NCBI RefSeq assembly: GCF_028369105.1
Contig: NZ_JAQNDO010000001.1
Span: forward strand, 2,721,711-2,785,710
Origin: Polyangium mundeleinium
GTDB taxonomy: Bacteria; Myxococcota_A; Polyangia; Polyangiales; Polyangiaceae
Direction: 5' to 3'
Length of the DNA stretch: 64,000 nucleotides
The position numbers and the translations under genes are program-made. The notes below the pieces were generated by a model. The model made no database searches. It was not told the DNA's origin and worked only from the letters and a program-made list of their open reading frames with translations. This document shows positions 1-64,000 of this stretch, piece after piece; position 1 is the first letter of the stretch, and each line of letters opens with the position of its first letter.

Positions 1-961
1 CCGGCGGCGCATCCACCTCGATCACCGTCTTCACCTCGCGCAGATCCGGCTGCACCACCGCCGCCTCTGCGCCCACGAGCCCCGGCAGCGCCAGCACCGC
101 GGCGGCCGCGTGCGAGTGCGGCGTCTTCGCCTGCAGCGCGATCGCGCGACCCAGGATCGCGCCGATCACGGCCACCACGCCCGCGATCGGCGCGGCCATC
201 AAGAGGCACACGAGCCCCTCCAGCGCGAACAGCAGCATCGCCCCGCCCGTGATCGCCACGGACAAACACGCGACTCCGACCGCGCGCTTGAGGGACTGCG
301 GCGCCTCGCGGTTCAGGAGGAACGAGCTCACCGCGCCCATCACGAACGGCGTCACGAAGAAGAGCGACAGGCCGTAGAGATCCAGCGCGTACACGCTGAG
401 GCCCGCCATCCCGAGCCCCACCGCGACGGCTGCTGCGACGCCGAGCAACGCGCTCCGCAGGGAGCCCTCGATCTTCGGCTGGATCTTCTCCTGCGGCCCG
501 CCTGCGCGGTAGGGCGACGTCGGCTCCGGCTTCCACGCGTCCGCGCGCTCCGGGAGCCCCGCGAGCACGAGCATCACGAGGTAGTTCAGCGCCGGCACGA
601 GGAACGCGAGGCCGAACCACGGCGACAGGCCCGCGTTCGCCGCGCGCCGGATGCTCATCGAGATCCCGATCCACAGGAACGGCAGCGTCGCGACCGCGAG
701 CACCACGAAGAGCCACGACGGCGCGTCCGGAATGCTCCTCATACGTAACGTGAGGGCCGGGCTCATGTACGCGAGCGGCGACCACAAGACGCCCGACGCG
801 AGATACACGAGCAGCGTGTCGAGGCCGTACTTGAGGGCCATCAGCGTGACGCCCGTGAGCAGATAGGCGCGCCTACCGACAGGCGCTTCGAGGCCGAACC
901 AGAGCCTCGCCACCTCGCGCACGCGTGAACGTGGGCGAGACGAGGGAGGGGTGTCACTCAT
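1..961 (-). CDS. DUF805-like multi-pass membrane protein (3' end off the window)
   Basis: Read directly on the minus strand; the frame stays open to the left edge, so about 320 N-terminal residues are visible. After a short Ser/Pro/Arg-rich cytoplasmic start there are about seven hydrophobic segments (near residues 33-59, 82-102, 116-135, 170-192, 196-215, 228-249, 251-275). The stretch RRAANAGLSPWFGLAFLVP (residues 105-123) has the Arg-rich, Gly-Leu-Ser-x-Trp pattern of DUF805 inner-membrane proteins. The last residues seen (VIEVDAPP) resemble the opening of a SRPBCC/START-like domain, which is only a guess. The start lies 7 bp after the stop of the upstream HIT gene, so the two are probably co-transcribed. 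Function unknown. Confidence 0.7.
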   Translation of the reverse strand, partial: MSDTPPSSRPRSRVREVARLWFGLEAPVGRRAYLLTGVTLMALKYGLDTLLVYLASGVLWSPLAYMSPALTLRMRSIPDAPSWLFVVLAVATLPFLWIGISMSIRRAANAGLSPWFGLAFLVPALNYLVMLVLAGLPERADAWKPEPTSPYRAGGPQEKIQPKIEGSLRSALLGVAAAVAVGLGMAGLSVYALDLYGLSLFFVTPFVMGAVSSFLLNREAPQSLKRAVGVACLSVAITGGAMLLFALEGLVCLLMAAPIAGVVAVIGAILGRAIALQAKTPHSHAAAAVLALPGLVGAEAAVVQPDLREVKTVIEVDAPP

Positions 962-968
962 GCGCGCA

Positions 969-1394
969 TTATGCGGGAGATCGCAGCGCCGTACGTAGCG
1001 TCTCCGCGACACGCGCCATCGCTTCGTCGCTCTCGTATTTCGCGCGAGGCCAGAAGAACCCCCGCAATCCATCCTTCTTGCGGCGCGGCACCACGTGCAC
1101 GTGCAGGTGCGGCACGCTCTGGCTGACCTTGTTGTTCATCGCCACGAAGGAGCCGTCCGCCGAGAGCGCCGGCTCGATCGCGCGGGCGATGCGCTGGGCG
1201 GCCCCGAAGAGCGGAGCGATCGAGGGCGCGGGCAGATCGAGCAGCGTCGGCACGTGGGCGCGAGGTACGACGAGGCAGTGGCCCAGGAACAGAGGGCTGC
1301 GATCGAGGAATGCGAGGACCTCGGGCTCGTCGAGCACGAGCTGGGCAGGAAGCTCACCGGACGCAATCCGACAAAACGTGCATGCCTGGGCCAT
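969..1394 (-). CDS. HIT-family nucleotide hydrolase/transferase
   Basis: A 141-residue protein of usual HIT-family length. It starts at an ATG giving MAQACTFCRI; a longer frame upstream would run through the divergent response-regulator gene and lacks family similarity. The C-x-x-C pair (CTFC) is the zinc-binding N-terminus common in bacterial HIT proteins. The catalytic histidine triad is HLHVHVVPR near residue 98. HIT enzymes cleave or transfer nucleoside monophosphates from substrates such as adenosine phosphoramidates or dinucleoside polyphosphates in the cytosol; which substrate applies here cannot be read from sequence. It heads a two-gene minus-strand unit with the membrane protein 7 bp downstream and is divergent from the response regulator. 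Confidence 0.85.
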   Translation of the reverse strand: MAQACTFCRIASGELPAQLVLDEPEVLAFLDRSPLFLGHCLVVPRAHVPTLLDLPAPSIAPLFGAAQRIARAIEPALSADGSFVAMNNKVSQSVPHLHVHVVPRRKKDGLRGFFWPRAKYESDEAMARVAETLRTALRSPA

Positions 1395-1527
1395 GGCAGA
1401 GAATCTCGTCACAGGTGTGCGTTGTACGCTGTCCGACGTACGATAATTCGTTCCATGCGGTGGGATGCGGGGCTGGCGATGCCGTGGGCGGGTCAGTAGA
1501 GTGGCACGCCTTCGCCGGGCGGGGACC

Positions 1528-1911
1528 ATGGGCACGATCGAGCAGGGAAGGCGCGGCGTCCTCGTCGTCGAGGACGATCCCGACATCCGTGAGACCATCG
1601 CGCAGATCCTCGAGGAAGAGGGGTACGAGGTGCGCGGCGCGAGCAACGGGAAGCAGGCCCTCGACCTGCTCCGCGAAGGCGTACGCCCGCAGCTCATCCT
1701 GCTCGACCTGATGATGCCGATCATGGACGGCTGGCTGTTCCGGACCGAGCAGCGCAACGATCCGAAGATCGCCGACATCCCCGTCATCGTGATCTCGGCC
1801 GACGGCAACCTGCGGCAACAGGCCGCGAAGATCCAGGCGAACGGCTACCTGCGCAAGCCCGTCGGCATCGAGACGTTGCTCAGCACGGTCCAGCGTTACC
1901 TGAAGGCGTAA
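1528..1911 (+). CDS. stand-alone response regulator receiver protein (CheY-like)
   Basis: A 127-residue protein that consists of a single receiver domain with no output domain. The acidic pocket is visible as VVEDDPD near the N-terminus, the phospho-accepting Asp is in LLDLMMP, and the conserved Lys is in YLRKPVG close to the C-terminus. Start chosen at the ATG giving MGTIEQG because the domain begins about ten residues later; a longer frame upstream adds only Arg-rich sequence. It should act in the cytoplasm as a phosphorylation-dependent interaction partner. No histidine kinase is encoded next to it, so its partner is elsewhere in the genome. Confidence 0.88.
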   Translation: MGTIEQGRRGVLVVEDDPDIRETIAQILEEEGYEVRGASNGKQALDLLREGVRPQLILLDLMMPIMDGWLFRTEQRNDPKIADIPVIVISADGNLRQQAAKIQANGYLRKPVGIETLLSTVQRYLKA

Positions 1912-1956
1912 CGCCTCTTCGCCCCTCTCCCGCGAGGGAGAGGGCTCGGGGCGAAG

Positions 1957-2952
1957 CTACGACCTGCGGTACTCCATCTTGCGCGGGATCATCCCGCTCT
2001 TCGAGATCATCTCGAACGCCTCTTTTTCGAGGAGCGGGTGCACGCCCTTCGGCGACACGCCGCCGGGGATCTTCTTCTTCGTGATGAACGACGCGAGGTA
2101 CTGCGGGTTGATCGCCGAGAGCTGACGCAGGATCTGCTTCATCCGCTTCGTGTCGTTCGTCCACGCGTACGCGAACGCGCGCGAGCGCAGGAGCTGCGGC
2201 TTGATCTCGGCGAACGTCGCGTCGTTCGGATCGAGCGTGTCGAGCAGCTCCACGGCCTTCTTCGCCTGACCGCCGCGCGCCCACGCCTCACCCACGATCG
2301 CTGCGATCGTCGCCCGGCTCTTCGCGTCCTTGTGCCGGCCGAGATCGATCTTGTCGACGAGGCCCTTCGCCGCCTCGGTCTCGCCGAGCACGAGGTGGAT
2401 CATCGCGCGCTGCGCCCGCGCCTCGTCCGCGACGGGCGGCATCACGCGGTCGAGCTTGATGCTCTCCAGCGTCGCGAGCGCCTTCTTCGGATCCTCTTGC
2501 AGCTCGAGCTGCGCGCGGGCGAACACGGCCGCAGGATCGTCCTTGCCGAACTCGCTCTCGAGCTTCTCGATGGCCTCCTTGCGCGCCTCGGGCGTGTCCG
2601 CCCCGCGCACGAGGTTCGCCACGGCGCGCGAGCGCTTCGCGTACCGGAGCACCCAGACGACGAGCGCCGCGACCGCGATCGTGACGACGAGCGCGACGAC
2701 CTTCGAGATCCAGCCCGAGATGAAGATCGCGATGATCCAGACGATCGCGAGCGGGATGCCGATCCGGACCGCGAGCTTCTTCGGCTCGAGCATCTGAAGC
2801 GGATCGGGCTGCGCAGCCTGTTTGTCGCGCGCGGACGCGATGAGCGCCTCCCGCGCGTCCTTCGCGCTCGCCGGCTTCGCCGCGGCCTTCGGCATGTCCG
2901 CGGTCTTCGGTTTCTCCTGGGTGTTGCTCTTCGGCTTGTCGGACGTCTTCAA
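1957..2952 (-). CDS. membrane-anchored helical-repeat (TPR-like) protein
   Basis: 331 residues. The first about 55 are Lys/Pro/Ala-rich and charged. Two membrane segments follow (about 64-80 and 84-103), then a soluble helical part of about 225 residues with TPR-like pairs: alternating Ala-rich helices, recurring patterns such as ALATLESI and AVELLDTLDP. No enzymatic motif is present. The likely role is a membrane-tethered protein-interaction scaffold, which is inference. It is the last gene of a minus-strand series behind the AI-2E-type permease, 58 bp downstream of that gene's stop. Confidence 0.7.
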   Translation of the reverse strand: MKTSDKPKSNTQEKPKTADMPKAAAKPASAKDAREALIASARDKQAAQPDPLQMLEPKKLAVRIGIPLAIVWIIAIFISGWISKVVALVVTIAVAALVVWVLRYAKRSRAVANLVRGADTPEARKEAIEKLESEFGKDDPAAVFARAQLELQEDPKKALATLESIKLDRVMPPVADEARAQRAMIHLVLGETEAAKGLVDKIDLGRHKDAKSRATIAAIVGEAWARGGQAKKAVELLDTLDPNDATFAEIKPQLLRSRAFAYAWTNDTKRMKQILRQLSAINPQYLASFITKKKIPGGVSPKGVHPLLEKEAFEMISKSGMIPRKMEYRRS

Positions 2953-3010
2953 GGCGAGCGCTTCATACCACGTGCCACGGGAAACAGTAGCGTGGCCCCT
3001 CCCGACTTCG

Positions 3011-4393
3011 TCAGCCCGGGGCGCCTGCTTCGGGCTCGGGTGGCGTCTCCTTCACGTCCGGACGCACCTTCGCCGAGGGCGGGTGCGACGACATGGGATC
3101 GGAGAGGCCCATCGTGGACTCGCGGAAGTGCAGGAAGATGGTCTGGGCGATGGACATGCACGGCACCGCGAAGAGCGCGCCCGTGATCTGAAAGAAGTGC
3201 TCGCCGACGAGCAGCGAGAAGACGACGAGGACCGGGTGGATCTTCGCCGCGTCGCCGATGATCTTCGGGTTCAGGAAGTTCGCTTCGAGCTGATGGATAC
3301 CCACGATCCACGCGAGGACGCCGACCGCCGTCATGGGCGATTGCGTGAGGCCGATCAGCACGGCCGGGACCGAGCTCAAGATCGAGCCGAAGATCGGGAT
3401 GAGCGACATCACGGCCGCGAGGATCGACAGGATCGGCCAGTACTTCAGGTGGAAGAGCCAGAAGCCGATCGCCGAGAGCACGCCGTTCACGAGGCAGATG
3501 AGGAGCTGCCCGCGCACGACGCCGGAGAGGCCCCGATCGAGCCTTCGCATGAACCGATGGAACGTGTGATGCGACGTGGGATCCCAAAGATCGCGGAAAA
3601 ACGCGAGGATCTTCTCGTGGGTCAGGATGATGTACCCCGCGAGCATCAACGTCATGAACAGGTTGAAGATGCCACGCGAGATCGCGCCCGCGATCCGCTG
3701 GCCGATCTGCAGCACGACGGTCGCGTTCTGGCGCAGGTAGAGCAGCCCCTTGTCGAACCCTTCGCGCAAGAGGCCTGCGCTCGAGAGCTGCTTCGGCTCC
3801 TGGTTCACGACCTCCCACGTGCCGTGCTGCACCTCGTGCAGGCGTAGGTCCTCGCTCACGAAGACGTCGTACGAGCCGTCGTCGCGCTTCACGATCCGCA
3901 GCGGCGGTCGTTCCTCGGCGCGCGCGTCGGCCTTGCTCGGCTCACCCGCGTTCACCTCCGGGACCGGGTTCGGCGTGGGCGCTGGCGCTTCCTCGGCGGG
4001 GCGTTGCCCCGACCAGCGCATGAGGCGCGCGTCGATCGCCGGCAGCCACTCGTTTCGCACCTTGCGCGTGAGGTTCGGCCACTCGGACGCGAGCGCCTGC
4101 CCCTCGGTGACGAGGCGCGGGACGATCATCCCGATGAACCCGCCGATCGCGCCGAGCGTCATCGCGTAGACGAGCAGGATCGCGGCCCAGCGCGGCACGC
4201 GCATGCGCTCGACGCGCAGCACCGCGGGCGTCAGCACGTACGCGACGACGAGCGCCAGCACGAACGGGAGCATCACGTCGTGCGCGACGATGCAGAGCGC
4301 GACGACGAGCACCGCGCTCGTGGCGAGGAAGATGCGGCGCGCAGCCTTGCGCTCCGGGGGCAGGGTGGATACGGGCGGCGGCGCTTCGCTCAC
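3011..4393 (-). CDS. AI-2E transporter (PerM/UPF0118) family permease
   Basis: 460 residues. The layout matches the AI-2E/PerM family: a hydrophobic pair near residues 22-55, another near 70-92, a long soluble stretch of about 130 residues, then a C-terminal block of four to five membrane helices with the typical motif FWLFHLKYWPILSILAAVMS followed by IPIFG. Family members export small molecules or ions, but the substrate cannot be assigned from sequence. The central loop contains an unusual Pro/Glu-rich insert (around residues 130-160). The start codon overlaps the stop of the upstream HIT gene by four bases, implying translational coupling. Confidence 0.85.
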   Translation of the reverse strand: MSEAPPPVSTLPPERKAARRIFLATSAVLVVALCIVAHDVMLPFVLALVVAYVLTPAVLRVERMRVPRWAAILLVYAMTLGAIGGFIGMIVPRLVTEGQALASEWPNLTRKVRNEWLPAIDARLMRWSGQRPAEEAPAPTPNPVPEVNAGEPSKADARAEERPPLRIVKRDDGSYDVFVSEDLRLHEVQHGTWEVVNQEPKQLSSAGLLREGFDKGLLYLRQNATVVLQIGQRIAGAISRGIFNLFMTLMLAGYIILTHEKILAFFRDLWDPTSHHTFHRFMRRLDRGLSGVVRGQLLICLVNGVLSAIGFWLFHLKYWPILSILAAVMSLIPIFGSILSSVPAVLIGLTQSPMTAVGVLAWIVGIHQLEANFLNPKIIGDAAKIHPVLVVFSLLVGEHFFQITGALFAVPCMSIAQTIFLHFRESTMGLSDPMSSHPPSAKVRPDVKETPPEPEAGAPG

Positions 4394-4926
4394 GGGGTTC
4401 CGGCTCCCTCGCTCGCCGCGGGCAAACGAACGCCCGGCAGATCCGCGAAGAACGGCACGAGGTAGTCGCGCGTCTTTTCGAGGGCCTGCGGCACGACGCG
4501 TACGTCGGCGAGCACCGGCATGAAGTTCGTGTCTCCGCTCCAGCGCGGGACGATGTGCGCGTGCAGGTGCTCGGCGATCCCCGCGCCCGCAGCCGCGCCG
4601 AGGTTCAAGCCCACGTTGAGCCCCTCGGGCTTCACGGCCGCGCGCAGGCGCACCGTCGCCTCGCGCACGAGATCGAAGAGAGCGTGATGATCCTCGTGCG
4701 AGAGCTTCTCCAGCGCGTCGACGTGCGCGTGCGGCACGATGAGAAGGTGCGCCGCGGCGAACGGGTAACGGTTCAACACGACAAACGCGCGCGGGGTGTC
4801 ACACACCACGAGCCGCGCGCGGAGCTCCTCCGGCGGAGCAGCCTCAATGCCGCAAAACACGCAGGATCCACCCTTCTTCGAAAGGATGTACTCCATGCGC
4901 CACGGCGCCCAGAGCGGATTGCCCAT
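4390..4926 (-). CDS. HIT-family protein, Ap4A phosphorylase-like
   Basis: 178 residues from the ATG giving MGNPLWAPWRMEYI; a GTG four codons upstream is the alternative. The LWAPWRMEY opening is characteristic of the HIT subgroup related to actinobacterial Ap4A phosphorylase. CVFC is the zinc-binding pair and HLHAHIVPRW (near residue 115) is the histidine triad. The expected reaction is cleavage of diadenosine polyphosphates or related nucleotides in the cytosol; which of these applies is inference. Its stop overlaps the start of the AI-2E-type permease (ATGA). This is the second, only distantly similar HIT protein in the first 5 kb. Confidence 0.85.
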   Translation of the reverse strand: MGNPLWAPWRMEYILSKKGGSCVFCGIEAAPPEELRARLVVCDTPRAFVVLNRYPFAAAHLLIVPHAHVDALEKLSHEDHHALFDLVREATVRLRAAVKPEGLNVGLNLGAAAGAGIAEHLHAHIVPRWSGDTNFMPVLADVRVVPQALEKTRDYLVPFFADLPGVRLPAASEGAGTP

Positions 4927-4965
4927 CGATCGCGGCACGCTAGCACCGGCACCGGCCGGTGGCGA

Positions 4966-5367
4966 TCAACGCGCGGGCGCTGGCCTACCGGATTTCTCGG
5001 TCGGGGACGGTGAAAGGGCGTAATCGATGGCGAGCGAGACGCCGAGCCCCACTGCCGTCCCGATGAGGTCCCAGGCGAAATCCTTCCACGACGGCGTGCC
5101 GAACCCCGCGGCGTCGAGGATTTCCTTGCTGTACCCAGCACCAAGCGCGACGGCCATGCCGACGGCGACACGGTTCGCCCGCCCGTCGAGCCCGGACAAC
5201 GCGGAGGCGCCGTACGCGCCGCTCGCGAGCGCGGCCGAGAAGCCGAAGTGCAGGGCCTTGTCGCGGCCGAAAAAAGGGTCGGGGTTGTCCGGGGGCTCTG
5301 CGTGGGCAGGGAGCGCGGCGAGGAGCGCGACGAGGACCGCGGGCGCGACGAGGGTTCGTCGTTTCAT
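4966..5367 (-). CDS. YfiM-like (DUF2279) exported protein
   Basis: 133 residues with a cleavable signal peptide (basic MKRR, then a hydrophobic stretch to LPAHA near residue 23). The mature part contains the pattern DKALHFGFSAAL, a Gly-rich helix ending in SKEILD, then SWKDFAWDLIGTAVG, which matches the DUF2279/YfiM layout of a small envelope protein with two to three amphipathic or membrane helices. Biochemical role unknown. It lies downstream of rpsA on the same strand but beyond that gene's terminator, so it probably has its own promoter. Confidence 0.7.
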   Translation of the reverse strand: MKRRTLVAPAVLVALLAALPAHAEPPDNPDPFFGRDKALHFGFSAALASGAYGASALSGLDGRANRVAVGMAVALGAGYSKEILDAAGFGTPSWKDFAWDLIGTAVGLGVSLAIDYALSPSPTEKSGRPAPAR

Positions 5368-5384
5368 GCGCTGATCGTAGGGAC

Positions 5385-5422
5385 AAAACGCGCGCGGCGC
5401 CTCCCCGAGGGAAGGCGCCGCG
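5385..5422 (-). terminator. intrinsic terminator after rpsA
   Basis: On the minus strand a perfect 10-bp stem (CGCGGCGCCT / AGGCGCCGCG) with a 10-base loop is followed within four bases by TTTT. It lies 25 bases past the rpsA stop and before the next gene, so it should end the rpsA transcript. Confidence 0.8.
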
Positions 5423-5447
5423 AACGGTCACCAGGGAAGGGGCAGGA

Positions 5448-7229
<1,782 letters not shown>

Positions 7230-7360
7230 CTGGTCTTTTGAAACCGTCCTTCCCTAGGATTTCCCGGGGCACGGATGCGATGCGCCGCGCGAGCGTGCAG
7301 CTCGAATTGAGCCGGCCTCGGGCACACGTCGGGCGTCGGTCCGGATCCGGGAGAGCGGTC

Positions 7361-7389
7361 CGTCTAGTCCGAGGCCAGCCCCTTGTCAA
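7361..7389 (-). promoter_or_regulatory. probable sigma-70 promoter of rpsA
   Basis: On the minus strand there is a perfect TTGACA -35 (7389-7384), a 17-base spacer and a TAGACG -10-like hexamer (7366-7361). It lies about 130 bases before the rpsA ATG, leaving a long 5' leader that could host S1 autoregulation (inference). Confidence 0.6.
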
Positions 7390-7460
7390 TGCAATGCCCC
7401 CAAGGGGTCCGTTTTGTCCGCCCCGGCCAGCAACGTAGCGTTCGGTCGGGGCACGCGCGA

Positions 7461-8633
7461 TCAAGGCTTTTTGCCAGGGTTTTCCGCGCCGCGGAGCTTC
7501 CCCGCGAGCTCCGCCGTCGCCCGATCCAGCCCCTCGTACGGCCACAGCGCGCGGAGCACGACGACATTCCCGTCGCGCTTCACCGTCGCCGCGCGCAGCG
7601 CCTCCTTCTCACCCGCAACATCCGGCAGGAGCAAGAACGCGAGCCCGAGATCCGCGAGCAGCGCGCGCGCGCCTTCTTCGAGCTTCGGAGCATCCGCGGC
7701 TTTCGTCGGTTCGAGACGAACGACGAGCTCCGGCGAACCGCCGAGCGCGAGCGTGCCCGTGGCTCGCTCGACCGTGCCGAGAACGGCCGCGCGCGGCGTG
7801 ATCATGTTCGCCCCCGACAAGACCTCGAACGCCTGCCGCGCGATCGCGAACGTGACCGCGCCCTTCTCGGGCAAACCGAGCTTCTCGCCTTCCTCCGTCG
7901 CGGGGAGCGCGGCCTCCACGATCGATCGATCCGTGCCGACGAGGATCGTCCCGTCGTCCGCCTGTCCGATCACGATCGAAGGTCCCACGAAGAGCTCGCC
8001 TTCCCGGCGAAACCCGGCCCATCCCTCCTCACGCGCGACCTCGGCGAGTCCTTGGACGAACCGCCCGCGTTCGATGCGACCGCCGAGGAGCGCGACCCAG
8101 CTCTTGCCGTCCATCGACGCGATGACGACCTCGCGCACGTCCGCGGGCAAACGCACCCCTGTGTGATCGTGGATGCGCGTGGCGCGCGAGGGGCGCGACG
8201 GCGCGGAGGCCTCAGGCCCGCTGCCTTCGTCGAGCGCGAGCTTCAAAAGATGCTCGCGCACGGGGCCGAAGAGCACGATGTCCGCGGCTTCGAGCCGGAT
8301 CGCGATGTTCGTCCCACCAGGCACGTGCGCGCGCGCCGTGGGGCGGTACCGCAGGACGAAGTTCCAGAACAGGAGCCCGGCGACCGACGCGAGCACGAAG
8401 ATCGCGGCCACGGCTACGAGCACCATGCGCGACCCGCGCGGCTTCGGGCGCGGCGCCTCGGCGCGAGGCTCGGGCAGAGGTTCGGGCGGAGATTCGGGCG
8501 GAAGTTCGGGCGGAGGTTCAGGCGGAGCGAGCGCGGGGGCTTCCGGTGCAAGAACGGGCGCGGCCCCGAGCGCATCGGGATCGCGCTGCGTGGGGGGAAC
8601 GGGCTCGATCGGATCGACGAGCGTGTCGGCCAT
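7461..8633 (-). CDS. single-pass membrane protein of unknown function
   Basis: 390 residues starting at the ATG giving MADTLVDP. Residues 30-65 are a Pro/Glu-rich run of PPE-type repeats, followed by one membrane helix (about 70-94) and a periplasmic domain of about 290 residues with alternating strands and helices. The periplasmic domain resembles in layout the lipoprotein encoded just upstream: a strand-rich half with GDRVLVIEGDVED-like segments, then a helix-rich end. The two may be diverged copies of one family, which is inference. No catalytic motif. The 19-bp gap to the upstream lipoprotein suggests one operon aroA-cmk-lipoprotein-this gene. Confidence 0.65.
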   Translation of the reverse strand: MADTLVDPIEPVPPTQRDPDALGAAPVLAPEAPALAPPEPPPELPPESPPEPLPEPRAEAPRPKPRGSRMVLVAVAAIFVLASVAGLLFWNFVLRYRPTARAHVPGGTNIAIRLEAADIVLFGPVREHLLKLALDEGSGPEASAPSRPSRATRIHDHTGVRLPADVREVVIASMDGKSWVALLGGRIERGRFVQGLAEVAREEGWAGFRREGELFVGPSIVIGQADDGTILVGTDRSIVEAALPATEEGEKLGLPEKGAVTFAIARQAFEVLSGANMITPRAAVLGTVERATGTLALGGSPELVVRLEPTKAADAPKLEEGARALLADLGLAFLLLPDVAGEKEALRAATVKRDGNVVVLRALWPYEGLDRATAELAGKLRGAENPGKKP

Positions 8634-8652
8634 CGCCCCCGAGCGTAAGCGT

Positions 8653-9630
8653 TCAGCGTTCGCCTTGCATCCTCTCCGGCGCCGCGAGCTTGCCTTCGAG
8701 CAGGGCGCGCAGGACGTCCGAGGAGAGGTCCCAGCGCACACGCACGGCGCGATCGACACGCTCGATCCGCATCTCCTCGAAGAGCGCGGCGTAGCGGCTG
8801 CCCTGTCCACCCTCGCGCAGCGCGCGGAGCAGGTTCTCGGCTTTGCCGGCGGCTTGCCCCGTGCCGGCCGTGACCTCGGCGTCGACACGCAAGGCGTCGC
8901 CGACCATCACCGCGCTCGCGCGGGCGCGCTCGAGGCCGCCGATGATCGACGCGATGGAAGGGAAGCGCCGTTCGAGCGAAGGCGGCAGGCGGCGCGCGCG
9001 TAGGTCCGCGCTGACGAGGCCCTCGGCTGCGGGATCCCGGCGGCGCTCGTCCGGGCCCTTCAGGAGCACGCGCTCGACGCTGTCCACCTCGACCGGCGTG
9101 ACGAACACGATCATGCGATCGGCGAACGTGTGGATCCGCGCGGTCGTGGCGCGGCCGAGGGGCCCTGTGCGCTCCCAGCTCCGGATGTCGTCCGCGATCG
9201 GAGGATCGACGAGGCGGAACTGCTTGGGATCGGGCCGCACGTCCTCCACGTCGCCTTCGATGACGAGCACACGATCCCCGGCCTCGGCGTCCGCGGCGCG
9301 CAGGCCGATCCATACGACCTTGGCGCGCGCGATCGCCTGCGAGACGAGCGCCTCCTCGCTGCCGCTCTCCTCCTCGACGCGCGCGGAGAGCACGTCCGCC
9401 AAGGGGCCGAGCTGCGCGCGCATGCGGCCGAGGTCGACGCGCAGCACGAGATCGAGATCGGCAGGGAAGAGCTCGGCCGGATCGAGGACGTCGCGTTTGC
9501 CCCGCGCCGGTGCCTTTGGAGCCGGTACCTCGCCGCCGCACGCCGCCGTACCGAAGGCGAGCGCGCCGAGGCCGAGCACGAAAGCGCGGCGGAAAACCTC
9601 AGCCGGCGCGCTCGCGCGCTTCGACGACAA
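8653..9630 (-). CDS. predicted lipoprotein downstream of cmk
   Basis: 325 residues from a TTG start (9630-9628) inside the end of cmk. The TTG is preceded by GAGGAG with a 7-base gap, and no ATG or GTG gives a proper signal peptide. The N-terminus is basic, then hydrophobic, ending in FGTAACGG, a plausible lipoprotein cleavage site with Cys near residue 31. The mature part has no recognised enzyme motif but shows phrases such as DLVLRVDLGRM and DRMIVFVTPVEVDSVERVL that recall the downstream membrane protein. Probably an envelope protein; function unknown. Confidence 0.65.
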   Translation of the reverse strand: MSSKRASAPAEVFRRAFVLGLGALAFGTAACGGEVPAPKAPARGKRDVLDPAELFPADLDLVLRVDLGRMRAQLGPLADVLSARVEEESGSEEALVSQAIARAKVVWIGLRAADAEAGDRVLVIEGDVEDVRPDPKQFRLVDPPIADDIRSWERTGPLGRATTARIHTFADRMIVFVTPVEVDSVERVLLKGPDERRRDPAAEGLVSADLRARRLPPSLERRFPSIASIIGGLERARASAVMVGDALRVDAEVTAGTGQAAGKAENLLRALREGGQGSRYAALFEEMRIERVDRAVRVRWDLSSDVLRALLEGKLAAPERMQGER

Positions 9631-10321
9631 GCGCCATCTCCTCGACGAGCTCGGCGACGTCCCTGTGGCTCGAGTCGACGACGATCGCGTCGTCGGCCTG
9701 CCGAAGCGGCGCCACGGGGCGCTCCGTGTCGGCTTTGTCGCGGCGCTCGACGTCCGCGAACGTGTCCTCGTAGGTGGCGGACTTGCCCTGCGCGACGAGC
9801 TCCTCGTAACGCCTGCGCGCACGGACCTCGGGGGAGGCGGTCAGGAAAAACTTCACCTCCGCGTCCGGGAAGACGACCGTGCCGATGTCGCGACCTTCGA
9901 GCACGACGCCGCCCTCGGCGCCTTGGCCGCGCTGCATGTCGAGCAGCGCGGCGCGCACCGCGGGAACAGCCGAGACACGGCTCGCGCCGAGGCTCACCTC
10001 GGGCGAGCGGATCGCCGCCGAGACATCCTCGCCGTCGAGCAGGACCCGCATGCCGCTGCCGCCGCCCGTCGCGCCCTCGGCGCGCTCGATGAGCATGCGC
10101 TTGCGGGCCACGAGATCCTCGGCGAGCGCGCCGAGCGTCTCTCGATCATCCCAGCGGATCGGCCCACGCACGGCCGCGAGCGCGACCGTGCGGTAAAGCG
10201 CGCCCGTGTCGAGGAGCAGGTAGCCGAGCCGCTCCGCGAGCCTGCGCGCGACCGTGCTCTTGCCCGCGCCGGCCGGCCCGTCGATCGCGACGCGTACGGC
10301 CCTCCGCCCTCCGCTGCTCAT
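9599..10321 (-). CDS. cmk: cytidylate kinase
   Basis: 240 residues, near the usual 225-230. The P-loop GPAGAGKSTVARRLA is at residues 15-29. LDTGALYR (CMP site) follows, and the later motif VVLEGRDIGTVVFPDA is diagnostic of cytidylate kinase, as is RARRRYEE (lid). The enzyme phosphorylates CMP and dCMP to the diphosphates for nucleic acid synthesis in the cytosol. The ATG overlaps the aroA stop by four bases (ATGA); aroA-cmk is a common bacterial pairing, often followed by rpsA as here, with two extra genes in between. Confidence 0.95.
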   Translation of the reverse strand: MSSGGRRAVRVAIDGPAGAGKSTVARRLAERLGYLLLDTGALYRTVALAAVRGPIRWDDRETLGALAEDLVARKRMLIERAEGATGGGSGMRVLLDGEDVSAAIRSPEVSLGASRVSAVPAVRAALLDMQRGQGAEGGVVLEGRDIGTVVFPDAEVKFFLTASPEVRARRRYEELVAQGKSATYEDTFADVERRDKADTERPVAPLRQADDAIVVDSSHRDVAELVEEMALVVEARERAG

Positions 10322-11362
10322 GGAGTCCCTCCGCCCGACTCCACCTCGATCCGCGCCCCGAGCGCGCGCATCGTACCGACGAACCGCGGGAAGCTCGTCG
10401 CGATGTTGTCGGCGTCGCGCACGCGCGTGGGCCCGTCCGCGAGGAGGCCGAGCACACACGATGTCATCGCGATGCGGTGATCGCCGCCGCTCTCGATGTC
10501 TGCGGCCTTGAGCTTGCCTTCCGGCTGTCCCTCGACGGCGAGCCCGTCCGGACGCTCCTCGCACGTCACGCCGAACGCGCGCAGCACGCGCGCCATCATC
10601 GCGATCCGATCGCTCTCCTTCACGCGGAGCTCGGCCGCGTCCTCGATGAGTGTCGTGCCATGCGCGCGCGCCGCCAGCGCACACAGGATCGGCACCTCGT
10701 CGATCGTCCGCGCCACGAGCTCCCCGCCGAGCCTCCCTTGCCGCAGATCGGACGCGCTGGCGTGCAGGTCGCCGATCGGCTCGCCCATCTCCTCGCCCTT
10801 CGGCTCGAGGACGAGCGAGCCGCCCATGTCGCGCAGCACCTTGATCTCGCGATACGAGCGGCTCGCGCACGTACGTTGGTCCGTCGGCGTAGAGGCCCGA
10901 GAGCAAGATCGCGCTCTTCACCTGCGCGCTCGCGACGGGCATCTCGTACTCGAGGGGCCCGAGCACGTTGGGCTCCGGCAGAGGACCGATCTGGAGCGGC
11001 GCCGTAATCTCTCCGACGCGCTTCGGATCGAGCTTGCCCTCGATGCGGCCGCCGCGCAGGCGCAGGGGCCTCGCGACGCGCTCCATCGGCCTTCGCGTGA
11101 GCGACTCGTCGCCGACGAGCACGGTGGCGAAGCGTTGCGCGGCGAGCACGCCGGCGAGCAGGCGCATCGTCGTGCCCGAGTTGCCGCAGTCGATGGGCGC
11201 GCTCGGCGCGCGCAGTCCGTAGAGGCCCTTGCCTCCGACGAGCAGCGTCTCGTTCTGCTCCTCAGCGGTGATGCCCATCGCGCGGAGCGCAGCGAGCGTG
11301 GACATGTTGTCTGCGCCGAGCGCGCCGCCTTCGATGCGGCCGAGGCCTCGCTGCCGCGCCCA
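10318..11362 (-). pseudogene. aroA: 3-phosphoshikimate 1-carboxyvinyltransferase, broken copy
   Basis: Two reading frames on the minus strand together make most of EPSP synthase. The upstream frame has GNSGTTMRLLAG, RRPMERV and the run ending YVREPLVSRD. The downstream frame resumes at VLRDMGGSLVLEP and runs through ESDRIAMMARVLRAFG and GDHRIAMT to the stop. The switch is near 10845, where the conserved DHTE segment is missing; it fits loss of about 8 bases. The first 30 or so residues, including the invariant GDKSISHR substrate loop, are absent: homology stops near 11345, where the opposite-strand kinase begins. As written the gene cannot make active enzyme. A sequencing or assembly error is possible, since the shikimate pathway is normally essential. 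Confidence 0.85.
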
Positions 11363-12706
11363 GGCGACGTAGTCGCGGGGAAATACCGGATCCTGCGGAT
11401 CCTCGGCGCTGGGGGGATGGGGGTCGTCGTGGAGGCGGAGCACGCGAACCTCCGGCAGCGCGTCGCGCTCAAGTTCCTGCATCCCAAGGTGGCAGCGAGC
11501 GACGTCTCCGTGACGCGGCTCCTCCGCGAGGCGCGGGCCGCGAGCGCGATCAAGAGCGAGCACGTGGCGCGCGTGCTCGACATGGGCACCCTGCCGTGGG
11601 GCTCGCCGTTCGTCGTGATGGAATACCTCACAGGAATCGATCTCCGCGGCATGCTCGGCCGCCGCGGCCCGCTGCCCGTCGAGGACGCGGTCGATTACAT
11701 CCTACAGGCCTGCGAGGCGCTCGCCGAGGCCCATTCCATGGGAATCGTCCACCGCGACATCAAGCCCTCGAACCTCTTTCTCACGAGCCGCGCCGACGGC
11801 TCGCCGCTCATCAAGGTCCTCGATTTCGGCATCGCCAAGCTCCTCCGCCCAGGCGGCGCCGCGCAGGCGGAGGACGTCGTGACGCTCACGGGCAATGGAT
11901 TCGTGGTGGGTTCGCCCCGGTACACCTCGCCCGAGCGGCTGCGGGACCCGACCCACGTCGATCCACGCACTGACCTCTGGTCCCTCGGCATCGTCCTGCA
12001 CGAGCTGTTGACGGGCCAGAGCCCCTTCGAGGCGAAGACCATTTCTTCGCTGTATTTCCGCATCGCCGCGGACCCGCCCGCGCGGGTGCGGGACGTTCGT
12101 CCCGACGTACCGGAGGGGCTCGAAAAGGCGATCCTCCAGTGCTTGCAAAAAGACCCGGACAAACGCACGCCCGACGTGGCCGAGCTCGCCGCGTCGCTCC
12201 GGCCTTTTGCGCCCGAGCGCAGCGAGACCAGCGTGCGCCGGGTGATCCGGGTGATCGGCATTCCTCCGGAGAAACTTCCGACGCACGCCGCCACGGCCGG
12301 GAGCCGCGACGCCGACGGCTTGCGCGGCCTCCTCTCGACGGCCCTCGTGCCCGCGGCGCTCCGGCGATCCGCGCGCCTTCGCGCGGGGCTCGGTTTGCTC
12401 GGCGTGACGCTGCTCGTGGTGGGAGCGCTCGTCGTGTCCTGGGGAGAAACGCCGGACGATCGCGCGCCCTCGCCGGGGCCATCGCGCGCGGCCCCCGAGC
12501 GGCCAAAGGAGCCCTCGGTGGTCGTCACGCCGGGCGGTCCGAGCAACCCGTCCGCCCAAGGCGTCGAGGAGCCAGCGGCCCCCGCGCCGAGCTCGGCGGC
12601 GAAAGCGCCAAAGGGTGGAACGACTTCGTCTTATCGAACCTCTGGAGCGCCCACAGGGCGCCGCAAAGGAGGGAGCTTCCTTGATCCGCTGGATAGCCGC
12701 AAATAA
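11343..12706 (+). CDS. Ser/Thr protein kinase, 5' end missing
   Basis: The kinase homology opens at RPGDVVAGKYRILRILGAGG, so only a few N-terminal residues are lost. Visible elements are the Gly-rich loop GAGGMGVVVEA, VALKF lysine, VHRDIKPSNL catalytic loop, LDFGIAK and GSPRYTSPERL activation segment. A C-terminal membrane helix (LLGVTLLVVGALVVSW) and a Pro/Ser-rich tail follow. The frame runs back into antisense aroA with no ATG, GTG or TTG near the domain start; the first ATG inside (11417) would cut the Gly-loop. It is a PknB-type membrane kinase by family. The start coordinate is where homology begins, not a start codon. Its 3' end overlaps the next gene by 26 bp. Confidence 0.8.
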
Positions 12707-13649
12707 AAGATACGTTCGTCTCGCCAATCGACTTCTTCTCCCAGCGCTCGCCGCGCTCGTCTTCGCCGGCGAGGGGACCGCCCGCGCGGACGGTGACGCC
12801 GCTGCGGAGGCAGAGGTCCTCTTCCGCGAGGGCAAGCAGCTCATGGGGGAGAAGCGGTATGCCGAGGCTTGTCCGAAGCTCGCGGAGAGCCATCGGCTCG
12901 ATCCGGGCGGCGGGACGATCCTGAACCTCGCCCTCTGCCACGAGGCGGAAGGCAAGACCGCCACGGCCTACCGCGAGCTCGGCGAGGCCCTCGCGTGGGC
13001 GCGCACGGACGCGAGGCCCGATCGCGCAGAGATCGCCCACGAGCGGCTCGACGCGCTCGAACGCAAGCTCGCGCGGCTCGTGGTGGTGCTCGGGCCGGGC
13101 GCGCGCGTCGCGGGCATGGTGATCGAGCGCGACGGGGCGTCGATCTCGGAGGCGTCGCTCGGCGAGCCCGCGCCCGTCGATCCCGGTGAACACGTGGTCG
13201 TCGCGACGGCCGAGGGGAGGGCGCCGTTTCGGACGACGGTGCGGGTCGCGCCGGGCGCACGCGTGACCGTGGTGGTGCCCGCGCTCGCGCCGTCGCGCGG
13301 GCCCTCGGGCGCGCGCATCGCGGCGCATGTGACCGCGGGGATCTCGCTCGGCGCCCTCGGCGTGGGGACGTTCTTCGGGATCCGCGCGCTCGTGAAGGAG
13401 AACGAGGCGCGCGCGCGGTGCCAGGGCACGGTTTGCCCCAACGTGGCGTCGCTCGACGTGGCCGAGGACGGGCGGACGGCCGCGCGGATCGCCGACGTGG
13501 CGCTCGGCGTGGGCGCGGTCGGCCTCTTGACGTCCGCGACCCTCTACTGGGTCTCGCGCTCGAAGAGCCCCGAAGATCCACGCGCGTCGATCGTGATCGT
13601 GCCGTCCGCGGGAGCGGGCGCGACGTTGCTCCTGGGAGGAACATTTTGA
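12681..13649 (+). CDS. exported TPR/PEGA-type protein coupled to the kinase
   Basis: 322 residues from a TTG start preceded by AAGGAGGGAG at 12666-12675. An Arg-rich N-terminus and hydrophobic stretch ending AGEGTARADG form a signal peptide. Next is a TPR-like segment (EAEVLFREGKQLMGEKRYAEA, then GTILNLALCHEAEGK) of a type often seen beside myxobacterial kinases. A strand-rich PEGA-like region (ISEASLGEPAPVDPGEHVVV) follows, then two membrane helices near residues 212-235 and 265-285. The gene overlaps the kinase gene by 26 bp and the next gene starts on its stop codon, so the three are translated together. Probably an envelope partner of the kinase, which is inference. Confidence 0.75.
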   Translation: MIRWIAANKRYVRLANRLLLPALAALVFAGEGTARADGDAAAEAEVLFREGKQLMGEKRYAEACPKLAESHRLDPGGGTILNLALCHEAEGKTATAYRELGEALAWARTDARPDRAEIAHERLDALERKLARLVVVLGPGARVAGMVIERDGASISEASLGEPAPVDPGEHVVVATAEGRAPFRTTVRVAPGARVTVVVPALAPSRGPSGARIAAHVTAGISLGALGVGTFFGIRALVKENEARARCQGTVCPNVASLDVAEDGRTAARIADVALGVGAVGLLTSATLYWVSRSKSPEDPRASIVIVPSAGAGATLLLGGTF

Positions 13650-14656
13650 GCACGAAACGAATAGCGACCCCTCCCTTCGCGCGATTCGGTGCGTGGCCAC
13701 TCCTGCTCGCGGGCCCGATCGGCTGCGAGATCGTAGCGGGGATCGAGCCACGCACGCTCGCGTCGGACGGCTCTGCGGGCGCGTGCGAGGCGAGCACGGG
13801 CGTGGGCTTCCCCGACTCGGCCACACGGTTCTGCACCGATGGATCCGACGCGGTCTCGTGTGACGATCCGATCCTCGCGGTGGGCCAGGACGGCCATGTC
13901 GTTGGCGTCTTGCCGAGCTACGAGGAGGCTTCGTTCGGGGAGTCCGCGGGCGACGGCGTGCGTGACGAGATCCTCGATCTCGTATGGGAGAGCGAAGCAG
14001 CCTCGGAGCCGGTCTCGTGGGAGGAAGCGCGCGCGCGTTGCGAGAAGTCCGGCGGCGGCGCGCGGCTCCCGACGCGCGTGGAGCTCGTCTCGCTCGTGGA
14101 CTACGGGCGCGACGGGCCCGCGATCAACCCCTCGATGATCTCCGTGCCCACGTGGTCCACGGATCTCTACTGGACCATGACGACGGCGATGGATGGTGTG
14201 TGGGCCATCGGGTTCGTCGACGGATCGATGACGTCGCTCGATCGCACGGTCGCGGCGCGCGTCCGTTGTGTCGTGGGTCCTCCGCGCGCGTCGTGCCTCG
14301 AAGCGGGCGCGGAGGGGGAGACGCTGATCGACAGGCGCACGGGCTTCGTGTGGCAACGCCTGAGCACGCCGGAGGTGAGCACGTGGCAAGGCGCGCTCGC
14401 TTTCTGCGCGTCGCTCTCGATCGGTGGCGCTGACGGCTTCCGGCTCCCGAGCATCAAGGAACTCGTGAGCCTCGGTCACGGCGAGGAGGACGAACCCATG
14501 TCCGCGGCGACGCCGTTCCCCGACGGCGAGGGCCGCTTCTGGTCGTCCACGCCCGTCGCCGCTGCGCCGGCGGAAGCATGGCTCGTCGACGGCCTCACGG
14601 GCCGCGTCGATCACCAGTCGACGATGGTGAAGGCGCGCGTGCGTTGCGTTCGATGA
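13646..14656 (+). CDS. DUF1566 (Lcl-like) exported protein
   Basis: 336 residues from a TTG start with GGGAGGA just upstream; the TTGA overlaps the previous stop. The signal-like N-terminus ends at LLAGPIGCEI, with a possible lipid-attachment Cys although the -3 residue is atypical. Two DUF1566 repeats follow, each with a Trp-rich tract, a GGG/GGADGFRLP-type motif before a RVELVSLVDYG or IKELVSLGHG helix, then FWSST or YWTMT and a closing RVRCV. Such domains occur in secreted proteins of deltaproteobacteria and have a C-type-lectin-like layout; ligand unknown. Confidence 0.75.
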   Translation: MSTKRIATPPFARFGAWPLLLAGPIGCEIVAGIEPRTLASDGSAGACEASTGVGFPDSATRFCTDGSDAVSCDDPILAVGQDGHVVGVLPSYEEASFGESAGDGVRDEILDLVWESEAASEPVSWEEARARCEKSGGGARLPTRVELVSLVDYGRDGPAINPSMISVPTWSTDLYWTMTTAMDGVWAIGFVDGSMTSLDRTVAARVRCVVGPPRASCLEAGAEGETLIDRRTGFVWQRLSTPEVSTWQGALAFCASLSIGGADGFRLPSIKELVSLGHGEEDEPMSAATPFPDGEGRFWSSTPVAAAPAEAWLVDGLTGRVDHQSTMVKARVRCVR

Positions 14657-14666
14657 TGCGCGCGGA

Positions 14667-15662
14667 TCAAGCCCAGGCCGAGCCCGCCTCGGGATCGGGC
14701 GTGATGCCTTCGAGCGCGCGCCGCGCCTCCTCGGCGTCCCGCGCGATCTGCGCCTTCAGCGCGTCGAGCCCTGAGAAACGTTGCTCCGGACGAATGTGCC
14801 GAACGAGGTGCACGCGCAGCCGCGCGCCGTACAGATCCTCGTCCCGATCGAAGACGTGCACTTCGAGGCGCGGGCGCGCCGCCGTGGGATCCACCGTGGG
14901 CCGCACGCCGAGGTTTGCGACGCCGCGCCCGAGCATCGTCGCGCCGCGCTCACCCGCTCCTTCCGGGGGCAAACGATCGATCAGCACGGCGTACACGCCG
15001 AGCGGTGGGAGCGCCTCCGGCGCGTCGAGGATGTTCGCGGTGGGAAAGCCGATCGTCCGCCCGCGTTTGTCCCCTGCCACCACGGTCCCCGAGAGCGCGT
15101 GCCATCGCCCGAGGATGCGCTGCGCCTCGTCGAGATCGCCCCGTGCGATCGCCTCCCTCGCGCGCGTGCTCGACCACGGCCCGCTCGTGTCGCCGACGAG
15201 CGCATGGGAGCGCGTCTCGAAGCCGAGCTCCTTGCCGAGCCGCTCGAGCTCGGCGAAATCGCCGGCCCGCTGCGCGCCGAAGCGGAAGTTCTGCCCGACC
15301 ATCACCACGCGCGCGCCGAGATCGCCGAGCACGCGCTCGGCGAAGTCGCGCGGGCTCTGCGCCGCGAACGCGCGATCGAAGGGGGCCACGGAGACCCGGA
15401 GCCCCGGCACGGCGCGCTCGCACAGCGCGATCTTGCGTGCGAGCGGCGTGAGCAGCGGCGGCGCCTTGCGGCCGAGGACCTCGGCCGGGTGTGGATGGAA
15501 CGTCAGCACCACCGGAGCGAGCCCGCGCTCGTTGGCGATCCGAGCGGCTTCATCCAGGACGGCGCGATGGCCCCTGTGCAGACCGTCGAAATTGCCGATC
15601 ACGACGAGGGTGCCGCTACGTCCGCTCGTCTCGCCGCGCTGGGAGCCGCTCTGCCGATCCAC
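14667..15662 (-). CDS. ribF: bifunctional riboflavin kinase / FAD synthetase
   Basis: 331 residues from a GTG. The N-terminal FAD synthetase (nucleotidyltransferase) half has GNFDGLHRGHRAVL with the HxGH signature, TFHPHP, and the later WSSTRAREAI (S-S-T-x-x-R). The C-terminal flavokinase half has GDKRGRTIGFPTANI and GVYAVLID, then VHVFDRDEDLYG. The protein converts riboflavin to FMN and then FAD in the cytosol. It is convergent with the DUF1566 gene and divergent from prs. Length is typical (about 310-330). Confidence 0.95.
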   Translation of the reverse strand: MDRQSGSQRGETSGRSGTLVVIGNFDGLHRGHRAVLDEAARIANERGLAPVVLTFHPHPAEVLGRKAPPLLTPLARKIALCERAVPGLRVSVAPFDRAFAAQSPRDFAERVLGDLGARVVMVGQNFRFGAQRAGDFAELERLGKELGFETRSHALVGDTSGPWSSTRAREAIARGDLDEAQRILGRWHALSGTVVAGDKRGRTIGFPTANILDAPEALPPLGVYAVLIDRLPPEGAGERGATMLGRGVANLGVRPTVDPTAARPRLEVHVFDRDEDLYGARLRVHLVRHIRPEQRFSGLDALKAQIARDAEEARRALEGITPDPEAGSAWA

Positions 15663-15737
15663 GATCGCGCTACCTAGTCAAACCCGAGGCGCCGCGCAAA
15701 GCCGAGGTCGTGTCATGATGCAATGACCACAAGATCC

Positions 15738-15766
15738 TTGACGGAAGTAGGGGTGACTGGTAGAGC
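15738..15766 (+). promoter_or_regulatory. candidate promoter for the prs-rplY-pth block
   Basis: TTGACG (15738-15743), a 17-base spacer and TAGAGC (15761-15766). The -10 half resembles that proposed for rpsA (TAGACG). It lies about 95 bases before the prs ATG. The -10 is weak against consensus. Confidence 0.45.
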
Positions 15767-15861
15767 CGCGCCGCCGTTGACCCTTCGGCGTTCGGGGTTG
15801 TCGTGGTCGCTCGGACTGGCCGAGCGTCGACCGAACCCTCGGCAAGCAGGGAGGCTGGCCG

Positions 15862-16806
15862 ATGTTCAAGAGAGTGAGCATCTTCTCGGGGAACGCAAAC
15901 CCCACGCTCACGCAGGAGATTTGCCAGTGCCTCGAGTTCCCGCTCGGGAAGTGCCGCGTCTCGCGGTTCTCCGACGGGGAGACGTTCTGCGTGATTCAGG
16001 AGAACGTCCGTGGCGTGGACACGTACGTCGTACAACCGACGTGCTCGCCGGTGAACGACAGCGTGATGGAGCTGCTCATCATGGTGGACGCGCTTCGGCG
16101 CGCCTCCGCGGGCTCCATCACCGCCGTGATTCCGTACTACGGCTACGCCCGGCAGGACCGCAAGGCCGCGCCGCGCACGCCGATCACGGCGAAGCTCGTG
16201 GCTGATCTTCTCGTCGCTGCGGGCGTGCACCGCATCGTCGCGCTCGATCTGCACGCGGGCCAGATCCAGGGGTTCTTCAACATCCCCTTCGATCACCTCC
16301 ACGCGATGCCGGCGTTCCTCGATCAGCACCTTCGCGAGCACTACAGCCGCGACTGCGTGATCGTCTCGCCGGATGCGGGCGGCGTCGAGCGCGCGCGTGC
16401 TTACGCGAAGCGCCTCGACGGCACGCTCGCCATCATCGACAAGCGCCGCGAGCGCGCGAACGAGAGCGAGGTGATGAACATCATCGGCGAGGTCGAGGGC
16501 AAGCGTTGCCTCATCCTCGACGACATCATCGACACGGCGGGCACGCTGGTGAACGCGGCGAATGCCCTCATGAAGGCGGGCGCGAAGAGCGTCGCTGCCT
16601 GCGCCACACACGCCGTGCTTTCGGGCCCGGCGCTGTCGCGCATCATGGAGTCGCCGCTCGCCGAGGTCATCGTCTCCAACTCGATCCCGCTCTCCGAGGA
16701 AGCCAAGGCGTGCGGGAAGTTCAAGGTCGTCAGCGTGGCGCGCCTGCTCGCGGAGGCCATCCGCCGGATCCACCACTCGGATTCGGTGAGCTCCCTCTTC
16801 GTCTAG
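15862..16806 (+). CDS. prs: ribose-phosphate pyrophosphokinase
   Basis: 314 residues, the standard length. Motifs are [16 protein letters not shown] near the N-terminus, [11 protein letters not shown] (ATP loop), the [12 protein letters not shown] segment, and the PRPP loop [12 protein letters not shown]. The enzyme makes PRPP from ribose 5-phosphate and ATP for purine, pyrimidine, His and Trp synthesis. It starts the common bacterial order prs-rplY-pth. GGGAGGCTGGCCG precedes the ATG as ribosome-binding region. Confidence 0.96.
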
Positions 16807-16912
16807 TCGTGTCCTCGCCTCGCGTTCGTCGTTTCGTGTCCCTCAGCGCCTGGACAATCGCGCAGTTTCCTCTCAGGCTTGCGGCTTCGCCTCGGAGGAT
16901 CGTCGGAATCGG

Positions 16913-16941
16913 CGCACAACCCGATCGATCTCTGCTATAGC
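16913..16941 (+). promoter_or_regulatory. weak candidate promoter before rplY
   Basis: TATAGC preceded by TGC (extended -10, 16936-16941), with a poor -35 CGCACA 17 bases upstream, 35 bases before the rplY ATG. The 169-bp gap after prs suggests extra initiation here. Confidence 0.35.
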
Positions 16942-16975
16942 GCCGCGTCTCGGATCGGAACCGGAGAGTCGTCCC

Positions 16976-17710
16976 ATGATGGAAATCATCAAGCTCAGCG
17001 CCACCCTTCGTCAGGAAAGCGGAAAGGGCCCGTCGAACAGGCTCCGCCGCACGGGGAACATCCCTGCCATCTGCTACGGCAAGGGCCTCGAAGCGTTCCC
17101 GGTTGCCGTTTCTCCGAAGGCCCTCCTCGAGGTGCTGAAGTCGGCGCACGGGAAGAACTCGGTCATCGAGCTGGCCGTCGAGGGCAGCGACAAGCTCACC
17201 GTCATGGTGCGCGATTACGGCTACCACCCGATCTCGCGTGAGCTCGTCCACGCAGACTTCCTGCAGGTCAAGCTCGACCAGCCGGTCGACGTCGAGGTGC
17301 CCGTTCGTTGCGTCGGCAAGTCGAAGGGCGTCGCGGGCGGCGGCATCCTCCAGCAGATCTTCCGCAACCTGCCCATCCGCTGCCTGCCCGAGAAGATCCC
17401 GGCGCTCGTCGAGATCGACATCAGCGAGCTCGACCTCGGTGACACGGTGAAGGCGGGCGCGGTTCCGCTCCCCGAGGGCGTGAAGACGCGCCTGCCCGAG
17501 GATCAGACGGTCGTCGTCGTGGCCATTCCCGAGAAGGGTGAGGAAGGCGCGGCTGCGGCTCCGGGCGCTCCGGGCGCTCCGGCGGCGGCGGCTCCTGCGG
17601 CCGGCGCGAAGGGCGCGGCGCCCGCGGCGAAGGCTGCGGCTCCCGCGGCCAAGGGCGCGGCTCCCGCGGCGAAGGCTGCGGCTCCCGCCAAGGACGCCAA
17701 GAAGAAGTAG
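16976..17710 (+). CDS. rplY: 50S ribosomal protein L25 (Ctc/TL5 type)
   Basis: 244 residues. The N-terminal 5S-rRNA-binding domain (about 1-95) shows the hallmark LRRTGNIPAICYGKG and FLQVKLDQPVDVEVPV. It is followed by the CTC/TL5 beta-rich domain (about 96-185, with LVEIDISELDLGD). The last about 50 residues are a low-complexity Ala/Pro/Lys tail made of GAAPAAKAAAPAAK-type repeats, longer than in most L25 proteins. The codon pair ATGATG leaves the start ambiguous by one residue. The product stabilises 5S rRNA in the large subunit. Confidence 0.93.
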   Translation: MMEIIKLSATLRQESGKGPSNRLRRTGNIPAICYGKGLEAFPVAVSPKALLEVLKSAHGKNSVIELAVEGSDKLTVMVRDYGYHPISRELVHADFLQVKLDQPVDVEVPVRCVGKSKGVAGGGILQQIFRNLPIRCLPEKIPALVEIDISELDLGDTVKAGAVPLPEGVKTRLPEDQTVVVVAIPEKGEEGAAAAPGAPGAPAAAAPAAGAKGAAPAAKAAAPAAKGAAPAAKAAAPAKDAKKK

Positions 17711-17809
17711 TTTCAGCTCAAACGGTCCGAGCGATCCGCCCCGCGGCATGATCTCCGAACGAGGTCGTTCCGCGGGGCACGCTCGTCTTCGGGCCTCGAC
17801 TTCCTCGTC

Positions 17810-18502
17810 ATGCTGCTCGTCGTCGGCCTGGGCAACCCGGGCGAGAAATACGCGTCGCACCGGCACAACGTCGGCTTCATGGCCGTCGAAGCGCTCGCGG
17901 CGCGCGCTCGCGCCGATGCCTTTCGCGAGAAGTTCTCGGGCATGTGGTCGCGCGCGACGCTCGGGGACGAGCCGGGCGTGCTCCTTCAGCCGATGACGTA
18001 CATGAACGAGTCGGGCCGCAGCGTGCAGCCCGCCCTCGCATTCTTCAAGATCGCCCCGAAGGAGCTCGTGGTGATCCACGACGAGCTCGACCTTCCGTTC
18101 GGGGACGTCCGGCTCAAGTTCGGCGGCGGACACGCCGGGCACAACGGACTGCGTTCCATCATGTCCCACGTCGGCACGGGCGATTTCGCGCGCGTCCGCG
18201 TGGGCGTCGGGCGACCGCCGGCGGGGTTTCGCGGGGAGGTGGCGGACTACGTGCTGTCGCCGTTCGACGCGGTCGAACGCTCGCGCCTGCCCGACATCTT
18301 GAAGCTCGTGACGGATTCTGTGCTAGAAGTCGCGACCCGCGGCCTCGACGCCGCGATGAACGTTCGAAACAGCCGGCCAAAAGCCGGCAAGAAGCAAGCG
18401 AAGGAGCGGAGCGAGGCGCGCACGTCGCCCGAGCCCGCGAACGCGAAAACGGCGGAGGACAAACCGTCGGTTTCGCCTGGCGAAAAACGCGAGGGACAGT
18501 AA
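17810..18502 (+). CDS. pth: peptidyl-tRNA hydrolase
   Basis: 230 residues. The Pth core is complete: VGLGNPGEKYASHRHNVGF (with the catalytic His), PMTYMNESGRSV, VIHDELDLPFGDVRLK, and GGGHAGHNGLRSI, ending at about residue 185. A Lys/Glu-rich tail of about 45 residues that is not part of the family core follows. The enzyme recycles peptidyl-tRNAs that drop off the ribosome. It stands between rplY and rpsF in a translation-related block. Confidence 0.95.
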   Translation: MLLVVGLGNPGEKYASHRHNVGFMAVEALAARARADAFREKFSGMWSRATLGDEPGVLLQPMTYMNESGRSVQPALAFFKIAPKELVVIHDELDLPFGDVRLKFGGGHAGHNGLRSIMSHVGTGDFARVRVGVGRPPAGFRGEVADYVLSPFDAVERSRLPDILKLVTDSVLEVATRGLDAAMNVRNSRPKAGKKQAKERSEARTSPEPANAKTAEDKPSVSPGEKREGQ

Positions 18503-18537
18503 TCCGGACGTTTTCCGCACCTTACGTGAGGCACGAA

Positions 18538-18566
18538 CGCTGGTTTGTCCGTATGGAACACCAGCG
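18538..18566 (+). promoter_or_regulatory. candidate S6:S18 leader hairpin
   Basis: CGCTGGT / ACCAGCG form a 7-bp stem whose 15-base top contains TCC-G-TAT-GGA, exposing a CCG trinucleotide. It sits in the 124-bp gap 60 bases before rpsF. The known S6:S18-binding RNA of rpsF leaders also displays a CCG in a hairpin; the match here is only by eye. Confidence 0.35.
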
Positions 18567-18626
18567 GGCGCGCCGTCCTCGCTCCGGGGCACGACGTCTC
18601 CGGGGCCATCGTCCAAGAGGAGAAGC

Positions 18627-19166
18627 ATGAGTCGACTCGTGACGGCGCCGAACCGCGCCAGAGAATACGAAACGATCTATATCCTGCGACCCGACATCGA
18701 CGCGGACTCCGCCGAGCGTGTCGGCTCGCGCCTGTCCGACGTGATCGGCCGTGAGCAAGGTCGGCTGACCAAGGTCGAGAACTGGGGCCGCCGCCGGCTC
18801 GCCTACGACATCCGCAAGAACCGTCGTGGCGTGTACATCTACCTCAAGTACCTCGGTACGGGCCGCGTGGTCTCCGAGATCGAGCGCAACCTGCGCTTGA
18901 TGGACAGCGTGATCAAGTACCAGACCGTCCTCGTCCGCAACGACGTGGAGGTCGCGGCGATCGCGATCGCCGATGAGGACGTGAAGTTCGAGCGTGTCGA
19001 GCTGCCGCCGATCGAGGAGGAGCGCGACGAGTCGAGGGAGCGTCAGCTCGGCCTGATCGAGCCGGAGCGTCGTCAGGAGCGGACCAGCGAGGCGCCAGCT
19101 TCGGGCGAGTTCGACGACCTCGAGGGCGAGGCGGACATGACCGGCACCGAGGAAGAGGGAGGCTGA
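18627..19166 (+). CDS. rpsF: 30S ribosomal protein S6
   Basis: 179 residues. The S6 fold occupies about residues 10-105 with YETIYILRPDI, ENWGRRRLAYDIRKNRRGVY, the EIERNLRLMD strand and the VLRNDV-like end. An acidic tail of about 70 residues extends the protein (S6 is usually 95-135). It pairs with S18 on the 30S platform. GAGGAGAAGC precedes the ATG. rpsF, rpsR and rplI are spaced by 3 and 13 bases, a typical operon. Confidence 0.95.
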   Translation: MSRLVTAPNRAREYETIYILRPDIDADSAERVGSRLSDVIGREQGRLTKVENWGRRRLAYDIRKNRRGVYIYLKYLGTGRVVSEIERNLRLMDSVIKYQTVLVRNDVEVAAIAIADEDVKFERVELPPIEEERDESRERQLGLIEPERRQERTSEAPASGEFDDLEGEADMTGTEEEGG

Positions 19167-19169
19167 GCC

Positions 19170-19487
19170 ATGAATCAACGAGGAATGGATTCGGGCAGCC
19201 GCAACATGGACATGGACGACCGCGATTTCGGGCGGACGCCGGATCTGAACGCCGACGCCCCCGGACGCCGCCGCACCGGTCGCAAGCGCGTCTGCCGTTA
19301 CTGCGCCGACAAGGCGCTCTTCATCGACTACAAGGACCCGCAGGCGCTCAAGTACTTCATCTCGGAGCGCGGCAAGGTCGTCCCGCGCCGCATCAGCGGC
19401 AACTGCGCGCGGCATCAGCGCAAGGTCACGCTCGCCATCAAGCGGGCGCGTAACATCGCGCTCTTGCCGTTCACCGTGACGGCGTAA
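19170..19487 (+). CDS. rpsR: 30S ribosomal protein S18
   Basis: 105 residues. The S18 core begins near residue 44 with [11 protein letters not shown], then [19 protein letters not shown] and [15 protein letters not shown] ending [12 protein letters not shown]. The N-terminal about 40 residues are a Met/Asp/Arg-rich extension (S18 is commonly 75-90). The Cys pair CRYC is the zinc-type form. It binds with S6 to the 30S central domain. Confidence 0.95.
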
Positions 19488-19500
19488 CGAGGAGGACGTC

Positions 19501-19956
19501 ATGGCCAACTACATTCACGTGGTCCTGACCGAGGACCTCCCCAACGTCGGCAAGAGCGGCGAGCTCGTGCGTGTTCGCCCGGGCTACGCTCGTAACTTCC
19601 TCGTCCCCCGCGGCCTCGCTGTCGGCGCGACGGCGGAGAACGTCGCTCGCATCGAGCACGAGAAGAAGGTCGCCGAGACGCGCGCGGTGAAGAGCAAGAA
19701 GGCAGCCGAGGAGCTCGCGCAGAAGCTCGCGAACGTGAAGCTCACGATCACGAAGCCTGTCGGCGAGGGTGATCGGCTTTACGGCTCGGTGACCTCGCGC
19801 GACATCGAAGAGGCGCTCGCGGCGCAGGGATTCACCGTGGATCGTCGTCGCATCGAGCTCGACACGATCAAGGCGCTCGGCACCTACCAGGTTCCGGTTC
19901 GCCTCGCGACGTCCGTTACCGCGACGATCGACGTCACGGTCGCGGCGAAGTCCTGA
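19501..19956 (+). CDS. rplI: 50S ribosomal protein L9
   Basis: 151 residues, normal length. The N-terminal rRNA-binding domain has VLTEDLPNVGKSGELVRVRPGYARNF and the conserved LVPRGLA. A long connecting helix rich in Lys, Glu and Ala follows (about 45-75), then the C-terminal domain with LYGSVTSRDIEEAL and IKALGTYQVPVRL. ACGAGGAGGACGTC before the ATG is a strong ribosome-binding site. Last gene of the rpsF operon; a hairpin follows. Confidence 0.96.
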   Translation: MANYIHVVLTEDLPNVGKSGELVRVRPGYARNFLVPRGLAVGATAENVARIEHEKKVAETRAVKSKKAAEELAQKLANVKLTITKPVGEGDRLYGSVTSRDIEEALAAQGFTVDRRRIELDTIKALGTYQVPVRLATSVTATIDVTVAAKS

Positions 19957-19976
19957 TCCCACGAGGAGCAGGCGTT

Positions 19977-20015
19977 GGCCCGGATCGAACGGCGAAGAGC
20001 CGATCGGTCCGGGCC
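19977..20015. terminator. hairpin between convergent rplI and pfkB-type genes
   Basis: An 8-bp arm GGCCCGGA pairs with TCCGGGCC across a 23-base loop that can fold further (GGC/GCC). It is followed by TTCGTTCATTT on the plus strand. It sits 20 bases after the rplI stop and 5 bases after the stop of the opposite gene, so it may serve both. Confidence 0.55.
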
Positions 20016-20020
20016 TTCGT

Positions 20021-21025
20021 TCATTTGACGTCGAACGATCGCACTTCGAGCGTTCTCCGCGCGACCTCGTTGCCGCGCAGGATCGCGCGTTCGATCGTCG
20101 CGTGATCCCCCAGCGCCGAGCGCCCCTCGCGCGCGAGCACCGAGAGCAGCCCCGCGACGAACGCGTCTCCCGCGCCGATCGTGCTCTCCACCGCGAGCGC
20201 CGGGCCGCCTGCGTGTACCTCGCCGAAGGGTCCGAGCGCGCGTGTCTTCGCCGCGCCGAACGTCGCGACCACGATCGCCTCGGGATGGAGCACGGGCGCG
20301 AGATCCCGCGGATCCGACGCGCCGAGCAGGCGCAGATCGTCCTCGCTCACCTTGAGCACGTCGACCTTACCGAGGAGCCTCCGCGGATCCGCGCGCCCGA
20401 GCGCGCCATCGGCCCACAGCCGAGGCCGTAGGTTTGCGTCCAGCGTGACGAGCGCTCCCTCGCGCTGCGCGTGACGCGCTGCTCGCTCGAGCGCGAGCAG
20501 GCATGCGCGTGAGGGCAGGAGCCCGGAGACGTGGACGACGCTTGCGCCGAAGGAGCGCGGCAAGGCGTCACGCAGGGCGAGCGCTTCTTCCTGCACGGCG
20601 CGATACGCCACGGCGCGCGTCGGCGCGTGGGTCAGGAACACGAGCCCTGTGCGGGTCGACTTGGTGGCACGCATGCGTGACACATCGACCCCGCGTCGCG
20701 ACAGGTGTGCCACGAGCGCGTGCCCGACCGGATCGTCTCCCACGGGCGCCACAATCCCTGCGCGCAGGCCGAGCTGTGCCAGCGTGAGCGCCACGTTCAC
20801 TGCGCCGCCGCCCGGCGTGAGAGAGAGCTGCGTCGCATCGTCGAGCGACGTGCCTTGGGGCGTGGAGAGGTCCCATAGTGCCTCACCCACACACACCACG
20901 TCGGCGGATGTCGCCGTTTCCTCGTGATCGTCTTGCCGATCCGGGTACCGCGCGCGGGTGTTTCCTGGTAGATCGCTCGACGATCCCGACGCCTCGGAGG
21001 GCCCGCCCTTCGGGGCGTCTCCCAT
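20021..21025 (-). CDS. PfkB-family carbohydrate kinase (fructokinase-like)
   Basis: 334 residues from the ATG giving MGDAPKGG, chosen because GAGG lies 6 bases upstream and because longer frames collide with the dnaB start. The PfkB/ribokinase fold begins near residue 40 with VVCVGEALWDL. GGGAVNVALTLAQLG and GIVAPVGDDPVG follow, and the catalytic signature is STIGAGDAFVAGLLSVL with the general-base Asp. Family members phosphorylate sugars such as fructose with ATP in the cytosol; the sugar is not certain. It lies within the ribosomal block but on the opposite strand, divergent from dnaB. Confidence 0.85.
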   Translation of the reverse strand: MGDAPKGGPSEASGSSSDLPGNTRARYPDRQDDHEETATSADVVCVGEALWDLSTPQGTSLDDATQLSLTPGGGAVNVALTLAQLGLRAGIVAPVGDDPVGHALVAHLSRRGVDVSRMRATKSTRTGLVFLTHAPTRAVAYRAVQEEALALRDALPRSFGASVVHVSGLLPSRACLLALERAARHAQREGALVTLDANLRPRLWADGALGRADPRRLLGKVDVLKVSEDDLRLLGASDPRDLAPVLHPEAIVVATFGAAKTRALGPFGEVHAGGPALAVESTIGAGDAFVAGLLSVLAREGRSALGDHATIERAILRGNEVARRTLEVRSFDVK

Positions 21026-21086
21026 TTGGGGCCTCACCATGTGGATATCTTCGGGATTGCTTGGGGCCATCTGGTGAAGAAGTGCC

Positions 21087-22590
21087 ATGCAGATCGCGCA
21101 GCAGCGTCGTGGACGTTCGAACCAACCGATGGAACCGGCCCCTGTCGCGGGCCGCGTCCCTCCGCATGACCTCGACGCCGAGGCCGCGGTGCTCTCGGCG
21201 GTGCTCCTCGAGCGTGATGCGCTCGATCGAGTCCTCGAGATCCTGAAGCCGGAACATTTCTACAGCGACGCGAACAAGCGCATCTTCGAGGCAGCGACGG
21301 CGCTCGCGCTCTCCGGCACGCCGATCGACATCGTCTCCATAGCCTCCTGGCTTCGGGATCGCGAGTGGCTCGCTCAGATCGGCGGCGCCAGTTACCTCGC
21401 ACAGCTCGCCGATGCGACGCCCGCCGTCGCGCACGTCGCTACGCACGCCAAGGTCGTGTACGAGAAATGGCGGCTGCGGCAGCTCATCGCGACCTGCCAG
21501 CGCGTCGCGGCCGAGGGGTACGGCGACGTCGGCACGGTGCAGGAGTTCATCGACGGCGCCGAGCAATCGATCTACGCGCTCGCGCGCACCGCGCAGTCGA
21601 CGAGCGTGCAGCCGATCGCGCAGGTCCTGAAGGCCGCGTTCGAGCAGATCACGGCCGCGGCCGAGCGCGGTGATCGCATCACGGGCATCTCCACGGGGTA
21701 CGAGCGACTCGATTCGAAGACCGCCGGCCTCCACGACGGCGATCTCATGATCGTCGCGGCGCGCCCCGGCATGGGCAAGACGTCGTTCGTCCTCAACATC
21801 GCCGTGAACGTCGCCTCGCCGCGCACGGTGGCCGCTGGTCCCGGCGAAGAGGACCATGGGTACGAGCGGCAAGAGCCCGGCTACGGCGTCTGCGTGTTCT
21901 CGCTCGAAATGCCCCGCGAGCAGCTCGCGAGTCGTATGGTCTGCACCGAGGGCCGCGTCGATCTCGGCAAGCTGCGCCAGGGCTTCTTGCAGCCGGACGA
22001 CTGGCGCAGGCTCACCGAGAGCGCCTCGTACCTGTCGACGCTCCCGATCTGGGTCGACGACACGTCCGCGCTCACGCTCCTCGAGGTCCGCGCGAAGGTC
22101 CGCCGCATCCAGGCCGAGTACAACCGTACGGCCGGGCCGGGGCAGCCCGAGCGGCGCGTGGGGCTCGTCATCATCGACTACCTCCAGCTCATGAAGGGCC
22201 GCGACGGCGTGAGCAGCCGCGAGCAGGAGATCAGCGAGATCTCCCGAGGCCTGAAGCAGCTCGCCAAGGAGCTCCGTGTCCCCGTGATCGCGCTCTCGCA
22301 GCTCAACCGCTCCGTCGAGACCCGCACGAACAAGGACAACGGCAAGCGTCCTCAGCTCAGCGATCTGCGCGAGTCCGGCGCCATCGAGCGACGCGGACAC
22401 GATCATGTTCATCTACCGCGACGAGTACTACAACGCGGAGACCACGAACGCGAAGGGCATCGCCGAGATCATCATCGCGAAGCAGCGAAACGGCCCCACG
22501 GGCAAGGTGCTCGTGCGCTTCGCGTCGTCGTACACGCGCTTCGACAACCTCGCGCCCGGCGACTACCCCGAGATGGTCGACGACGAGTGA
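21087..22590 (+). pseudogene. dnaB: replicative DNA helicase with an apparent frameshift
   Basis: The main frame holds the N-terminal domain, Walker A ARPGMGKTSFVLN, FSLEMPREQLASRM, Walker B LVIIDYLQLM and LSQLNRSVETR. It ends its homology at SDLRESGAIE (22388). The expected continuation (D-A-D-x-I-MFIYRDEYY) is in another frame and runs to the stop at 22590. The bases GAGC-GACGCGGACACG fit loss of two bases (the expected CAG-GAC read as C-GAC). With that repaired the protein would be 501 residues. A myxobacterial-style insert of about 20 residues lies between Walker A and the next strand (PGEEDHGYERQEPGYG). DnaB is essential, so an error in the sequence is the first explanation. Confidence 0.88.
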
Positions 22591-22630
22591 CGTCCCAAGA
22601 TCCGGCGCGTTCGCGCGTCGGAGGCTCATC

Positions 22631-23890
22631 ATGCCGCCCGGCAACAACAGCAAACGCCTCGCCCTCGGAACCCTCCTCCTGCTCGGCCTCGCGACCGGCC
22701 TCACCGCCTGCGTCGAGCCGATCCAGAGCGGAGGCGTCGTCATGTACGGCGGCGAAGGCGCGCGTGTCGCCGCGATGTGCCGCTTCCGCCGCGGTGCCGA
22801 GGGCAAGGCCGGGTTCTGTGCGCCCGAGCCGGAAGCGCCCGCCGCGGTCACCCTCGCGCGCATCGAAGGGGACAAAAAGCCCTTCGCCGGCGCGCTCGTC
22901 GAGGCCAAGGCGGGCGACGTCCTCGTCGACAACGGCGCGATCGCGGCGGTGATCAGCGCCTCGGACGGCGCGCTCGTGGACGCTGCCGATTCCGAGATCC
23001 GCGAGGACGCGCTCGGGCGCGTGGGGACGTGCCTCGGCGCGCCGCTCGGCTGCCTGACCGGCGTGACGATGAGCTTCTCGCAAGGGCGTGACGGATCGGC
23101 GCAGGTGCTTGCGCGTGGCCACGCCGAGGGGGATCCGCGCGTGACGATCGCCACGCGGTACATGCTCGTCCCGGGCGCGCGCGTGATCCTCGTCTCGACC
23201 CTGATCACCTCGAAGGCCGACGAGCCGCTCGTGATCCCGAGCCTCGGAGACGCCGTCCACTGGGGCTCGGCCGAGCCGCTGCCCGCGATCGGCAACGAGC
23301 CGGCGCCCGCCGCCGCCGCACCGACCGAAGCCCCGTTCGCTGCTGCACTCGGGTCTTCCGTGGCGTACGCGATCGCGCCCGCCGCCGATCGACCCACGCT
23401 CGAGATCGAAAGCGCTGCCGGGGCGACGAGCCTCCGCTTCGGCCGGAACGTCACGCTGCCGCCCGGCGGCTCGGCGCGCTACGAGCGGCTCTTCGTGGTG
23501 GCCCCGCGCGGCGACACGCTCGGCGTGGTCACTGAGCTCGCCCTCGTCCGCGAGGCGCGTGTGCCGGGCGCGATCGAGCTGCGTTTCGTGGACGAGGCCG
23601 GCAAGCCGCTCCCTCCGCCCGCGGATGCGCGCGTCGAGCTCCTGTCCCCGCGGGATACGCTCGTCCCCTTCCTTCGGATCGGATCTTCCGTTGCGGAAGC
23701 CGGCGTCGCCGCAGAGGCGCCTCCGGGCGCGTACGAGCTCGACCTTCGCGGAAAAGGGCTGCGCGCGCTCGCCCGGATCCCGATCGAGGTGAAGTCGGGC
23801 GAGGTGACGCAGGCGACGATCACCGTAGGCGCAGAAGCTGCGCCTGTGCCCGCGACGGGCGTGCCCGAGGGCGGTACGCCCGCGCCCTGA
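22631..23890 (+). CDS. predicted lipoprotein of unknown function
   Basis: 419 residues with a clear lipoprotein signal: Lys/Arg start, hydrophobic core LALGTLLLLGLATG, lipobox-like LTAC with Cys near residue 27. The mature protein is beta-rich with phrases such as GDVLVDNGAIAAVIS, TIATRYMLVPGARVILVSTLI and a late carboxypeptidase-regulatory-like segment (PGAYELDLRGKGLRALARIPIEV). No catalytic motif. Pro/Ala-rich linkers occur around residues 220-235 and at the end. Probably surface or periplasmic; not recognised as a named family. Confidence 0.7.
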   Translation: MPPGNNSKRLALGTLLLLGLATGLTACVEPIQSGGVVMYGGEGARVAAMCRFRRGAEGKAGFCAPEPEAPAAVTLARIEGDKKPFAGALVEAKAGDVLVDNGAIAAVISASDGALVDAADSEIREDALGRVGTCLGAPLGCLTGVTMSFSQGRDGSAQVLARGHAEGDPRVTIATRYMLVPGARVILVSTLITSKADEPLVIPSLGDAVHWGSAEPLPAIGNEPAPAAAAPTEAPFAAALGSSVAYAIAPAADRPTLEIESAAGATSLRFGRNVTLPPGGSARYERLFVVAPRGDTLGVVTELALVREARVPGAIELRFVDEAGKPLPPPADARVELLSPRDTLVPFLRIGSSVAEAGVAAEAPPGAYELDLRGKGLRALARIPIEVKSGEVTQATITVGAEAAPVPATGVPEGGTPAP

Positions 23891-23990
23891 TCGCCGCGGC
23901 TCCCGGGCCCCACCAAAGGAACTGCTGCCCGCGCGCGCCTCCGCCGTGGGTTCGTCCGCACGGACGTGCTACGAAAAAAAAGCGCGTTCC

Positions 23991-24746
23991 ATGGTGGATC
24001 GGCTCGGCAGAGAACGGCTCCTCGAACTCACGCTCGCGGGCACGCCCGACAGGGCCCTCGCGTCGCTCGTCGCCGCTTCGCCCGAGGACGCGGCCGACCT
24101 CGCCGCGCTGCGTGAAGACCTCGCGCGCCTCGGGCACGCCGCGCCGCCCGTCGAGCTGCCGAAGCGCCTGCGCGAGCGCCTCCTCGCGACGCGCCCGCGG
24201 CCACGTGGACCCAGGCGGCCCGTGCTCGTGGTCCTCGACATGATCAACGACTACCTCACGCCTGGCCGCCCGCTCGAGGTCCCGCGCGCGCGCGACGTGG
24301 TCCCGGCGGTGAAGGAGCGCATCACGTGGGCGCACGAGAAACACGTCCCCGTGATCTACGTGTGCGACGCGCACGAGCCTGACGATGAGGACTTCCGCGA
24401 CTGGCCGCGCCACGCCGTCACCGGCACCGAGGGCGCCGACGTGTGGCCCGCGATTGCGCCTTCGCCCGGCGATCACCTCGTGCACAAGCGGACGTACAGC
24501 GCCTTCACGGGCAGCTCTTTCGGGCCGCTGCTCGACGAGCTCCACGCCGATCAGATCATCCTCACGGGCTGCGCCACCGAGATCGGCATGTTCGCCACCG
24601 CGAAGGACGCGCTCGAGCGAGGGTTCGTCGTGACGATCCCGCCCGACTGCCAGGCGGGCATGAGCCCCGTGGCCGAGCACGTCGCGCTCGTGACCCTCGC
24701 CGCCCTCGTGCCCTTCGAGCCGCGTTACCTCCGCGCTGCGCCTTGA
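23991..24746 (+). CDS. cysteine hydrolase (isochorismatase-like family)
   Basis: 251 residues. The hydrolase domain starts near residue 75 with VLVVLDMINDYL (catalytic Asp), then HKRTYSAFTGSSF (catalytic Lys) and LTGCATEIGMFATAKDA (nucleophile Cys), the complete D-K-C triad of the family. The first about 70 residues are an extra helical region (LLELTLAGTPDRALASLV) not part of the fold. Family members hydrolyse small amides such as nicotinamide or ureido compounds; the substrate is not determinable here. Start at ATG 23991; an upstream alternative adds only a Cys/Lys-rich stretch. Confidence 0.82.
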   Translation: MVDRLGRERLLELTLAGTPDRALASLVAASPEDAADLAALREDLARLGHAAPPVELPKRLRERLLATRPRPRGPRRPVLVVLDMINDYLTPGRPLEVPRARDVVPAVKERITWAHEKHVPVIYVCDAHEPDDEDFRDWPRHAVTGTEGADVWPAIAPSPGDHLVHKRTYSAFTGSSFGPLLDELHADQIILTGCATEIGMFATAKDALERGFVVTIPPDCQAGMSPVAEHVALVTLAALVPFEPRYLRAAP

Positions 24747-24786
24747 AGAACCTGCGCGCCGCGTGCGAAGCGGCTCGCCTTGCTCC

Positions 24787-25791
24787 ATGATCGCCGCGCC
24801 TGTGATCCGCACCGAGCTCCTGCCCTTCGACCCGCCTGCCGTCGCGCGCGCGGCCGCGCTCCTCCGCGGCAAGCGCCTCGTCGCCTTTCCGACCGAGACC
24901 GTCTACGGGCTTGGCGCGCGCGCCGACGAACCGATCGCCGTGCGTCGCATCTTCGAAGCAAAGGGTCGTCCCGCGACGAACCCGCTCATCGTGCACGTCG
25001 CCAGCGTCGCCGAGGCGCGCGCGCTCGCGCTCGACTTCCCGCCTGCTGCCGAGCGCCTCGCCGAGCTCTTCTGGCCTGGCCCGCTCACGCTCGTCGTCAC
25101 GCGTCGTCCCGGCGCCGTCTCCGACGAGGTCGCGGCTGGCGGACCGACCGTCGCGATTCGCGTGCCTGCCGCGCCTGTCGCGCGCGCGCTCCTCGAAGCG
25201 TGCCGTTTGCCCATCGCGGCGCCGAGCGCCAACCGCACGACCTCGCTCTCGCCCACGACGGCCGAGCACGTCCTGAAATCCCTCGGCGGGCGCATCCCGC
25301 TCGTGCTCGACGGTGGCCCTTGCCGGCACGGCATCGAGTCCACGATCGTCGACGTCTCTCGCAGTCCTGCTGTTCTTTTACGCCCGGGCGCCGTCTCCCT
25401 CGACGAACTGCGCCGCCACGTCGACGTCGTCGATCCCGGCGTGATCACCGTCCCTCTCGACGAACGCGCGCCTTCGCCGGGCACCTCCGCGCGCCACTAC
25501 GCGCCACGCGCCACGCTCGTCGTCGTACCTGCCGACGAGGCGCGCGTCGAGCTCGCGAGACGCCGCGCTGCGGGCCTCGTCACCGGCGCTGCCTTGCGTG
25601 CGCCCGGCGCCGCCGTGGATCCTCCCGTCGAGATCTTGCCTGCGGACCCCGAGGGGTACGCGGCTGCGCTTTATGCGGCGCTCCATCGCCTCGACGACGC
25701 GGGCTGCGACAGCGTCGTGGTCGAAGCACCTCCGGCGGGCTCTGCGTGGGCTGCCGTCCACGATCGCCTGCGTCGCGCCTCTTCTGCTTGA
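24787..25791 (+). CDS. L-threonylcarbamoyladenylate synthase, Sua5 type
   Basis: 334 residues from the ATG giving MIAAPVIRTE. The YrdC/TsaC core shows FPTETVYGLGARA, KGRPATNPLIVHV (substrate K-x-R), LFWPGPLTLVV, APSANRTTSLSPT and STIVDVS. The C-terminal third after PGTSARHYAPRA is the Sua5 domain, so this is the long Sua5 rather than short TsaC form. The enzyme joins Thr, bicarbonate and ATP into the intermediate for t6A37 modification of ANN-decoding tRNAs. It follows the cysteine hydrolase by 40 bp. Confidence 0.92.
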   Translation: MIAAPVIRTELLPFDPPAVARAAALLRGKRLVAFPTETVYGLGARADEPIAVRRIFEAKGRPATNPLIVHVASVAEARALALDFPPAAERLAELFWPGPLTLVVTRRPGAVSDEVAAGGPTVAIRVPAAPVARALLEACRLPIAAPSANRTTSLSPTTAEHVLKSLGGRIPLVLDGGPCRHGIESTIVDVSRSPAVLLRPGAVSLDELRRHVDVVDPGVITVPLDERAPSPGTSARHYAPRATLVVVPADEARVELARRRAAGLVTGAALRAPGAAVDPPVEILPADPEGYAAALYAALHRLDDAGCDSVVVEAPPAGSAWAAVHDRLRRASSA

Positions 25792-25852
25792 GCGCGGGAA
25801 TTGCTGACGCCCCCTCGCGGGTTGTGGCAAAACGGGAGAGCCAGCTCTTGGG

Positions 25853-27163
25853 ATGACGAAGCTCGTGGTTCGTTCGGATCAAAAGAAGAAGCGCCCCGCG
25901 CGTACGACGCGTGGTTCGCTCCGGTCCACGCTCCCGGCGATTGGCATCGCGGCGCTCGTGGTCGCGGCCGCGACGTCGACCCACGCGGGGCCGCTCCTCG
26001 ATCAGCCGCCTAAGCTCTACACCTTCAAGCTCGACGACCCGTCCGCGCCGCGCCTCGGCCTCTTGCGCGCGTACCTCAACGCCGAGGTCGAGAGCCCCGG
26101 CCCGCTGCGTCGCTACATCTGGGGACCCTTCGGCCAGTGGCGGAACGAGCCGTGGTTGCAGCTCGCGTGGCGCCACGCGCAAGCGGAAGGCGATGCCGCG
26201 GACGAACCTCACGCGTCGCACGACGACCTTCACGCGTTCGGATCGAGCCGCGTTCGTCTGCTCGACGACGCGTCCGCGAGCTTCGCGGCGCTTCAGGTGT
26301 TCCGCGTGGCCTCCGAGGGCTCGGGGATCCTGCGCATCGAGCCCGACGTCCTGCCGTCCTGGTCGTGGAACGGCCTCGACCCCGCGCGCGCACCTGCGCT
26401 GCTCGCCTCGACCGGCCCGAGCTTCGCTTCGAACGGCTTCGACTCGCTCTGGGCGGCGCCGCCAAAGCCCGTGCGTGACTGGCGTTGCCGTCGTCGCCCC
26501 GTGACGTTCGTTCGCGGCTCCGGCGAGCGTGACGTCTTCCCGCTCGTGCGTTGTGATGGCTCCGTCGCGCCCGAGGCGCTCGATCGCCTCTCGATCATGA
26601 TGCGCCCGGCCGACGTCGCGCGCCCCGCCGATCTCCTCCCTGACGAGCCCGATCCCGAGGCCGTGCGCAAAGGCGAGTGGATCTCCGACGTGCGCCTCGT
26701 GCACCCGCGTTTGCTCTGGGCGCTGCAGCGCATCGCCGACTCGTTCCCGTGGCGGCCGATCTACATCTACAGCGGCTATCGCCCCGGCGCGAAGGTTGCG
26801 GGCACGAGCCACCAGAGCATGCACGCGGCTGCGCGCGCCGCGGACATCCAGGTCCACGGCATCCCGAACGCCACGATCTTCCAGCTCTGTCGCGCCCTCG
26901 ACGACGTCGGTTGCGGCTTCTATCCGAACAGCAAATTCGTCCATGTCGACGTGCGCAGGCCTGGCACGGGACACGCGCTCTGGATCGACGCGTCCGGCCC
27001 CTCCGAGCCCCCGCAGTACGTCGATTCGTGGCCGGGCGTGCTCGAGAAGGGCGGCATGGCCTGGGCGCCCGCGCATGCCACGCCTGGTGTCGTGGAGTGG
27101 TCTTCCCGCCTGCCGTCCGGGGCAAGCATGCCTGCGCCGCCGCGGTACGGCGGGCCGCCGTAG
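25853..27163 (+). CDS. exported M15/DUF882-like peptidoglycan peptidase
   Basis: 436 residues. A Lys/Arg-rich N-terminus and hydrophobic segment to STHAGP (near residue 45) give a long signal peptide or anchor. A region of about 200 residues of unknown fold follows. The C-terminal domain has IYIYSGYRPGAKV, then GTSHQSMHAAARAADIQV and SKFVHVDVR, matching the H...D and HxD zinc ligands of M15-type DD-peptidases and DUF882 proteins. Predicted to cut or bind peptidoglycan cross-links in the periplasm. The unusual long N-terminal region may position it; that is inference. Confidence 0.75.
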   Translation: MTKLVVRSDQKKKRPARTTRGSLRSTLPAIGIAALVVAAATSTHAGPLLDQPPKLYTFKLDDPSAPRLGLLRAYLNAEVESPGPLRRYIWGPFGQWRNEPWLQLAWRHAQAEGDAADEPHASHDDLHAFGSSRVRLLDDASASFAALQVFRVASEGSGILRIEPDVLPSWSWNGLDPARAPALLASTGPSFASNGFDSLWAAPPKPVRDWRCRRRPVTFVRGSGERDVFPLVRCDGSVAPEALDRLSIMMRPADVARPADLLPDEPDPEAVRKGEWISDVRLVHPRLLWALQRIADSFPWRPIYIYSGYRPGAKVAGTSHQSMHAAARAADIQVHGIPNATIFQLCRALDDVGCGFYPNSKFVHVDVRRPGTGHALWIDASGPSEPPQYVDSWPGVLEKGGMAWAPAHATPGVVEWSSRLPSGASMPAPPRYGGPP

Positions 27164-27221
27164 CGCGCCTCGCGCGCCCACGCGCGAGCCACCACGCGAA
27201 GAATTCGTTACGATCCTCTTC

Positions 27222-28406
27222 GTGCGCGCTTTGCTTCGTTGGCTCTTGCTCGGCGGCGTGCCTCTCGGCGTCGCCCTCGCGCCGCTCGCGTGTGACGACA
27301 GCGGCTACCCTCAGATCATCGTTCGTCCGGGGGATCCCGGCGACGGCGGTCCCTCCTTCGACGCCACCTGGCCCGACGCCTTCCCCGACGGCGACGCCGG
27401 TGATCCCGATGCGCCGGACGCCCCTTCCACACCCGTCTGGATCGGCCTCACGCCGAACCCCGTGGGGGATGGAGCGCCGAAGCCCGGCGACGTCATCGCT
27501 GCGCGCCTCGGGGCGCTCGCGCTCGGCGCGCGGGCCACGATGCTCCGGCGCACGCCGACGGAACTCGCCACGGACGAAGCCTCGCAGGCGCTTGCCGAGG
27601 AGGCTGCCTTCTTCAACAGCCGCGGCGTCGTCCTCGGCTTCTCCCTCGTCATCCTCGATCGCGCTGTCGCGTTTCTCCCGCCCGAGCTCGCGGAGAAACC
27701 GTGGAACGCGCCCGAGGTCCTCGCCTTCACGCATGCCTCGATCGACGCGGCGTTCGCGGCGCTCGGCGGTGCGGCGCGGTTCGTCGTGCTCGGCCGTGAC
27801 GTCGACGTCCGCCTCGCCGCACACCCCAACGAACGCGCGGCCTTCGAGCTCTTCGCGAGCGACGTCCTCGACTACGTCCGCGCGCATCCGCTCGCCGCGC
27901 CGGGTGTACGCGCGGGCGTGGGCTTCTCGTTCGAGGGCGTGGCTGCTCCGGATCCCTCGTTCTTACCGCTCCTCGATACGAGCGACGTCGCGGTCGCTTC
28001 GTACCTGCCCGGTCTCGGCGCCGTCGAGGCGGGACGTGCGAGCGACATCTCCGTGCATGCCGACACGATCCTCGCGCATGCGGCGGACAAGGAGATCGTG
28101 CTCGAATCCGTCGGGTCTCCGAGCTCGTCCGTCGTCGGGGGATCGGACGACAAGCAGGCGCTTTTCCTCGAGACGTTCTTCGGCGCGCTCGCGCCGCGAC
28201 GGGAGCGCTTCGTCTTCGTCAACGTCGAGGCGCTGCACGATCTCGGTCCTGTCCGGTGCGGAGAGCGCGTGTCCGTCTTGGGCGAGCCTGTGGATGGAGC
28301 GTACGCAGCCTATGCATGCTCGCTCGGCCTCTTCACGGAGCAGGGTCAGGAAAAGCCTTCCTGGAAGGCATTCTTGAACGGCGCGGCCGCGTTCGCGTCA
28401 CCGTGA
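27222..28406 (+). CDS. exported protein, possible TIM-barrel glycosidase
   Basis: 394 residues from a GTG that gives a short basic start, then [19 protein letters not shown], a signal with a probable lipid-attachment Cys near residue 24 (the -3 Pro is atypical). An Asp/Gly/Pro-rich linker follows (about 35-70). The remainder alternates strands and helices in (beta-alpha) style: [74 protein letters not shown]. This suggests a glycoside-hydrolase-like barrel with possible acids at VLESVG and NVEAL. That is inference; no family was identified. prkA starts 21 bp downstream. Confidence 0.6.
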
Positions 28407-28427
28407 TCCGTGATGTAAGGTATCCAC

Positions 28428-30482
<2,055 letters not shown>

Positions 30483-30507
30483 CCAGCCCTCTCGAGCGCG
30501 TCCCCAG

Positions 30508-30545
30508 GCTCCCCGCTCCCACCGAGCGGGGAGCTTTTTTTATTT
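30508..30545 (+). terminator. intrinsic terminator after prkA
   Basis: A perfect 10-bp stem GCTCCCCGCT / AGCGGGGAGC with a 7-base loop is immediately followed by a run of seven T, then ATTTT. It lies 26 bases after the prkA stop. Confidence 0.93.
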
Positions 30546-30672
30546 TGCCGCGGTGCGCCGTGCCCCCGGCCCCGCGCGCGAATACACGTGAACCGTCGCA
30601 AATTGCGTCGCTGCGCAGCCGCCTTCGCGCTACGCAAAACCCATTTCGCGCCTATTTTCGCGGATCTCCCCA

Positions 30673-30701
30673 TTGGGTCCTGGTCTTTCCCGGGGTATAG
30701 A
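30673..30701 (+). promoter_or_regulatory. promoter placed for a leaderless transcript
   Basis: TTGGGT, a 17-base spacer and TATAGA (30696-30701). The ATG of the next gene begins 7 bases after the -10, exactly where transcription would start, and no ribosome-binding sequence fits between them. Confidence 0.5.
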
Positions 30702-30707
30702 TCGGTC

Positions 30708-31136
30708 ATGCGACGCCTCGGCGCGCTCCTTGGTTCGTCCCTCCTCTTGGTGTTTTCCGCCGGCTGCGGCGGATACCTCGGCAGCGCCCAGCGCGCCTAC
30801 CAGGACGGTCGCTACCTCGAAGCGGCCGAGAAGCTCGGGGATCACGAGGACGAAGTCGCCAAGCTCTCGCCGCGCAAGCAGGTGAGCTACGGGCTGTATA
30901 TGGGGCTGTCCCTGATGAAGCTCGGGGACCACGACGGCGCCGAGCGCTGGCTCGGGTTTGCCGAGCAGGTCGAAGCCCAGCGGCCCGGGACCTTGCGGCC
31001 TGACGAGAAACGCGAGCTCGAGGCCGCCCGCGGGCAGCTCGCCGGCATCGAGGAGAAGGCCAAGGCGGCGGGCGAGGAGCCCACCCAGGACGGGACCTTT
31101 CTTCAGACGGTCCGGCAGACCGAGCCTGCGCCCTAG
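30708..31136 (+). CDS. small TPR-like lipoprotein
   Basis: 142 residues. The signal MRRLGALLGSSLLLVFSAGC is a textbook lipoprotein type with Cys at 20. Helix pairs of TPR style follow: GSAQRAYQDGRYLEAAEKL, then VSYGLYMGLSLMKLGDHDGAERWLGFAE. Start fixed by the signal peptide; a longer frame upstream is not signal-like. The ATG sits 7 bases from a -10 element, which suggests a leaderless mRNA. Function unknown; likely an outer-membrane-associated assembly or accessory factor (inference). It is tail to tail with the small coiled-coil gene, 8 bp apart. Confidence 0.72.
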   Translation: MRRLGALLGSSLLLVFSAGCGGYLGSAQRAYQDGRYLEAAEKLGDHEDEVAKLSPRKQVSYGLYMGLSLMKLGDHDGAERWLGFAEQVEAQRPGTLRPDEKRELEAARGQLAGIEEKAKAAGEEPTQDGTFLQTVRQTEPAP

Positions 31137-31144
31137 GACGCGCC

Positions 31145-31423
31145 TTAGGACGCGTCTCTTTCGAGCTTCGCGCGCAGCCGCGACACGCTCTGCTCCAGCG
31201 ACGAAACGACCCGCCGGAGGTCGCGCACCTCGTCCGAGGTCGCCAGGCCCATCGACTTCGCGAACGCTTCTTTTTGCTCCGTCGTGAACGTCGAGACACG
31301 CCCGGGCATGCTCATCGCCGTCATCACGAGCTTCATGAAGCGCTCGTCCTGCATGAGCTTCGCCACCTGCGGGCTCGCCGCGAACTTCATTCCCTCGGAG
31401 ACGATCCGATCCTTGATGGACAT
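31145..31423 (-). CDS. small helical protein with C-terminal coiled coil
   Basis: 92 residues with no signal or membrane segment. The N-terminal two thirds contain MKFAASPQVAKLMQDERFMKLV and a Phe/Met-rich helix. The end (EVRDLRRVVSSLEQSVSRLRAKLE) forms heptads suited to oligomerisation. The layout recalls polyhydroxyalkanoate-granule or phasin-type small proteins, but there is no firm match. GTCCATGT-type context and a clean ATG support the start. No operon partner. Confidence 0.6.
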   Translation of the reverse strand: MSIKDRIVSEGMKFAASPQVAKLMQDERFMKLVMTAMSMPGRVSTFTTEQKEAFAKSMGLATSDEVRDLRRVVSSLEQSVSRLRAKLERDAS

Positions 31424-31596
31424 GGACGGAGCCTAGCAGACCCGGGCAAGCCGAGGGTGCAGCGTAGGCGGCCTCCTGTCCCCCGTCCCCTGATAAAACG
31501 TGGGTTCGATTTGCGTTTGTTATTACGTTTGTCAGAGTCCTGCAGAGCCATTTCGCGCCGGATTTTTCCCGCGCGTGGGCTCGGGGAGGGGAGCGA

Positions 31597-32040
31597 ATGC
31601 ACTCGAACGGCCTCGCCAATGGCTGCGTGCCGGGCGTTCACGAATCCGACGACGATCCGCCGTCGACCCAGCCCAGGACCAAGCGCTCTGCCGAGGCGTC
31701 GCCTGATTCTACGGTCCTGCTTTGCGTCCAGGTCATGCCTTCAGACGCCCGCATTTTCCTCGACGATACGTTGATCTCGGTCGGGCCGCATCGCGGGCGC
31801 ATTCCGTGCGAGCTTCGCTGGCGCGTCCTGCGCGCCGTGGCGCCCGGGTATGTCTCGTGGGCCGAGGTCATCATGCCCGTCACCGACATCACCGTGGCTG
31901 TGGCTCTCGGGCGCAAGGCGCAATCGACGCCGCCGCCGCCGCGCCCGATCCGCGTCGTCCTCCGCCAGCCGGAGGAGCCCACGCCGGATTCGTCGCCCCC
32001 GTCCTCCACCGATCCGCTGGCGATCACCGTCGGCTGGTGA
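31597..32040 (+). CDS. small protein with PEGA-like domain
   Basis: 147 residues. A polar Ser/Pro-rich N-terminus, then CVQVMPSDARIFLDDTLISVG and an Arg-rich strand RVLRAVAPGYVSWAEVIMPVTDITVAVAL. This is the beta pattern of PEGA-like domains that occur beside bacterial kinases and surface proteins. A Pro-rich tail ends the protein. No signal peptide. GGGGAGGGGAGCGA stands just before the ATG as the ribosome-binding site. Role unknown. Confidence 0.6.
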   Translation: MHSNGLANGCVPGVHESDDDPPSTQPRTKRSAEASPDSTVLLCVQVMPSDARIFLDDTLISVGPHRGRIPCELRWRVLRAVAPGYVSWAEVIMPVTDITVAVALGRKAQSTPPPPRPIRVVLRQPEEPTPDSSPPSSTDPLAITVGW

Positions 32041-32052
32041 ATTCGGCCTTTG

Positions 32053-32095
32053 CGCTCGGGGGCTCGGCTCGCAGGCCGCGCCGGGCCCCCGAGCG
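32053..32095. terminator. hairpin between two convergent genes
   Basis: GCTCGGGGGC pairs with GCCCCCGAGC (10 bp, extendable by one) around a 21-base loop, followed by TTGTATTCTTT. It sits in the 78-bp gap between convergent stops, so it may end both transcripts. Confidence 0.55.
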
Positions 32096-32118
32096 TTGTA
32101 TTCTTTCGGTACGATTCT

Positions 32119-33162
32119 TCAATGGTCGACGCGCGCGCCGAGCCACCGCGAGAGCAGCGGCCATACCGTGTGCGTCGAGCGGCTGCCCATGATCAGATCG
32201 ATGTGACCTTGCGGGAAGACGCGGTACGTCTTGTCCCCCGATCGGCTCGATCGATAGGCCGGCTCGACCGACGCGGGCGGCGCGAGGTCGTCGCTCTCGC
32301 CCGCGACCACGAGAAGCGGCACGTCCATCGCCTCGAACCCCTCGACGAACCCGGACAATCCGCCGAGCCGGTGCCCGCTTTGCCGCGCCTCCGCCGCCGC
32401 GAGGAACATGTTCCGGAGCACCGTGATGCTCCCGCTATCCATCGCCAGCGACATGTGCTGCGAGAGCACCACGGGCTCCATCGATCCGGGACGGAAGCCG
32501 CGGATCGGCAGTGGAAACACGGGACTTTCGACGAGCACGCGCGCGAGCCGGACGACCTCGCCGATGGCGCGCAGCCCGAGCGCCCCGTGGCCGAACGACA
32601 TCCGCCGGTCCACGGCGAGCAGCAGGTGGCCGGCCAGCGTGAGCGGCAGCGAGCCGCGCGTGAAATGGTAGGGACTGCCGAGCGTCACCACGCCGGCCAC
32701 CGCGCCGTGGGCGAGCGGCGCCGCCGCGTAACTGACGAGCCCGCCGAGCGAGTGTCCCACGAGGAAAACGGGCTGCGGCCCGGCCAGCCGTTGCACCTCT
32801 TCGAGCGCCCAGGGGACGTCCTGCTTGACGAACTCGCTCACGTCGGTGGGCCGCCGCGCGCCGAGGTGTCGGGAACGGCCGTGGCCGCGCAGGTCCAGGT
32901 TGAAGACGTCGAAGCCCTCGCGGGCCAGGTAGTTCGACAGGCTCCGGGCGGGCAGGTGCCAGGCGTACCGATTTTGCCCGTAGCCGTGAATGAGCAGCAC
33001 GCTCCCCCGCGTCCCGCCGAGCTCCGCCGAGCGTTTTCTCACCATCGCCAGCGGAATTCCATCCTCGGCTCCGCCGCCCCGCACGACGCACAGCTCCTTG
33101 ACGAAACGCCCGCGCGCGTCGCGATCGATCGCTTGTTCGACCCGGAGTTGGTGCAGGATCAT
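32119..33162 (-). CDS. alpha/beta hydrolase
   Basis: 347 residues from an ATG giving MILHQLRVEQ; longer frames upstream lack homology. The fold is shown by VLLIHGYGQNRYAW (oxyanion loop), LDLRGHGRSR, the nucleophile elbow VGHSLGGLVSY, a late VPLLVVAGESDDLAPP (acid) and FPQGHIDLIMG (His). Likely an esterase or lipase-type hydrolase; substrate unknown. No signal peptide, so cytoplasmic. The 283 bp between it and the divergent outer-membrane protein gene hold the promoters for both, with no further gene seen. Confidence 0.85.
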   Translation of the reverse strand: MILHQLRVEQAIDRDARGRFVKELCVVRGGGAEDGIPLAMVRKRSAELGGTRGSVLLIHGYGQNRYAWHLPARSLSNYLAREGFDVFNLDLRGHGRSRHLGARRPTDVSEFVKQDVPWALEEVQRLAGPQPVFLVGHSLGGLVSYAAAPLAHGAVAGVVTLGSPYHFTRGSLPLTLAGHLLLAVDRRMSFGHGALGLRAIGEVVRLARVLVESPVFPLPIRGFRPGSMEPVVLSQHMSLAMDSGSITVLRNMFLAAAEARQSGHRLGGLSGFVEGFEAMDVPLLVVAGESDDLAPPASVEPAYRSSRSGDKTYRVFPQGHIDLIMGSRSTHTVWPLLSRWLGARVDH

Positions 33163-33445
33163 CGGTGCCCTCCGATTACCTACAAGAATGCGCCGAGCAT
33201 GCAACGCGCCGAGCACTTCCCGGACATTGAGGCCGCGCGCGCGCCGTCGTTTCCAAGGAAAACCGGGAAGCCGCGCGGGTGAGGCCCCGAAATGGATGGC
33301 ACGTGGGTCTTGTTGGGTTGGGAAGATCACGTCGCCGCGCATGTCGGTGGGGTTGGGGTGTTGCGGGGGGCTTTCAAGACGGGCGGGCTCGTGTACTGTC
33401 TCGGGCGTCCTTCTCTCTTCGAGCACACCGACGAAAGAGCGCCCC

Positions 33446-34351
33446 ATGTCCCGCATGGCCCTGCTTACCCGCTTTGCCCTCTTGACCCTCGGCGCGTCCC
33501 TCTTCGTGGCCCGCACCGCGTATGCGCAGCCCTCCGAGGACGGGTTCGACAAGGACGCCGAAGATACGATGGCCGGAAAGGCGAACGACAAGGAGGAGGC
33601 GGCGGCCGGCGACAAGATGCCGGGCGAGAAGGAGAAAAAGAAGGAGGACAGCGGCGACGTCGGGATCTGGGACACGAAAGAGGATCCCACGAAGGCGTAC
33701 CGTTACGTCGGCCTCCGGTACCGCCACGCCATCATCCCGAAGGCGATCCTGAACCTCTTCACGGACGGCGGCGCCACGGTCGGGGTGCCGATGGGGGGCC
33801 TCGAGTTCGGCACGCGACGTGACCGCCTCGAATACATTTTCTCGCTCTCGTACGCCGACTACTCGAAGGGCGAGATGCTCTTCAAAGGCAAGGGCCAGCC
33901 GGTCACGGCGTACGAGCGCGTGCAGAGCGATCTCGCCGTCATTTACGGCAAGGTCGAGATCCTCTACGAGGTGCCGCTCGACAGCCGCAGCCGCTTCTCG
34001 TTGCTCTTCGGCGGCGGCGTGGGCATCGGCGGCGTCATCGGCGACCTCCATCGGCGGCAGGTCTACCCGGGCTCGGGCAGTGATCCCGCGGTGCCCTCGC
34101 AGTGGAACGACTGCACGGCCTTTGGCGAGCCGAACGCCACCTACTGCGACGTCGACAACGGCCACTTCGGCGACTACGCCGAGCCGAGCTGGGCGAGCGG
34201 CGGATCGAAGCCGTTCATTTTCCCGTGGATCGCGGTGCCGCAGGTGAGCTTCCGCTACAAGCCCATCAAGATGCTCCAGGCACGCGCGGACGTGGGCTTC
34301 GCCATTAGCTCGGGCGTCTACTTCGGCGCCAGCATCGACTACATCCTCTGA
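33446..34351 (+). CDS. predicted outer-membrane beta-barrel protein
   Basis: 301 residues. The signal peptide MSRMALLTRFALLTLGASLF ends at AYAQP. Residues about 25-70 are a charged Lys/Glu/Asp linker (GEKEKKKEDSG). After that come alternating amphipathic strands with aromatic girdles (YRYVGLRYRHAIIP, LEYIFSLSYADY, YGKVEILYEVPL, FSLLFGGGVGIGGV), a Cys-containing loop, and the final strand YFGASIDYIL. A C-terminal hydrophobic strand is the usual barrel-assembly signal. Similar proteins are common in myxobacteria; role unknown. The giant kinase-regulator gene starts 23 bp later, so they may share a transcript. Confidence 0.75.
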   Translation: MSRMALLTRFALLTLGASLFVARTAYAQPSEDGFDKDAEDTMAGKANDKEEAAAGDKMPGEKEKKKEDSGDVGIWDTKEDPTKAYRYVGLRYRHAIIPKAILNLFTDGGATVGVPMGGLEFGTRRDRLEYIFSLSYADYSKGEMLFKGKGQPVTAYERVQSDLAVIYGKVEILYEVPLDSRSRFSLLFGGGVGIGGVIGDLHRRQVYPGSGSDPAVPSQWNDCTAFGEPNATYCDVDNGHFGDYAEPSWASGGSKPFIFPWIAVPQVSFRYKPIKMLQARADVGFAISSGVYFGASIDYIL

Positions 34352-34374
34352 ACGAAGAGGAGCCCAGGGGAACG

Positions 34375-37300
34375 TTGCAGCTCCCGCCCCGATACGAGCC
34401 CATCGCGCCCCTTGGCAAGGGCGGCGGCGGAGAGGTGTGGTCGGCCAAAGACCGCATCACCGGCGCGACCGTGGCCGTGAAGGTCCTCGCCGAAGGCGCG
34501 AACGAGGCAGAAATGCTCGCCCTCGTGCGCGAAGCCGTGGCCCTCTCCGGCCTCGAAGGCCTCGGCGTGCCGCGCATCCTCGGCTTCGGGCGCCTGCCGA
34601 ACAGCCCCCGCGCCTACCTCGTGCGGGAGCTCGTCGTCGGCAAGAGCCTGGCCGCGCGATTCGCGGAACCGGACGAGCCGCTGGAGACCCTCGCCGCCAT
34701 CGCGCAGGCCGCCGACCAGCTCACGCGGCTGCACCGCGCGCTCTTGCTGCACGGGGACCTCAAGCCCGCGAACATCATCGTCGGGCCCTTCGGCAAGGCG
34801 ACGCTCGTCGACCTCGGGCTCGCGGCGAACTTCCGCGACGGCGGCGAGCGCCCGTCGGGCCTCACGCCGCGGTATGCCGCGCCCGAGCTGCTCACGGGCG
34901 CGCCGCTCGGCGTTCGCGCGGAGATCTACGCCCTCGGCGTCACGCTGCGCGAGGCCCTCGTCGCGGTGGGGCCTCGGCTCGATCCGGCCGTCGTCGCGGC
35001 GCTCGAAGAGGTCGAGCGTCGCGCCACCGCGGCCGATCCGACGAGCCGCTTTCCAAGCGCGGACGAGCTCGCGAGCGCCATCCGCCGCGCTGCGTCCTTG
35101 CCGATGCCCGAGGCGTTCGCTCCGCGCGACGCGCTCGTCTGGCCGATCGTCGGCCTCGACGAGCACGCCGCCGCGCTCGACGCGCAGATCGAGGACCTGC
35201 GCCCGGGCGGCGGCATCGTGGTCACGGGCCTGCCGGGTGCCGGCAAGAGCACGTTGCTCCGGCGCGTCGCGTGGTGGCTCGGCGTGAAGGGGCGCGGTGT
35301 GGCCTGGGTCGAGGCTGGGCTCGCGCCCGATCCGGGGCAGGCGATGGACCTCGAGCTCGCAGGAGCCGAGGAGCCCGAGGGCGCGATCGTCCTCGTGGAC
35401 GACGCCGATCGCCTCGCGAAACCGGACGTCACGCGCCTCGCCGCGCTGCGCGAGGCCGGCGCCCGCGTCGTCGTCACCTTCGACCCGGAGCGCCTGCCGA
35501 ACCTGCCGGGCCCGACGCTCGAACTCTTCGCCGTTCCGCCGCTCGACGAGGCGCGCGCGCGTGACCTCGTGCGCTCGGCGATCCCCTCGCTCGGCGACGT
35601 CGTCGCGGATCACGTCGCGCGCCGCGCGGGCCACTTGCCCGGCAAGATCCGCGCGATCGTCGAGGCGATCGCGCGCGCCCCCGTCGCGAGCGCCGCGGAC
35701 GTCGATCGCCTCCTCGCCGAGGAGGACGAGCGCGGCACCGATCGCGAGCGCGCGATGAAGCTGCTCGATCGGGGCCATGTCGACGAAGCCGCCGAGGTGC
35801 TCGCGCGCCTCGAAGACGACCCCTCGCCGGCCGTCGCGATCGCCCGCGCGCGCCTGTTCACGAGCCGCGGCGACGCCCTGCGCGCGATCGCCGAGCTCGA
35901 ACGCGTGCAGGACGAAGCCCTCGCGGCCGACGCCGAGATCGCCGCCTCGTATTGCCTCCACGCGGCGCGCGCGCTCCTCCGCGCCGGTGACTACGCGGGC
36001 GCCGAAACCCAGGCCGGCGCCGCGGCCGAACGCACGGGCCTCCCGGCTGCCGCGGACGACGCCGCACCCTTGCCGCGCGCGGAGGGCCGCCGCGCGCTCT
36101 CCATGCTGGCGATCGCCGCCGACGCGCTCGCCGTCTCCGGCCTCGCGCAGAGCTTCTCCTCGCGGCACGACGACGCGAAGCGCACGCTCACGCGCGCCGT
36201 CCGCCTCGCGCGTGGGGTCGGCGGCGAGCCGCGCATCCTCTCGGTCGCGCTCGGCTCGCTCGCCTTTGCGCTCCAGCGCGACGATCAGCTCGACCCCGCG
36301 AAGGCCGCCTACGAAGAAGCGCTCTCCGCGGCCGAGCAAGCGGGCGATGCGGGCAGCGTGGCCACGACGCGCTTGAACCTCGCGGGCATCGCCAAGGCGC
36401 AAGGCGACCTCGCGGCCGCGCTCATGCACCTCGAAGCTGCGGTCGACATGGGGCGCCGCTCGGGCCGCGTCCCCACGCTTCGCCAGGCGCTCTTGAACCT
36501 CGCGAACCTGGAGCTCTACCTCGGCCGCCTCGCGCGGGCGCGTGTCTCCATCGACCAGCTCGCGCTCCAGCGCAGCGAGCTCGGCCCGAGCCAGCGCGCG
36601 CAGCTCCTCTCGCTCGAAGCCGAGCACGCCGCGCGCTCGGGGGATCCCGCCGCGGCCGAGCGCCTCTGCGGCGCCTGCGCCGAGAGCTGGGAGAGCCTCG
36701 GCCGGGGCGTCGACGCGGCCGAGGCGCGGCTCGAACGTGTGATGATCGCCCCCGCGACGTCCGGCGAAGGCGCGCGTGAGCTCGACGCCGAGATCGAGCG
36801 TGCCTCGGCGGCGCTCGGGGGTGGCTCGGCGCATCGCCCGCTCCTCTCGCTCGCGCGCGCCCGCGTGGCCACGTTGCGCGGCGACGAGCGGCAGGCCGCG
36901 GCGCACTGCGAGGAGGCGCTCGAAGCGGCGCGCGCCTCGGGCCAGAAGGACTTCATCGCCCGCGCCCTCGAAGCACGCGCGACCCTGCACGAGGACGGCG
37001 GCAAGCCCATGCTCGCGCGACGCGATCGGGAGGCCGCGCTCGCCGTGCTCGAAGAGATCGCCTCGGTCTTGCCGCGCGACCTGCGTGAGGTCTTCTGGGA
37101 CGACCCGCGCCGCCGCGCCCTGCGTGCGCTCTGCGTGCCCTCCGTGCACACCCCGCAGACCGCGACGCCCTCTCCGCCGAACGCCTCGCCATCGAGCACG
37201 CTCGCGGCGCCGCGCAAGGCCCCCACGGAGGAACGCCTCGCGCGCATCCTGGAGATCAACCGCGCCATCGCGGGCGAGGTTGATCTCGGGCGCCTGCTGG

Positions 37301-38910
37301 AGAAGGTCACCGACCACGCGATCGCCCTCCTCGGCGCGGAGCGGGGTTTTGTCATCCTCAAGAGCACGCAGCCGCGGGACGAGGCCGATCCCACGGCGGC
37401 GCTCCCGTTCGCGCTCTCGGTCCACGCCTTCCGCGGACGCGAGGGCGACGACGCGCATGCGCGCTTCTCGCAGTCGATTGCCGAGCGTGTCGTCCACATC
37501 GGCGAGCCGATCGTCACGGTGAGCGCGCGCGAGGACGCCCGCATGGCCGGGTACGTCTCGGTCCACCAGCTCATGCTCCAGTCGATCGCGTGTGTGCCCA
37601 TCCGCGCGCGGGGCGGCGAGGTCATCGGCGCGCTCTACCTGGAGACACGCCTCCGCCCTGCGATGGGCTTCACGGACGAGCTCCCCACGCTCGTCGCGCT
37701 CGCCGACCAGGTGGCGATCACCATCGAGACCGCGCGCCTCGTCGGCGAGAACGCGCGCCGCGCGCGGGAGCTCGAAAAGAAGAGCGCGGAGCTCGAACGG
37801 GCGAACGGCGACCTCGAAGCGGCCCGCGCCGAGCTCGAAGAGCTGCTCGGCCAGCGCACCGAGGAGCTCAAGGCCACGAAGCGCGACCTCCGCTCGGCCC
37901 GCGCGGTCATCAAGGGGCATTTCGGCTACGAGGGCCTCGTCGGCCGCAGCGAGGCCATGCGCCGCGTCTACGCGCTCATCGACCGCGTCAAGGACACGGA
38001 CATCCCGGTCCTCGTCATCGGCGAGAGCGGCACGGGCAAGGAAGTCGTGGCGCGGGCCATTCACAACGCCGGCCCGCGCGCCAAGAAACCTTTCGTGGGC
38101 ATCAACGTCGGCGCCATTCCCGAGCACCTCCTGGAGAGCGAGCTCTTCGGCCACGTGCGAGGCGCCTTCACCGGCGCCGATCGGGATCGCCGTGGCCTCT
38201 TCCGCGAGGCCGAGGGCGGCACGATCCTCCTCGACGAAATCGGCGAAATGCCGCCGAAAATGCAGGCCGGGCTCCTCCGTGTCCTCCAGGAAAAGCTCGT
38301 CCGCCCGGTCGGCGGCGCGCGCGAAGAGCCCGTCAACACGCGCGTCATTGCCGCGACCCACCGGGACCTCGTGGCGATGACCGCGGCTGGCACCTTCCGC
38401 GAGGATCTCCTCTACCGCTTGCACGTCGTCGAGGTCCGCGTCCCGCCTTTGCGCGAGCGCATCGAGGACATTCCGATCCTCATCGACCATTTCCTCGGCA
38501 TCTTCGCGGCTCGTTATGGCCGTGAGCGCCGGAGCGTCTCGCGGGCTGCGCTTCGCCGGCTGATGGGGCATGGCTGGCCCGGCAACGTGCGCCAGCTCGA
38601 AAACGTCCTCTTGAATGCGTGGGTCCTCTCGGATCAGGCCGAGCTCGAACCCGAGGACTTCGAGCTCCCGGAGGCCCGCCTCGCCCCGCGCCCGCCGCCC
38701 CCGCCGGAGAGCCTCCGGGAAGGCCCTCAGCGCGCCTCGCCCGAGCCCTCGCGCAAGCTCTCCTCGCTCGAAGCGCACAAGGCCGACGAGCGCGAGCGCA
38801 TCCTCGCGGCGCTCCAGGCATCCAACTGGAACCGCGTGAAGGCCGCGCGCCTCGTGGGATTGCCCCGCCGCACGTTTTATAGACGACTCAAGGAGTACGG
38901 AATTCAATGA
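34375..38910 (+). CDS. Ser/Thr kinase-AAA-TPR-GAF-sigma54 activator fusion protein
   Basis: 1511 residues from a TTG with AGGGG just upstream. In order: a PknB-like kinase domain (about 6-235) with LGKGGGGEVW, VAVKVL, LHGDLKPANI (His126) and VDLG in place of DFG; an ATPase domain with GLPGAGKST near 285; a long TPR-like region (about 460-930); a GAF domain (about 955-1120); a coiled coil; a sigma-54 AAA+ domain with GESGTGKE near 1217, GAFTGA near 1262, and FREDLLYRL; and a Fis-type HTH (about 1470-1511) ending GLPRRTFYRRLKEYGIQ. The kinase is non-RD (HGD). It should sense a signal, possibly phosphorylate, and open sigma-54 promoters. A small gene overlaps its stop. Confidence 0.92.
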   Translation: MQLPPRYEPIAPLGKGGGGEVWSAKDRITGATVAVKVLAEGANEAEMLALVREAVALSGLEGLGVPRILGFGRLPNSPRAYLVRELVVGKSLAARFAEPDEPLETLAAIAQAADQLTRLHRALLLHGDLKPANIIVGPFGKATLVDLGLAANFRDGGERPSGLTPRYAAPELLTGAPLGVRAEIYALGVTLREALVAVGPRLDPAVVAALEEVERRATAADPTSRFPSADELASAIRRAASLPMPEAFAPRDALVWPIVGLDEHAAALDAQIEDLRPGGGIVVTGLPGAGKSTLLRRVAWWLGVKGRGVAWVEAGLAPDPGQAMDLELAGAEEPEGAIVLVDDADRLAKPDVTRLAALREAGARVVVTFDPERLPNLPGPTLELFAVPPLDEARARDLVRSAIPSLGDVVADHVARRAGHLPGKIRAIVEAIARAPVASAADVDRLLAEEDERGTDRERAMKLLDRGHVDEAAEVLARLEDDPSPAVAIARARLFTSRGDALRAIAELERVQDEALAADAEIAASYCLHAARALLRAGDYAGAETQAGAAAERTGLPAAADDAAPLPRAEGRRALSMLAIAADALAVSGLAQSFSSRHDDAKRTLTRAVRLARGVGGEPRILSVALGSLAFALQRDDQLDPAKAAYEEALSAAEQAGDAGSVATTRLNLAGIAKAQGDLAAALMHLEAAVDMGRRSGRVPTLRQALLNLANLELYLGRLARARVSIDQLALQRSELGPSQRAQLLSLEAEHAARSGDPAAAERLCGACAESWESLGRGVDAAEARLERVMIAPATSGEGARELDAEIERASAALGGGSAHRPLLSLARARVATLRGDERQAAAHCEEALEAARASGQKDFIARALEARATLHEDGGKPMLARRDREAALAVLEEIASVLPRDLREVFWDDPRRRALRALCVPSVHTPQTATPSPPNASPSSTLAAPRKAPTEERLARILEINRAIAGEVDLGRLLEKVTDHAIALLGAERGFVILKSTQPRDEADPTAALPFALSVHAFRGREGDDAHARFSQSIAERVVHIGEPIVTVSAREDARMAGYVSVHQLMLQSIACVPIRARGGEVIGALYLETRLRPAMGFTDELPTLVALADQVAITIETARLVGENARRARELEKKSAELERANGDLEAARAELEELLGQRTEELKATKRDLRSARAVIKGHFGYEGLVGRSEAMRRVYALIDRVKDTDIPVLVIGESGTGKEVVARAIHNAGPRAKKPFVGINVGAIPEHLLESELFGHVRGAFTGADRDRRGLFREAEGGTILLDEIGEMPPKMQAGLLRVLQEKLVRPVGGAREEPVNTRVIAATHRDLVAMTAAGTFREDLLYRLHVVEVRVPPLRERIEDIPILIDHFLGIFAARYGRERRSVSRAALRRLMGHGWPGNVRQLENVLLNAWVLSDQAELEPEDFELPEARLAPRPPPPPESLREGPQRASPEPSRKLSSLEAHKADERERILAALQASNWNRVKAARLVGLPRRTFYRRLKEYGIQ

Positions 38911-39203
38911 CGACCCAGCCCGGTAACCTCTCCGCATTCGTGGACGGCGTCGCGCTGCCCGAGGAAGCGGCACGCAACCTTTGGACGCGCTTCAGCGAAT
39001 GGATGGGCGAGCACAAGGGTGACATGGAGGGGTTCGGAAAAATCAACGGATACACGCAGATCACGCCCGAATACAGAGGCGGGCGGGCCGTGTTGATCGC
39101 GTATACGAAGGAGCCGCCGCCCGCGCCGCCGCAAACGAAGCCGGCGGGGAAGGGGGGCGGAGCGCGTCGAGGCGGTCGGGCGGGTGGCGGCGGAAGACGA
39201 TAA
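38907..39203 (+). CDS. small protein coupled to the kinase-regulator
   Basis: 98 residues. The ATG lies in the ATGA of the preceding stop, so it is translated with the giant regulator. It has an N-terminal globular-looking part (LSAFVDGVALPEEAARNLWTRF, then SEWMGEHKGDMEGFGKINGY) and a basic Pro/Gly/Arg-rich tail. No family recognised. Coupling suggests a partner or regulator of the 1511-residue protein, which is inference. Confidence 0.55.
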   Translation: MTTQPGNLSAFVDGVALPEEAARNLWTRFSEWMGEHKGDMEGFGKINGYTQITPEYRGGRAVLIAYTKEPPPAPPQTKPAGKGGGARRGGRAGGGGRR

Positions 39204-39254
39204 CCTCGCGCGTCGAGGTTCTTCCTCGTCCGTGTCTTCGTCGGGGGGGAAGGC

Positions 39255-39620
39255 TCACGGCTTCTTCTTCGATACAATCTTGACGAGCAGCGTCCTCAGC
39301 GACGACCCATCCGCCGGCGGATTCGCCACCGGCTCGCGCTTCACCCGCAGCTCGTAGGCATACCCCTCTTCGTAGGAAAACCCCTCGATCCTCCCGTAGA
39401 AGCGCTCCCATTCCTTGTTCTCCGCCTCCCGGACTTGCATGCACCGCATCGGGCCGACGCCCATGCAGTCGACCCGCTCCGCGTGGACGAAGAGCGTCGT
39501 TTCTCCGTCTTTCGCGGGCGACGCCTCGGTCGTGTTCGACGTGCCGGGCGTCGCGCTCGGCGCGCATGCCGCGGTGAAGAGGACGATGGTGACGAGGGCT
39601 TGACGCAAAGCGGAGCTCAT
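39255..39620 (-). CDS. DUF4377-like lipoprotein
   Basis: 121 residues starting at the ATG giving MSSALRQ; a second ATG seven codons upstream is possible. The signal ends in FTAAC, a good lipobox. Mature motifs VDCMGVGPMRCMQVRE, WERFYGRIEGFSYEEGYAYELRV and KREPVANPPADGS match the DUF4377 heat-shock/HslJ-like small domain, including the paired Cys. Probably a periplasmic or outer-membrane lipoprotein. Convergent with the small gene before it; the astacin gene starts 81 bp away in the opposite direction. Confidence 0.8.
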   Translation of the reverse strand: MSSALRQALVTIVLFTAACAPSATPGTSNTTEASPAKDGETTLFVHAERVDCMGVGPMRCMQVREAENKEWERFYGRIEGFSYEEGYAYELRVKREPVANPPADGSSLRTLLVKIVSKKKP

Positions 39621-39701
39621 GGCCCGCGCAACGTAGCTCATTCTTCGAACCCTCGTGCGAATTTCCTGGAATCGTCGCCCCACGCCTGGAATCGTTCGAG
39701 C

Positions 39702-41093
39702 ATGAACGAGAGCCTTCGTTCCCTGTCCGGTGCGCTCGGGTTGCTCCTCTCCGTCGCGGCGTGCAGCCAGGGCTCTTCCTCCGCGCCGACGCGAACGGCG
39801 GGCCCGCCTCCGGGCACGTGGAGCGGCGTTTCCCAGGCCTCTCCCCAGCAGGCCGAGGTTTACCGCCCTGCCGCGCCTCGGTATTTCGGCAGCGCGTTCA
39901 TCTACCTCGCCAACAACGTCTCGCGGCAGCTCGTGGGCTTCGACGTCGTCGACGGATTGGCCGTCATGGAAGGCGACATGATGCTCGGCCCGGCCACGCT
40001 CGTGCCCTTCCGGTATGGCACGCCGCCGCGCCCCACCGGAGACATCAAGGGCGCGATGGGCCTCCAGAGCCGCACGGACCTCTGGCCTCGGGGCGAGATC
40101 CCTTATGTGATCGACGCCTCCGTCCCCCCCGCCACGGTCGAAGGGATTGGCTGGGCCGTCTCCCACGTGAATACCACGCAGCTCCGGCTCCGGCCCCGCG
40201 CGGGCGACGCCGATTACGTCGTCTTTCGCAACAGCGGCGAGGGCAGCGGGTGCAGCTCGTACGTCGGCCGCATCGGGGGCCCCCAGGAAATCCAGGTCGC
40301 CGACTGCGGTCGCGGCAGCATCGTCCACGAAATCCTGCACGCGGCCGGCTTCTTCCACGAGCAATCGCGCAATGACCGCGACCAGTACGTCACCATCGTG
40401 TGGGACGAGATCCCGACGCAATATCGGAGCGACTTCGAGCAGAGGGGCGGCGTGGGGCAGGACATCGGGCCCTACGATTACCAGAGCATCATGCATTACT
40501 CGTCGCGCGCGTTCAGCCGCACCGGCAGGCCCACGATCGTCCCCCGGGACCCGAACGCCAACATCGGCCAGCGCGAGGGCCTCTCCCAGCTCGATCGGTC
40601 TGCGATCCAGGTGCTTTACGGGACCGGCGGGGCGCCGGAGCTTCCCACACCCCAGCCGAGCCTGCCTTTCCCCGGCACGACCTTCCCGTTCCCCACGGCG
40701 GGGCTCCCTTTGCCGAGCCTGCCTTTCCCCATCCCCTCGTTCCCATTCCCCACCACGCAGCCCGCCCCTCCTCCGACGCCCCCGCAGGTGCCGGCCACGC
40801 CGGTCTCGTTCACCGGCAACTATTCGAGCACCCGAGGGCCGATGCAATGCTCGGAAAACGCCTCGATGGTGGCTTGTAGCTTCCAGGACGGAGGCGCGCC
40901 GGGCCGCCTCGATTGCGTGAAGGACGCGGGGAGCGTGCAGCTCTCCTGCACCTGGATGACGTTTCTCCCGCGCCCGGGCGCGGGCCGCGCCGCGCTCCGG
41001 CGTAGCTCCACGGCGGACCCGAACCTCGGCGGGACCTGGGGCAACCTGCAGAACGAGACCGACGGCGGTCGGTGGGATGCGACGCGGCAATGA
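39702..41093 (+). CDS. astacin-type (M12A) metalloprotease lipoprotein
   Basis: 463 residues. The signal LGLLLSVAACS gives a lipoprotein with Cys near 21. The catalytic domain (about 110-310) has the full astacin zinc site HEILHAAGFFHE (His209, Glu210, His213, His219) and the Met-turn SIMHYSSRAF. It is preceded by YVIDASVPPATVEGIGWAVSHV. Then comes a linker of LPFP, FPFP and PLPSLPFP repeats (about 315-365), and a C-terminal beta-rich domain with two Cys pairs. It should digest protein outside the cytoplasm. Prokaryotic astacins are less common than animal ones; the Phe/Pro linker is unusual. Confidence 0.9.
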   Translation: MNESLRSLSGALGLLLSVAACSQGSSSAPTRTAGPPPGTWSGVSQASPQQAEVYRPAAPRYFGSAFIYLANNVSRQLVGFDVVDGLAVMEGDMMLGPATLVPFRYGTPPRPTGDIKGAMGLQSRTDLWPRGEIPYVIDASVPPATVEGIGWAVSHVNTTQLRLRPRAGDADYVVFRNSGEGSGCSSYVGRIGGPQEIQVADCGRGSIVHEILHAAGFFHEQSRNDRDQYVTIVWDEIPTQYRSDFEQRGGVGQDIGPYDYQSIMHYSSRAFSRTGRPTIVPRDPNANIGQREGLSQLDRSAIQVLYGTGGAPELPTPQPSLPFPGTTFPFPTAGLPLPSLPFPIPSFPFPTTQPAPPPTPPQVPATPVSFTGNYSSTRGPMQCSENASMVACSFQDGGAPGRLDCVKDAGSVQLSCTWMTFLPRPGAGRAALRRSSTADPNLGGTWGNLQNETDGGRWDATRQ

Positions 41094-41184
41094 GGCGCGT
41101 GACGTGGTGACGTGACGTGCATCGGAAAGGTGGGGGGATGCGAGCGTGCGACGTCGAGCGTGCGGACGTGGTATAGGTCCGTGC

Positions 41185-42153
41185 ATGGCACCTCCGGCCG
41201 AGAAGAGCGATGAGGCTCTGCCCGAACCGCCCGTGACGCCGTCGGCGGATGAGTGGCGCGTGATGTCGCCCGAAGCGCGAGAGCGATTCCTTGTCGAGGT
41301 GATCGACGCGCTCTCCGACCCCCGGCTCACCATGGGGAACGGCCAGCCCCACAACCTCGCCAAGCGTCGCGCGACCGATCGCCTCCGCAGGCACTTCGAT
41401 GCGATCGGCCGCCGCATCTATCTGGCGGAGGAGCTCAACGTCCTCTACCCCGGCGAGCGCGCGTTCTGCCCGGACATCCTGGCCGTCCTCGACGTCCCCC
41501 AGCCCGAAGACGACGAGCGGATGGCGTGGGTCGTGGCGGACGAGGGGCGCGGGCTCGACCTCGTCATCGAGGTCCTTTACGAGGGCCATCGCAAGAAGGA
41601 CCTCGTGGACAACGTGGAGCGTTACGCGCGCCTCGGGATCCCTGAGTATTTCGTCTACGACCGCAAGAAGCAGCAGCTTCACGGCTACCGTTTTCCGAGC
41701 CCGGAGGCGCGCCGTTATCAGCGTATCGTGCCGCAGGGGGGGCGTTATGCGTCGGCCGTGCTGGGGCTCGATCTTGCCATCGAGAACGGCAAGCTCGAGT
41801 TTTTCTACGGAATGGCCGCGCTCTTCGGGACGGAGGATCTCATCGGGCGCCTGAAAGGCATGATGCAGAGCCTGGAGGCGAAGGCGGAGCATGCCGAGGC
41901 GCAAGCGGAGCAAGCGCAGGCGCAAGCGGAGCAAGCGCAGGCGCAAGCGGAGCAAGCGCAGGCGCAAGCGGAGCAAGCCCTTACAAGCCTACAGAACAGC
42001 CTCCTCGCCATCGTCGCGGCCCGGGGGATCCCTTGCTCGGACAGCGACCGCGAGCGCGTCCGTTCCTGCGTCGAGCTTGAAACGCTCCAGCGCTGGCTCG
42101 TCCGGGCCGCCACCGTCGGCTCGATGGCCGAGGTGTTCGCGGAAAACACGTAA
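41185..42153 (+). CDS. Uma2-family (DUF820) endonuclease-like protein with coiled coil
   Basis: 322 residues. The Uma2 PD-(D/E)xK-like domain (about 45-215) has FCPDILAVLD (Asp), LDLVIEVLYEGHRKKDL (Glu) and YARLGIPEYFVYD. The Lys usually found before the Tyr-Ala-Arg helix is Asn here, so activity is uncertain. A heptad run follows (AQAEQAQ units, about 235-265) from a 21-bp DNA repeat, then about 50 C-terminal residues. A TATAGG element 7 bases before the ATG resembles a leaderless arrangement. Uma2 proteins are abundant in large multicellular bacteria, and their role is unclear. Confidence 0.75.
   Translation: MAPPAEKSDEALPEPPVTPSADEWRVMSPEARERFLVEVIDALSDPRLTMGNGQPHNLAKRRATDRLRRHFDAIGRRIYLAEELNVLYPGERAFCPDILAVLDVPQPEDDERMAWVVADEGRGLDLVIEVLYEGHRKKDLVDNVERYARLGIPEYFVYDRKKQQLHGYRFPSPEARRYQRIVPQGGRYASAVLGLDLAIENGKLEFFYGMAALFGTEDLIGRLKGMMQSLEAKAEHAEAQAEQAQAQAEQAQAQAEQAQAQAEQALTSLQNSLLAIVAARGIPCSDSDRERVRSCVELETLQRWLVRAATVGSMAEVFAENT
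41899..41978 (+). repeat. in-gene 21-bp tandem repeat
   Basis: Three exact copies and one partial copy of a 21-bp unit beginning GCGCAAGCGG encode seven-residue AQAEQAQ heptads of the coiled coil. Exact identity suggests recent slippage and length variation between strains. Confidence 0.9.
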
Positions 42154-42169
42154 CCGTCTCGTCCGACCG

Positions 42170-42470
42170 CAGCCTGCAACGCGCGCAAACGCCCTTGGTG
42201 ACGTCCGAATGCCGCGTGCAACGGTTGCAAACGGCATATGCACCGCTCGGAGACCCGCTTGCACGCGTTGCAAACGCCTCTCGGTGTGCACGAACGCCGC
42301 TTGCAAGCGTTGCAAACGCCTCTCGGGGTGTACCGAACGCCGCTTGCAAGCGTTGCAAACGCCTCTCGGCGCGTACGAATGCCGCTTGCAACGCGTGCAA
42401 CCGGCGCTTTGTACGCGCACATCGCGCCTTGCAACGGCTGCACGCGGGTCTCGTGACGCTCGACGGGGCG
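42170..42470. repeat. seven-box tandem array with 42/43-bp alternating period
   Basis: The 411-bp gap after the Uma2-like gene holds seven imperfect copies of a unit. Each begins with a box like TTGCAAGCGTTGCAAACGC, then CCTCTCGG and a variable end. Boxes start at 42174, 42216, 42259, 42301, 42344, 42386 and 42429, so steps are 42, 43, 42, 43, 42, 43. The middle three are nearly identical and the outer ones decay. TTGCAA is palindromic and occurs twice per box, 9 bp apart. No convincing gene lies in the gap; the alternating step breaks any frame. Confidence 0.85.
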
Positions 42471-42564
42471 TTTTCCGTCGATAGTGTGCTCCCCTTGCAT
42501 CGCCGCCTCGGCCTCCGCGTCTGCCTCACGACGTTTCGCACGTGACCCCTTTCTGGAGGTTCCC

Positions 42565-43233
42565 ATGTCCCATCCCCGCAAGGTTTTGCCCACGCTGCTG
42601 CTCGACGACGCCGAGGCCGAGGTCTTTTTCACGCGCTCCGGACTGAAAGCCGACCCCGACGCGCAGGATCTCCTCCCTCTCACGGACGGCTGGCTCGCCA
42701 TGATCGACCTCGTTCGTACGAAGGAGCGCTCGGCTCGCGAGGCGCAGGCGGACGTGGACGCCGCGCGTGTCGTCGCCAATACGCGGCTCGATCGTGCTTG
42801 CCAGCGGTTCGGGGACGAGCTTTTTCTCGCTGTGGGCAAGGAGCGCGGGGTGGCGCGGTGGACGCAGTTCTTCCCGGTCCCCGTCAGCAAGTTCATTCGC
42901 CAAGCGTTGCCGCGGCAGGTCGCGCGTGTGCTCGGGTGGTTCGAATCGACGGACCCCGTGCTCGACAAGCACCGCGGCGACCTCGAACCCTGGGCGCTGG
43001 CCGCCGACGTCGCGCTCAAGCGGACGACGGCGGTGGCCACGGTGCGCGGCGAAACGCGTATCAGCCGGGAGAAGCTCGCCGCGGATCTCACGCGCGAGCG
43101 GGATGGGCTGCACGATGCATTGACGGCCCGCGGGCGGGAGCGAGGGCTCTCGCGGAATTGGGCGGATCAGTTTTTCCGGAAGGTGCGCCGGGCGAAGGGC
43201 GCGGAGGAGGCGGCCGCGGGGGCGGGGCAATAA
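42565..43233 (+). CDS. hypothetical protein after the repeat array
   Basis: 222 residues, ATG preceded by CTGGAGGTTCCC, a good ribosome-binding site. Charged and mainly helical, without signal or membrane segments. It contains WLAMIDLVRTKERSAREAQ, WTQFFPVPVSKFIRQALPRQ and an Arg-rich C-terminus (ARGRERGLSRNWADQFFRKV) suited to nucleic acid contact. No family recognised. It is convergent with the lower-GC ATPase/TOPRIM-like pair. Confidence 0.6.
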   Translation: MSHPRKVLPTLLLDDAEAEVFFTRSGLKADPDAQDLLPLTDGWLAMIDLVRTKERSAREAQADVDAARVVANTRLDRACQRFGDELFLAVGKERGVARWTQFFPVPVSKFIRQALPRQVARVLGWFESTDPVLDKHRGDLEPWALAADVALKRTTAVATVRGETRISREKLAADLTRERDGLHDALTARGRERGLSRNWADQFFRKVRRAKGAEEAAAGAGQ

Positions 43234-43244
43234 GGGTCGACGTC

Positions 43245-44015
43245 CTACGCATCCGAGCCCGCGCCCGGCGTCTCGGGTGCGTAGGTCGCGGCGAGTGCCG
43301 CGCAGAGCGGCTCGCACTTCTTTAGACCGTCCACGGCTTGCGTGAACGACTTTCCGACGTCGTAAACGGCGCTCGCCGGGTAATCCTTGCTGGCCAGGTC
43401 GACGTAGTACCGCGCGTCCATGCACGGGTTCTTCTTGGGCTTCTCGATCTCGTCGAGCGCTCTGCGGTCCTGTTCCAAGACGTTCCAGTATCCCGCGTGT
43501 TGGCCACGGTGGTGCTTCTGGCACAACGCGCGGCCGACACGCGTGTTCTGGAAGAGCCAGGCTTCGATACTGTAGTAGGGCACGAGGAGCTTGACCCGAC
43601 GCATGAACGAGTCGGGCGCTCGGCTGTCGCTGTGCTTCTGCCTCAGGGATTCGAGGTGCTGGTGTACAGCGACGAGAACCTTCTCGTGGAACGTGACGTT
43701 CTCTGGAACATCGCGGCGCGGGTCGCTGAAACACCGGTCGGCGTCGACGTGATGGAACACGAAGTTCGCCTCGATGTAGATGTGCGTCGCGATGGCGCGC
43801 GCGAGAGCGACGCGCTGTTTGTGGCTTCCTTTCGCGAGGTTCGCCGTTGCGGCCTCTTGCGCCTGGGGATGATCCCCCTGCACGTCGATAGACGTGGAGT
43901 CGTGGTTCGGATCGACGAGGCGCAGCATGCGCCGCACGAGCGCGCGAAGGGGTTCGTGGTGGCCATCCTCCGTGAGGACCAGGATGCTGGCGACGAAGCG
44001 TCGGCCGCTCACCAT
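43245..44015 (-). CDS. TOPRIM-like (DUF4276/AriB-type) effector of an ATPase pair
   Basis: 256 residues. The start ILVLTEDGHHEPLRALVRRML has the Glu of a TOPRIM strand, FVFHHVDADRCF supplies a D-x-D, and LLVPYYSIEAWLFQN matches the EAW segment of DUF4276-type TOPRIM proteins. These fit a metal-dependent nuclease. The gene overlaps the ATPase gene by 7 bp, so the two act together. Base composition is visibly lower in GC than in neighbouring genes, which suggests transfer. Family naming (DUF4276 versus DUF4435) is not certain. Confidence 0.65.
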   Translation of the reverse strand: MVSGRRFVASILVLTEDGHHEPLRALVRRMLRLVDPNHDSTSIDVQGDHPQAQEAATANLAKGSHKQRVALARAIATHIYIEANFVFHHVDADRCFSDPRRDVPENVTFHEKVLVAVHQHLESLRQKHSDSRAPDSFMRRVKLLVPYYSIEAWLFQNTRVGRALCQKHHRGQHAGYWNVLEQDRRALDEIEKPKKNPCMDARYYVDLASKDYPASAVYDVGKSFTQAVDGLKKCEPLCAALAATYAPETPGAGSDA

Positions 44016-45247
44016 AGGTTCTTGTCTCGAAGGATCTCGCTGACGTGCTGGAGGCCGACGTTGTAAGCCTCGAAGAAGCGCTCGGCGTCGTAGTCGCTCA
44101 TGTTGGACCAGACGAGGCGCTCCTTGCCGGAGCTCGTATCGCAGCGGCAGAGGATGAAGGCGCGCTTGACGTCTTCAGCCGAGGAGAATTCGAGCTCATC
44201 GAGGAGGAGGGGATCCTGGTTCGCGAGGAAGGCTTGCCGGTCGCCGATCGCCTGGAGGCAGGCGGTGATCCACGCGTGGTGGAGGCCGTTCGTGAGTTCG
44301 TCGGCGATGACGATGTGAGGATTGCAGTCGAGGTAGTAGAGAAAGGCGAGCAGGCGCTTCTGGCCATGGCTGAGCTTGTCACCGCGGACCCGGGAATCAT
44401 CCAGGCGTTCGAACCAAAATTCCAGGTCGCCGAAGGTCAGATATGGCGCCGTGTCGTCACCACCTCTGGTGGACCTCTGCAAGAGCCTGACATCGAGCCA
44501 ACCGTTTTTGAGCCCAGCGAGGCGAACGAAATCTCTCACGAATGGCAGCTTGTCCATGTCGAACCGCAACAAGTGAGGCTCGCGCCATGCGGGCCATTTC
44601 CCCGCGCTCTCGTCGATCATGGCTCTCTTGAGCGCATTCGACACCTGCTCGCGAGGCCCCATGAAGATGATGCCGCCATCCGGATCGTAGCGGTCACCGA
44701 TGGTGGTGAACGTCGACGAGGCATTCGTGCGCGCATCGAAGAGTGATCGAAAGAAATCCGTGGACTCGTCGAAGCGTGACGCGTGTTCCAGCGTCTCCAT
44801 CGAATCGATGACGCTCAGGGGGTATCGGCCCTGCATCGAGAACGACAATTCCTCCCAATCATCCTCGGAGAGCTTTCGCCATGGTTCGCTCGGGTCGGCC
44901 CCCTCGCCCATGCGAACGGTTCCGCGGAAATGATATGCGGCTTCCGCCCTCCGGCTCGCGCGCCGGCCGTTCGCGCCGCGGTTCAATCCCTCGCCAGGGG
45001 AACGGGCAGAGTTTTCGAGCACCGCCTCGAACGTGACGGTCTCCAGTTCGATTTGGTACTCGACCTCGAACTCCTCCTCCTGGATTGCTGATAAATCCCG
45101 GCTGAGCACCGCCACAATCAACTCCAATAGCGTCGTCTTCCCAGACCCATTGATCCCGAGCAGCACGTTGAACCCATCGCTGAAGTGCAGCTCGACCGGC
45201 TCGACATTCCGGAACTTGTTGATCTTCAGCCGCTTGAGCTTCGCCAT
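44009..45247 (-). CDS. SMC/ABC-type AAA ATPase of a putative defence pair
   Basis: 412 residues starting at the ATG giving MAKLKRLKINKFRN; longer frames are Arg-rich noise. The opening is typical of RecF/OLD-type ATPases. Walker A is GINGSGKTTLLE near 33, the ABC signature LSHGQKRLLAF, and Walker B IVIADELTNGLHHAW. A middle insert of about 130 residues lies between them. Such ATPases paired with TOPRIM nucleases form OLD-like and PARIS-type anti-phage systems; assignment here is inference. The downstream partner overlaps its end. Confidence 0.78.
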   Translation of the reverse strand: MAKLKRLKINKFRNVEPVELHFSDGFNVLLGINGSGKTTLLELIVAVLSRDLSAIQEEEFEVEYQIELETVTFEAVLENSARSPGEGLNRGANGRRASRRAEAAYHFRGTVRMGEGADPSEPWRKLSEDDWEELSFSMQGRYPLSVIDSMETLEHASRFDESTDFFRSLFDARTNASSTFTTIGDRYDPDGGIIFMGPREQVSNALKRAMIDESAGKWPAWREPHLLRFDMDKLPFVRDFVRLAGLKNGWLDVRLLQRSTRGGDDTAPYLTFGDLEFWFERLDDSRVRGDKLSHGQKRLLAFLYYLDCNPHIVIADELTNGLHHAWITACLQAIGDRQAFLANQDPLLLDELEFSSAEDVKRAFILCRCDTSSGKERLVWSNMSDYDAERFFEAYNVGLQHVSEILRDKNLW

Positions 45248-45495
45248 GCGCTCCGTCCCATCCGTGCGCTTCGCGACCCGACCGCGCCCGCGCCCGCGCA
45301 CCTTACTCCATCCCCTCCGAACCACGCAACGCGCCCCACCGCCCCCGTTTGCCCTGCTCCTCCGCCCGCCCCCACGCTCACTCCCACCCCTCCGTCCGCG
45401 TCGCTCCCTCGTCCGCCCGCGCGCCTTTTTTTTCCCGCTGGAACCCTCTTCCCGGGTAGACTCCCCGCCTTCCGAGGGGAGGAGAGGGCCGCGCA

Positions 45496-46962
45496 ATGAA
45501 ACGCTATCAGATGCTCATCGGTGGGAATTGGGTGGACAGCGTCTCCGGTCAGACGCGTGAGCTTCGCGACCCGGCCAATGGCGAGGTCGTCGCCTCGGTC
45601 CCCGAGGCCTCCCGGGAGGATGCGCGGGCGGCCATCGACGCGGCCCGTGTTGCCTTCGATCGCGGCCCCTGGCGCAAGACCACCGCGCTCGATCGCGGAA
45701 AACTCCTCTTCAAGCTCGCCGAAGCCCTCACCAAGGAGGCCGACGCCCTCGCGCGCCTCGAAGTCCAGAGCTGTGGCAAGCCCCTCGCCGAGGCCCAGTT
45801 CGACGTCGCCGACGCCGCCAACTGCTTCGAGTTCTACGGCGGCCTCGCCACCAAGATCGCCGGCGAGACCATGAACGTCCCCGCGAACAGCCTGAGCTTC
45901 GTCGTTCGCGAACCCCTCGGCGTCTGCGGCCAGATCATCCCCTGGAACTACCCGCTCCTCATGGCCGCGTGGAAGCTCGCCCCCGCCCTCGCGGCCGGCA
46001 ACACGTGTGTGCTCAAACCGTCGGAGCTGACGCCCCTCACGGCCTTGGAGCTCGGCCGCATCCTCACCGAGGTCGGCTTTCCGCCCGGCGTCGTCAACAT
46101 CATCACGGGCCCGGGGGCCGGCGCGGGCGAGGAGCTCGCCGAGAGCCCGCACGTCGACAAGGTCGCTTTCACCGGCGGCACCGTCACCGGCCGCAAGATC
46201 CTCCTCGCTTCCTCGGGCAACTTGAAGAAGGTCACGCTCGAGCTCGGCGGCAAGAACCCGAACATCGTCTTCGCCGACGCCGATTTCGAGGCCGCCGTCG
46301 ACGGCGCGCTCTTCGGCGCCTTCGCGAACCAAGGCGAGGTCTGCTCGGCCGGATCTCGCCTCCTCGTCGAGCGCTCGATCCACGATCGCCTCGTCGCCGG
46401 CATGGTCGAGAAGATCCCGCGCGTGAAGGTCGGCCATGGCCTCGATCCCGCGACGAAGATGGGCCCGCTCGTCTCGGCGGCGCACCGGGACAAGGTCGAG
46501 TCGTACATCCGCATCGGCGTCGAGGAGGGCGCGCGGCTCGTCTGCGGCGGCAAGCGGCCCGCGGATCCTGCGCTCGCGAAGGGGCACTTCCTCGAGCCCA
46601 CGATTTTCGTCGACGTCAAGCCTTCGATGCGCATCGCGCGCGAGGAGATCTTCGGGCCTGTCCTCAGCGTCATCCCCTTCGACACCGAGGAGGAGGCCAT
46701 CGCGATCGCGAACGACAGCGAGTACGGCCTCGCGGCGGCGGTGTGGACGAAGAACCTCACGCGCGCGCACCGCGTGATCCGCGAGCTTCGCGCCGGCATC
46801 ACCTGGGTGAACACGTATCACCCGACGTTCAACGAGATGCCTTGGGGCGGCTACAAGCAGAGCGGCACCGGGCGTGAGCTCGGGCTCTATGGCATCGAGG
46901 CTTATCTCGAGACCAAGCAGGTCAACATCAATCTGGACGAGGCCCCGCTCGGCTGGTACTAG
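45496..46962 (+). CDS. aldehyde dehydrogenase (aminoaldehyde/betaine-aldehyde type)
   Basis: 488 residues, usual length. Motifs: IIPWNYPLLMAAWK, KPSELTPLTALELG, FTGGTVTGRKI (NAD loop), LELGGKNPNIVFADAD (catalytic Glu), NQGEVCSAGSR (catalytic Cys) and EIFGPVLSVIPF. It resembles betaine-aldehyde and gamma-aminobutyraldehyde dehydrogenases. Given the aminotransferase and polyamine transporter that follow, oxidation of an aminoaldehyde to the amino acid (for example 4-aminobutanal to GABA) is the likely role, which is inference. Strong GGGGAGGAGAGG lies before the ATG. First gene of the run. Confidence 0.9.
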   Translation: MKRYQMLIGGNWVDSVSGQTRELRDPANGEVVASVPEASREDARAAIDAARVAFDRGPWRKTTALDRGKLLFKLAEALTKEADALARLEVQSCGKPLAEAQFDVADAANCFEFYGGLATKIAGETMNVPANSLSFVVREPLGVCGQIIPWNYPLLMAAWKLAPALAAGNTCVLKPSELTPLTALELGRILTEVGFPPGVVNIITGPGAGAGEELAESPHVDKVAFTGGTVTGRKILLASSGNLKKVTLELGGKNPNIVFADADFEAAVDGALFGAFANQGEVCSAGSRLLVERSIHDRLVAGMVEKIPRVKVGHGLDPATKMGPLVSAAHRDKVESYIRIGVEEGARLVCGGKRPADPALAKGHFLEPTIFVDVKPSMRIAREEIFGPVLSVIPFDTEEEAIAIANDSEYGLAAAVWTKNLTRAHRVIRELRAGITWVNTYHPTFNEMPWGGYKQSGTGRELGLYGIEAYLETKQVNINLDEAPLGWY

Positions 46963-46983
46963 CCGACGATTTTGGGAGAGACC

Positions 46984-48312
46984 ATGCGGATCGAATTGAA
47001 GACAGAGATCCCGGGGCCTCGGAGCCGGGAGCTCATGGAGCAGCGGCGCGCGGCGGTCGCTCGGGGGCCGTTCCATGGCACGCCCATCTTCGTCGCGAAG
47101 GCGCACGGCGCGGTGATCGAGGACGTCGACGGCAATCGGCTCCTCGATTTCGCGTCGGGTATCGCCGTGACGAACCTCGGCCACACGCCCGAGGACGTCG
47201 TGCGGGCCGTGCAAACGCAGGCCGAGCGGTTCTTGCACACGAGCTTCAACGTCGTCCCTTACGAGGGCTACGTGACGCTCTGCGAGCGCCTGAACCGCAT
47301 CACGCCGGGCAGCTTCGCGAAGAAGGCTTTCCTCGCGAACAGCGGCGCCGAGGCCGTCGAGAACGCCGTCAAGATCGCCCGCGCCCACACGAAGCGCCAG
47401 GGCGTCGTCGTCTTCGACCACGCCTTCCACGGCCGCACCTACCTCGCGATGAGCATGACCAGCAAGGTCGGCTATCGGCAGGGCTTCGCGCCCTTCGTCC
47501 CCGAGGTCTACCGCACGCCGTTCCCCTACGCCTACCGCTCGCCCGAGCCCGACGCCTCCGCGTGGGCCCTGCGCGAGCTGCGTGAGCTCGTCCTGCACCA
47601 CGTCGGCGCGAACAACGTCGCGGCGGTCGTGATCGAGCTCATCCTCGGCGAGGGCGGCTTCGTCGACGCGCCCGTGCCTTTTGTCCAAGAGCTCGCGAGC
47701 TTCTGCAAAGAGCACGGCATCGTCCTCATCGTCGACGAGATCCAGACCGGCTTCGGCCGCACCGGCGCGCTCTTCGCGTGCGAGCACTACGGCGTCGAGC
47801 CCGACCTCGTCACGCTCGCGAAGGGCCTCGGATCGGGCCTGCCGATCTCCGCGGTCGTCGGCCGCGCCGAGATCATGGATGCGCCTGTCGAGGGCGCGAT
47901 CGGCGGCACGTTCGGCGGAAACCCCGTCGCCATCGCGGCCGCGCTCGCCGTGCTCGATCGCTTCGAGGCCGACGGCGGCGCGCTTTTGAAGCGCATCCAG
48001 GCCGTCGGCGAGCAGATCGGCGCGCGCCTCCTCGCTTGGAAAGAGCGTTTTCCGATCATCGGCGACGTGCGCGGCATCGGCCCCATGCGGGCCATCGAGC
48101 TCGTGCAGGATCCTCGGACGCGCGAGCCCGACAAGGCCGCGGCGCAGGCGCTCGCGAAGTATTGTTACCAGCACGGCGTCGTCGTCCTCGGCGCTGGCAC
48201 GTACGGCAACGTCATTCGACTGGCCCCGCCGCTCACCCTCGAAGATGCCGAGCTCGACGAAGGGCTCGTGATCCTCGAAGCGGGGCTTGCAGAACTCGGG
48301 AGGCGCGCATGA
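46984..48312 (+). CDS. class III aminotransferase (GABA/putrescine type)
   Basis: 442 residues from ATG 46984, with GGGAGAG just upstream; a TTG four codons earlier is less likely. PLP-fold motifs: FLANSGAEAVENAVKIAR, HAFHGRTYLAMSMT, LIVDEIQTGFGRTGALFA, and the PLP-Lys in LVTLAKGLGSGLPIS. It fits 4-aminobutyrate or putrescine aminotransferase: amino group to 2-oxoglutarate, yielding a semialdehyde for the adjacent dehydrogenases. The ATGA overlap with the next gene implies coupling. Confidence 0.9.
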   Translation: MRIELKTEIPGPRSRELMEQRRAAVARGPFHGTPIFVAKAHGAVIEDVDGNRLLDFASGIAVTNLGHTPEDVVRAVQTQAERFLHTSFNVVPYEGYVTLCERLNRITPGSFAKKAFLANSGAEAVENAVKIARAHTKRQGVVVFDHAFHGRTYLAMSMTSKVGYRQGFAPFVPEVYRTPFPYAYRSPEPDASAWALRELRELVLHHVGANNVAAVVIELILGEGGFVDAPVPFVQELASFCKEHGIVLIVDEIQTGFGRTGALFACEHYGVEPDLVTLAKGLGSGLPISAVVGRAEIMDAPVEGAIGGTFGGNPVAIAAALAVLDRFEADGGALLKRIQAVGEQIGARLLAWKERFPIIGDVRGIGPMRAIELVQDPRTREPDKAAAQALAKYCYQHGVVVLGAGTYGNVIRLAPPLTLEDAELDEGLVILEAGLAELGRRA

Positions 48313-49760
48313 GCCGGCACCTGCTCTACATTGACGGCGCTTGGCGGGAATCGGCCCGCACGCACACCATCAAATCCCCTTTCAGCGGCCGCATCGTCGC
48401 CGTCGCGGAGGAGGCGGACGAAGCCCTCATGGAGCGCGCGCTCTCGGCCGCGAAGGCCGCGCAGACGCGCTTCCGCAAGACGAGCCGGTACCTGCGCAGC
48501 CGCCTCCTCGCGGCGATGGCGCGGCGGATCGACGAGGATCGGGCGAAGTTCGTCACGTCGATCGTCGACGAGGCCGGCAAACCCGCGGCGCTCGCGGACG
48601 CCGAGGTGTCCCGCGCGATCACCACGTTCATCGTCGGCGCCGAGGAGGCCAAGCGGTATGGCGGCGAGGTCTTCCCCGTCGACATCGACGCGGCGGGCCG
48701 CGCGTACGAGCCCGGCACGAGCCTCTTCGTCCCGCGGGGGCCCGTCCTCGCGATCACGCCCTTCAACTTTCCGCTGAACCTCGTCGCGCACAAGGTCGTC
48801 CCTGCGCTCGCGATCGGCGCGCCCGTGCTCATCAAGCCGGCGCCGCAGACGCCGGGCGCCGTGCGCCTGCTCGCGGAGGTCTTCGAGGCGGCGGCGAACG
48901 AGGTCTCCGAGAGCCGCGAGACCATCCCGCTCGCCGCGCTCCAGACGATCACCGCGCCGAACGAGGTCACGGGCCGCGCCATTCGGGATCCACGCGTCGC
49001 CGTCGTCAGCTTCACGGGCAGCGCTTCGGTCGGCTGGAGCATCCAGGGCATGGCGCGCGGCAAGCGCACCGTGCTCGAGCTCGGCGGCAATGCGGCGGTC
49101 CTCGTGCATGGCGGGGCCGACCTCGTCCGCGCCGCCGCGCGCGTCGCGTACGGCGCTTTCGCGTATGCCGGCCAGGTCTGCATTTCCGTGCAAAACGTGT
49201 GGGTCGAGGAGAGCGTCGAGGAGGCGTTCCGCGGCTTCTTGCTGGAGGAGGTCGGCCGCATCAAGACGGGCGATCCGCGCGGCGAGGGCGTGCTCGTCGG
49301 CCCGGTCATCGACGGCAAGGCGGCCGACCGCATCACGGCGTGGATCGACGAGGCGCAAAAGGCGGGCGCGAACGTCCTTTGCGGCGGCAAGCGCGAGGGC
49401 AACCTCCTCCAGCCGACGGTCCTCGATCGTCCGGGCGAGGCGCTCGCGGTCGTGCGCGAGGAGGTCTTTGGCCCGGTGCTCAACCTGCTCACCTACCGCG
49501 ACGTCGGCGAGGCCATCGAGGCTGTGAATCGCTCGAAGTATGGCCTGCAGGCGGGCGTCTTCACCGACAGCTTGCGCGTCGCGCGTCGTACGGTCGAGGA
49601 TCTCGAGGTCGGCGGCGTCATGATCAACGAGGTCCCCACCTATCGCGCCGATCACATGCCTTATGGCGGCGTGAAGGAATCCGGTCTTGGCCGCGAGGGC
49701 GTGCGTTACGCGATGGAAGAGTACAGCGAGCGCAAGACCGTCATTTCGTACAGGGGATAG
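48309..49760 (+). CDS. second aldehyde dehydrogenase (semialdehyde type)
   Basis: 483 residues. ITPFNFPLNLVAHKVVPAL, VSFTGSASVGWSI, VLELGGNAAVLVH (Glu) and YAGQVCISVQNV (Cys), then EEVFGPVLNLLTY. It is clearly distinct from the dehydrogenase 2.8 kb upstream and closer to phosphorylating/lactaldehyde- or succinate-semialdehyde-type members. In context it may oxidise the semialdehyde made by the aminotransferase to a dicarboxylate (inference). Start overlaps the aminotransferase stop by four bases. Confidence 0.88.
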   Translation: MSRHLLYIDGAWRESARTHTIKSPFSGRIVAVAEEADEALMERALSAAKAAQTRFRKTSRYLRSRLLAAMARRIDEDRAKFVTSIVDEAGKPAALADAEVSRAITTFIVGAEEAKRYGGEVFPVDIDAAGRAYEPGTSLFVPRGPVLAITPFNFPLNLVAHKVVPALAIGAPVLIKPAPQTPGAVRLLAEVFEAAANEVSESRETIPLAALQTITAPNEVTGRAIRDPRVAVVSFTGSASVGWSIQGMARGKRTVLELGGNAAVLVHGGADLVRAAARVAYGAFAYAGQVCISVQNVWVEESVEEAFRGFLLEEVGRIKTGDPRGEGVLVGPVIDGKAADRITAWIDEAQKAGANVLCGGKREGNLLQPTVLDRPGEALAVVREEVFGPVLNLLTYRDVGEAIEAVNRSKYGLQAGVFTDSLRVARRTVEDLEVGGVMINEVPTYRADHMPYGGVKESGLGREGVRYAMEEYSERKTVISYRG

Positions 49761-49789
49761 ACTCGACCGTGGGGATTGGAGGATTCGCG

Positions 49790-50941
49790 ATGATTCGTAT
49801 GTCTTCGTGGGTATCGGCGGCGGGCCTCGCCGTGCTCGGGATCGCTTCGCTCGGCTGTCAGGGCGAAAAGAAGCCGGAGGGCGCGGCGCCGACGGGCAGC
49901 GCGGCGCCCGCGGCGCAGAAGCCGGCCGACCCTGCCGAGAAATTCAAGGGCCAGACCTTGAACATCCTCGCGTGGGAGGGTTATGCCGATCCCAAGTTCA
50001 CGAAGGGGTTCGAGGAGAAATACGGCGTCACCGTCAAGGGCACGTATTTCGGTTCGAGCGATGAGCTCGTGGCGAAGCTCAAGTCGAGCCCGGGCGTGTA
50101 CGACATCGTCTCGCCGTCGTCGGACGTCGCGTATACCCTCGTGCAGGGCGGCCTCGTCGATCCGATCGACACCAGCAAGATCGCGAACTGGGGTGACCTC
50201 GCGGACGCGCTGAAGAACCTCGAAGACGCGAAGAAGGACGGCAAGCAATACGGCGTCCCCTTCACCTGGGGCCCCGATTACCTCATTTACGACGCCAACG
50301 TCGTGAAGGAGGAGCCGAAGAGCTGGAAGGTCTTCTACGACGCCCAGTACAAGGGCAAGGTCACCCTCTGGGACGACATCTCGAACATCTATCTCGTCGG
50401 CCAGATCATGGGGCTCGACAAGACGAACCAGGCGGCGCTCTACAACATGACGGACGAGCAGCTCGCCGAGGCGAAGAAGAAGCTCGTCGAGCTCAAGCCC
50501 CAGGTGCGCAAGTACTGGGCGACCGCGGGTGAGCTGAACGATCTCTTCAAGAACAAGGAGGTCGTCCTGGCCGTCGGCTGGCCGCTCACGGTCGGCACGC
50601 TCAACAAGGAGGGGTTGAACCTCAAGGGCGTGATCCCCGAGGAGGGCGCGACGGGCTGGATCGATCGGCTCATGATCACCTCGTCCTCGAAGAACAAGGA
50701 CCTCGCGCTCGCGTACCTCGATTACGTCACGTCGCCCAAGGCCCAGGCGCTCGTCTTCGAGGCGACGGGCGGGTATTGCGTGGCAAACGCGAAGGCCAAG
50801 GAGCACATGTCCGAGGACCTCAAGAAGAGCCCGTGTGTCACCGAGGGCGAGACGTACTTCAAGCGCCTGAACTTCTGGCAATACGTGAAGGAGCGCAAGA
50901 AGTACAACGAGCTCTGGAACGAGGTGAAGAGCGCGAAGTAG
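49790..50941 (+). CDS. spermidine/putrescine-binding lipoprotein (PotD/PotF type)
   Basis: 383 residues. The signal ends LGIASLGCQG (lipobox, Cys near 23), followed by a Pro/Ala/Lys linker. The type-2 periplasmic binding fold opens with LNILAWEGYADPKFTKGFEEKYG, then FGSSDELVAKLKSSPGVYDIV, GVPFTWGPDYLIYDANVV and GWPLTVGTLNKEG. This is the polyamine-binding branch. It would capture putrescine or spermidine and hand it to the permeases encoded next. GGAGGATTCGCG precedes the ATG. Confidence 0.9.
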   Translation: MIRMSSWVSAAGLAVLGIASLGCQGEKKPEGAAPTGSAAPAAQKPADPAEKFKGQTLNILAWEGYADPKFTKGFEEKYGVTVKGTYFGSSDELVAKLKSSPGVYDIVSPSSDVAYTLVQGGLVDPIDTSKIANWGDLADALKNLEDAKKDGKQYGVPFTWGPDYLIYDANVVKEEPKSWKVFYDAQYKGKVTLWDDISNIYLVGQIMGLDKTNQAALYNMTDEQLAEAKKKLVELKPQVRKYWATAGELNDLFKNKEVVLAVGWPLTVGTLNKEGLNLKGVIPEEGATGWIDRLMITSSSKNKDLALAYLDYVTSPKAQALVFEATGGYCVANAKAKEHMSEDLKKSPCVTEGETYFKRLNFWQYVKERKKYNELWNEVKSAK

Positions 50942-50951
50942 GCGAACACGA

Positions 50952-51878
50952 ATGGATACGGCGCCCGCCGCGAAGGCATCGATTCACGCGCAAACCCCGC
51001 CGAAGCGGCGGGCGCTCCTGTTCCTCGTCCTGCCCCCTGCGCTCTGGCTGCTCTGCTTCCTCGTCCTGCCCTACCTGGGTCTGTTCTTTCAGAGCTTCCT
51101 CGGCACGAACGACCTCGGCGACGTCGTCCTCGAGCCCTCGCTGGACGCGTGGAGGGCCTTCTTCACGAAGACCCTCTACCGCAGCACGTTGCTCTACACC
51201 TTCAAGATCGCGCTGACCGTCACGAGCCTCGCCGTGCTCTTCAGCGTGCCGCTCGCGTACTTCATTGCCTTCAAGGTGCGCCGCGGGAAGGAATTGCTCT
51301 ACAGCCTCATCATCGTCCCGCTCTGGGTGAGCTACATCGTCCGTGCGTATGCGTGGAAGATCATCCTCGGCCGCGAAGGGATCCTGAACTCCTTTTTGCA
51401 ATGGGCGAAGATCACGGACGCGCCCGTCGAGGCCTTCCTCTACAGTGAATGGGCCATCATCATCGGCCTCGTCCACATCTACACGCCCTTCGTGCTCATG
51501 CCGGTGTACACCGCGTTCGAGCAGATCCCGCGCTCGCTCGTCGAGGCCTCGAAGGACCTCGGGGCCGGCCGCATCACCACGTTCTTCCGCGTCGTGCTCC
51601 CGCTCTCGCTCCCGGGCGTCATCGCGGGCGGCACCTTTGCGTTCGTTTTGACGCTCGGTGATTTCCTCGCGCCCGTCCTGCTCGGCGGCACCGACAACCT
51701 CATGATCTCGAACGTCGTGCAGAACCTCTTCGGCACCTCGAACGATCGTCCCCTCGGCTCCGTCGTCGGAATCGTCCTGCTCGTCGTGGTCGTGGCGCTG
51801 CTGGAGACGACGTCGCGCGCGGAAAAGTCGTTCGCGAGCCTCGAATCGGGCCGCGGCCGCCTCGGAGGCGCGCGTTGA
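50952..51878 (+). CDS. polyamine ABC transporter permease, PotB type
   Basis: 308 residues with about six membrane helices. The EAA loop reads LVEASKDLGAGRITTFFRVVLPLSLPGVIAG. It has the PotB-like first helix LLFLVLPPALWLLCFLVLPY and a C-terminal charged tail. It begins 11 bases after the binding-protein stop and overlaps the next permease start. It forms half the inner-membrane channel. Confidence 0.92.
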   Translation: MDTAPAAKASIHAQTPPKRRALLFLVLPPALWLLCFLVLPYLGLFFQSFLGTNDLGDVVLEPSLDAWRAFFTKTLYRSTLLYTFKIALTVTSLAVLFSVPLAYFIAFKVRRGKELLYSLIIVPLWVSYIVRAYAWKIILGREGILNSFLQWAKITDAPVEAFLYSEWAIIIGLVHIYTPFVLMPVYTAFEQIPRSLVEASKDLGAGRITTFFRVVLPLSLPGVIAGGTFAFVLTLGDFLAPVLLGGTDNLMISNVVQNLFGTSNDRPLGSVVGIVLLVVVVALLETTSRAEKSFASLESGRGRLGGAR

Positions 51879-52663
51879 AGCGCCGCTTCGATCTGCCCAC
51901 GTTCCTCGTCGGCTCCGCGGCGGCGTTCGTCCTCGCGTTCATCTACCTGCCGATGGTGGTCGTCGTCGTGTATTCGTTCAACCCCGACGCGGTGAACGTC
52001 TTCCCGATGCGCGGCTTCTCCCTCCGCTGGTATCGCGTGATGCTCGAGGATGAGCAGCTCCTCGCGGCGCTGCGCATCAGCCTCCTCGTCGCGCTCGGCG
52101 GCACCTCGATCGGCCTCCTCCTCGGCGTCCCTGGGGCCATCGCGCTCGCGCGCCATGATTTCCCGGGCAAACGGATCCTCGAACGGATCGTCCTTTTGCC
52201 CCTCACCTTGCCGGGCATCGTCACGGGCGTCGCCATGTTGAGCTTCTTTCCGCTCCTCGGCGTCCCCGTCTCGCTCCTCGCCGTCCTCATTGGCCACGGC
52301 ACGTTCCTCATCGCGATCACGCTCACGCAGGTCTATGCCCGCCTCCGGCGCCTCGATCCTTCGCTCGAAGAGGCCTCGGCGGATCTCGGCGCGCCGCCGA
52401 TCACGACCTTTTTCAAGGTCGTCCTGCCGAACATCAAGACGGCCATCATCGGCTCGGCGCTCCTCTCGTTCACGCTCTCGCTCGACGAGATTCCGGTCAC
52501 GTTTTTCCTCATCGCGGGCGACAACACCCTCCCCATTCAGATCTGGGCCATGATGCGCCGGGGCATTTCTCCCGAGGTGAACGCCATCTCGACCCTCGTC
52601 TTTGCTGGATCGATCGGCCTCATCCTGCTCGGCACCGCGCTCGGCGGCCGCGACAAGGAGTAA
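51875..52663 (+). CDS. polyamine ABC transporter permease, PotC type
   Basis: 262 residues from a TTG that overlaps the PotB-type stop (TTGA). About six membrane helices. EAA loop LEEASADLGAPPITTFFKVVLPNIKTAIIG; first helix FVLAFIYLPMVVVVVYSFN is PotC-like. Pairs with the preceding permease; ATP-binding gene 6 bp downstream. Confidence 0.92.
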   Translation: MKRRFDLPTFLVGSAAAFVLAFIYLPMVVVVVYSFNPDAVNVFPMRGFSLRWYRVMLEDEQLLAALRISLLVALGGTSIGLLLGVPGAIALARHDFPGKRILERIVLLPLTLPGIVTGVAMLSFFPLLGVPVSLLAVLIGHGTFLIAITLTQVYARLRRLDPSLEEASADLGAPPITTFFKVVLPNIKTAIIGSALLSFTLSLDEIPVTFFLIAGDNTLPIQIWAMMRRGISPEVNAISTLVFAGSIGLILLGTALGGRDKE

Positions 52664-52669
52664 AACGTT

Positions 52670-53740
<1,071 letters not shown>

Positions 53741-53749
53741 CGGAGACCC

Positions 53750-54769
53750 ATGGAGCTCCAGCCTGGTCATCTCGTCGCGGGGCGCTTTCGTGTCGTGCGA
53801 TTCCTCGGCGAGGGCGCGGTGAGCGCTGTGTACGAGGCCGTCGACGACGTGCGGGGCCACCGCGTCGCGGTGAAGCTCCTGCACCGCGAGCTCTCGCAGA
53901 ACACCGAGATCGTCCAGCGATTCGAGCGCGAGGCCGAGGCCGCGAGCCGCATCGGCTCCGAGCACATCGTCCTCGTGTATGGCGCGGGGGCCTCCCCCGA
54001 GGGACGATTCATCGTCCTCGAATACCTCGACGGCGGCACGCTCGCCGATCTCTTGCGAAAGCGCCGCCCGCTCCCTGCCGAGGAGGCCGTCTCGCTCGTC
54101 GTCCAGCTCCTCGCCGGCTTATCGAAGGCGCACGCGCTCGGCATCGTGCACCGCGATTTGAAGCCCGCGAACCTCTTCCTCGTGCCGGGCCCGCAGGGCG
54201 GCGAATTCCTCAAGATCCTCGACTTCGGCGCCTCGAAGCTCACGAATGCGGGCCAGGCCCTCACGCGCACCGGGGCCATGGTCGGCACGCCGATGTACAT
54301 GTCGCCCGAGCAGATCCGCAGCTCCGACAAGGTCGACCCGCGCTCGGACGTGTATGCAGCGGGCGTGATTCTTTACGAGAGCGTCACGGGCAAGGTCCCG
54401 TTCGACGTGCGAAACGCGATCGAACTCGCGTTTCGCGTGGTCTCGCAGGATCCGCCGCCGCCGGAGACGCATCTGCCCTCGCTCGATCCCGAGCTCTCGG
54501 CGGTCATTCGCCGCGCGATGTCACGCGACCCCGACGCCCGCTTCCAGACGGCCGCGGAGATGCATGAAGCGCTCGGCGGATGGCTGCAGAAGCATGGCAT
54601 TCCCTTGCCGCCGGAGACGCGCACCGCGCCCGCTGCCGTGCTGACGGCCGTGCCGACGGCCACGCCGCGCGCGGCGCCCGTGGGATCACGGTCCGTTCGG
54701 CTGTATGTGGCCGTTGGGCTTGGCGTGTTGCTCGTCGTCGCGCTCGTGCTTTACGTCGCCTTGGGATGA
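53750..54769 (+). CDS. tail-anchored Ser/Thr protein kinase
   Basis: 339 residues. Kinase domain about 12-275 with FLGEGAVSAVYEA, VAVKLLH, IVHRDLKPANLFL, LDFGASKL, and GTPMYMSPEQIR. A Pro/Ala/Thr linker leads to a final membrane helix (LYVAVGLGVLLVVALVLYVALG) that ends the protein, so the catalytic domain faces the cytoplasm with no external sensor. It begins 9 bp after potA, with GGAGACCC upstream, so it belongs to the polyamine operon. Confidence 0.92.
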   Translation: MELQPGHLVAGRFRVVRFLGEGAVSAVYEAVDDVRGHRVAVKLLHRELSQNTEIVQRFEREAEAASRIGSEHIVLVYGAGASPEGRFIVLEYLDGGTLADLLRKRRPLPAEEAVSLVVQLLAGLSKAHALGIVHRDLKPANLFLVPGPQGGEFLKILDFGASKLTNAGQALTRTGAMVGTPMYMSPEQIRSSDKVDPRSDVYAAGVILYESVTGKVPFDVRNAIELAFRVVSQDPPPPETHLPSLDPELSAVIRRAMSRDPDARFQTAAEMHEALGGWLQKHGIPLPPETRTAPAAVLTAVPTATPRAAPVGSRSVRLYVAVGLGVLLVVALVLYVALG

Positions 54770-54800
54770 GCGTTTGCGCGGTCTGCTGGCCGCGTCGGTT

Positions 54801-54831
54801 TTCGTGAAGGACCCCGACCCATGCGAGCAAC
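54801..54831 (+). promoter_or_regulatory. two-part ECF promoter candidate, copy 1
   Basis: TTCGTGAAGGA, 11 bases, GCGAGCAAC. The same two parts with the same spacing occur at 56181-56211. It ends 69 bases before the sigma gene ATG, which fits autoregulation by the ECF factor. Confidence 0.6.
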
Positions 54832-54900
54832 ATGGGATCGGGTGGCCGTTTGACCTGGTCCTGGCTTCGCAGCACGACGTGGTTCGCGAGCGTCCCTGCC

Positions 54901-55434
54901 ATGGAGGACGCTCCCGCGCCTGCGCCCGAGCTCGCCTCCGTGCACGCGCGCCACGCCGAGTATGTCTTCGCCTCCCTGCAGCGCCTCGGCGTGCGCGGCG
55001 TGGCGCTCGAAGACGCGCACCAGGAGGTCTTTCTCGTCGTCCACCGCCGCCTTTCCTCGTACGACGGCCGCTCCAGCATGCCCGCGTGGCTCTTCGGCAT
55101 TTGCCGGCGTGTCGCGGCGGCGCACCGGCGCAAGGCCCACCTGCGGCACGAGGTCTCCGTGGACCCCGACTGGGACATCGAGGACAGCGAGGCCGATCCC
55201 GAGCAGGCGCTCGCGCGTGGGCAGGAGCGCCGCGAGGTCGAGCGGGTCCTCGACATGCTCGACCTCGACAAACGCGTGGTGCTCGTCATGTACGAGATCG
55301 AGGGCATCGAATGCGACCGCATCGCGGCGCAGCTCGGGATCCCCGTCGGCACGGTGTATTCACGTCTTCATGCGGCGCGGCGTGATTTCGAGAAGGCGAT
55401 GACGCGCTCCGTGCGCGCGGCGGGGCGGCGCTGA
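54901..55434 (+). CDS. ECF-type RNA polymerase sigma factor
   Basis: 177 residues from the ATG giving MEDAPAPAP. An ATG at 54832 directly abuts the proposed promoter and would lie upstream of the transcription start. Region 2 is LEDAHQEVFLVVHRRLSSY and MPAWLFGICRRVAAAHRRK. Region 4 is LDLDKRVVLVMYEIEGIECDRIAAQLGIPVGTVYSRLHAARRDF. Group IV sigma factors direct RNA polymerase to a small regulon. The next gene starts on its stop codon and encodes a probable membrane-bound regulator. Subfamily not assigned. Confidence 0.92.
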   Translation: MEDAPAPAPELASVHARHAEYVFASLQRLGVRGVALEDAHQEVFLVVHRRLSSYDGRSSMPAWLFGICRRVAAAHRRKAHLRHEVSVDPDWDIEDSEADPEQALARGQERREVERVLDMLDLDKRVVLVMYEIEGIECDRIAAQLGIPVGTVYSRLHAARRDFEKAMTRSVRAAGRR

Positions 55435-56141
55435 TGGCCGCGCGGGGTCGGCCTCCTGTGGGGGACGGGCTCTCCCCTTCGGCGCGGCGCCTCCTCCTGG
55501 CCGCGCGCCCCGTGCGTCGCATGCGACCTGCCGAGCGGGCTCGTTCGGCGGCATTCGTCGCGGCGCTCGTGGACGAACCTGCGCGCGGCGAGCACGCCAC
55601 GGGCCTTGCGCGCGTGCCCCGTGTGGTGGTTGCCATGGCCGCCGTGGTCCTCGTATTCGGGTCCTCGGCGCACCACGAAGTGCCACGCGCGGAGCCGACC
55701 CTCGTCGCCGACGACGTGGCGCGCGCGGAGCCTCGGCATGGGTTTGCTCGGGTCCCGGACGAGCCGAGCACGCGCGTGTCGGAGGACGAGGGAGAGGACG
55801 TTCCCGGACGTGGCGATGTCTGCGGGCGGAACGTATGTGATCTGGAGCCTTCCTGCTGCGAGGGTGTTTGGGACGAGCGTTGTGACAGGACGCTCCTCGA
55901 GCTGACCCGCGTGACGTCCCACGCCTCGCCCGTGCGCGCGGGCCGTTGCTACTGGCACGACCGGGAGAGTTGCCCGGGATGCGCGTGTCCCATGTACCTG
56001 AAGCGCGTGGAGGAGCTCCCTCGGGGCGACGATCCCGGCACGAGCTTGGGGTACGACGGTGGGAGTGGATGCCTGCGCGACAGGCGCCGCCTCCTGTCGA
56101 ACATGAAATGGATGTGCGTCGAGGGGTTTTGCGAGGAGTGA
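55434..56141 (+). CDS. membrane-bound Cys-rich protein, likely anti-sigma partner
   Basis: 235 residues, start base shared with the sigma stop. A basic N-terminal cytoplasmic part of about 60 residues (SPSARRLLLAARPVRRM, PAERARSAAFVAALV) is followed by one membrane helix (VVVAMAAVVLVFGSSA). The C-terminal domain after that is acidic and very Cys-rich (CGRNVCDLEPSCCEGVWDE, CYWHDRESCPGCACP, CVEGFC). The position and one-helix topology fit an anti-sigma factor that senses an extracytoplasmic, perhaps redox or metal, signal. No conserved anti-sigma motif was seen, so this is inference. Confidence 0.65.
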   Translation: MAARGRPPVGDGLSPSARRLLLAARPVRRMRPAERARSAAFVAALVDEPARGEHATGLARVPRVVVAMAAVVLVFGSSAHHEVPRAEPTLVADDVARAEPRHGFARVPDEPSTRVSEDEGEDVPGRGDVCGRNVCDLEPSCCEGVWDERCDRTLLELTRVTSHASPVRAGRCYWHDRESCPGCACPMYLKRVEELPRGDDPGTSLGYDGGSGCLRDRRRLLSNMKWMCVEGFCEE

Positions 56142-56180
56142 GCGGGTGATTGCGTACCAGAATGGCGCTCGTGGGACGAT

Positions 56181-56211
56181 TTCGTGAAGGATCGCCATGC
56201 CAGCGAGCAAC
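56181..56211 (+). promoter_or_regulatory. two-part ECF promoter candidate, copy 2
   Basis: TTCGTGAAGGA, 11 bases, GCGAGCAAC, identical in both parts and spacing to the element at 54801-54831. It lies 52 bases before the lipoprotein ATG. Confidence 0.6.
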
Positions 56212-56263
56212 GACCCCGATAGAGCGCGGGTGCTCCGCGCGAAGAGAAAGGTCGAGGAGAATC

Positions 56264-56677
56264 ATGCATCATCACCGCGCTTTGTCGCTGGCCGCCGCGC
56301 TGTTCGTCATGCCCTTCGCCGCGGGGTGCGTGGCGGGAGGAGAGGACGTGGGGGACGAGGTCGTGGAGGTCGAGGGGCCGGGGCTCTCGGAGAGCTATCA
56401 CGTGACGAACGGTACGAATCTGAGCTGCTTCCACCAGAGCGGGTACGGAATGCGATGCATCTATACGGGCGGGACGAACGGGCTCGCGCGCTGGCAGTAC
56501 GATTATTCGAACACATGGGGGCTGGACGGCCCCTCTTATCTCAGCGGGGACGACGTGAACTGGGGACATTGCCAGGACCCGGGCAGCGTAGGGGCGCCCT
56601 TCTCGTTCACCATCCACGTGCAGGCGTGGGATTCGAACGGGAACAACCCCGGGTCGCTCTCCATCAACTGCAAATAA
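56264..56677 (+). CDS. small secreted lipoprotein of the sigma regulon
   Basis: 137 residues. The signal MHHHRALSLAAALFVMPFAA ends in GC (lipid Cys near 22). An acidic linker (EDVGDEVVEVEG) follows, then a small beta-rich domain with three or four Cys (LSCFHQSGYGMRCIYTG) and many aromatic and Asn residues (WQYDYSNTWGLDG). CGAGGAGAATC precedes the ATG. A promoter element shared with the sigma gene makes it a likely target of that sigma factor. No family recognised. Confidence 0.7.
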   Translation: MHHHRALSLAAALFVMPFAAGCVAGGEDVGDEVVEVEGPGLSESYHVTNGTNLSCFHQSGYGMRCIYTGGTNGLARWQYDYSNTWGLDGPSYLSGDDVNWGHCQDPGSVGAPFSFTIHVQAWDSNGNNPGSLSINCK

Positions 56678-56740
56678 TGCCTCGTCTCCCGCCGCGGACC
56701 ACCTGGGCCCTCGTGTCCCCCGCGTGGTAAGCTCTTCCCC

Positions 56741-57400
56741 ATGCGCTCCCTCGCGACCGCCGAGCTCCTCCCTCCGGACCCCATGACCCTCGAGGAATGG
56801 GCCGACCTGGACGAGGACGAGCCGGGCGAGCTCGTCGATGGTCATCTCCAAGAGGAAGAAGTGCCGGACAACCTACACGAGGCCGTTGCAGCCTGGCTAT
56901 TCCGCATGCTCGGCGTATGGGGCGCCGAGCGCCGAGCGGCCGTCTTCGGCGCTGACCACAAGCTCGGCGTTTCGCAGACACGCGGACGCAAGCCCGACGT
57001 CACCATGTATGCCCCCGGGACGCGCCTCGGACGCGGCGCGCTCTCCCGCACCGCGCCCCTGCTCGTCGTCGAGGTCCTCTCTCCCCGCCCCCGCGACGTC
57101 CGACGGGATCGCCTGGACAAGCGCTCGGAGTACGCCCGCTTTGGTGTCAAGCTCTACCTGCTCGTCGACCCCGAAGCCCGCGTGCTGGAGCTCTACGAGC
57201 TTGGCGCGGACGGGCGTTACGTCCTCGATGCCTTCGCCTCGGAAGGCAAAATGACGCTCCCTGGATGCGAGGGACTCGAGCTCGATCTCAACGCCCTGTG
57301 GGCCGAGGTCGCGTGGATCGTCGGCGACGACGAGGCCGAGGAACGCGAGGAGCCCGAGGAGCGCGAAGCGGCCACGGAAGGCGACGACGACGTCGTTTGA
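56741..57400 (+). CDS. Uma2-family (DUF820) endonuclease-like protein
   Basis: 219 residues. MTLEEWADLDEDEPGELVDGHL is the typical Uma2 opening. RKPDVTMYAPG (Asp), LLVVEVLSPRPRDVRRDRLDKRSEYARFGVKLYLLVD (Glu and the Lys before Ser-Glu-Tyr) form the PD-(D/E)xK-like core. An acidic Glu-rich tail ends the protein. Unlike the Uma2 protein 15 kb upstream it keeps the Lys and lacks the coiled coil. Role in the cell not established. Confidence 0.82.
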   Translation: MRSLATAELLPPDPMTLEEWADLDEDEPGELVDGHLQEEEVPDNLHEAVAAWLFRMLGVWGAERRAAVFGADHKLGVSQTRGRKPDVTMYAPGTRLGRGALSRTAPLLVVEVLSPRPRDVRRDRLDKRSEYARFGVKLYLLVDPEARVLELYELGADGRYVLDAFASEGKMTLPGCEGLELDLNALWAEVAWIVGDDEAEEREEPEEREAATEGDDDVV

Positions 57401-57424
57401 CCCCCACGCCTCGCTCGTGATGTG

Positions 57425-58216
57425 ATGTCATCCGCCCCCATGGCGGAGCCTGCCCGACGCCTCCAGCCGATCGACACCACTGCGGAGATCGAGACGCCCG
57501 AGCACGTGCGGTTCCATTACCCCGTTGCCGGCCCTGCTCGCCGCGTCGTCGCCTGGGCGCTCGACTGGCTCCTTCGGGGCGCCGTCCTCCTCGTCTTCGC
57601 CATCATCGCCGTCATGGGTGGCCTCGCCATCGGGGATGCCGTCTCCGGCCTCTCCACCGGGTTTCTCCTGGTCATCCTTTTCCTTCTGGAGTGGGGGTAT
57701 TACACGCTCTGGGAGGTCGCCTGGAATGGCCGCACGCCGGGCAAACGCGCGCTCGATCTGCGCGTCGTCACCGTCCATGGCCATCCTTTGCGGATTGGCG
57801 ACAGCTTCCTCAGGAACCTCCTCCGCGCCGCGGATTTCCTCCCCCTGGGGTATGCCGTGGGCCTCGTCGCCATGGCCCGCGACAGCCGGTTTCGACGCCT
57901 CGGCGACATGGTCGCGGGCACCATGGTCATCGTCGAGGAGCGCCGCGCCGTCGCCTCTACGCTTCGGATCGATCCTCCGCCCACCCCGAAGGAGCTCGCG
58001 AGCCTCCCCCAGCGCCTCCCGCTCTCGGGTGACGAGCTCGAAGCCATCGAGCTGTTTCTTCGCCGCAAGGAAGGCCTCGGCCCTGCGCGGGAGGAGGAGC
58101 TCGCGGCCATGGTCGCGCCCCTCTTCGCGAGCCGCATGGGCCTTCGGAACAAGGACTCCGCGCGCCTCCTCGCCTTGCTCCACGCGCGCGCCAGCGAGCG
58201 CAGGAGGCCTCTGTGA
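57425..58216 (+). CDS. RDD-family membrane protein
   Basis: 263 residues. RDD domain about 40-175 with ARRVVAWALDWLLRGAVLLV (Arg and Asp), a second helix pair, and LEWGYYTLWEVAWNGRTPGKRALDLRVV; the end DSRFRRLGDMVAGTMVI is characteristic. A soluble C-terminal tail of about 85 residues is extra. First gene of a cluster in which every gene overlaps the next or nearly so. Confidence 0.88.
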   Translation: MSSAPMAEPARRLQPIDTTAEIETPEHVRFHYPVAGPARRVVAWALDWLLRGAVLLVFAIIAVMGGLAIGDAVSGLSTGFLLVILFLLEWGYYTLWEVAWNGRTPGKRALDLRVVTVHGHPLRIGDSFLRNLLRAADFLPLGYAVGLVAMARDSRFRRLGDMVAGTMVIVEERRAVASTLRIDPPPTPKELASLPQRLPLSGDELEAIELFLRRKEGLGPAREEELAAMVAPLFASRMGLRNKDSARLLALLHARASERRRPL

Positions 58217-59178
58217 GGAGCCAGGACGAGATCGTCGCGGCGCGGAATGCCGATTGGCGCGAGCTCGAAACCCTCGTCTCGCGCGCCGAGGCCCTCCACC
58301 ACCTCGACGGCCCCTCCATTTCCCGCGCCGCTGCGTTGTATCGGGCCCTCTCGGGTGACCTCGTCCTCTGCCGCGCCCGCTGCACGCCCGACCTCGTCGC
58401 CTACCTCGACAACCTCGCCGGCCGCGCGCACAGCGCCCTTTATGGCGCCGAGCCGTTTCGCCTTCCGGCCTTCGGCTCCCTCCTCACCCGTGACTTCCCC
58501 CGCGCGCTCCGCAAGAACGCCTCGTTTTTCGCCCTCTCGACCGCGCTCTTCCTGATCCCCTGCGCCATTGGCATCGTCCTCGCGCTCTTCGTCCCCGACG
58601 CGGCTTCGCAGATCCTCCCGCGCAGCATGCTCGACGGCATGGCCGACATGTATTCGAAGGGCTTCGACGAGGGCCGCGGCGAGGGGGCCGACTCCGCGAT
58701 GGCCGGGTTTTACGTCAGGAACAACGTCGGCATCGCGTTTCGTTGTTTCGCCACCGGCATCTTCTTCGGCCTCGGCAGCGTCTTTTACCTCATCTACAAC
58801 GGCCTCAACATCGGCATGGTCACCGGCTGGGTCACGGCCGCCGGGTTTGGCCGGAACATCGGCACGTTCATGTGTGGTCATGGCCCCTTCGAGCTCACGG
58901 CCATCGTCGTCGCGGGCGCCGCGGGGCTCCGCATGGGGCATTCCCTCGTCGTCACGCAGGGCCGCACCCGCCTCGGATCGCTCCGCGAGAGCGCGCCCGA
59001 CATCGTTCACCTTGTCGTGGGTGCGGCCGTCATGTTGCTCCTCGCCGCGGGCATCGAGGGATTCTGGTCCCCCTCGGCCGCGCCGCCGCCCGTCAAATGG
59101 GCCGTCGCGACCCTCTTCTCCTTGCTCGTCACGGCGTATTTCCTTTTCGCCGGCCGTGAGCGCGCGAGGACACCTTGA
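58213..59178 (+). CDS. SpoIIM-like (stage II sporulation protein M family) membrane protein
   Basis: 321 residues from a GTG that overlaps the RDD stop. A helical soluble N-terminus precedes membrane helices near 105-130, 180-205, 240-265 and 275-310. FYVRNNVGIAFRCFATGIFFGLGSVFYLIYNGLNIG and GHGPFELTAIVVAGAAGLRMG are the hallmarks of the SpoIIM/DUF95 family. In Bacillus SpoIIM acts in engulfment; here the RDD-SpoIIM-MoxR-DUF58 setting suggests an envelope function. Confidence 0.9.
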   Translation: MRSQDEIVAARNADWRELETLVSRAEALHHLDGPSISRAAALYRALSGDLVLCRARCTPDLVAYLDNLAGRAHSALYGAEPFRLPAFGSLLTRDFPRALRKNASFFALSTALFLIPCAIGIVLALFVPDAASQILPRSMLDGMADMYSKGFDEGRGEGADSAMAGFYVRNNVGIAFRCFATGIFFGLGSVFYLIYNGLNIGMVTGWVTAAGFGRNIGTFMCGHGPFELTAIVVAGAAGLRMGHSLVVTQGRTRLGSLRESAPDIVHLVVGAAVMLLLAAGIEGFWSPSAAPPPVKWAVATLFSLLVTAYFLFAGRERARTP

Positions 59179-59975
59179 ACCTCGGCGACTCCGCGATCGT
59201 CCTGCGCCCCCGCAGCCTCACCGAGGTCATGGACCTCGCGTTTCGCCTCTGCTTCTCCCTCGCGTTTTCCCTCTATGCGCGGCTCACCCTCGTTGCCATC
59301 GTCCCGCTCCTCGCCGGGTGCCTCGCGCTTCGGTATGCGCTTGATGCCTCCTGGCTCCTCGTCTGGCTCGCGGCCTTCCTCACCGTGCCCTTCGTCGAGG
59401 CCCTCTTCACCGTCGCCGTCAGCCAAATCATCTTTTCGCCCTCGATCACCCCGCGCGCCGTCTTTGCCCTCTTTCGCAAGCGGTTCGGCGCGCTCCTTGG
59501 CTCGTTCGTCCTCCGCATCGTGGGCCTCGTGATCGGCGCCCTCTCGTTCCTCCTCCTCCTGCCCTTCGTGGGCATTCGCCTCCTGCTCCTCGACGAGGCC
59601 TGCATGCTCGAAGGCCTCTCCGGCACGCGCGCCTATGAGCGCGCCCAGCGCCTCGTCTCGCTCCGCACCGGGGACGCATTCCTCGTCCTCCTCATGCTGC
59701 TCGGCGCGCGCTTCGGTGGTGTCCTCACGGCGGAGCTGCTCTTCGACGGGCTCGTGAACGACCTCCTCCAGTTCGGCCGTCCTTTTGGCTGGCTCTTCCA
59801 CGACGGCGGCTCGCCCGCGGCCCTCGCCGGGTTTTTCCTGGCCGTGCCTTTTGTCTCCACGGCGCGGTTCCTTTATTACATCGACACCCGCACGCGGGAG
59901 GACGGCTGGGACATCCAGCTCCGTTTCACCGCGATCCGCGCGCGGGCCGATCAGGAGCGCAGGAGGGCCGCGTGA
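59175..59975 (+). CDS. multi-pass membrane protein in the MoxR cluster
   Basis: 266 residues, TTG start overlapping the SpoIIM-like stop. Five or six hydrophobic segments (LTLVAIVPLLAGCLAL, LLVWLAAFLTVPFVEALFTV, IVGLVIGALSFLLLLPFVGI, FLVLLMLLGARFGGVLTAELL, LAGFFLAVPFVSTARFLYY). No catalytic motif. A C-terminal amphipathic Arg-rich end. The position between SpoIIM-like and DUF4129 genes is the best clue to a shared membrane complex. Confidence 0.75.
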   Translation: MNLGDSAIVLRPRSLTEVMDLAFRLCFSLAFSLYARLTLVAIVPLLAGCLALRYALDASWLLVWLAAFLTVPFVEALFTVAVSQIIFSPSITPRAVFALFRKRFGALLGSFVLRIVGLVIGALSFLLLLPFVGIRLLLLDEACMLEGLSGTRAYERAQRLVSLRTGDAFLVLLMLLGARFGGVLTAELLFDGLVNDLLQFGRPFGWLFHDGGSPAALAGFFLAVPFVSTARFLYYIDTRTREDGWDIQLRFTAIRARADQERRRAA

Positions 59976-62254
59976 TCAAGTTCGTCGTGCTCCTCTCGAT
60001 CCTCGGCGCGAACCCGGTGTACAACGCCGACGATCGGGTCCGCGAGGTCCTCACCGATGCGCGGTATCGGTTCTGTCACGAGGACGCGTATCCCCTCGGC
60101 GACGACGAGCGCGCCTTTTGTCCCCTCCTCGGCGAGACCAGCGAGGCTTGTCCTTCGCTCCCCGCCGCCTGCCGCAAGCCGTCCGCGCCGATCGAAAAGG
60201 GCGGCCCGCCGCCCGGCATCTCCCCGAGCTGCAAAGCGGGCTCCCGCTGTTTGGCCGGACGATCCTCCGGCCGTGATGATCGCGCGGCCGTCCGCCGATT
60301 CGACGGCTCGTCCGGCAGCGCCTCGGGGGACGGGGCGCCGGGCGACGGGAATGGCAAGGGCGGCCCCGGCGGCGACGGAGACAGCGCCGGCGCGGGCACG
60401 CCCGGGCAGGACAAGCCCGGCGGCGAGCAGGGCCAGAATGGCAGCGGAGAGGCGTCCGGTTCGGGCAAACCCGGCGGCGGGCCCGGCCAGCACCCCGGGG
60501 CGGGGGAGGGGAAGGGGCAAGCCGACCCAAAACCCGCGGAGCCGCCGCCGCCACCCCCCGAGGCTCCGGAGCCGACCGTCGTCGCCGCGAGTGGCTTCGC
60601 GCGGGTCCTCTTTTTCGTCCTGCTCGGCGGGTTCGTTGCTTTCGTCGCGTGGATGGTCCTGAAAAACGTCCTCGCCGACCGCGACGCGCCCGAGGACGAG
60701 CCCCTCCCCGAGGATCTGCCCGCGAATGCCCCGGGGCCACGGCGAGAGGGGCCTCGCGGCCCTGTCGAGACCGACGTCGCGCGCCTGCTCGCCCGCGCCC
60801 GCGCGGCTGCCCAGCGCGGCGCGTTCGGGCCCGCCATCGACGACGTGTATGCCGCGCTCCTCCGGCGCCTCGACGGCGACGGCATCATCGAGATCCACGC
60901 CTCTCGCACGAACGGCGATTACGTGCGCGCCCTCCGCCGCGAGCGGCCCGAGATCGCCGCCGACATGCGCACCATCGTCACGGAGGTGGAGAGCGTTCAG
61001 TTCGGATCCCGCGCGCCCTCGGCCGAGGCCTTCGCCCGCATTCACGACCGCGTCGTCCCGCTCGTCTCGCGGGCCCTCGGCATCCTCGCCGTGATCCTGG
61101 GCCTCTCCGCGACCGTCTCTTGTGGCCGCGTCGCCGCATTGGACGAATCCGACGGCGTCTTCCGCGGCGACACCTCGCCCTCGGGCACGCACGGCGTCGG
61201 CGCCATGCTCGCGGCGTATGGCATCGATTTCCGCCATCGCCGTGGGGCCCTCGACAAACTGCCCGACGCGGACGACACGACCCTCATCGTCCTGCCGGAC
61301 CTCGACATCTCGGCCGCTGATTTTCGCCGCTTGCAAAGCTGGGTCGAGTCCGGCGGTGATCTCGTCGTCGCCGGCATGCCGGATCTCCCCGCCTGGGCCG
61401 GCGCGTCCCTCGACCTCGACAATGTCAGCGAGGGCGACATCGTCGTCTCTCCGGGGTATCGCTCCGATCTCGGCGAGCTCGTCCTCGCCGTGCCCCGCGG
61501 CCCCTCGCTCACCCTCACGGACGCGGAACCCATGCTGGCCCGCTCGAATGGCGTGTATGCGTCCTTCAAGCAGGTCGGGGACGGGCGCGTCATCGTCCTC
61601 GCCGACGACAAACTCCTCATGAACGTCGCTTTGACGGTCGAGGAGAACGCGGCCTTCCTGATCTCCCTCTTCCGCCCGCTCCATCGCGAGGTCGAGCTCT
61701 GCGACGCCTGGACCTCCCTCGGCGCCGACACGCCCCTCGAGACCCTCGGCCGCGCGCACCTCCTGCCCATTCTCCTCCAGCTCGTCTTGCTCCTCGGCCT
61801 CTTTTTCCTCTGGCAAGGCCGCGCCTTTGGCGTCTTGCGCGATCCGCCTGCGAATCGCCGCCGCGCCTTCGCCGACCACGTCCGCGCCCTCGGCCTCGCG
61901 TATGCCCGCGCCGGCGCCTCGCGCCACGCCCTCGGCCTGTATGCCACGTGGGCCGTCGAGCGCCTGCGCGAGCGTGTCCCGCGCGAGGGCCGCCAGGGGC
62001 TCTCCGGGCTCGCCGAGGCCATTGGTGTGCGCGTCGGCAAACCCACGGGCGAGGTCATGCGTGTCCTCGTCGAGGCCACCGAGGCGCAAAAAGAGGCGGC
62101 GCCTCCGTCCCTCCGCGCCGGCGAGCTCCCCGGCCGCGCGCGGGGCAAGGACCGGGCGCAGGCCGCGTCCGATTTCGCCGTCATGCGCGCCCTCGACCAT
62201 TTCCTCGCGCGGACCTCCCGCGAGCGCTCCCGCAAGAAGACCCGAAAAGCATGA
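59972..62254 (+). CDS. DUF4129-DUF4350 fusion membrane protein
   Basis: 760 residues from a GTG overlapping the previous stop. A short hydrophobic start, then a Cys-containing region and a Gly/Pro/Ser-rich linker (about 110-200, GGGPGQHPGAGEG-type). A membrane helix follows (about 210-235), then a DUF4129 domain (about 265-345: GAFGPAIDDVYAALLRRL, SRTNGDYVRALRRE), another helix (about 367-385), and a DUF4350-like domain (about 395-590, SWVESGGDLVVAGMPDL). A helix (LLPILLQLVLLLGLFFLW) and basic tail end it. Usually these are separate proteins near MoxR. Function unknown. Confidence 0.8.
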   Translation: MIKFVVLLSILGANPVYNADDRVREVLTDARYRFCHEDAYPLGDDERAFCPLLGETSEACPSLPAACRKPSAPIEKGGPPPGISPSCKAGSRCLAGRSSGRDDRAAVRRFDGSSGSASGDGAPGDGNGKGGPGGDGDSAGAGTPGQDKPGGEQGQNGSGEASGSGKPGGGPGQHPGAGEGKGQADPKPAEPPPPPPEAPEPTVVAASGFARVLFFVLLGGFVAFVAWMVLKNVLADRDAPEDEPLPEDLPANAPGPRREGPRGPVETDVARLLARARAAAQRGAFGPAIDDVYAALLRRLDGDGIIEIHASRTNGDYVRALRRERPEIAADMRTIVTEVESVQFGSRAPSAEAFARIHDRVVPLVSRALGILAVILGLSATVSCGRVAALDESDGVFRGDTSPSGTHGVGAMLAAYGIDFRHRRGALDKLPDADDTTLIVLPDLDISAADFRRLQSWVESGGDLVVAGMPDLPAWAGASLDLDNVSEGDIVVSPGYRSDLGELVLAVPRGPSLTLTDAEPMLARSNGVYASFKQVGDGRVIVLADDKLLMNVALTVEENAAFLISLFRPLHREVELCDAWTSLGADTPLETLGRAHLLPILLQLVLLLGLFFLWQGRAFGVLRDPPANRRRAFADHVRALGLAYARAGASRHALGLYATWAVERLRERVPREGRQGLSGLAEAIGVRVGKPTGEVMRVLVEATEAQKEAAPPSLRAGELPGRARGKDRAQAASDFAVMRALDHFLARTSRERSRKKTRKA

Positions 62255-63216
62255 ACCTGTCCCTTTTCCGCGAAACCTTCGACCGCATCCGCCGCGAGGC
62301 GGGCAAGGTCCTCCTCGGCCAGGACGAGATCATCGAGACCACGCTGCTCGCGATCCTGGCCGGCGGCCACGTCCTCATCGAGGGCGTCCCCGGCCTTGGA
62401 AAAACCCTGCTCGTCCGCACCCTCGCCCAGGTCTTCGGCGCGAGCTTCCGCCGCATTCAATTCACCCCCGACCTCATGCCGAGCGACGTCACCGGCGGCA
62501 ACGTCTTCGACCAGAAAGAAGACCGCTTCGTCTTCCACCAGGGGCCGGTCTTCACGCAGCTCCTGCTCGCCGACGAGATCAACCGCGCCCCGGCGAAGAC
62601 ACAATCGGCGCTCCTCGAAGCCATGCAGGACCTCGCCGTCACCACGGACGGCGTCACGCGCCCCCTGCCCGAGCCTTTCCTCGTCATCGCCACGCAAAAC
62701 CCCGTCGAATCCCAGGGCACCTATCCCTTGCCCGAGGCCCAGCTCGACCGGTTCCTCGTCAAATTGCACGTCCGTTACCCCGGGGCCGCCGTCGAAAAGC
62801 AGATCCTTCGCCAGCACGTCGAGGGATTCTCCGCGGCGAAGCTCGACCGCGCCGGCCTCGATCGGATTGCCTCCGCCGAGGAGATCCTCGAGATGCGCGC
62901 GGCCCTCGGCAGCGTGCGCGTCGACGACGGCATCCTCGAATACATCACCGACATCGTCGCCCGCACCCGCGCCCACCGCGCCGTCTACCTCGGCTCTTCC
63001 CCGCGTGGGTCGATTGGCCTGCTCGGATCGGCGCGCGCCCGGGCCGCCAGCGAGGGCCGCGATTTCGTCACCCCCGACGACGTCAAGGCGCTCGCCCCGG
63101 CCGTGCTGCGCCACCGCTTGATCCTCCACCCCGACGCCGAAATCGAAGGCACGAGCGCCGACGATTGCGTCGAAGACATTTTGCGCGAGGCGAAGGTCCC
63201 GCGCACGGCGGCCTGA
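62251..63216 (+). CDS. MoxR-family AAA+ ATPase
   Basis: 321 residues. GHVLIEGVPGLGKTLLVRTLA (Walker A near 45), FTPDLMPSDVTG, LLLADEINRAPAKTQSALLEAMQ (Walker B), and ATQNPVESQGTYPLPEAQLDRF are diagnostic. MoxR ATPases act as chaperones for partner proteins, often with DUF58/VWA proteins. The ATG overlaps the previous stop; the DUF58 gene follows after 7 bp. Confidence 0.95.
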   Translation: MNLSLFRETFDRIRREAGKVLLGQDEIIETTLLAILAGGHVLIEGVPGLGKTLLVRTLAQVFGASFRRIQFTPDLMPSDVTGGNVFDQKEDRFVFHQGPVFTQLLLADEINRAPAKTQSALLEAMQDLAVTTDGVTRPLPEPFLVIATQNPVESQGTYPLPEAQLDRFLVKLHVRYPGAAVEKQILRQHVEGFSAAKLDRAGLDRIASAEEILEMRAALGSVRVDDGILEYITDIVARTRAHRAVYLGSSPRGSIGLLGSARARAASEGRDFVTPDDVKALAPAVLRHRLILHPDAEIEGTSADDCVEDILREAKVPRTAA

Positions 63217-63223
63217 TTTCGAC

Positions 63224-64000
63224 ATGGTCCCCTCGCGCGCGCTCGTCCTCCTGTTCGCGGGGCCGCTCGTCCTCTCCTTTTTCACGCTCCTCGATCGGGG
63301 ATTGATCGTCCCCATGATCCTCACGGACGCCGCGATCCTCGTGCTCGCGCTCCTCGACGCCCTGCTCGCGCGGCGCCGCCTCGTCTCCGTCGTCCGTCGC
63401 GCCCCGGCCGTGCTCTCGATTGGCCGGCCCAACGTCATCTCCCTCGACGTCCGCTCCCTCGCCCGGCGCAAGCTCCACGTGCGCGTGCAGGAGGAGCTCT
63501 TTCCCTCCGCCGAGAGCGACGAGCTCCCGCTCGAAGCAGAGCTCCCGCCGCGCGGGCATGCGACCCTCAAGTATCGCGTCACGCCCTCCCGCCGCGGCGC
63601 CCACGTCCTCGGCGATCATTACGTCCGGTATCCGTCGCCCCTCGGCCTCTGGATTCGCCAGTACCCGATTTCGGCGCGCTCCCCCGTCAAGGTGTATCCC
63701 GACCTCGAAGCCGTCCGCGGCTACGAGCTGCTCGCGCGGCAGGACCGCGATCCGGCCGGCGTGCGCGCCTCGCGCCGCCTCGGCGGCGAGAGCGAGTTCG
63801 CGCGCCTCCGCGAATATCGCCGCGAGGACGAATATCGCAGCATCGACTGGCGGGCCACGGCGCGCCGCAAGAAGCTCATCGCCCGCGAGTACCAGCTCGA
63901 AAGCGACCAGAACGTCGTCTTCTTGATCGACGCCGGCCGCCTCATGACGGCCGAGTTCGCGAACCTCTCGCTCTTCGATCACGCCTTGAACGCGACGCTC
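63224..64000 (+). CDS. DUF58 domain protein (3' end off the window)
   Basis: Read by hand; open to the right edge, 259 codons visible. Two N-terminal membrane helices (LVLLFAGPLVLSFFTLL and LIVPMILTDAAILVLALL), then a beta-rich stretch, and the DUF58 signature EYRREDEYRSIDWRATARRK followed by LESDQNVVFLIDAGRLM, where a VWA-like fold begins. DUF58 proteins pair with MoxR ATPases. No stop within the window. Confidence 0.88.
   Translation, partial: MVPSRALVLLFAGPLVLSFFTLLDRGLIVPMILTDAAILVLALLDALLARRRLVSVVRRAPAVLSIGRPNVISLDVRSLARRKLHVRVQEELFPSAESDELPLEAELPPRGHATLKYRVTPSRRGAHVLGDHYVRYPSPLGLWIRQYPISARSPVKVYPDLEAVRGYELLARQDRDPAGVRASRRLGGESEFARLREYRREDEYRSIDWRATARRKKLIAREYQLESDQNVVFLIDAGRLMTAEFANLSLFDHALNATL

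Follow-up and report, generated by a model that had tools for sequence, protein, structure and literature searches.

We analyzed a 64,000-nucleotide stretch (the window) of the 13.25-Mb genome of Polyangium mundeleinium. On its plus strand, positions 34375..38910 hold one open reading frame, with a TTG start at 34375, a stop at 38908-38910, and no internal stop, that encodes a regulator of 1511 amino acids. A possible ribosome-binding site, AGGGG (34366..34370, plus strand), was read directly from the sequence 4 nt 5′ of the TTG, and this stretch is much alike across Polyangium relatives. A Pfam search with the full chain, in which every match exceeded its own gathering score, returned Pkinase, nSTAND_NTPase5, TPR_12, GAF, Sigma54_activat with its lid, and HTH_8, in that order. 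An earlier sequence-only reading had placed a kinase, a P-loop ATPase, TPR-like helices, a GAF sensor, and a σ54 activator with a Fis-type HTH on one polypeptide. Our search recovered these domains in the order named, and the HGD, DLG, and GAFTGA motifs described there are present. The observation of a single multidomain chain, which is also seen in orthologues, is confirmed.

The gene directly upstream (33464..34351, plus strand; start set at 33440 for neighborhood searches) encodes a probable secreted or outer-membrane protein, its localization guessed from the sequence. It is preceded by a gene on the minus strand for an alpha/beta hydrolase (32119..33042; Pfam), whose exact start is uncertain, the frame being open further upstream, and by a plus-strand PrkA serine kinase homologue (28428..30482; Pfam). 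Downstream, the start of a gene for a 98-amino-acid protein with a Gly/Arg/Lys-rich C terminus (38907..39203, plus strand) overlaps the regulator stop in the sequence ATGA. Neither the secreted protein nor the 98-amino-acid protein had a Pfam match at E 0.01.

PrkA, three small genes, the hydrolase, the secreted protein, the regulator, and the 98-amino-acid gene occur together in six Polyangium assemblies (the window, L021-L024, and L075). Outside Polyangium, 22 loci had a usable flank, defined as at least 2.6 kb upstream (L027, with 0.4 kb, was set aside); because the fetched flanks differ in length, the counts are lower bounds. A hydrolase homologue was present at 17 of these 22 loci, a secreted-protein homologue lay directly upstream at 14 of 22, and PrkA fell within the fetched flank at 12 of 22 (11 upstream, 1 downstream). 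At L072, all three were absent within 8.2 kb upstream. The small downstream gene had been read as translationally coupled to the regulator. Its ATGA overlap, which recurs at L025 and in each of the six Polyangium assemblies studied, the window among them, is compatible with such coupling but does not prove it, and the gene fails as a general part of the locus: of the 19 non-Polyangium loci whose downstream flank reached 1 kb or more, only 4, among them L025, have a homologue there.

Beyond this gene, the window contains an astacin-type metalloprotease gene (39681-41093; E 5e-44), also found in the fetched flank of three of five Polyangium relatives' loci. Between 42200 and 42460, frames read as short repeated units (such as RLQALQTPLGVY), which suggests a small tandem-repeat array.

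We also searched for σ54 promoters, which the sequence-only reading had proposed to look for near the gene. Sites of the -24/-12 type, allowing up to two mismatches, were not in excess in the window: we found 7 against an expectation of 13.7, and 7 or more occurred in 98 of 100 shuffles. A weighted scan of 25 loci, taking the best six sites of each, found no shared site place adjoining the regulator in distant loci. We rejected a weak site common to Polyangium species; it falls within the open frame of the hydrolase, in strongly conserved sequence immediately before the assumed start, and may be coding. At three loci, a near-consensus -24/-12 element lies 44-48 bp before the aligned start of a lipoprotein gene (-4577 in L062, -4350 in L063, and -5726 in L069, counted from the start of the regulator); L067 has a weaker element. 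Upstream of the lipoprotein homologues (L076-L102), 15 of 27 had a site scoring at least 13.3 of 15.8, with simple base shuffles as the control. The best site upstream of the homologue in the host genome (L086) scored 12.6 of 15.8. Because L086 has no comparable site, we did not take the lipoprotein gene as a target of the regulator.

Domains of the regulator

The Ser/Thr kinase domain (34393..34962, plus strand) was identified by a Pkinase match to residues 7-196 (E 2e-22, 80.3 bits versus a gathering score of 31.7), by phmmer alignment to StkP/PknB kinases, which are the best solved sequence relatives of the front of the regulator, and by residue invariance. The match spans positions 1-192 of the 263 in the profile, and the C-lobe probably extends to about residue 240. 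In the phmmer alignments, which are weak in this respect, the kinase appears shorter between the helices usually called F and H. Its motifs are K36, E53, H126-G-D128, K130, N133, D146-L-G, and A169-P-E171, making it a non-RD kinase. K36, E53, H126, G127, D128, K130, N133, D146, G148, T164, and the APE motif do not vary among the 25 aligned sequences, one of which is the window protein; DLG is found in 24 and DFG in one. Four further orthologue loci also have HGDxKPAN. By its Pkinase score and by the catalytic Lys, Glu, Asp, Asn, and DFG-type Asp, all kept in 25 of 25, the domain belongs with the Hanks-type Ser/Thr kinases.

The invariant catalytic residues, together with purifying selection, lend support, though only indirect support, to a working enzyme. 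Non-RD kinases with a short activation segment generally need no activation-loop phosphorylation. As the regulator's kinase is non-RD and its activation segment short, it is most likely active without this modification. Across the 24 full-length orthologues, no more than ten Ser/Thr positions are fully conserved. Two of them, T164 and S228, are in the kinase, S292, S1218, and T1220 belong to P-loops, and T1266 is part of GAFTGA. The remaining candidates, S1032 and S1062 (GAF), T1328 (AAA+), and T1500 (HTH), are not obviously regulatory.

Pfam, the structural model, and Foldseek place a STAND-type P-loop region at 35131..35694 (plus strand; residues about 253-440), with the sequence GLPGAGKS at 285-292. 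The nSTAND_NTPase5 match covers residues 278-364 (E 3e-10, 40.4 bits versus a cut-off of 34). While this P-loop score is that of a STAND NTPase, the Walker-A lysine is not a group-wide feature: among 25 sequences the position is K in 9, including the window protein, R in 14, and V in 2. Because this lysine is so often replaced, a nucleotide-binding domain or degenerate scaffold is more likely than a conserved hydrolase. We infer that the chemistry of the kinase and of the AAA+ domain has been selected, and that nucleotide hydrolysis by the STAND-like domain is not a general requirement.

A helical TPR superhelix follows at 35740..37098 (plus strand; residues about 456-908), recognized by TPR_12 (E 1e-10) and by the helices of an AlphaFold2 model. 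This model, of residues 1-940 from ten sequences, had a mean pLDDT of 73.8; the superhelix was mostly well predicted and the STAND region fairly so, but the kinase part (pLDDT mostly <50) was too poor for use. The best PDB match in Foldseek (E 1.1e-8) was 6mfv, a STAND protein that carries tetratricopeptide repeats; the overall rmsd was large, at 24.7 A over 719 columns. The matches after 6mfv were mainly TPR proteins, with Avs3 also among them. STAND proteins have been described as activated by an inducer bound to a sensor domain (PMC4381067).

The GAF domain (37282..37725, plus strand; residues 970-1117; Pfam E 1e-10) is joined to the AAA+ domain by a linker (37735..37932, plus strand; residues 1121-1186) of coiled-coil-like composition, which, judged by eye, may form a coiled coil. 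The σ54 AAA+ domain and lid occupy 37936..38664 (plus strand; residues 1188-1430), with matches to Sigma54_activat (residues 1188-1354; E 3.5e-67, 225.7 bits versus a gathering score of 20.2) and AAA_lid_14 (residues 1360-1430; E 2e-20). This domain contains the Walker A motif GESGTGK, whose checked G and K are unchanged in 24 of 24 full-length sequences. It also contains GAFTGA (38161-38178, plus strand), which has S for A in one of these sequences and Y for F in two. The chain ends in a Fis-type HTH (38788..38898, plus strand; residues 1472-1508; HTH_8, E 1e-13, 51.1 bits versus 22). The Sigma54_activat score, GAFTGA with Walker A, and the Fis-type HTH are together those of a σ54 activator.

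NifA, NtrC-type, and FleQ activators are the best solved sequence relatives of the back of the regulator. The best NCBIfam match was NifA (residues 953-1511, E 9e-108), but we rejected identity with NifA, since the score of 361.4 bits is below the equivalog cut-off of 528.85.

Orthologues and one-chain relatives

Full-length orthologues, 40-98% identical, occur in many genomes, and the nearest relatives by regulator protein are Polyangium species (95-98% identical). The genome collection yielded nine loci with full-length relatives free of stops. Further full-length relatives were found at 14 of 15 loci, the exception, L061, being cut by a contig end, and four additional loci align end to end in one segment each. 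Comparison with four Polyangium assemblies gives a dN/dS of 0.08-0.11 over the full chain. Because intact relatives are found in independent assemblies and the whole chain has this low ratio, chance or assembly error is very unlikely. That two or more genes were joined through sequencing error or over-reading is close to impossible; we found no point in support of such an artefact, which is already refuted by the same full chain in Polyangium and distant assemblies and by purifying selection on each Pfam domain.

Against the same four assemblies, dN/dS was 0.08-0.15 for the kinase, 0.11-0.18 for the STAND part, 0.04-0.13 for the TPR part, 0.03-0.12 for GAF, 0.03-0.04 for AAA+, and 0-0.07 for the HTH. 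The linkers at 906-952 and 1431-1462 are looser (0.13-0.37), and the short coil at 1121-1186 gives erratic values (0.06-0.67), dS being very low in one pair. Compared with the window protein, 18 distant orthologues are on average 73% identical in AAA+, 64% in the HTH, 61% in the kinase, 58% in GAF, 46% in the TPR part, and 38% in the STAND part. Conservation of the regulator is highest in AAA+ and the HTH.

A search with the kinase-STAND part (residues 1-442; E <= 1e-35) gave matches in 15 of 188 Myxococcota genomes, all in the window's own family, which contributes 16 of the listed genomes; none of the 172 phylum genomes sampled outside the family matched. Within the family, the same part was found in 91 of 98 genomes, 57 of 59 good-quality genomes, and 47 of 48 genera, some of the frames being short, probably at contig ends. 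There was one match in 90 of the 91 positive genomes and two adjacent partial matches in the other. Of 72,556 plasmid records, 140 matched the regulator query, none with one place covering 80% of it; in the 20 plasmid matches listed, at most one third of the query was covered, at the kinase end. PADLOC matches (25 of 36 listed) were to kinase and CARF-AAA-HTH models, on the kinase or the AAA+/HTH part.

The fusion is less exceptional than the sequence-only reading had suggested. There are 75 matches to PF00158 in the host genome, 67 of them above 130 bits, and at least 4 of these 67 have an N-terminal kinase. Our kinase check covered long frames: of five frames of more than 1200 amino acids, a kinase is present in the window's own, L036 (1538 amino acids), L037 (1423), and L039 (1474); the fifth, L040 (1253), was read only. 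AAA_16 scored above its cut-off in L036 and below it in L039, and was absent from L037. GAF was matched in L036 and L037, with no match in L039. When L036 was the query (E <= 1e-30), 7 of 188 phylum genomes matched, four in the family (among them G094, whose match is simply the window gene's own orthologue) and three in two other families of the order. Of the matched proteins outside the family, three were scanned, which come from two genomes belonging to a single family; each has Pkinase, AAA_16, GAF, Sigma54_activat, and HTH_8, so that the same architecture exists in another family of the order. In an AAA+ tree of 27 sequences, five orthologues group together (98/98). The tree places L036, L037, and L039 nowhere firmly and speaks neither for nor against a single fusion origin of the kinase-σ54 proteins.

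In all six one-chain relatives that we compared, the motif reads HGD, not HRD. Five of these lack some other motif residue, and L111 keeps all. L039 is without the Asn of the kinase motifs, L112 and L113 are without the Lys of HGDxKPxN, L037 lacks APE, and L036 and L112 have DLS in place of DLG. The losses in L036, L037, L039, L112, and L113 are of single motif residues, as if some of these kinase domains were turning into pseudokinases. Judged from these comparisons, the design is found more than once in the order, and the kinase is unusually intact in the orthologue group of the window gene.

With kinase motifs damaged in most one-chain relatives, a non-catalytic role of the fold is possible. 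The regulator's own kinase could likewise bind ATP or a partner and switch conformation without phosphotransfer. The five relatives that lost a motif residue yet keep their Pkinase match, and the similar drift of the STAND domain, speak for this reading, which we nonetheless consider unlikely: all catalytic residues checked are invariant in the 25 sequences of the orthologue group, and binding alone would not obviously require this.

Another candidate in the host genome, L038, was rejected as a single frame of 1410 amino acids. It consists of two adjacent genes (L038:1910-6139; G000 C1 about 767409-771638) for an HRD-type Ser/Thr kinase, with a membrane segment guessed by eye, and a σ54 activator with an FHA domain, and is a two-gene counterpart of the one-chain design.

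Proposed working and relation to known systems

We propose, with a probability of about 0.6, that the regulator is a cytosolic σ54 bacterial enhancer-binding protein (bEBP) with an exceptionally large input half, in which the N-terminal half and the GAF domain gate the AAA+ domain in cis and the kinase acts on itself or on a partner. The Fis-type HTH would anchor the regulator at an enhancer. GAF domains bind small ligands, and a GAF ligand, a partner bound to the TPR part, or both would lift a restraint on the AAA+ domain. The freed domain would assemble and remodel σ54 polymerase, while the kinase would phosphorylate its own chain or a protein bound to the TPR half. Ser/Thr signaling and promoter opening would then be set in one molecule. 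The cis gating of the ring follows from the architecture, and the proposed kinase activity from residue conservation. Most bEBPs are described as regulated in cis by N-terminal domains (PMC7057263).

The proposed regulator resembles several known systems. It shares GAF, AAA+ with GAFTGA, and the Fis-type HTH with GAF-type bEBPs such as NifA and NorR, but has about 950 additional residues at its front, comprising the kinase, STAND-like, and TPR parts. Both NifA and NorR carry GAF domains. Pairs of a kinase and an FHA-EBP form a two-gene class in myxobacteria. Such pairs, of which L038 is one in the host genome, also tie Ser/Thr kinases to σ54; in L038 the HRD-type kinase and FHA activator are separate chains, whereas the regulator is one. 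HstK-type cyanobacterial dual kinases (Pkinase, GAF, HisKA) likewise have a Ser/Thr kinase and GAF on one chain, and these proteins also carry an AAA/TPR middle part. Their output is a histidine kinase, whereas that of the regulator is a σ54 activator with an HTH; no HisKA or HATPase match was found at its C terminus at E 0.01. STYK-GAF-HisK "dual kinases" have been described (PMC1262709, PMC2176072).

PknK of Mycobacterium tuberculosis resembles the regulator in joining a Ser/Thr kinase to a STAND ATPase (PMC9045387). The cited passages on PknK mention no GAF or σ54 part, both of which the regulator has (PMC9045387). An M. tuberculosis kinase with a MalT-like C-terminal part, given no name in the passage cited, has also been noted (PMC1262709). 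PknK suggests a different working, in which the regulator would be a kinase-STAND hub that mainly phosphorylates other proteins, for example the downstream 98-amino-acid protein, the nearby PrkA, or other regulators, with the σ54 part as only one output. In the published description, PknK is a STAND-family STPK with a role in transcriptional regulation, and its kinase domain phosphorylates response regulators in vitro (PMC9045387). In many relatives, the genes for PrkA, the hydrolase, and the secreted protein have remained close to the regulator. However, the neighborhood is uninformative on substrates; the 98-amino-acid gene was near only 4 of 19 non-Polyangium orthologues, and PrkA was within the fetched flank of only 12 of 22. 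We regard a hub as rather improbable.

Returning to the cis-gated bEBP, its kinase may also work at the promoter. Anchored by the HTH, it would phosphorylate proteins there while the AAA+ ring opens σ54 promoters; candidate targets may be σ54 polymerase, a co-regulator, or its own ring. This is a long shot. Among bacterial Hanks kinases, YabT offers a precedent for activation that depends on DNA (PMC3708118).

Ser/Thr kinases are very numerous in myxobacteria, which also possess many σ54 activators (PMC3696898, PMC8538405). Our literature search found no description of a kinase and a σ54 activator on one chain, but one may be in print. Kinase-GAF-histidine kinase chains, the kinase-STAND protein PknK, and GAF-bEBPs are already known. 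To our knowledge, the meeting of the Ser/Thr kinase and σ54 networks in myxobacteria is mostly inferred. With both on one chain, their link becomes testable by one point mutation. Should the kinase prove inactive, the protein would remain a good example of a kinase fold put to regulatory use. If instead the kinase does act at the promoter, one family-wide core regulator would couple Ser/Thr signaling to promoter opening.
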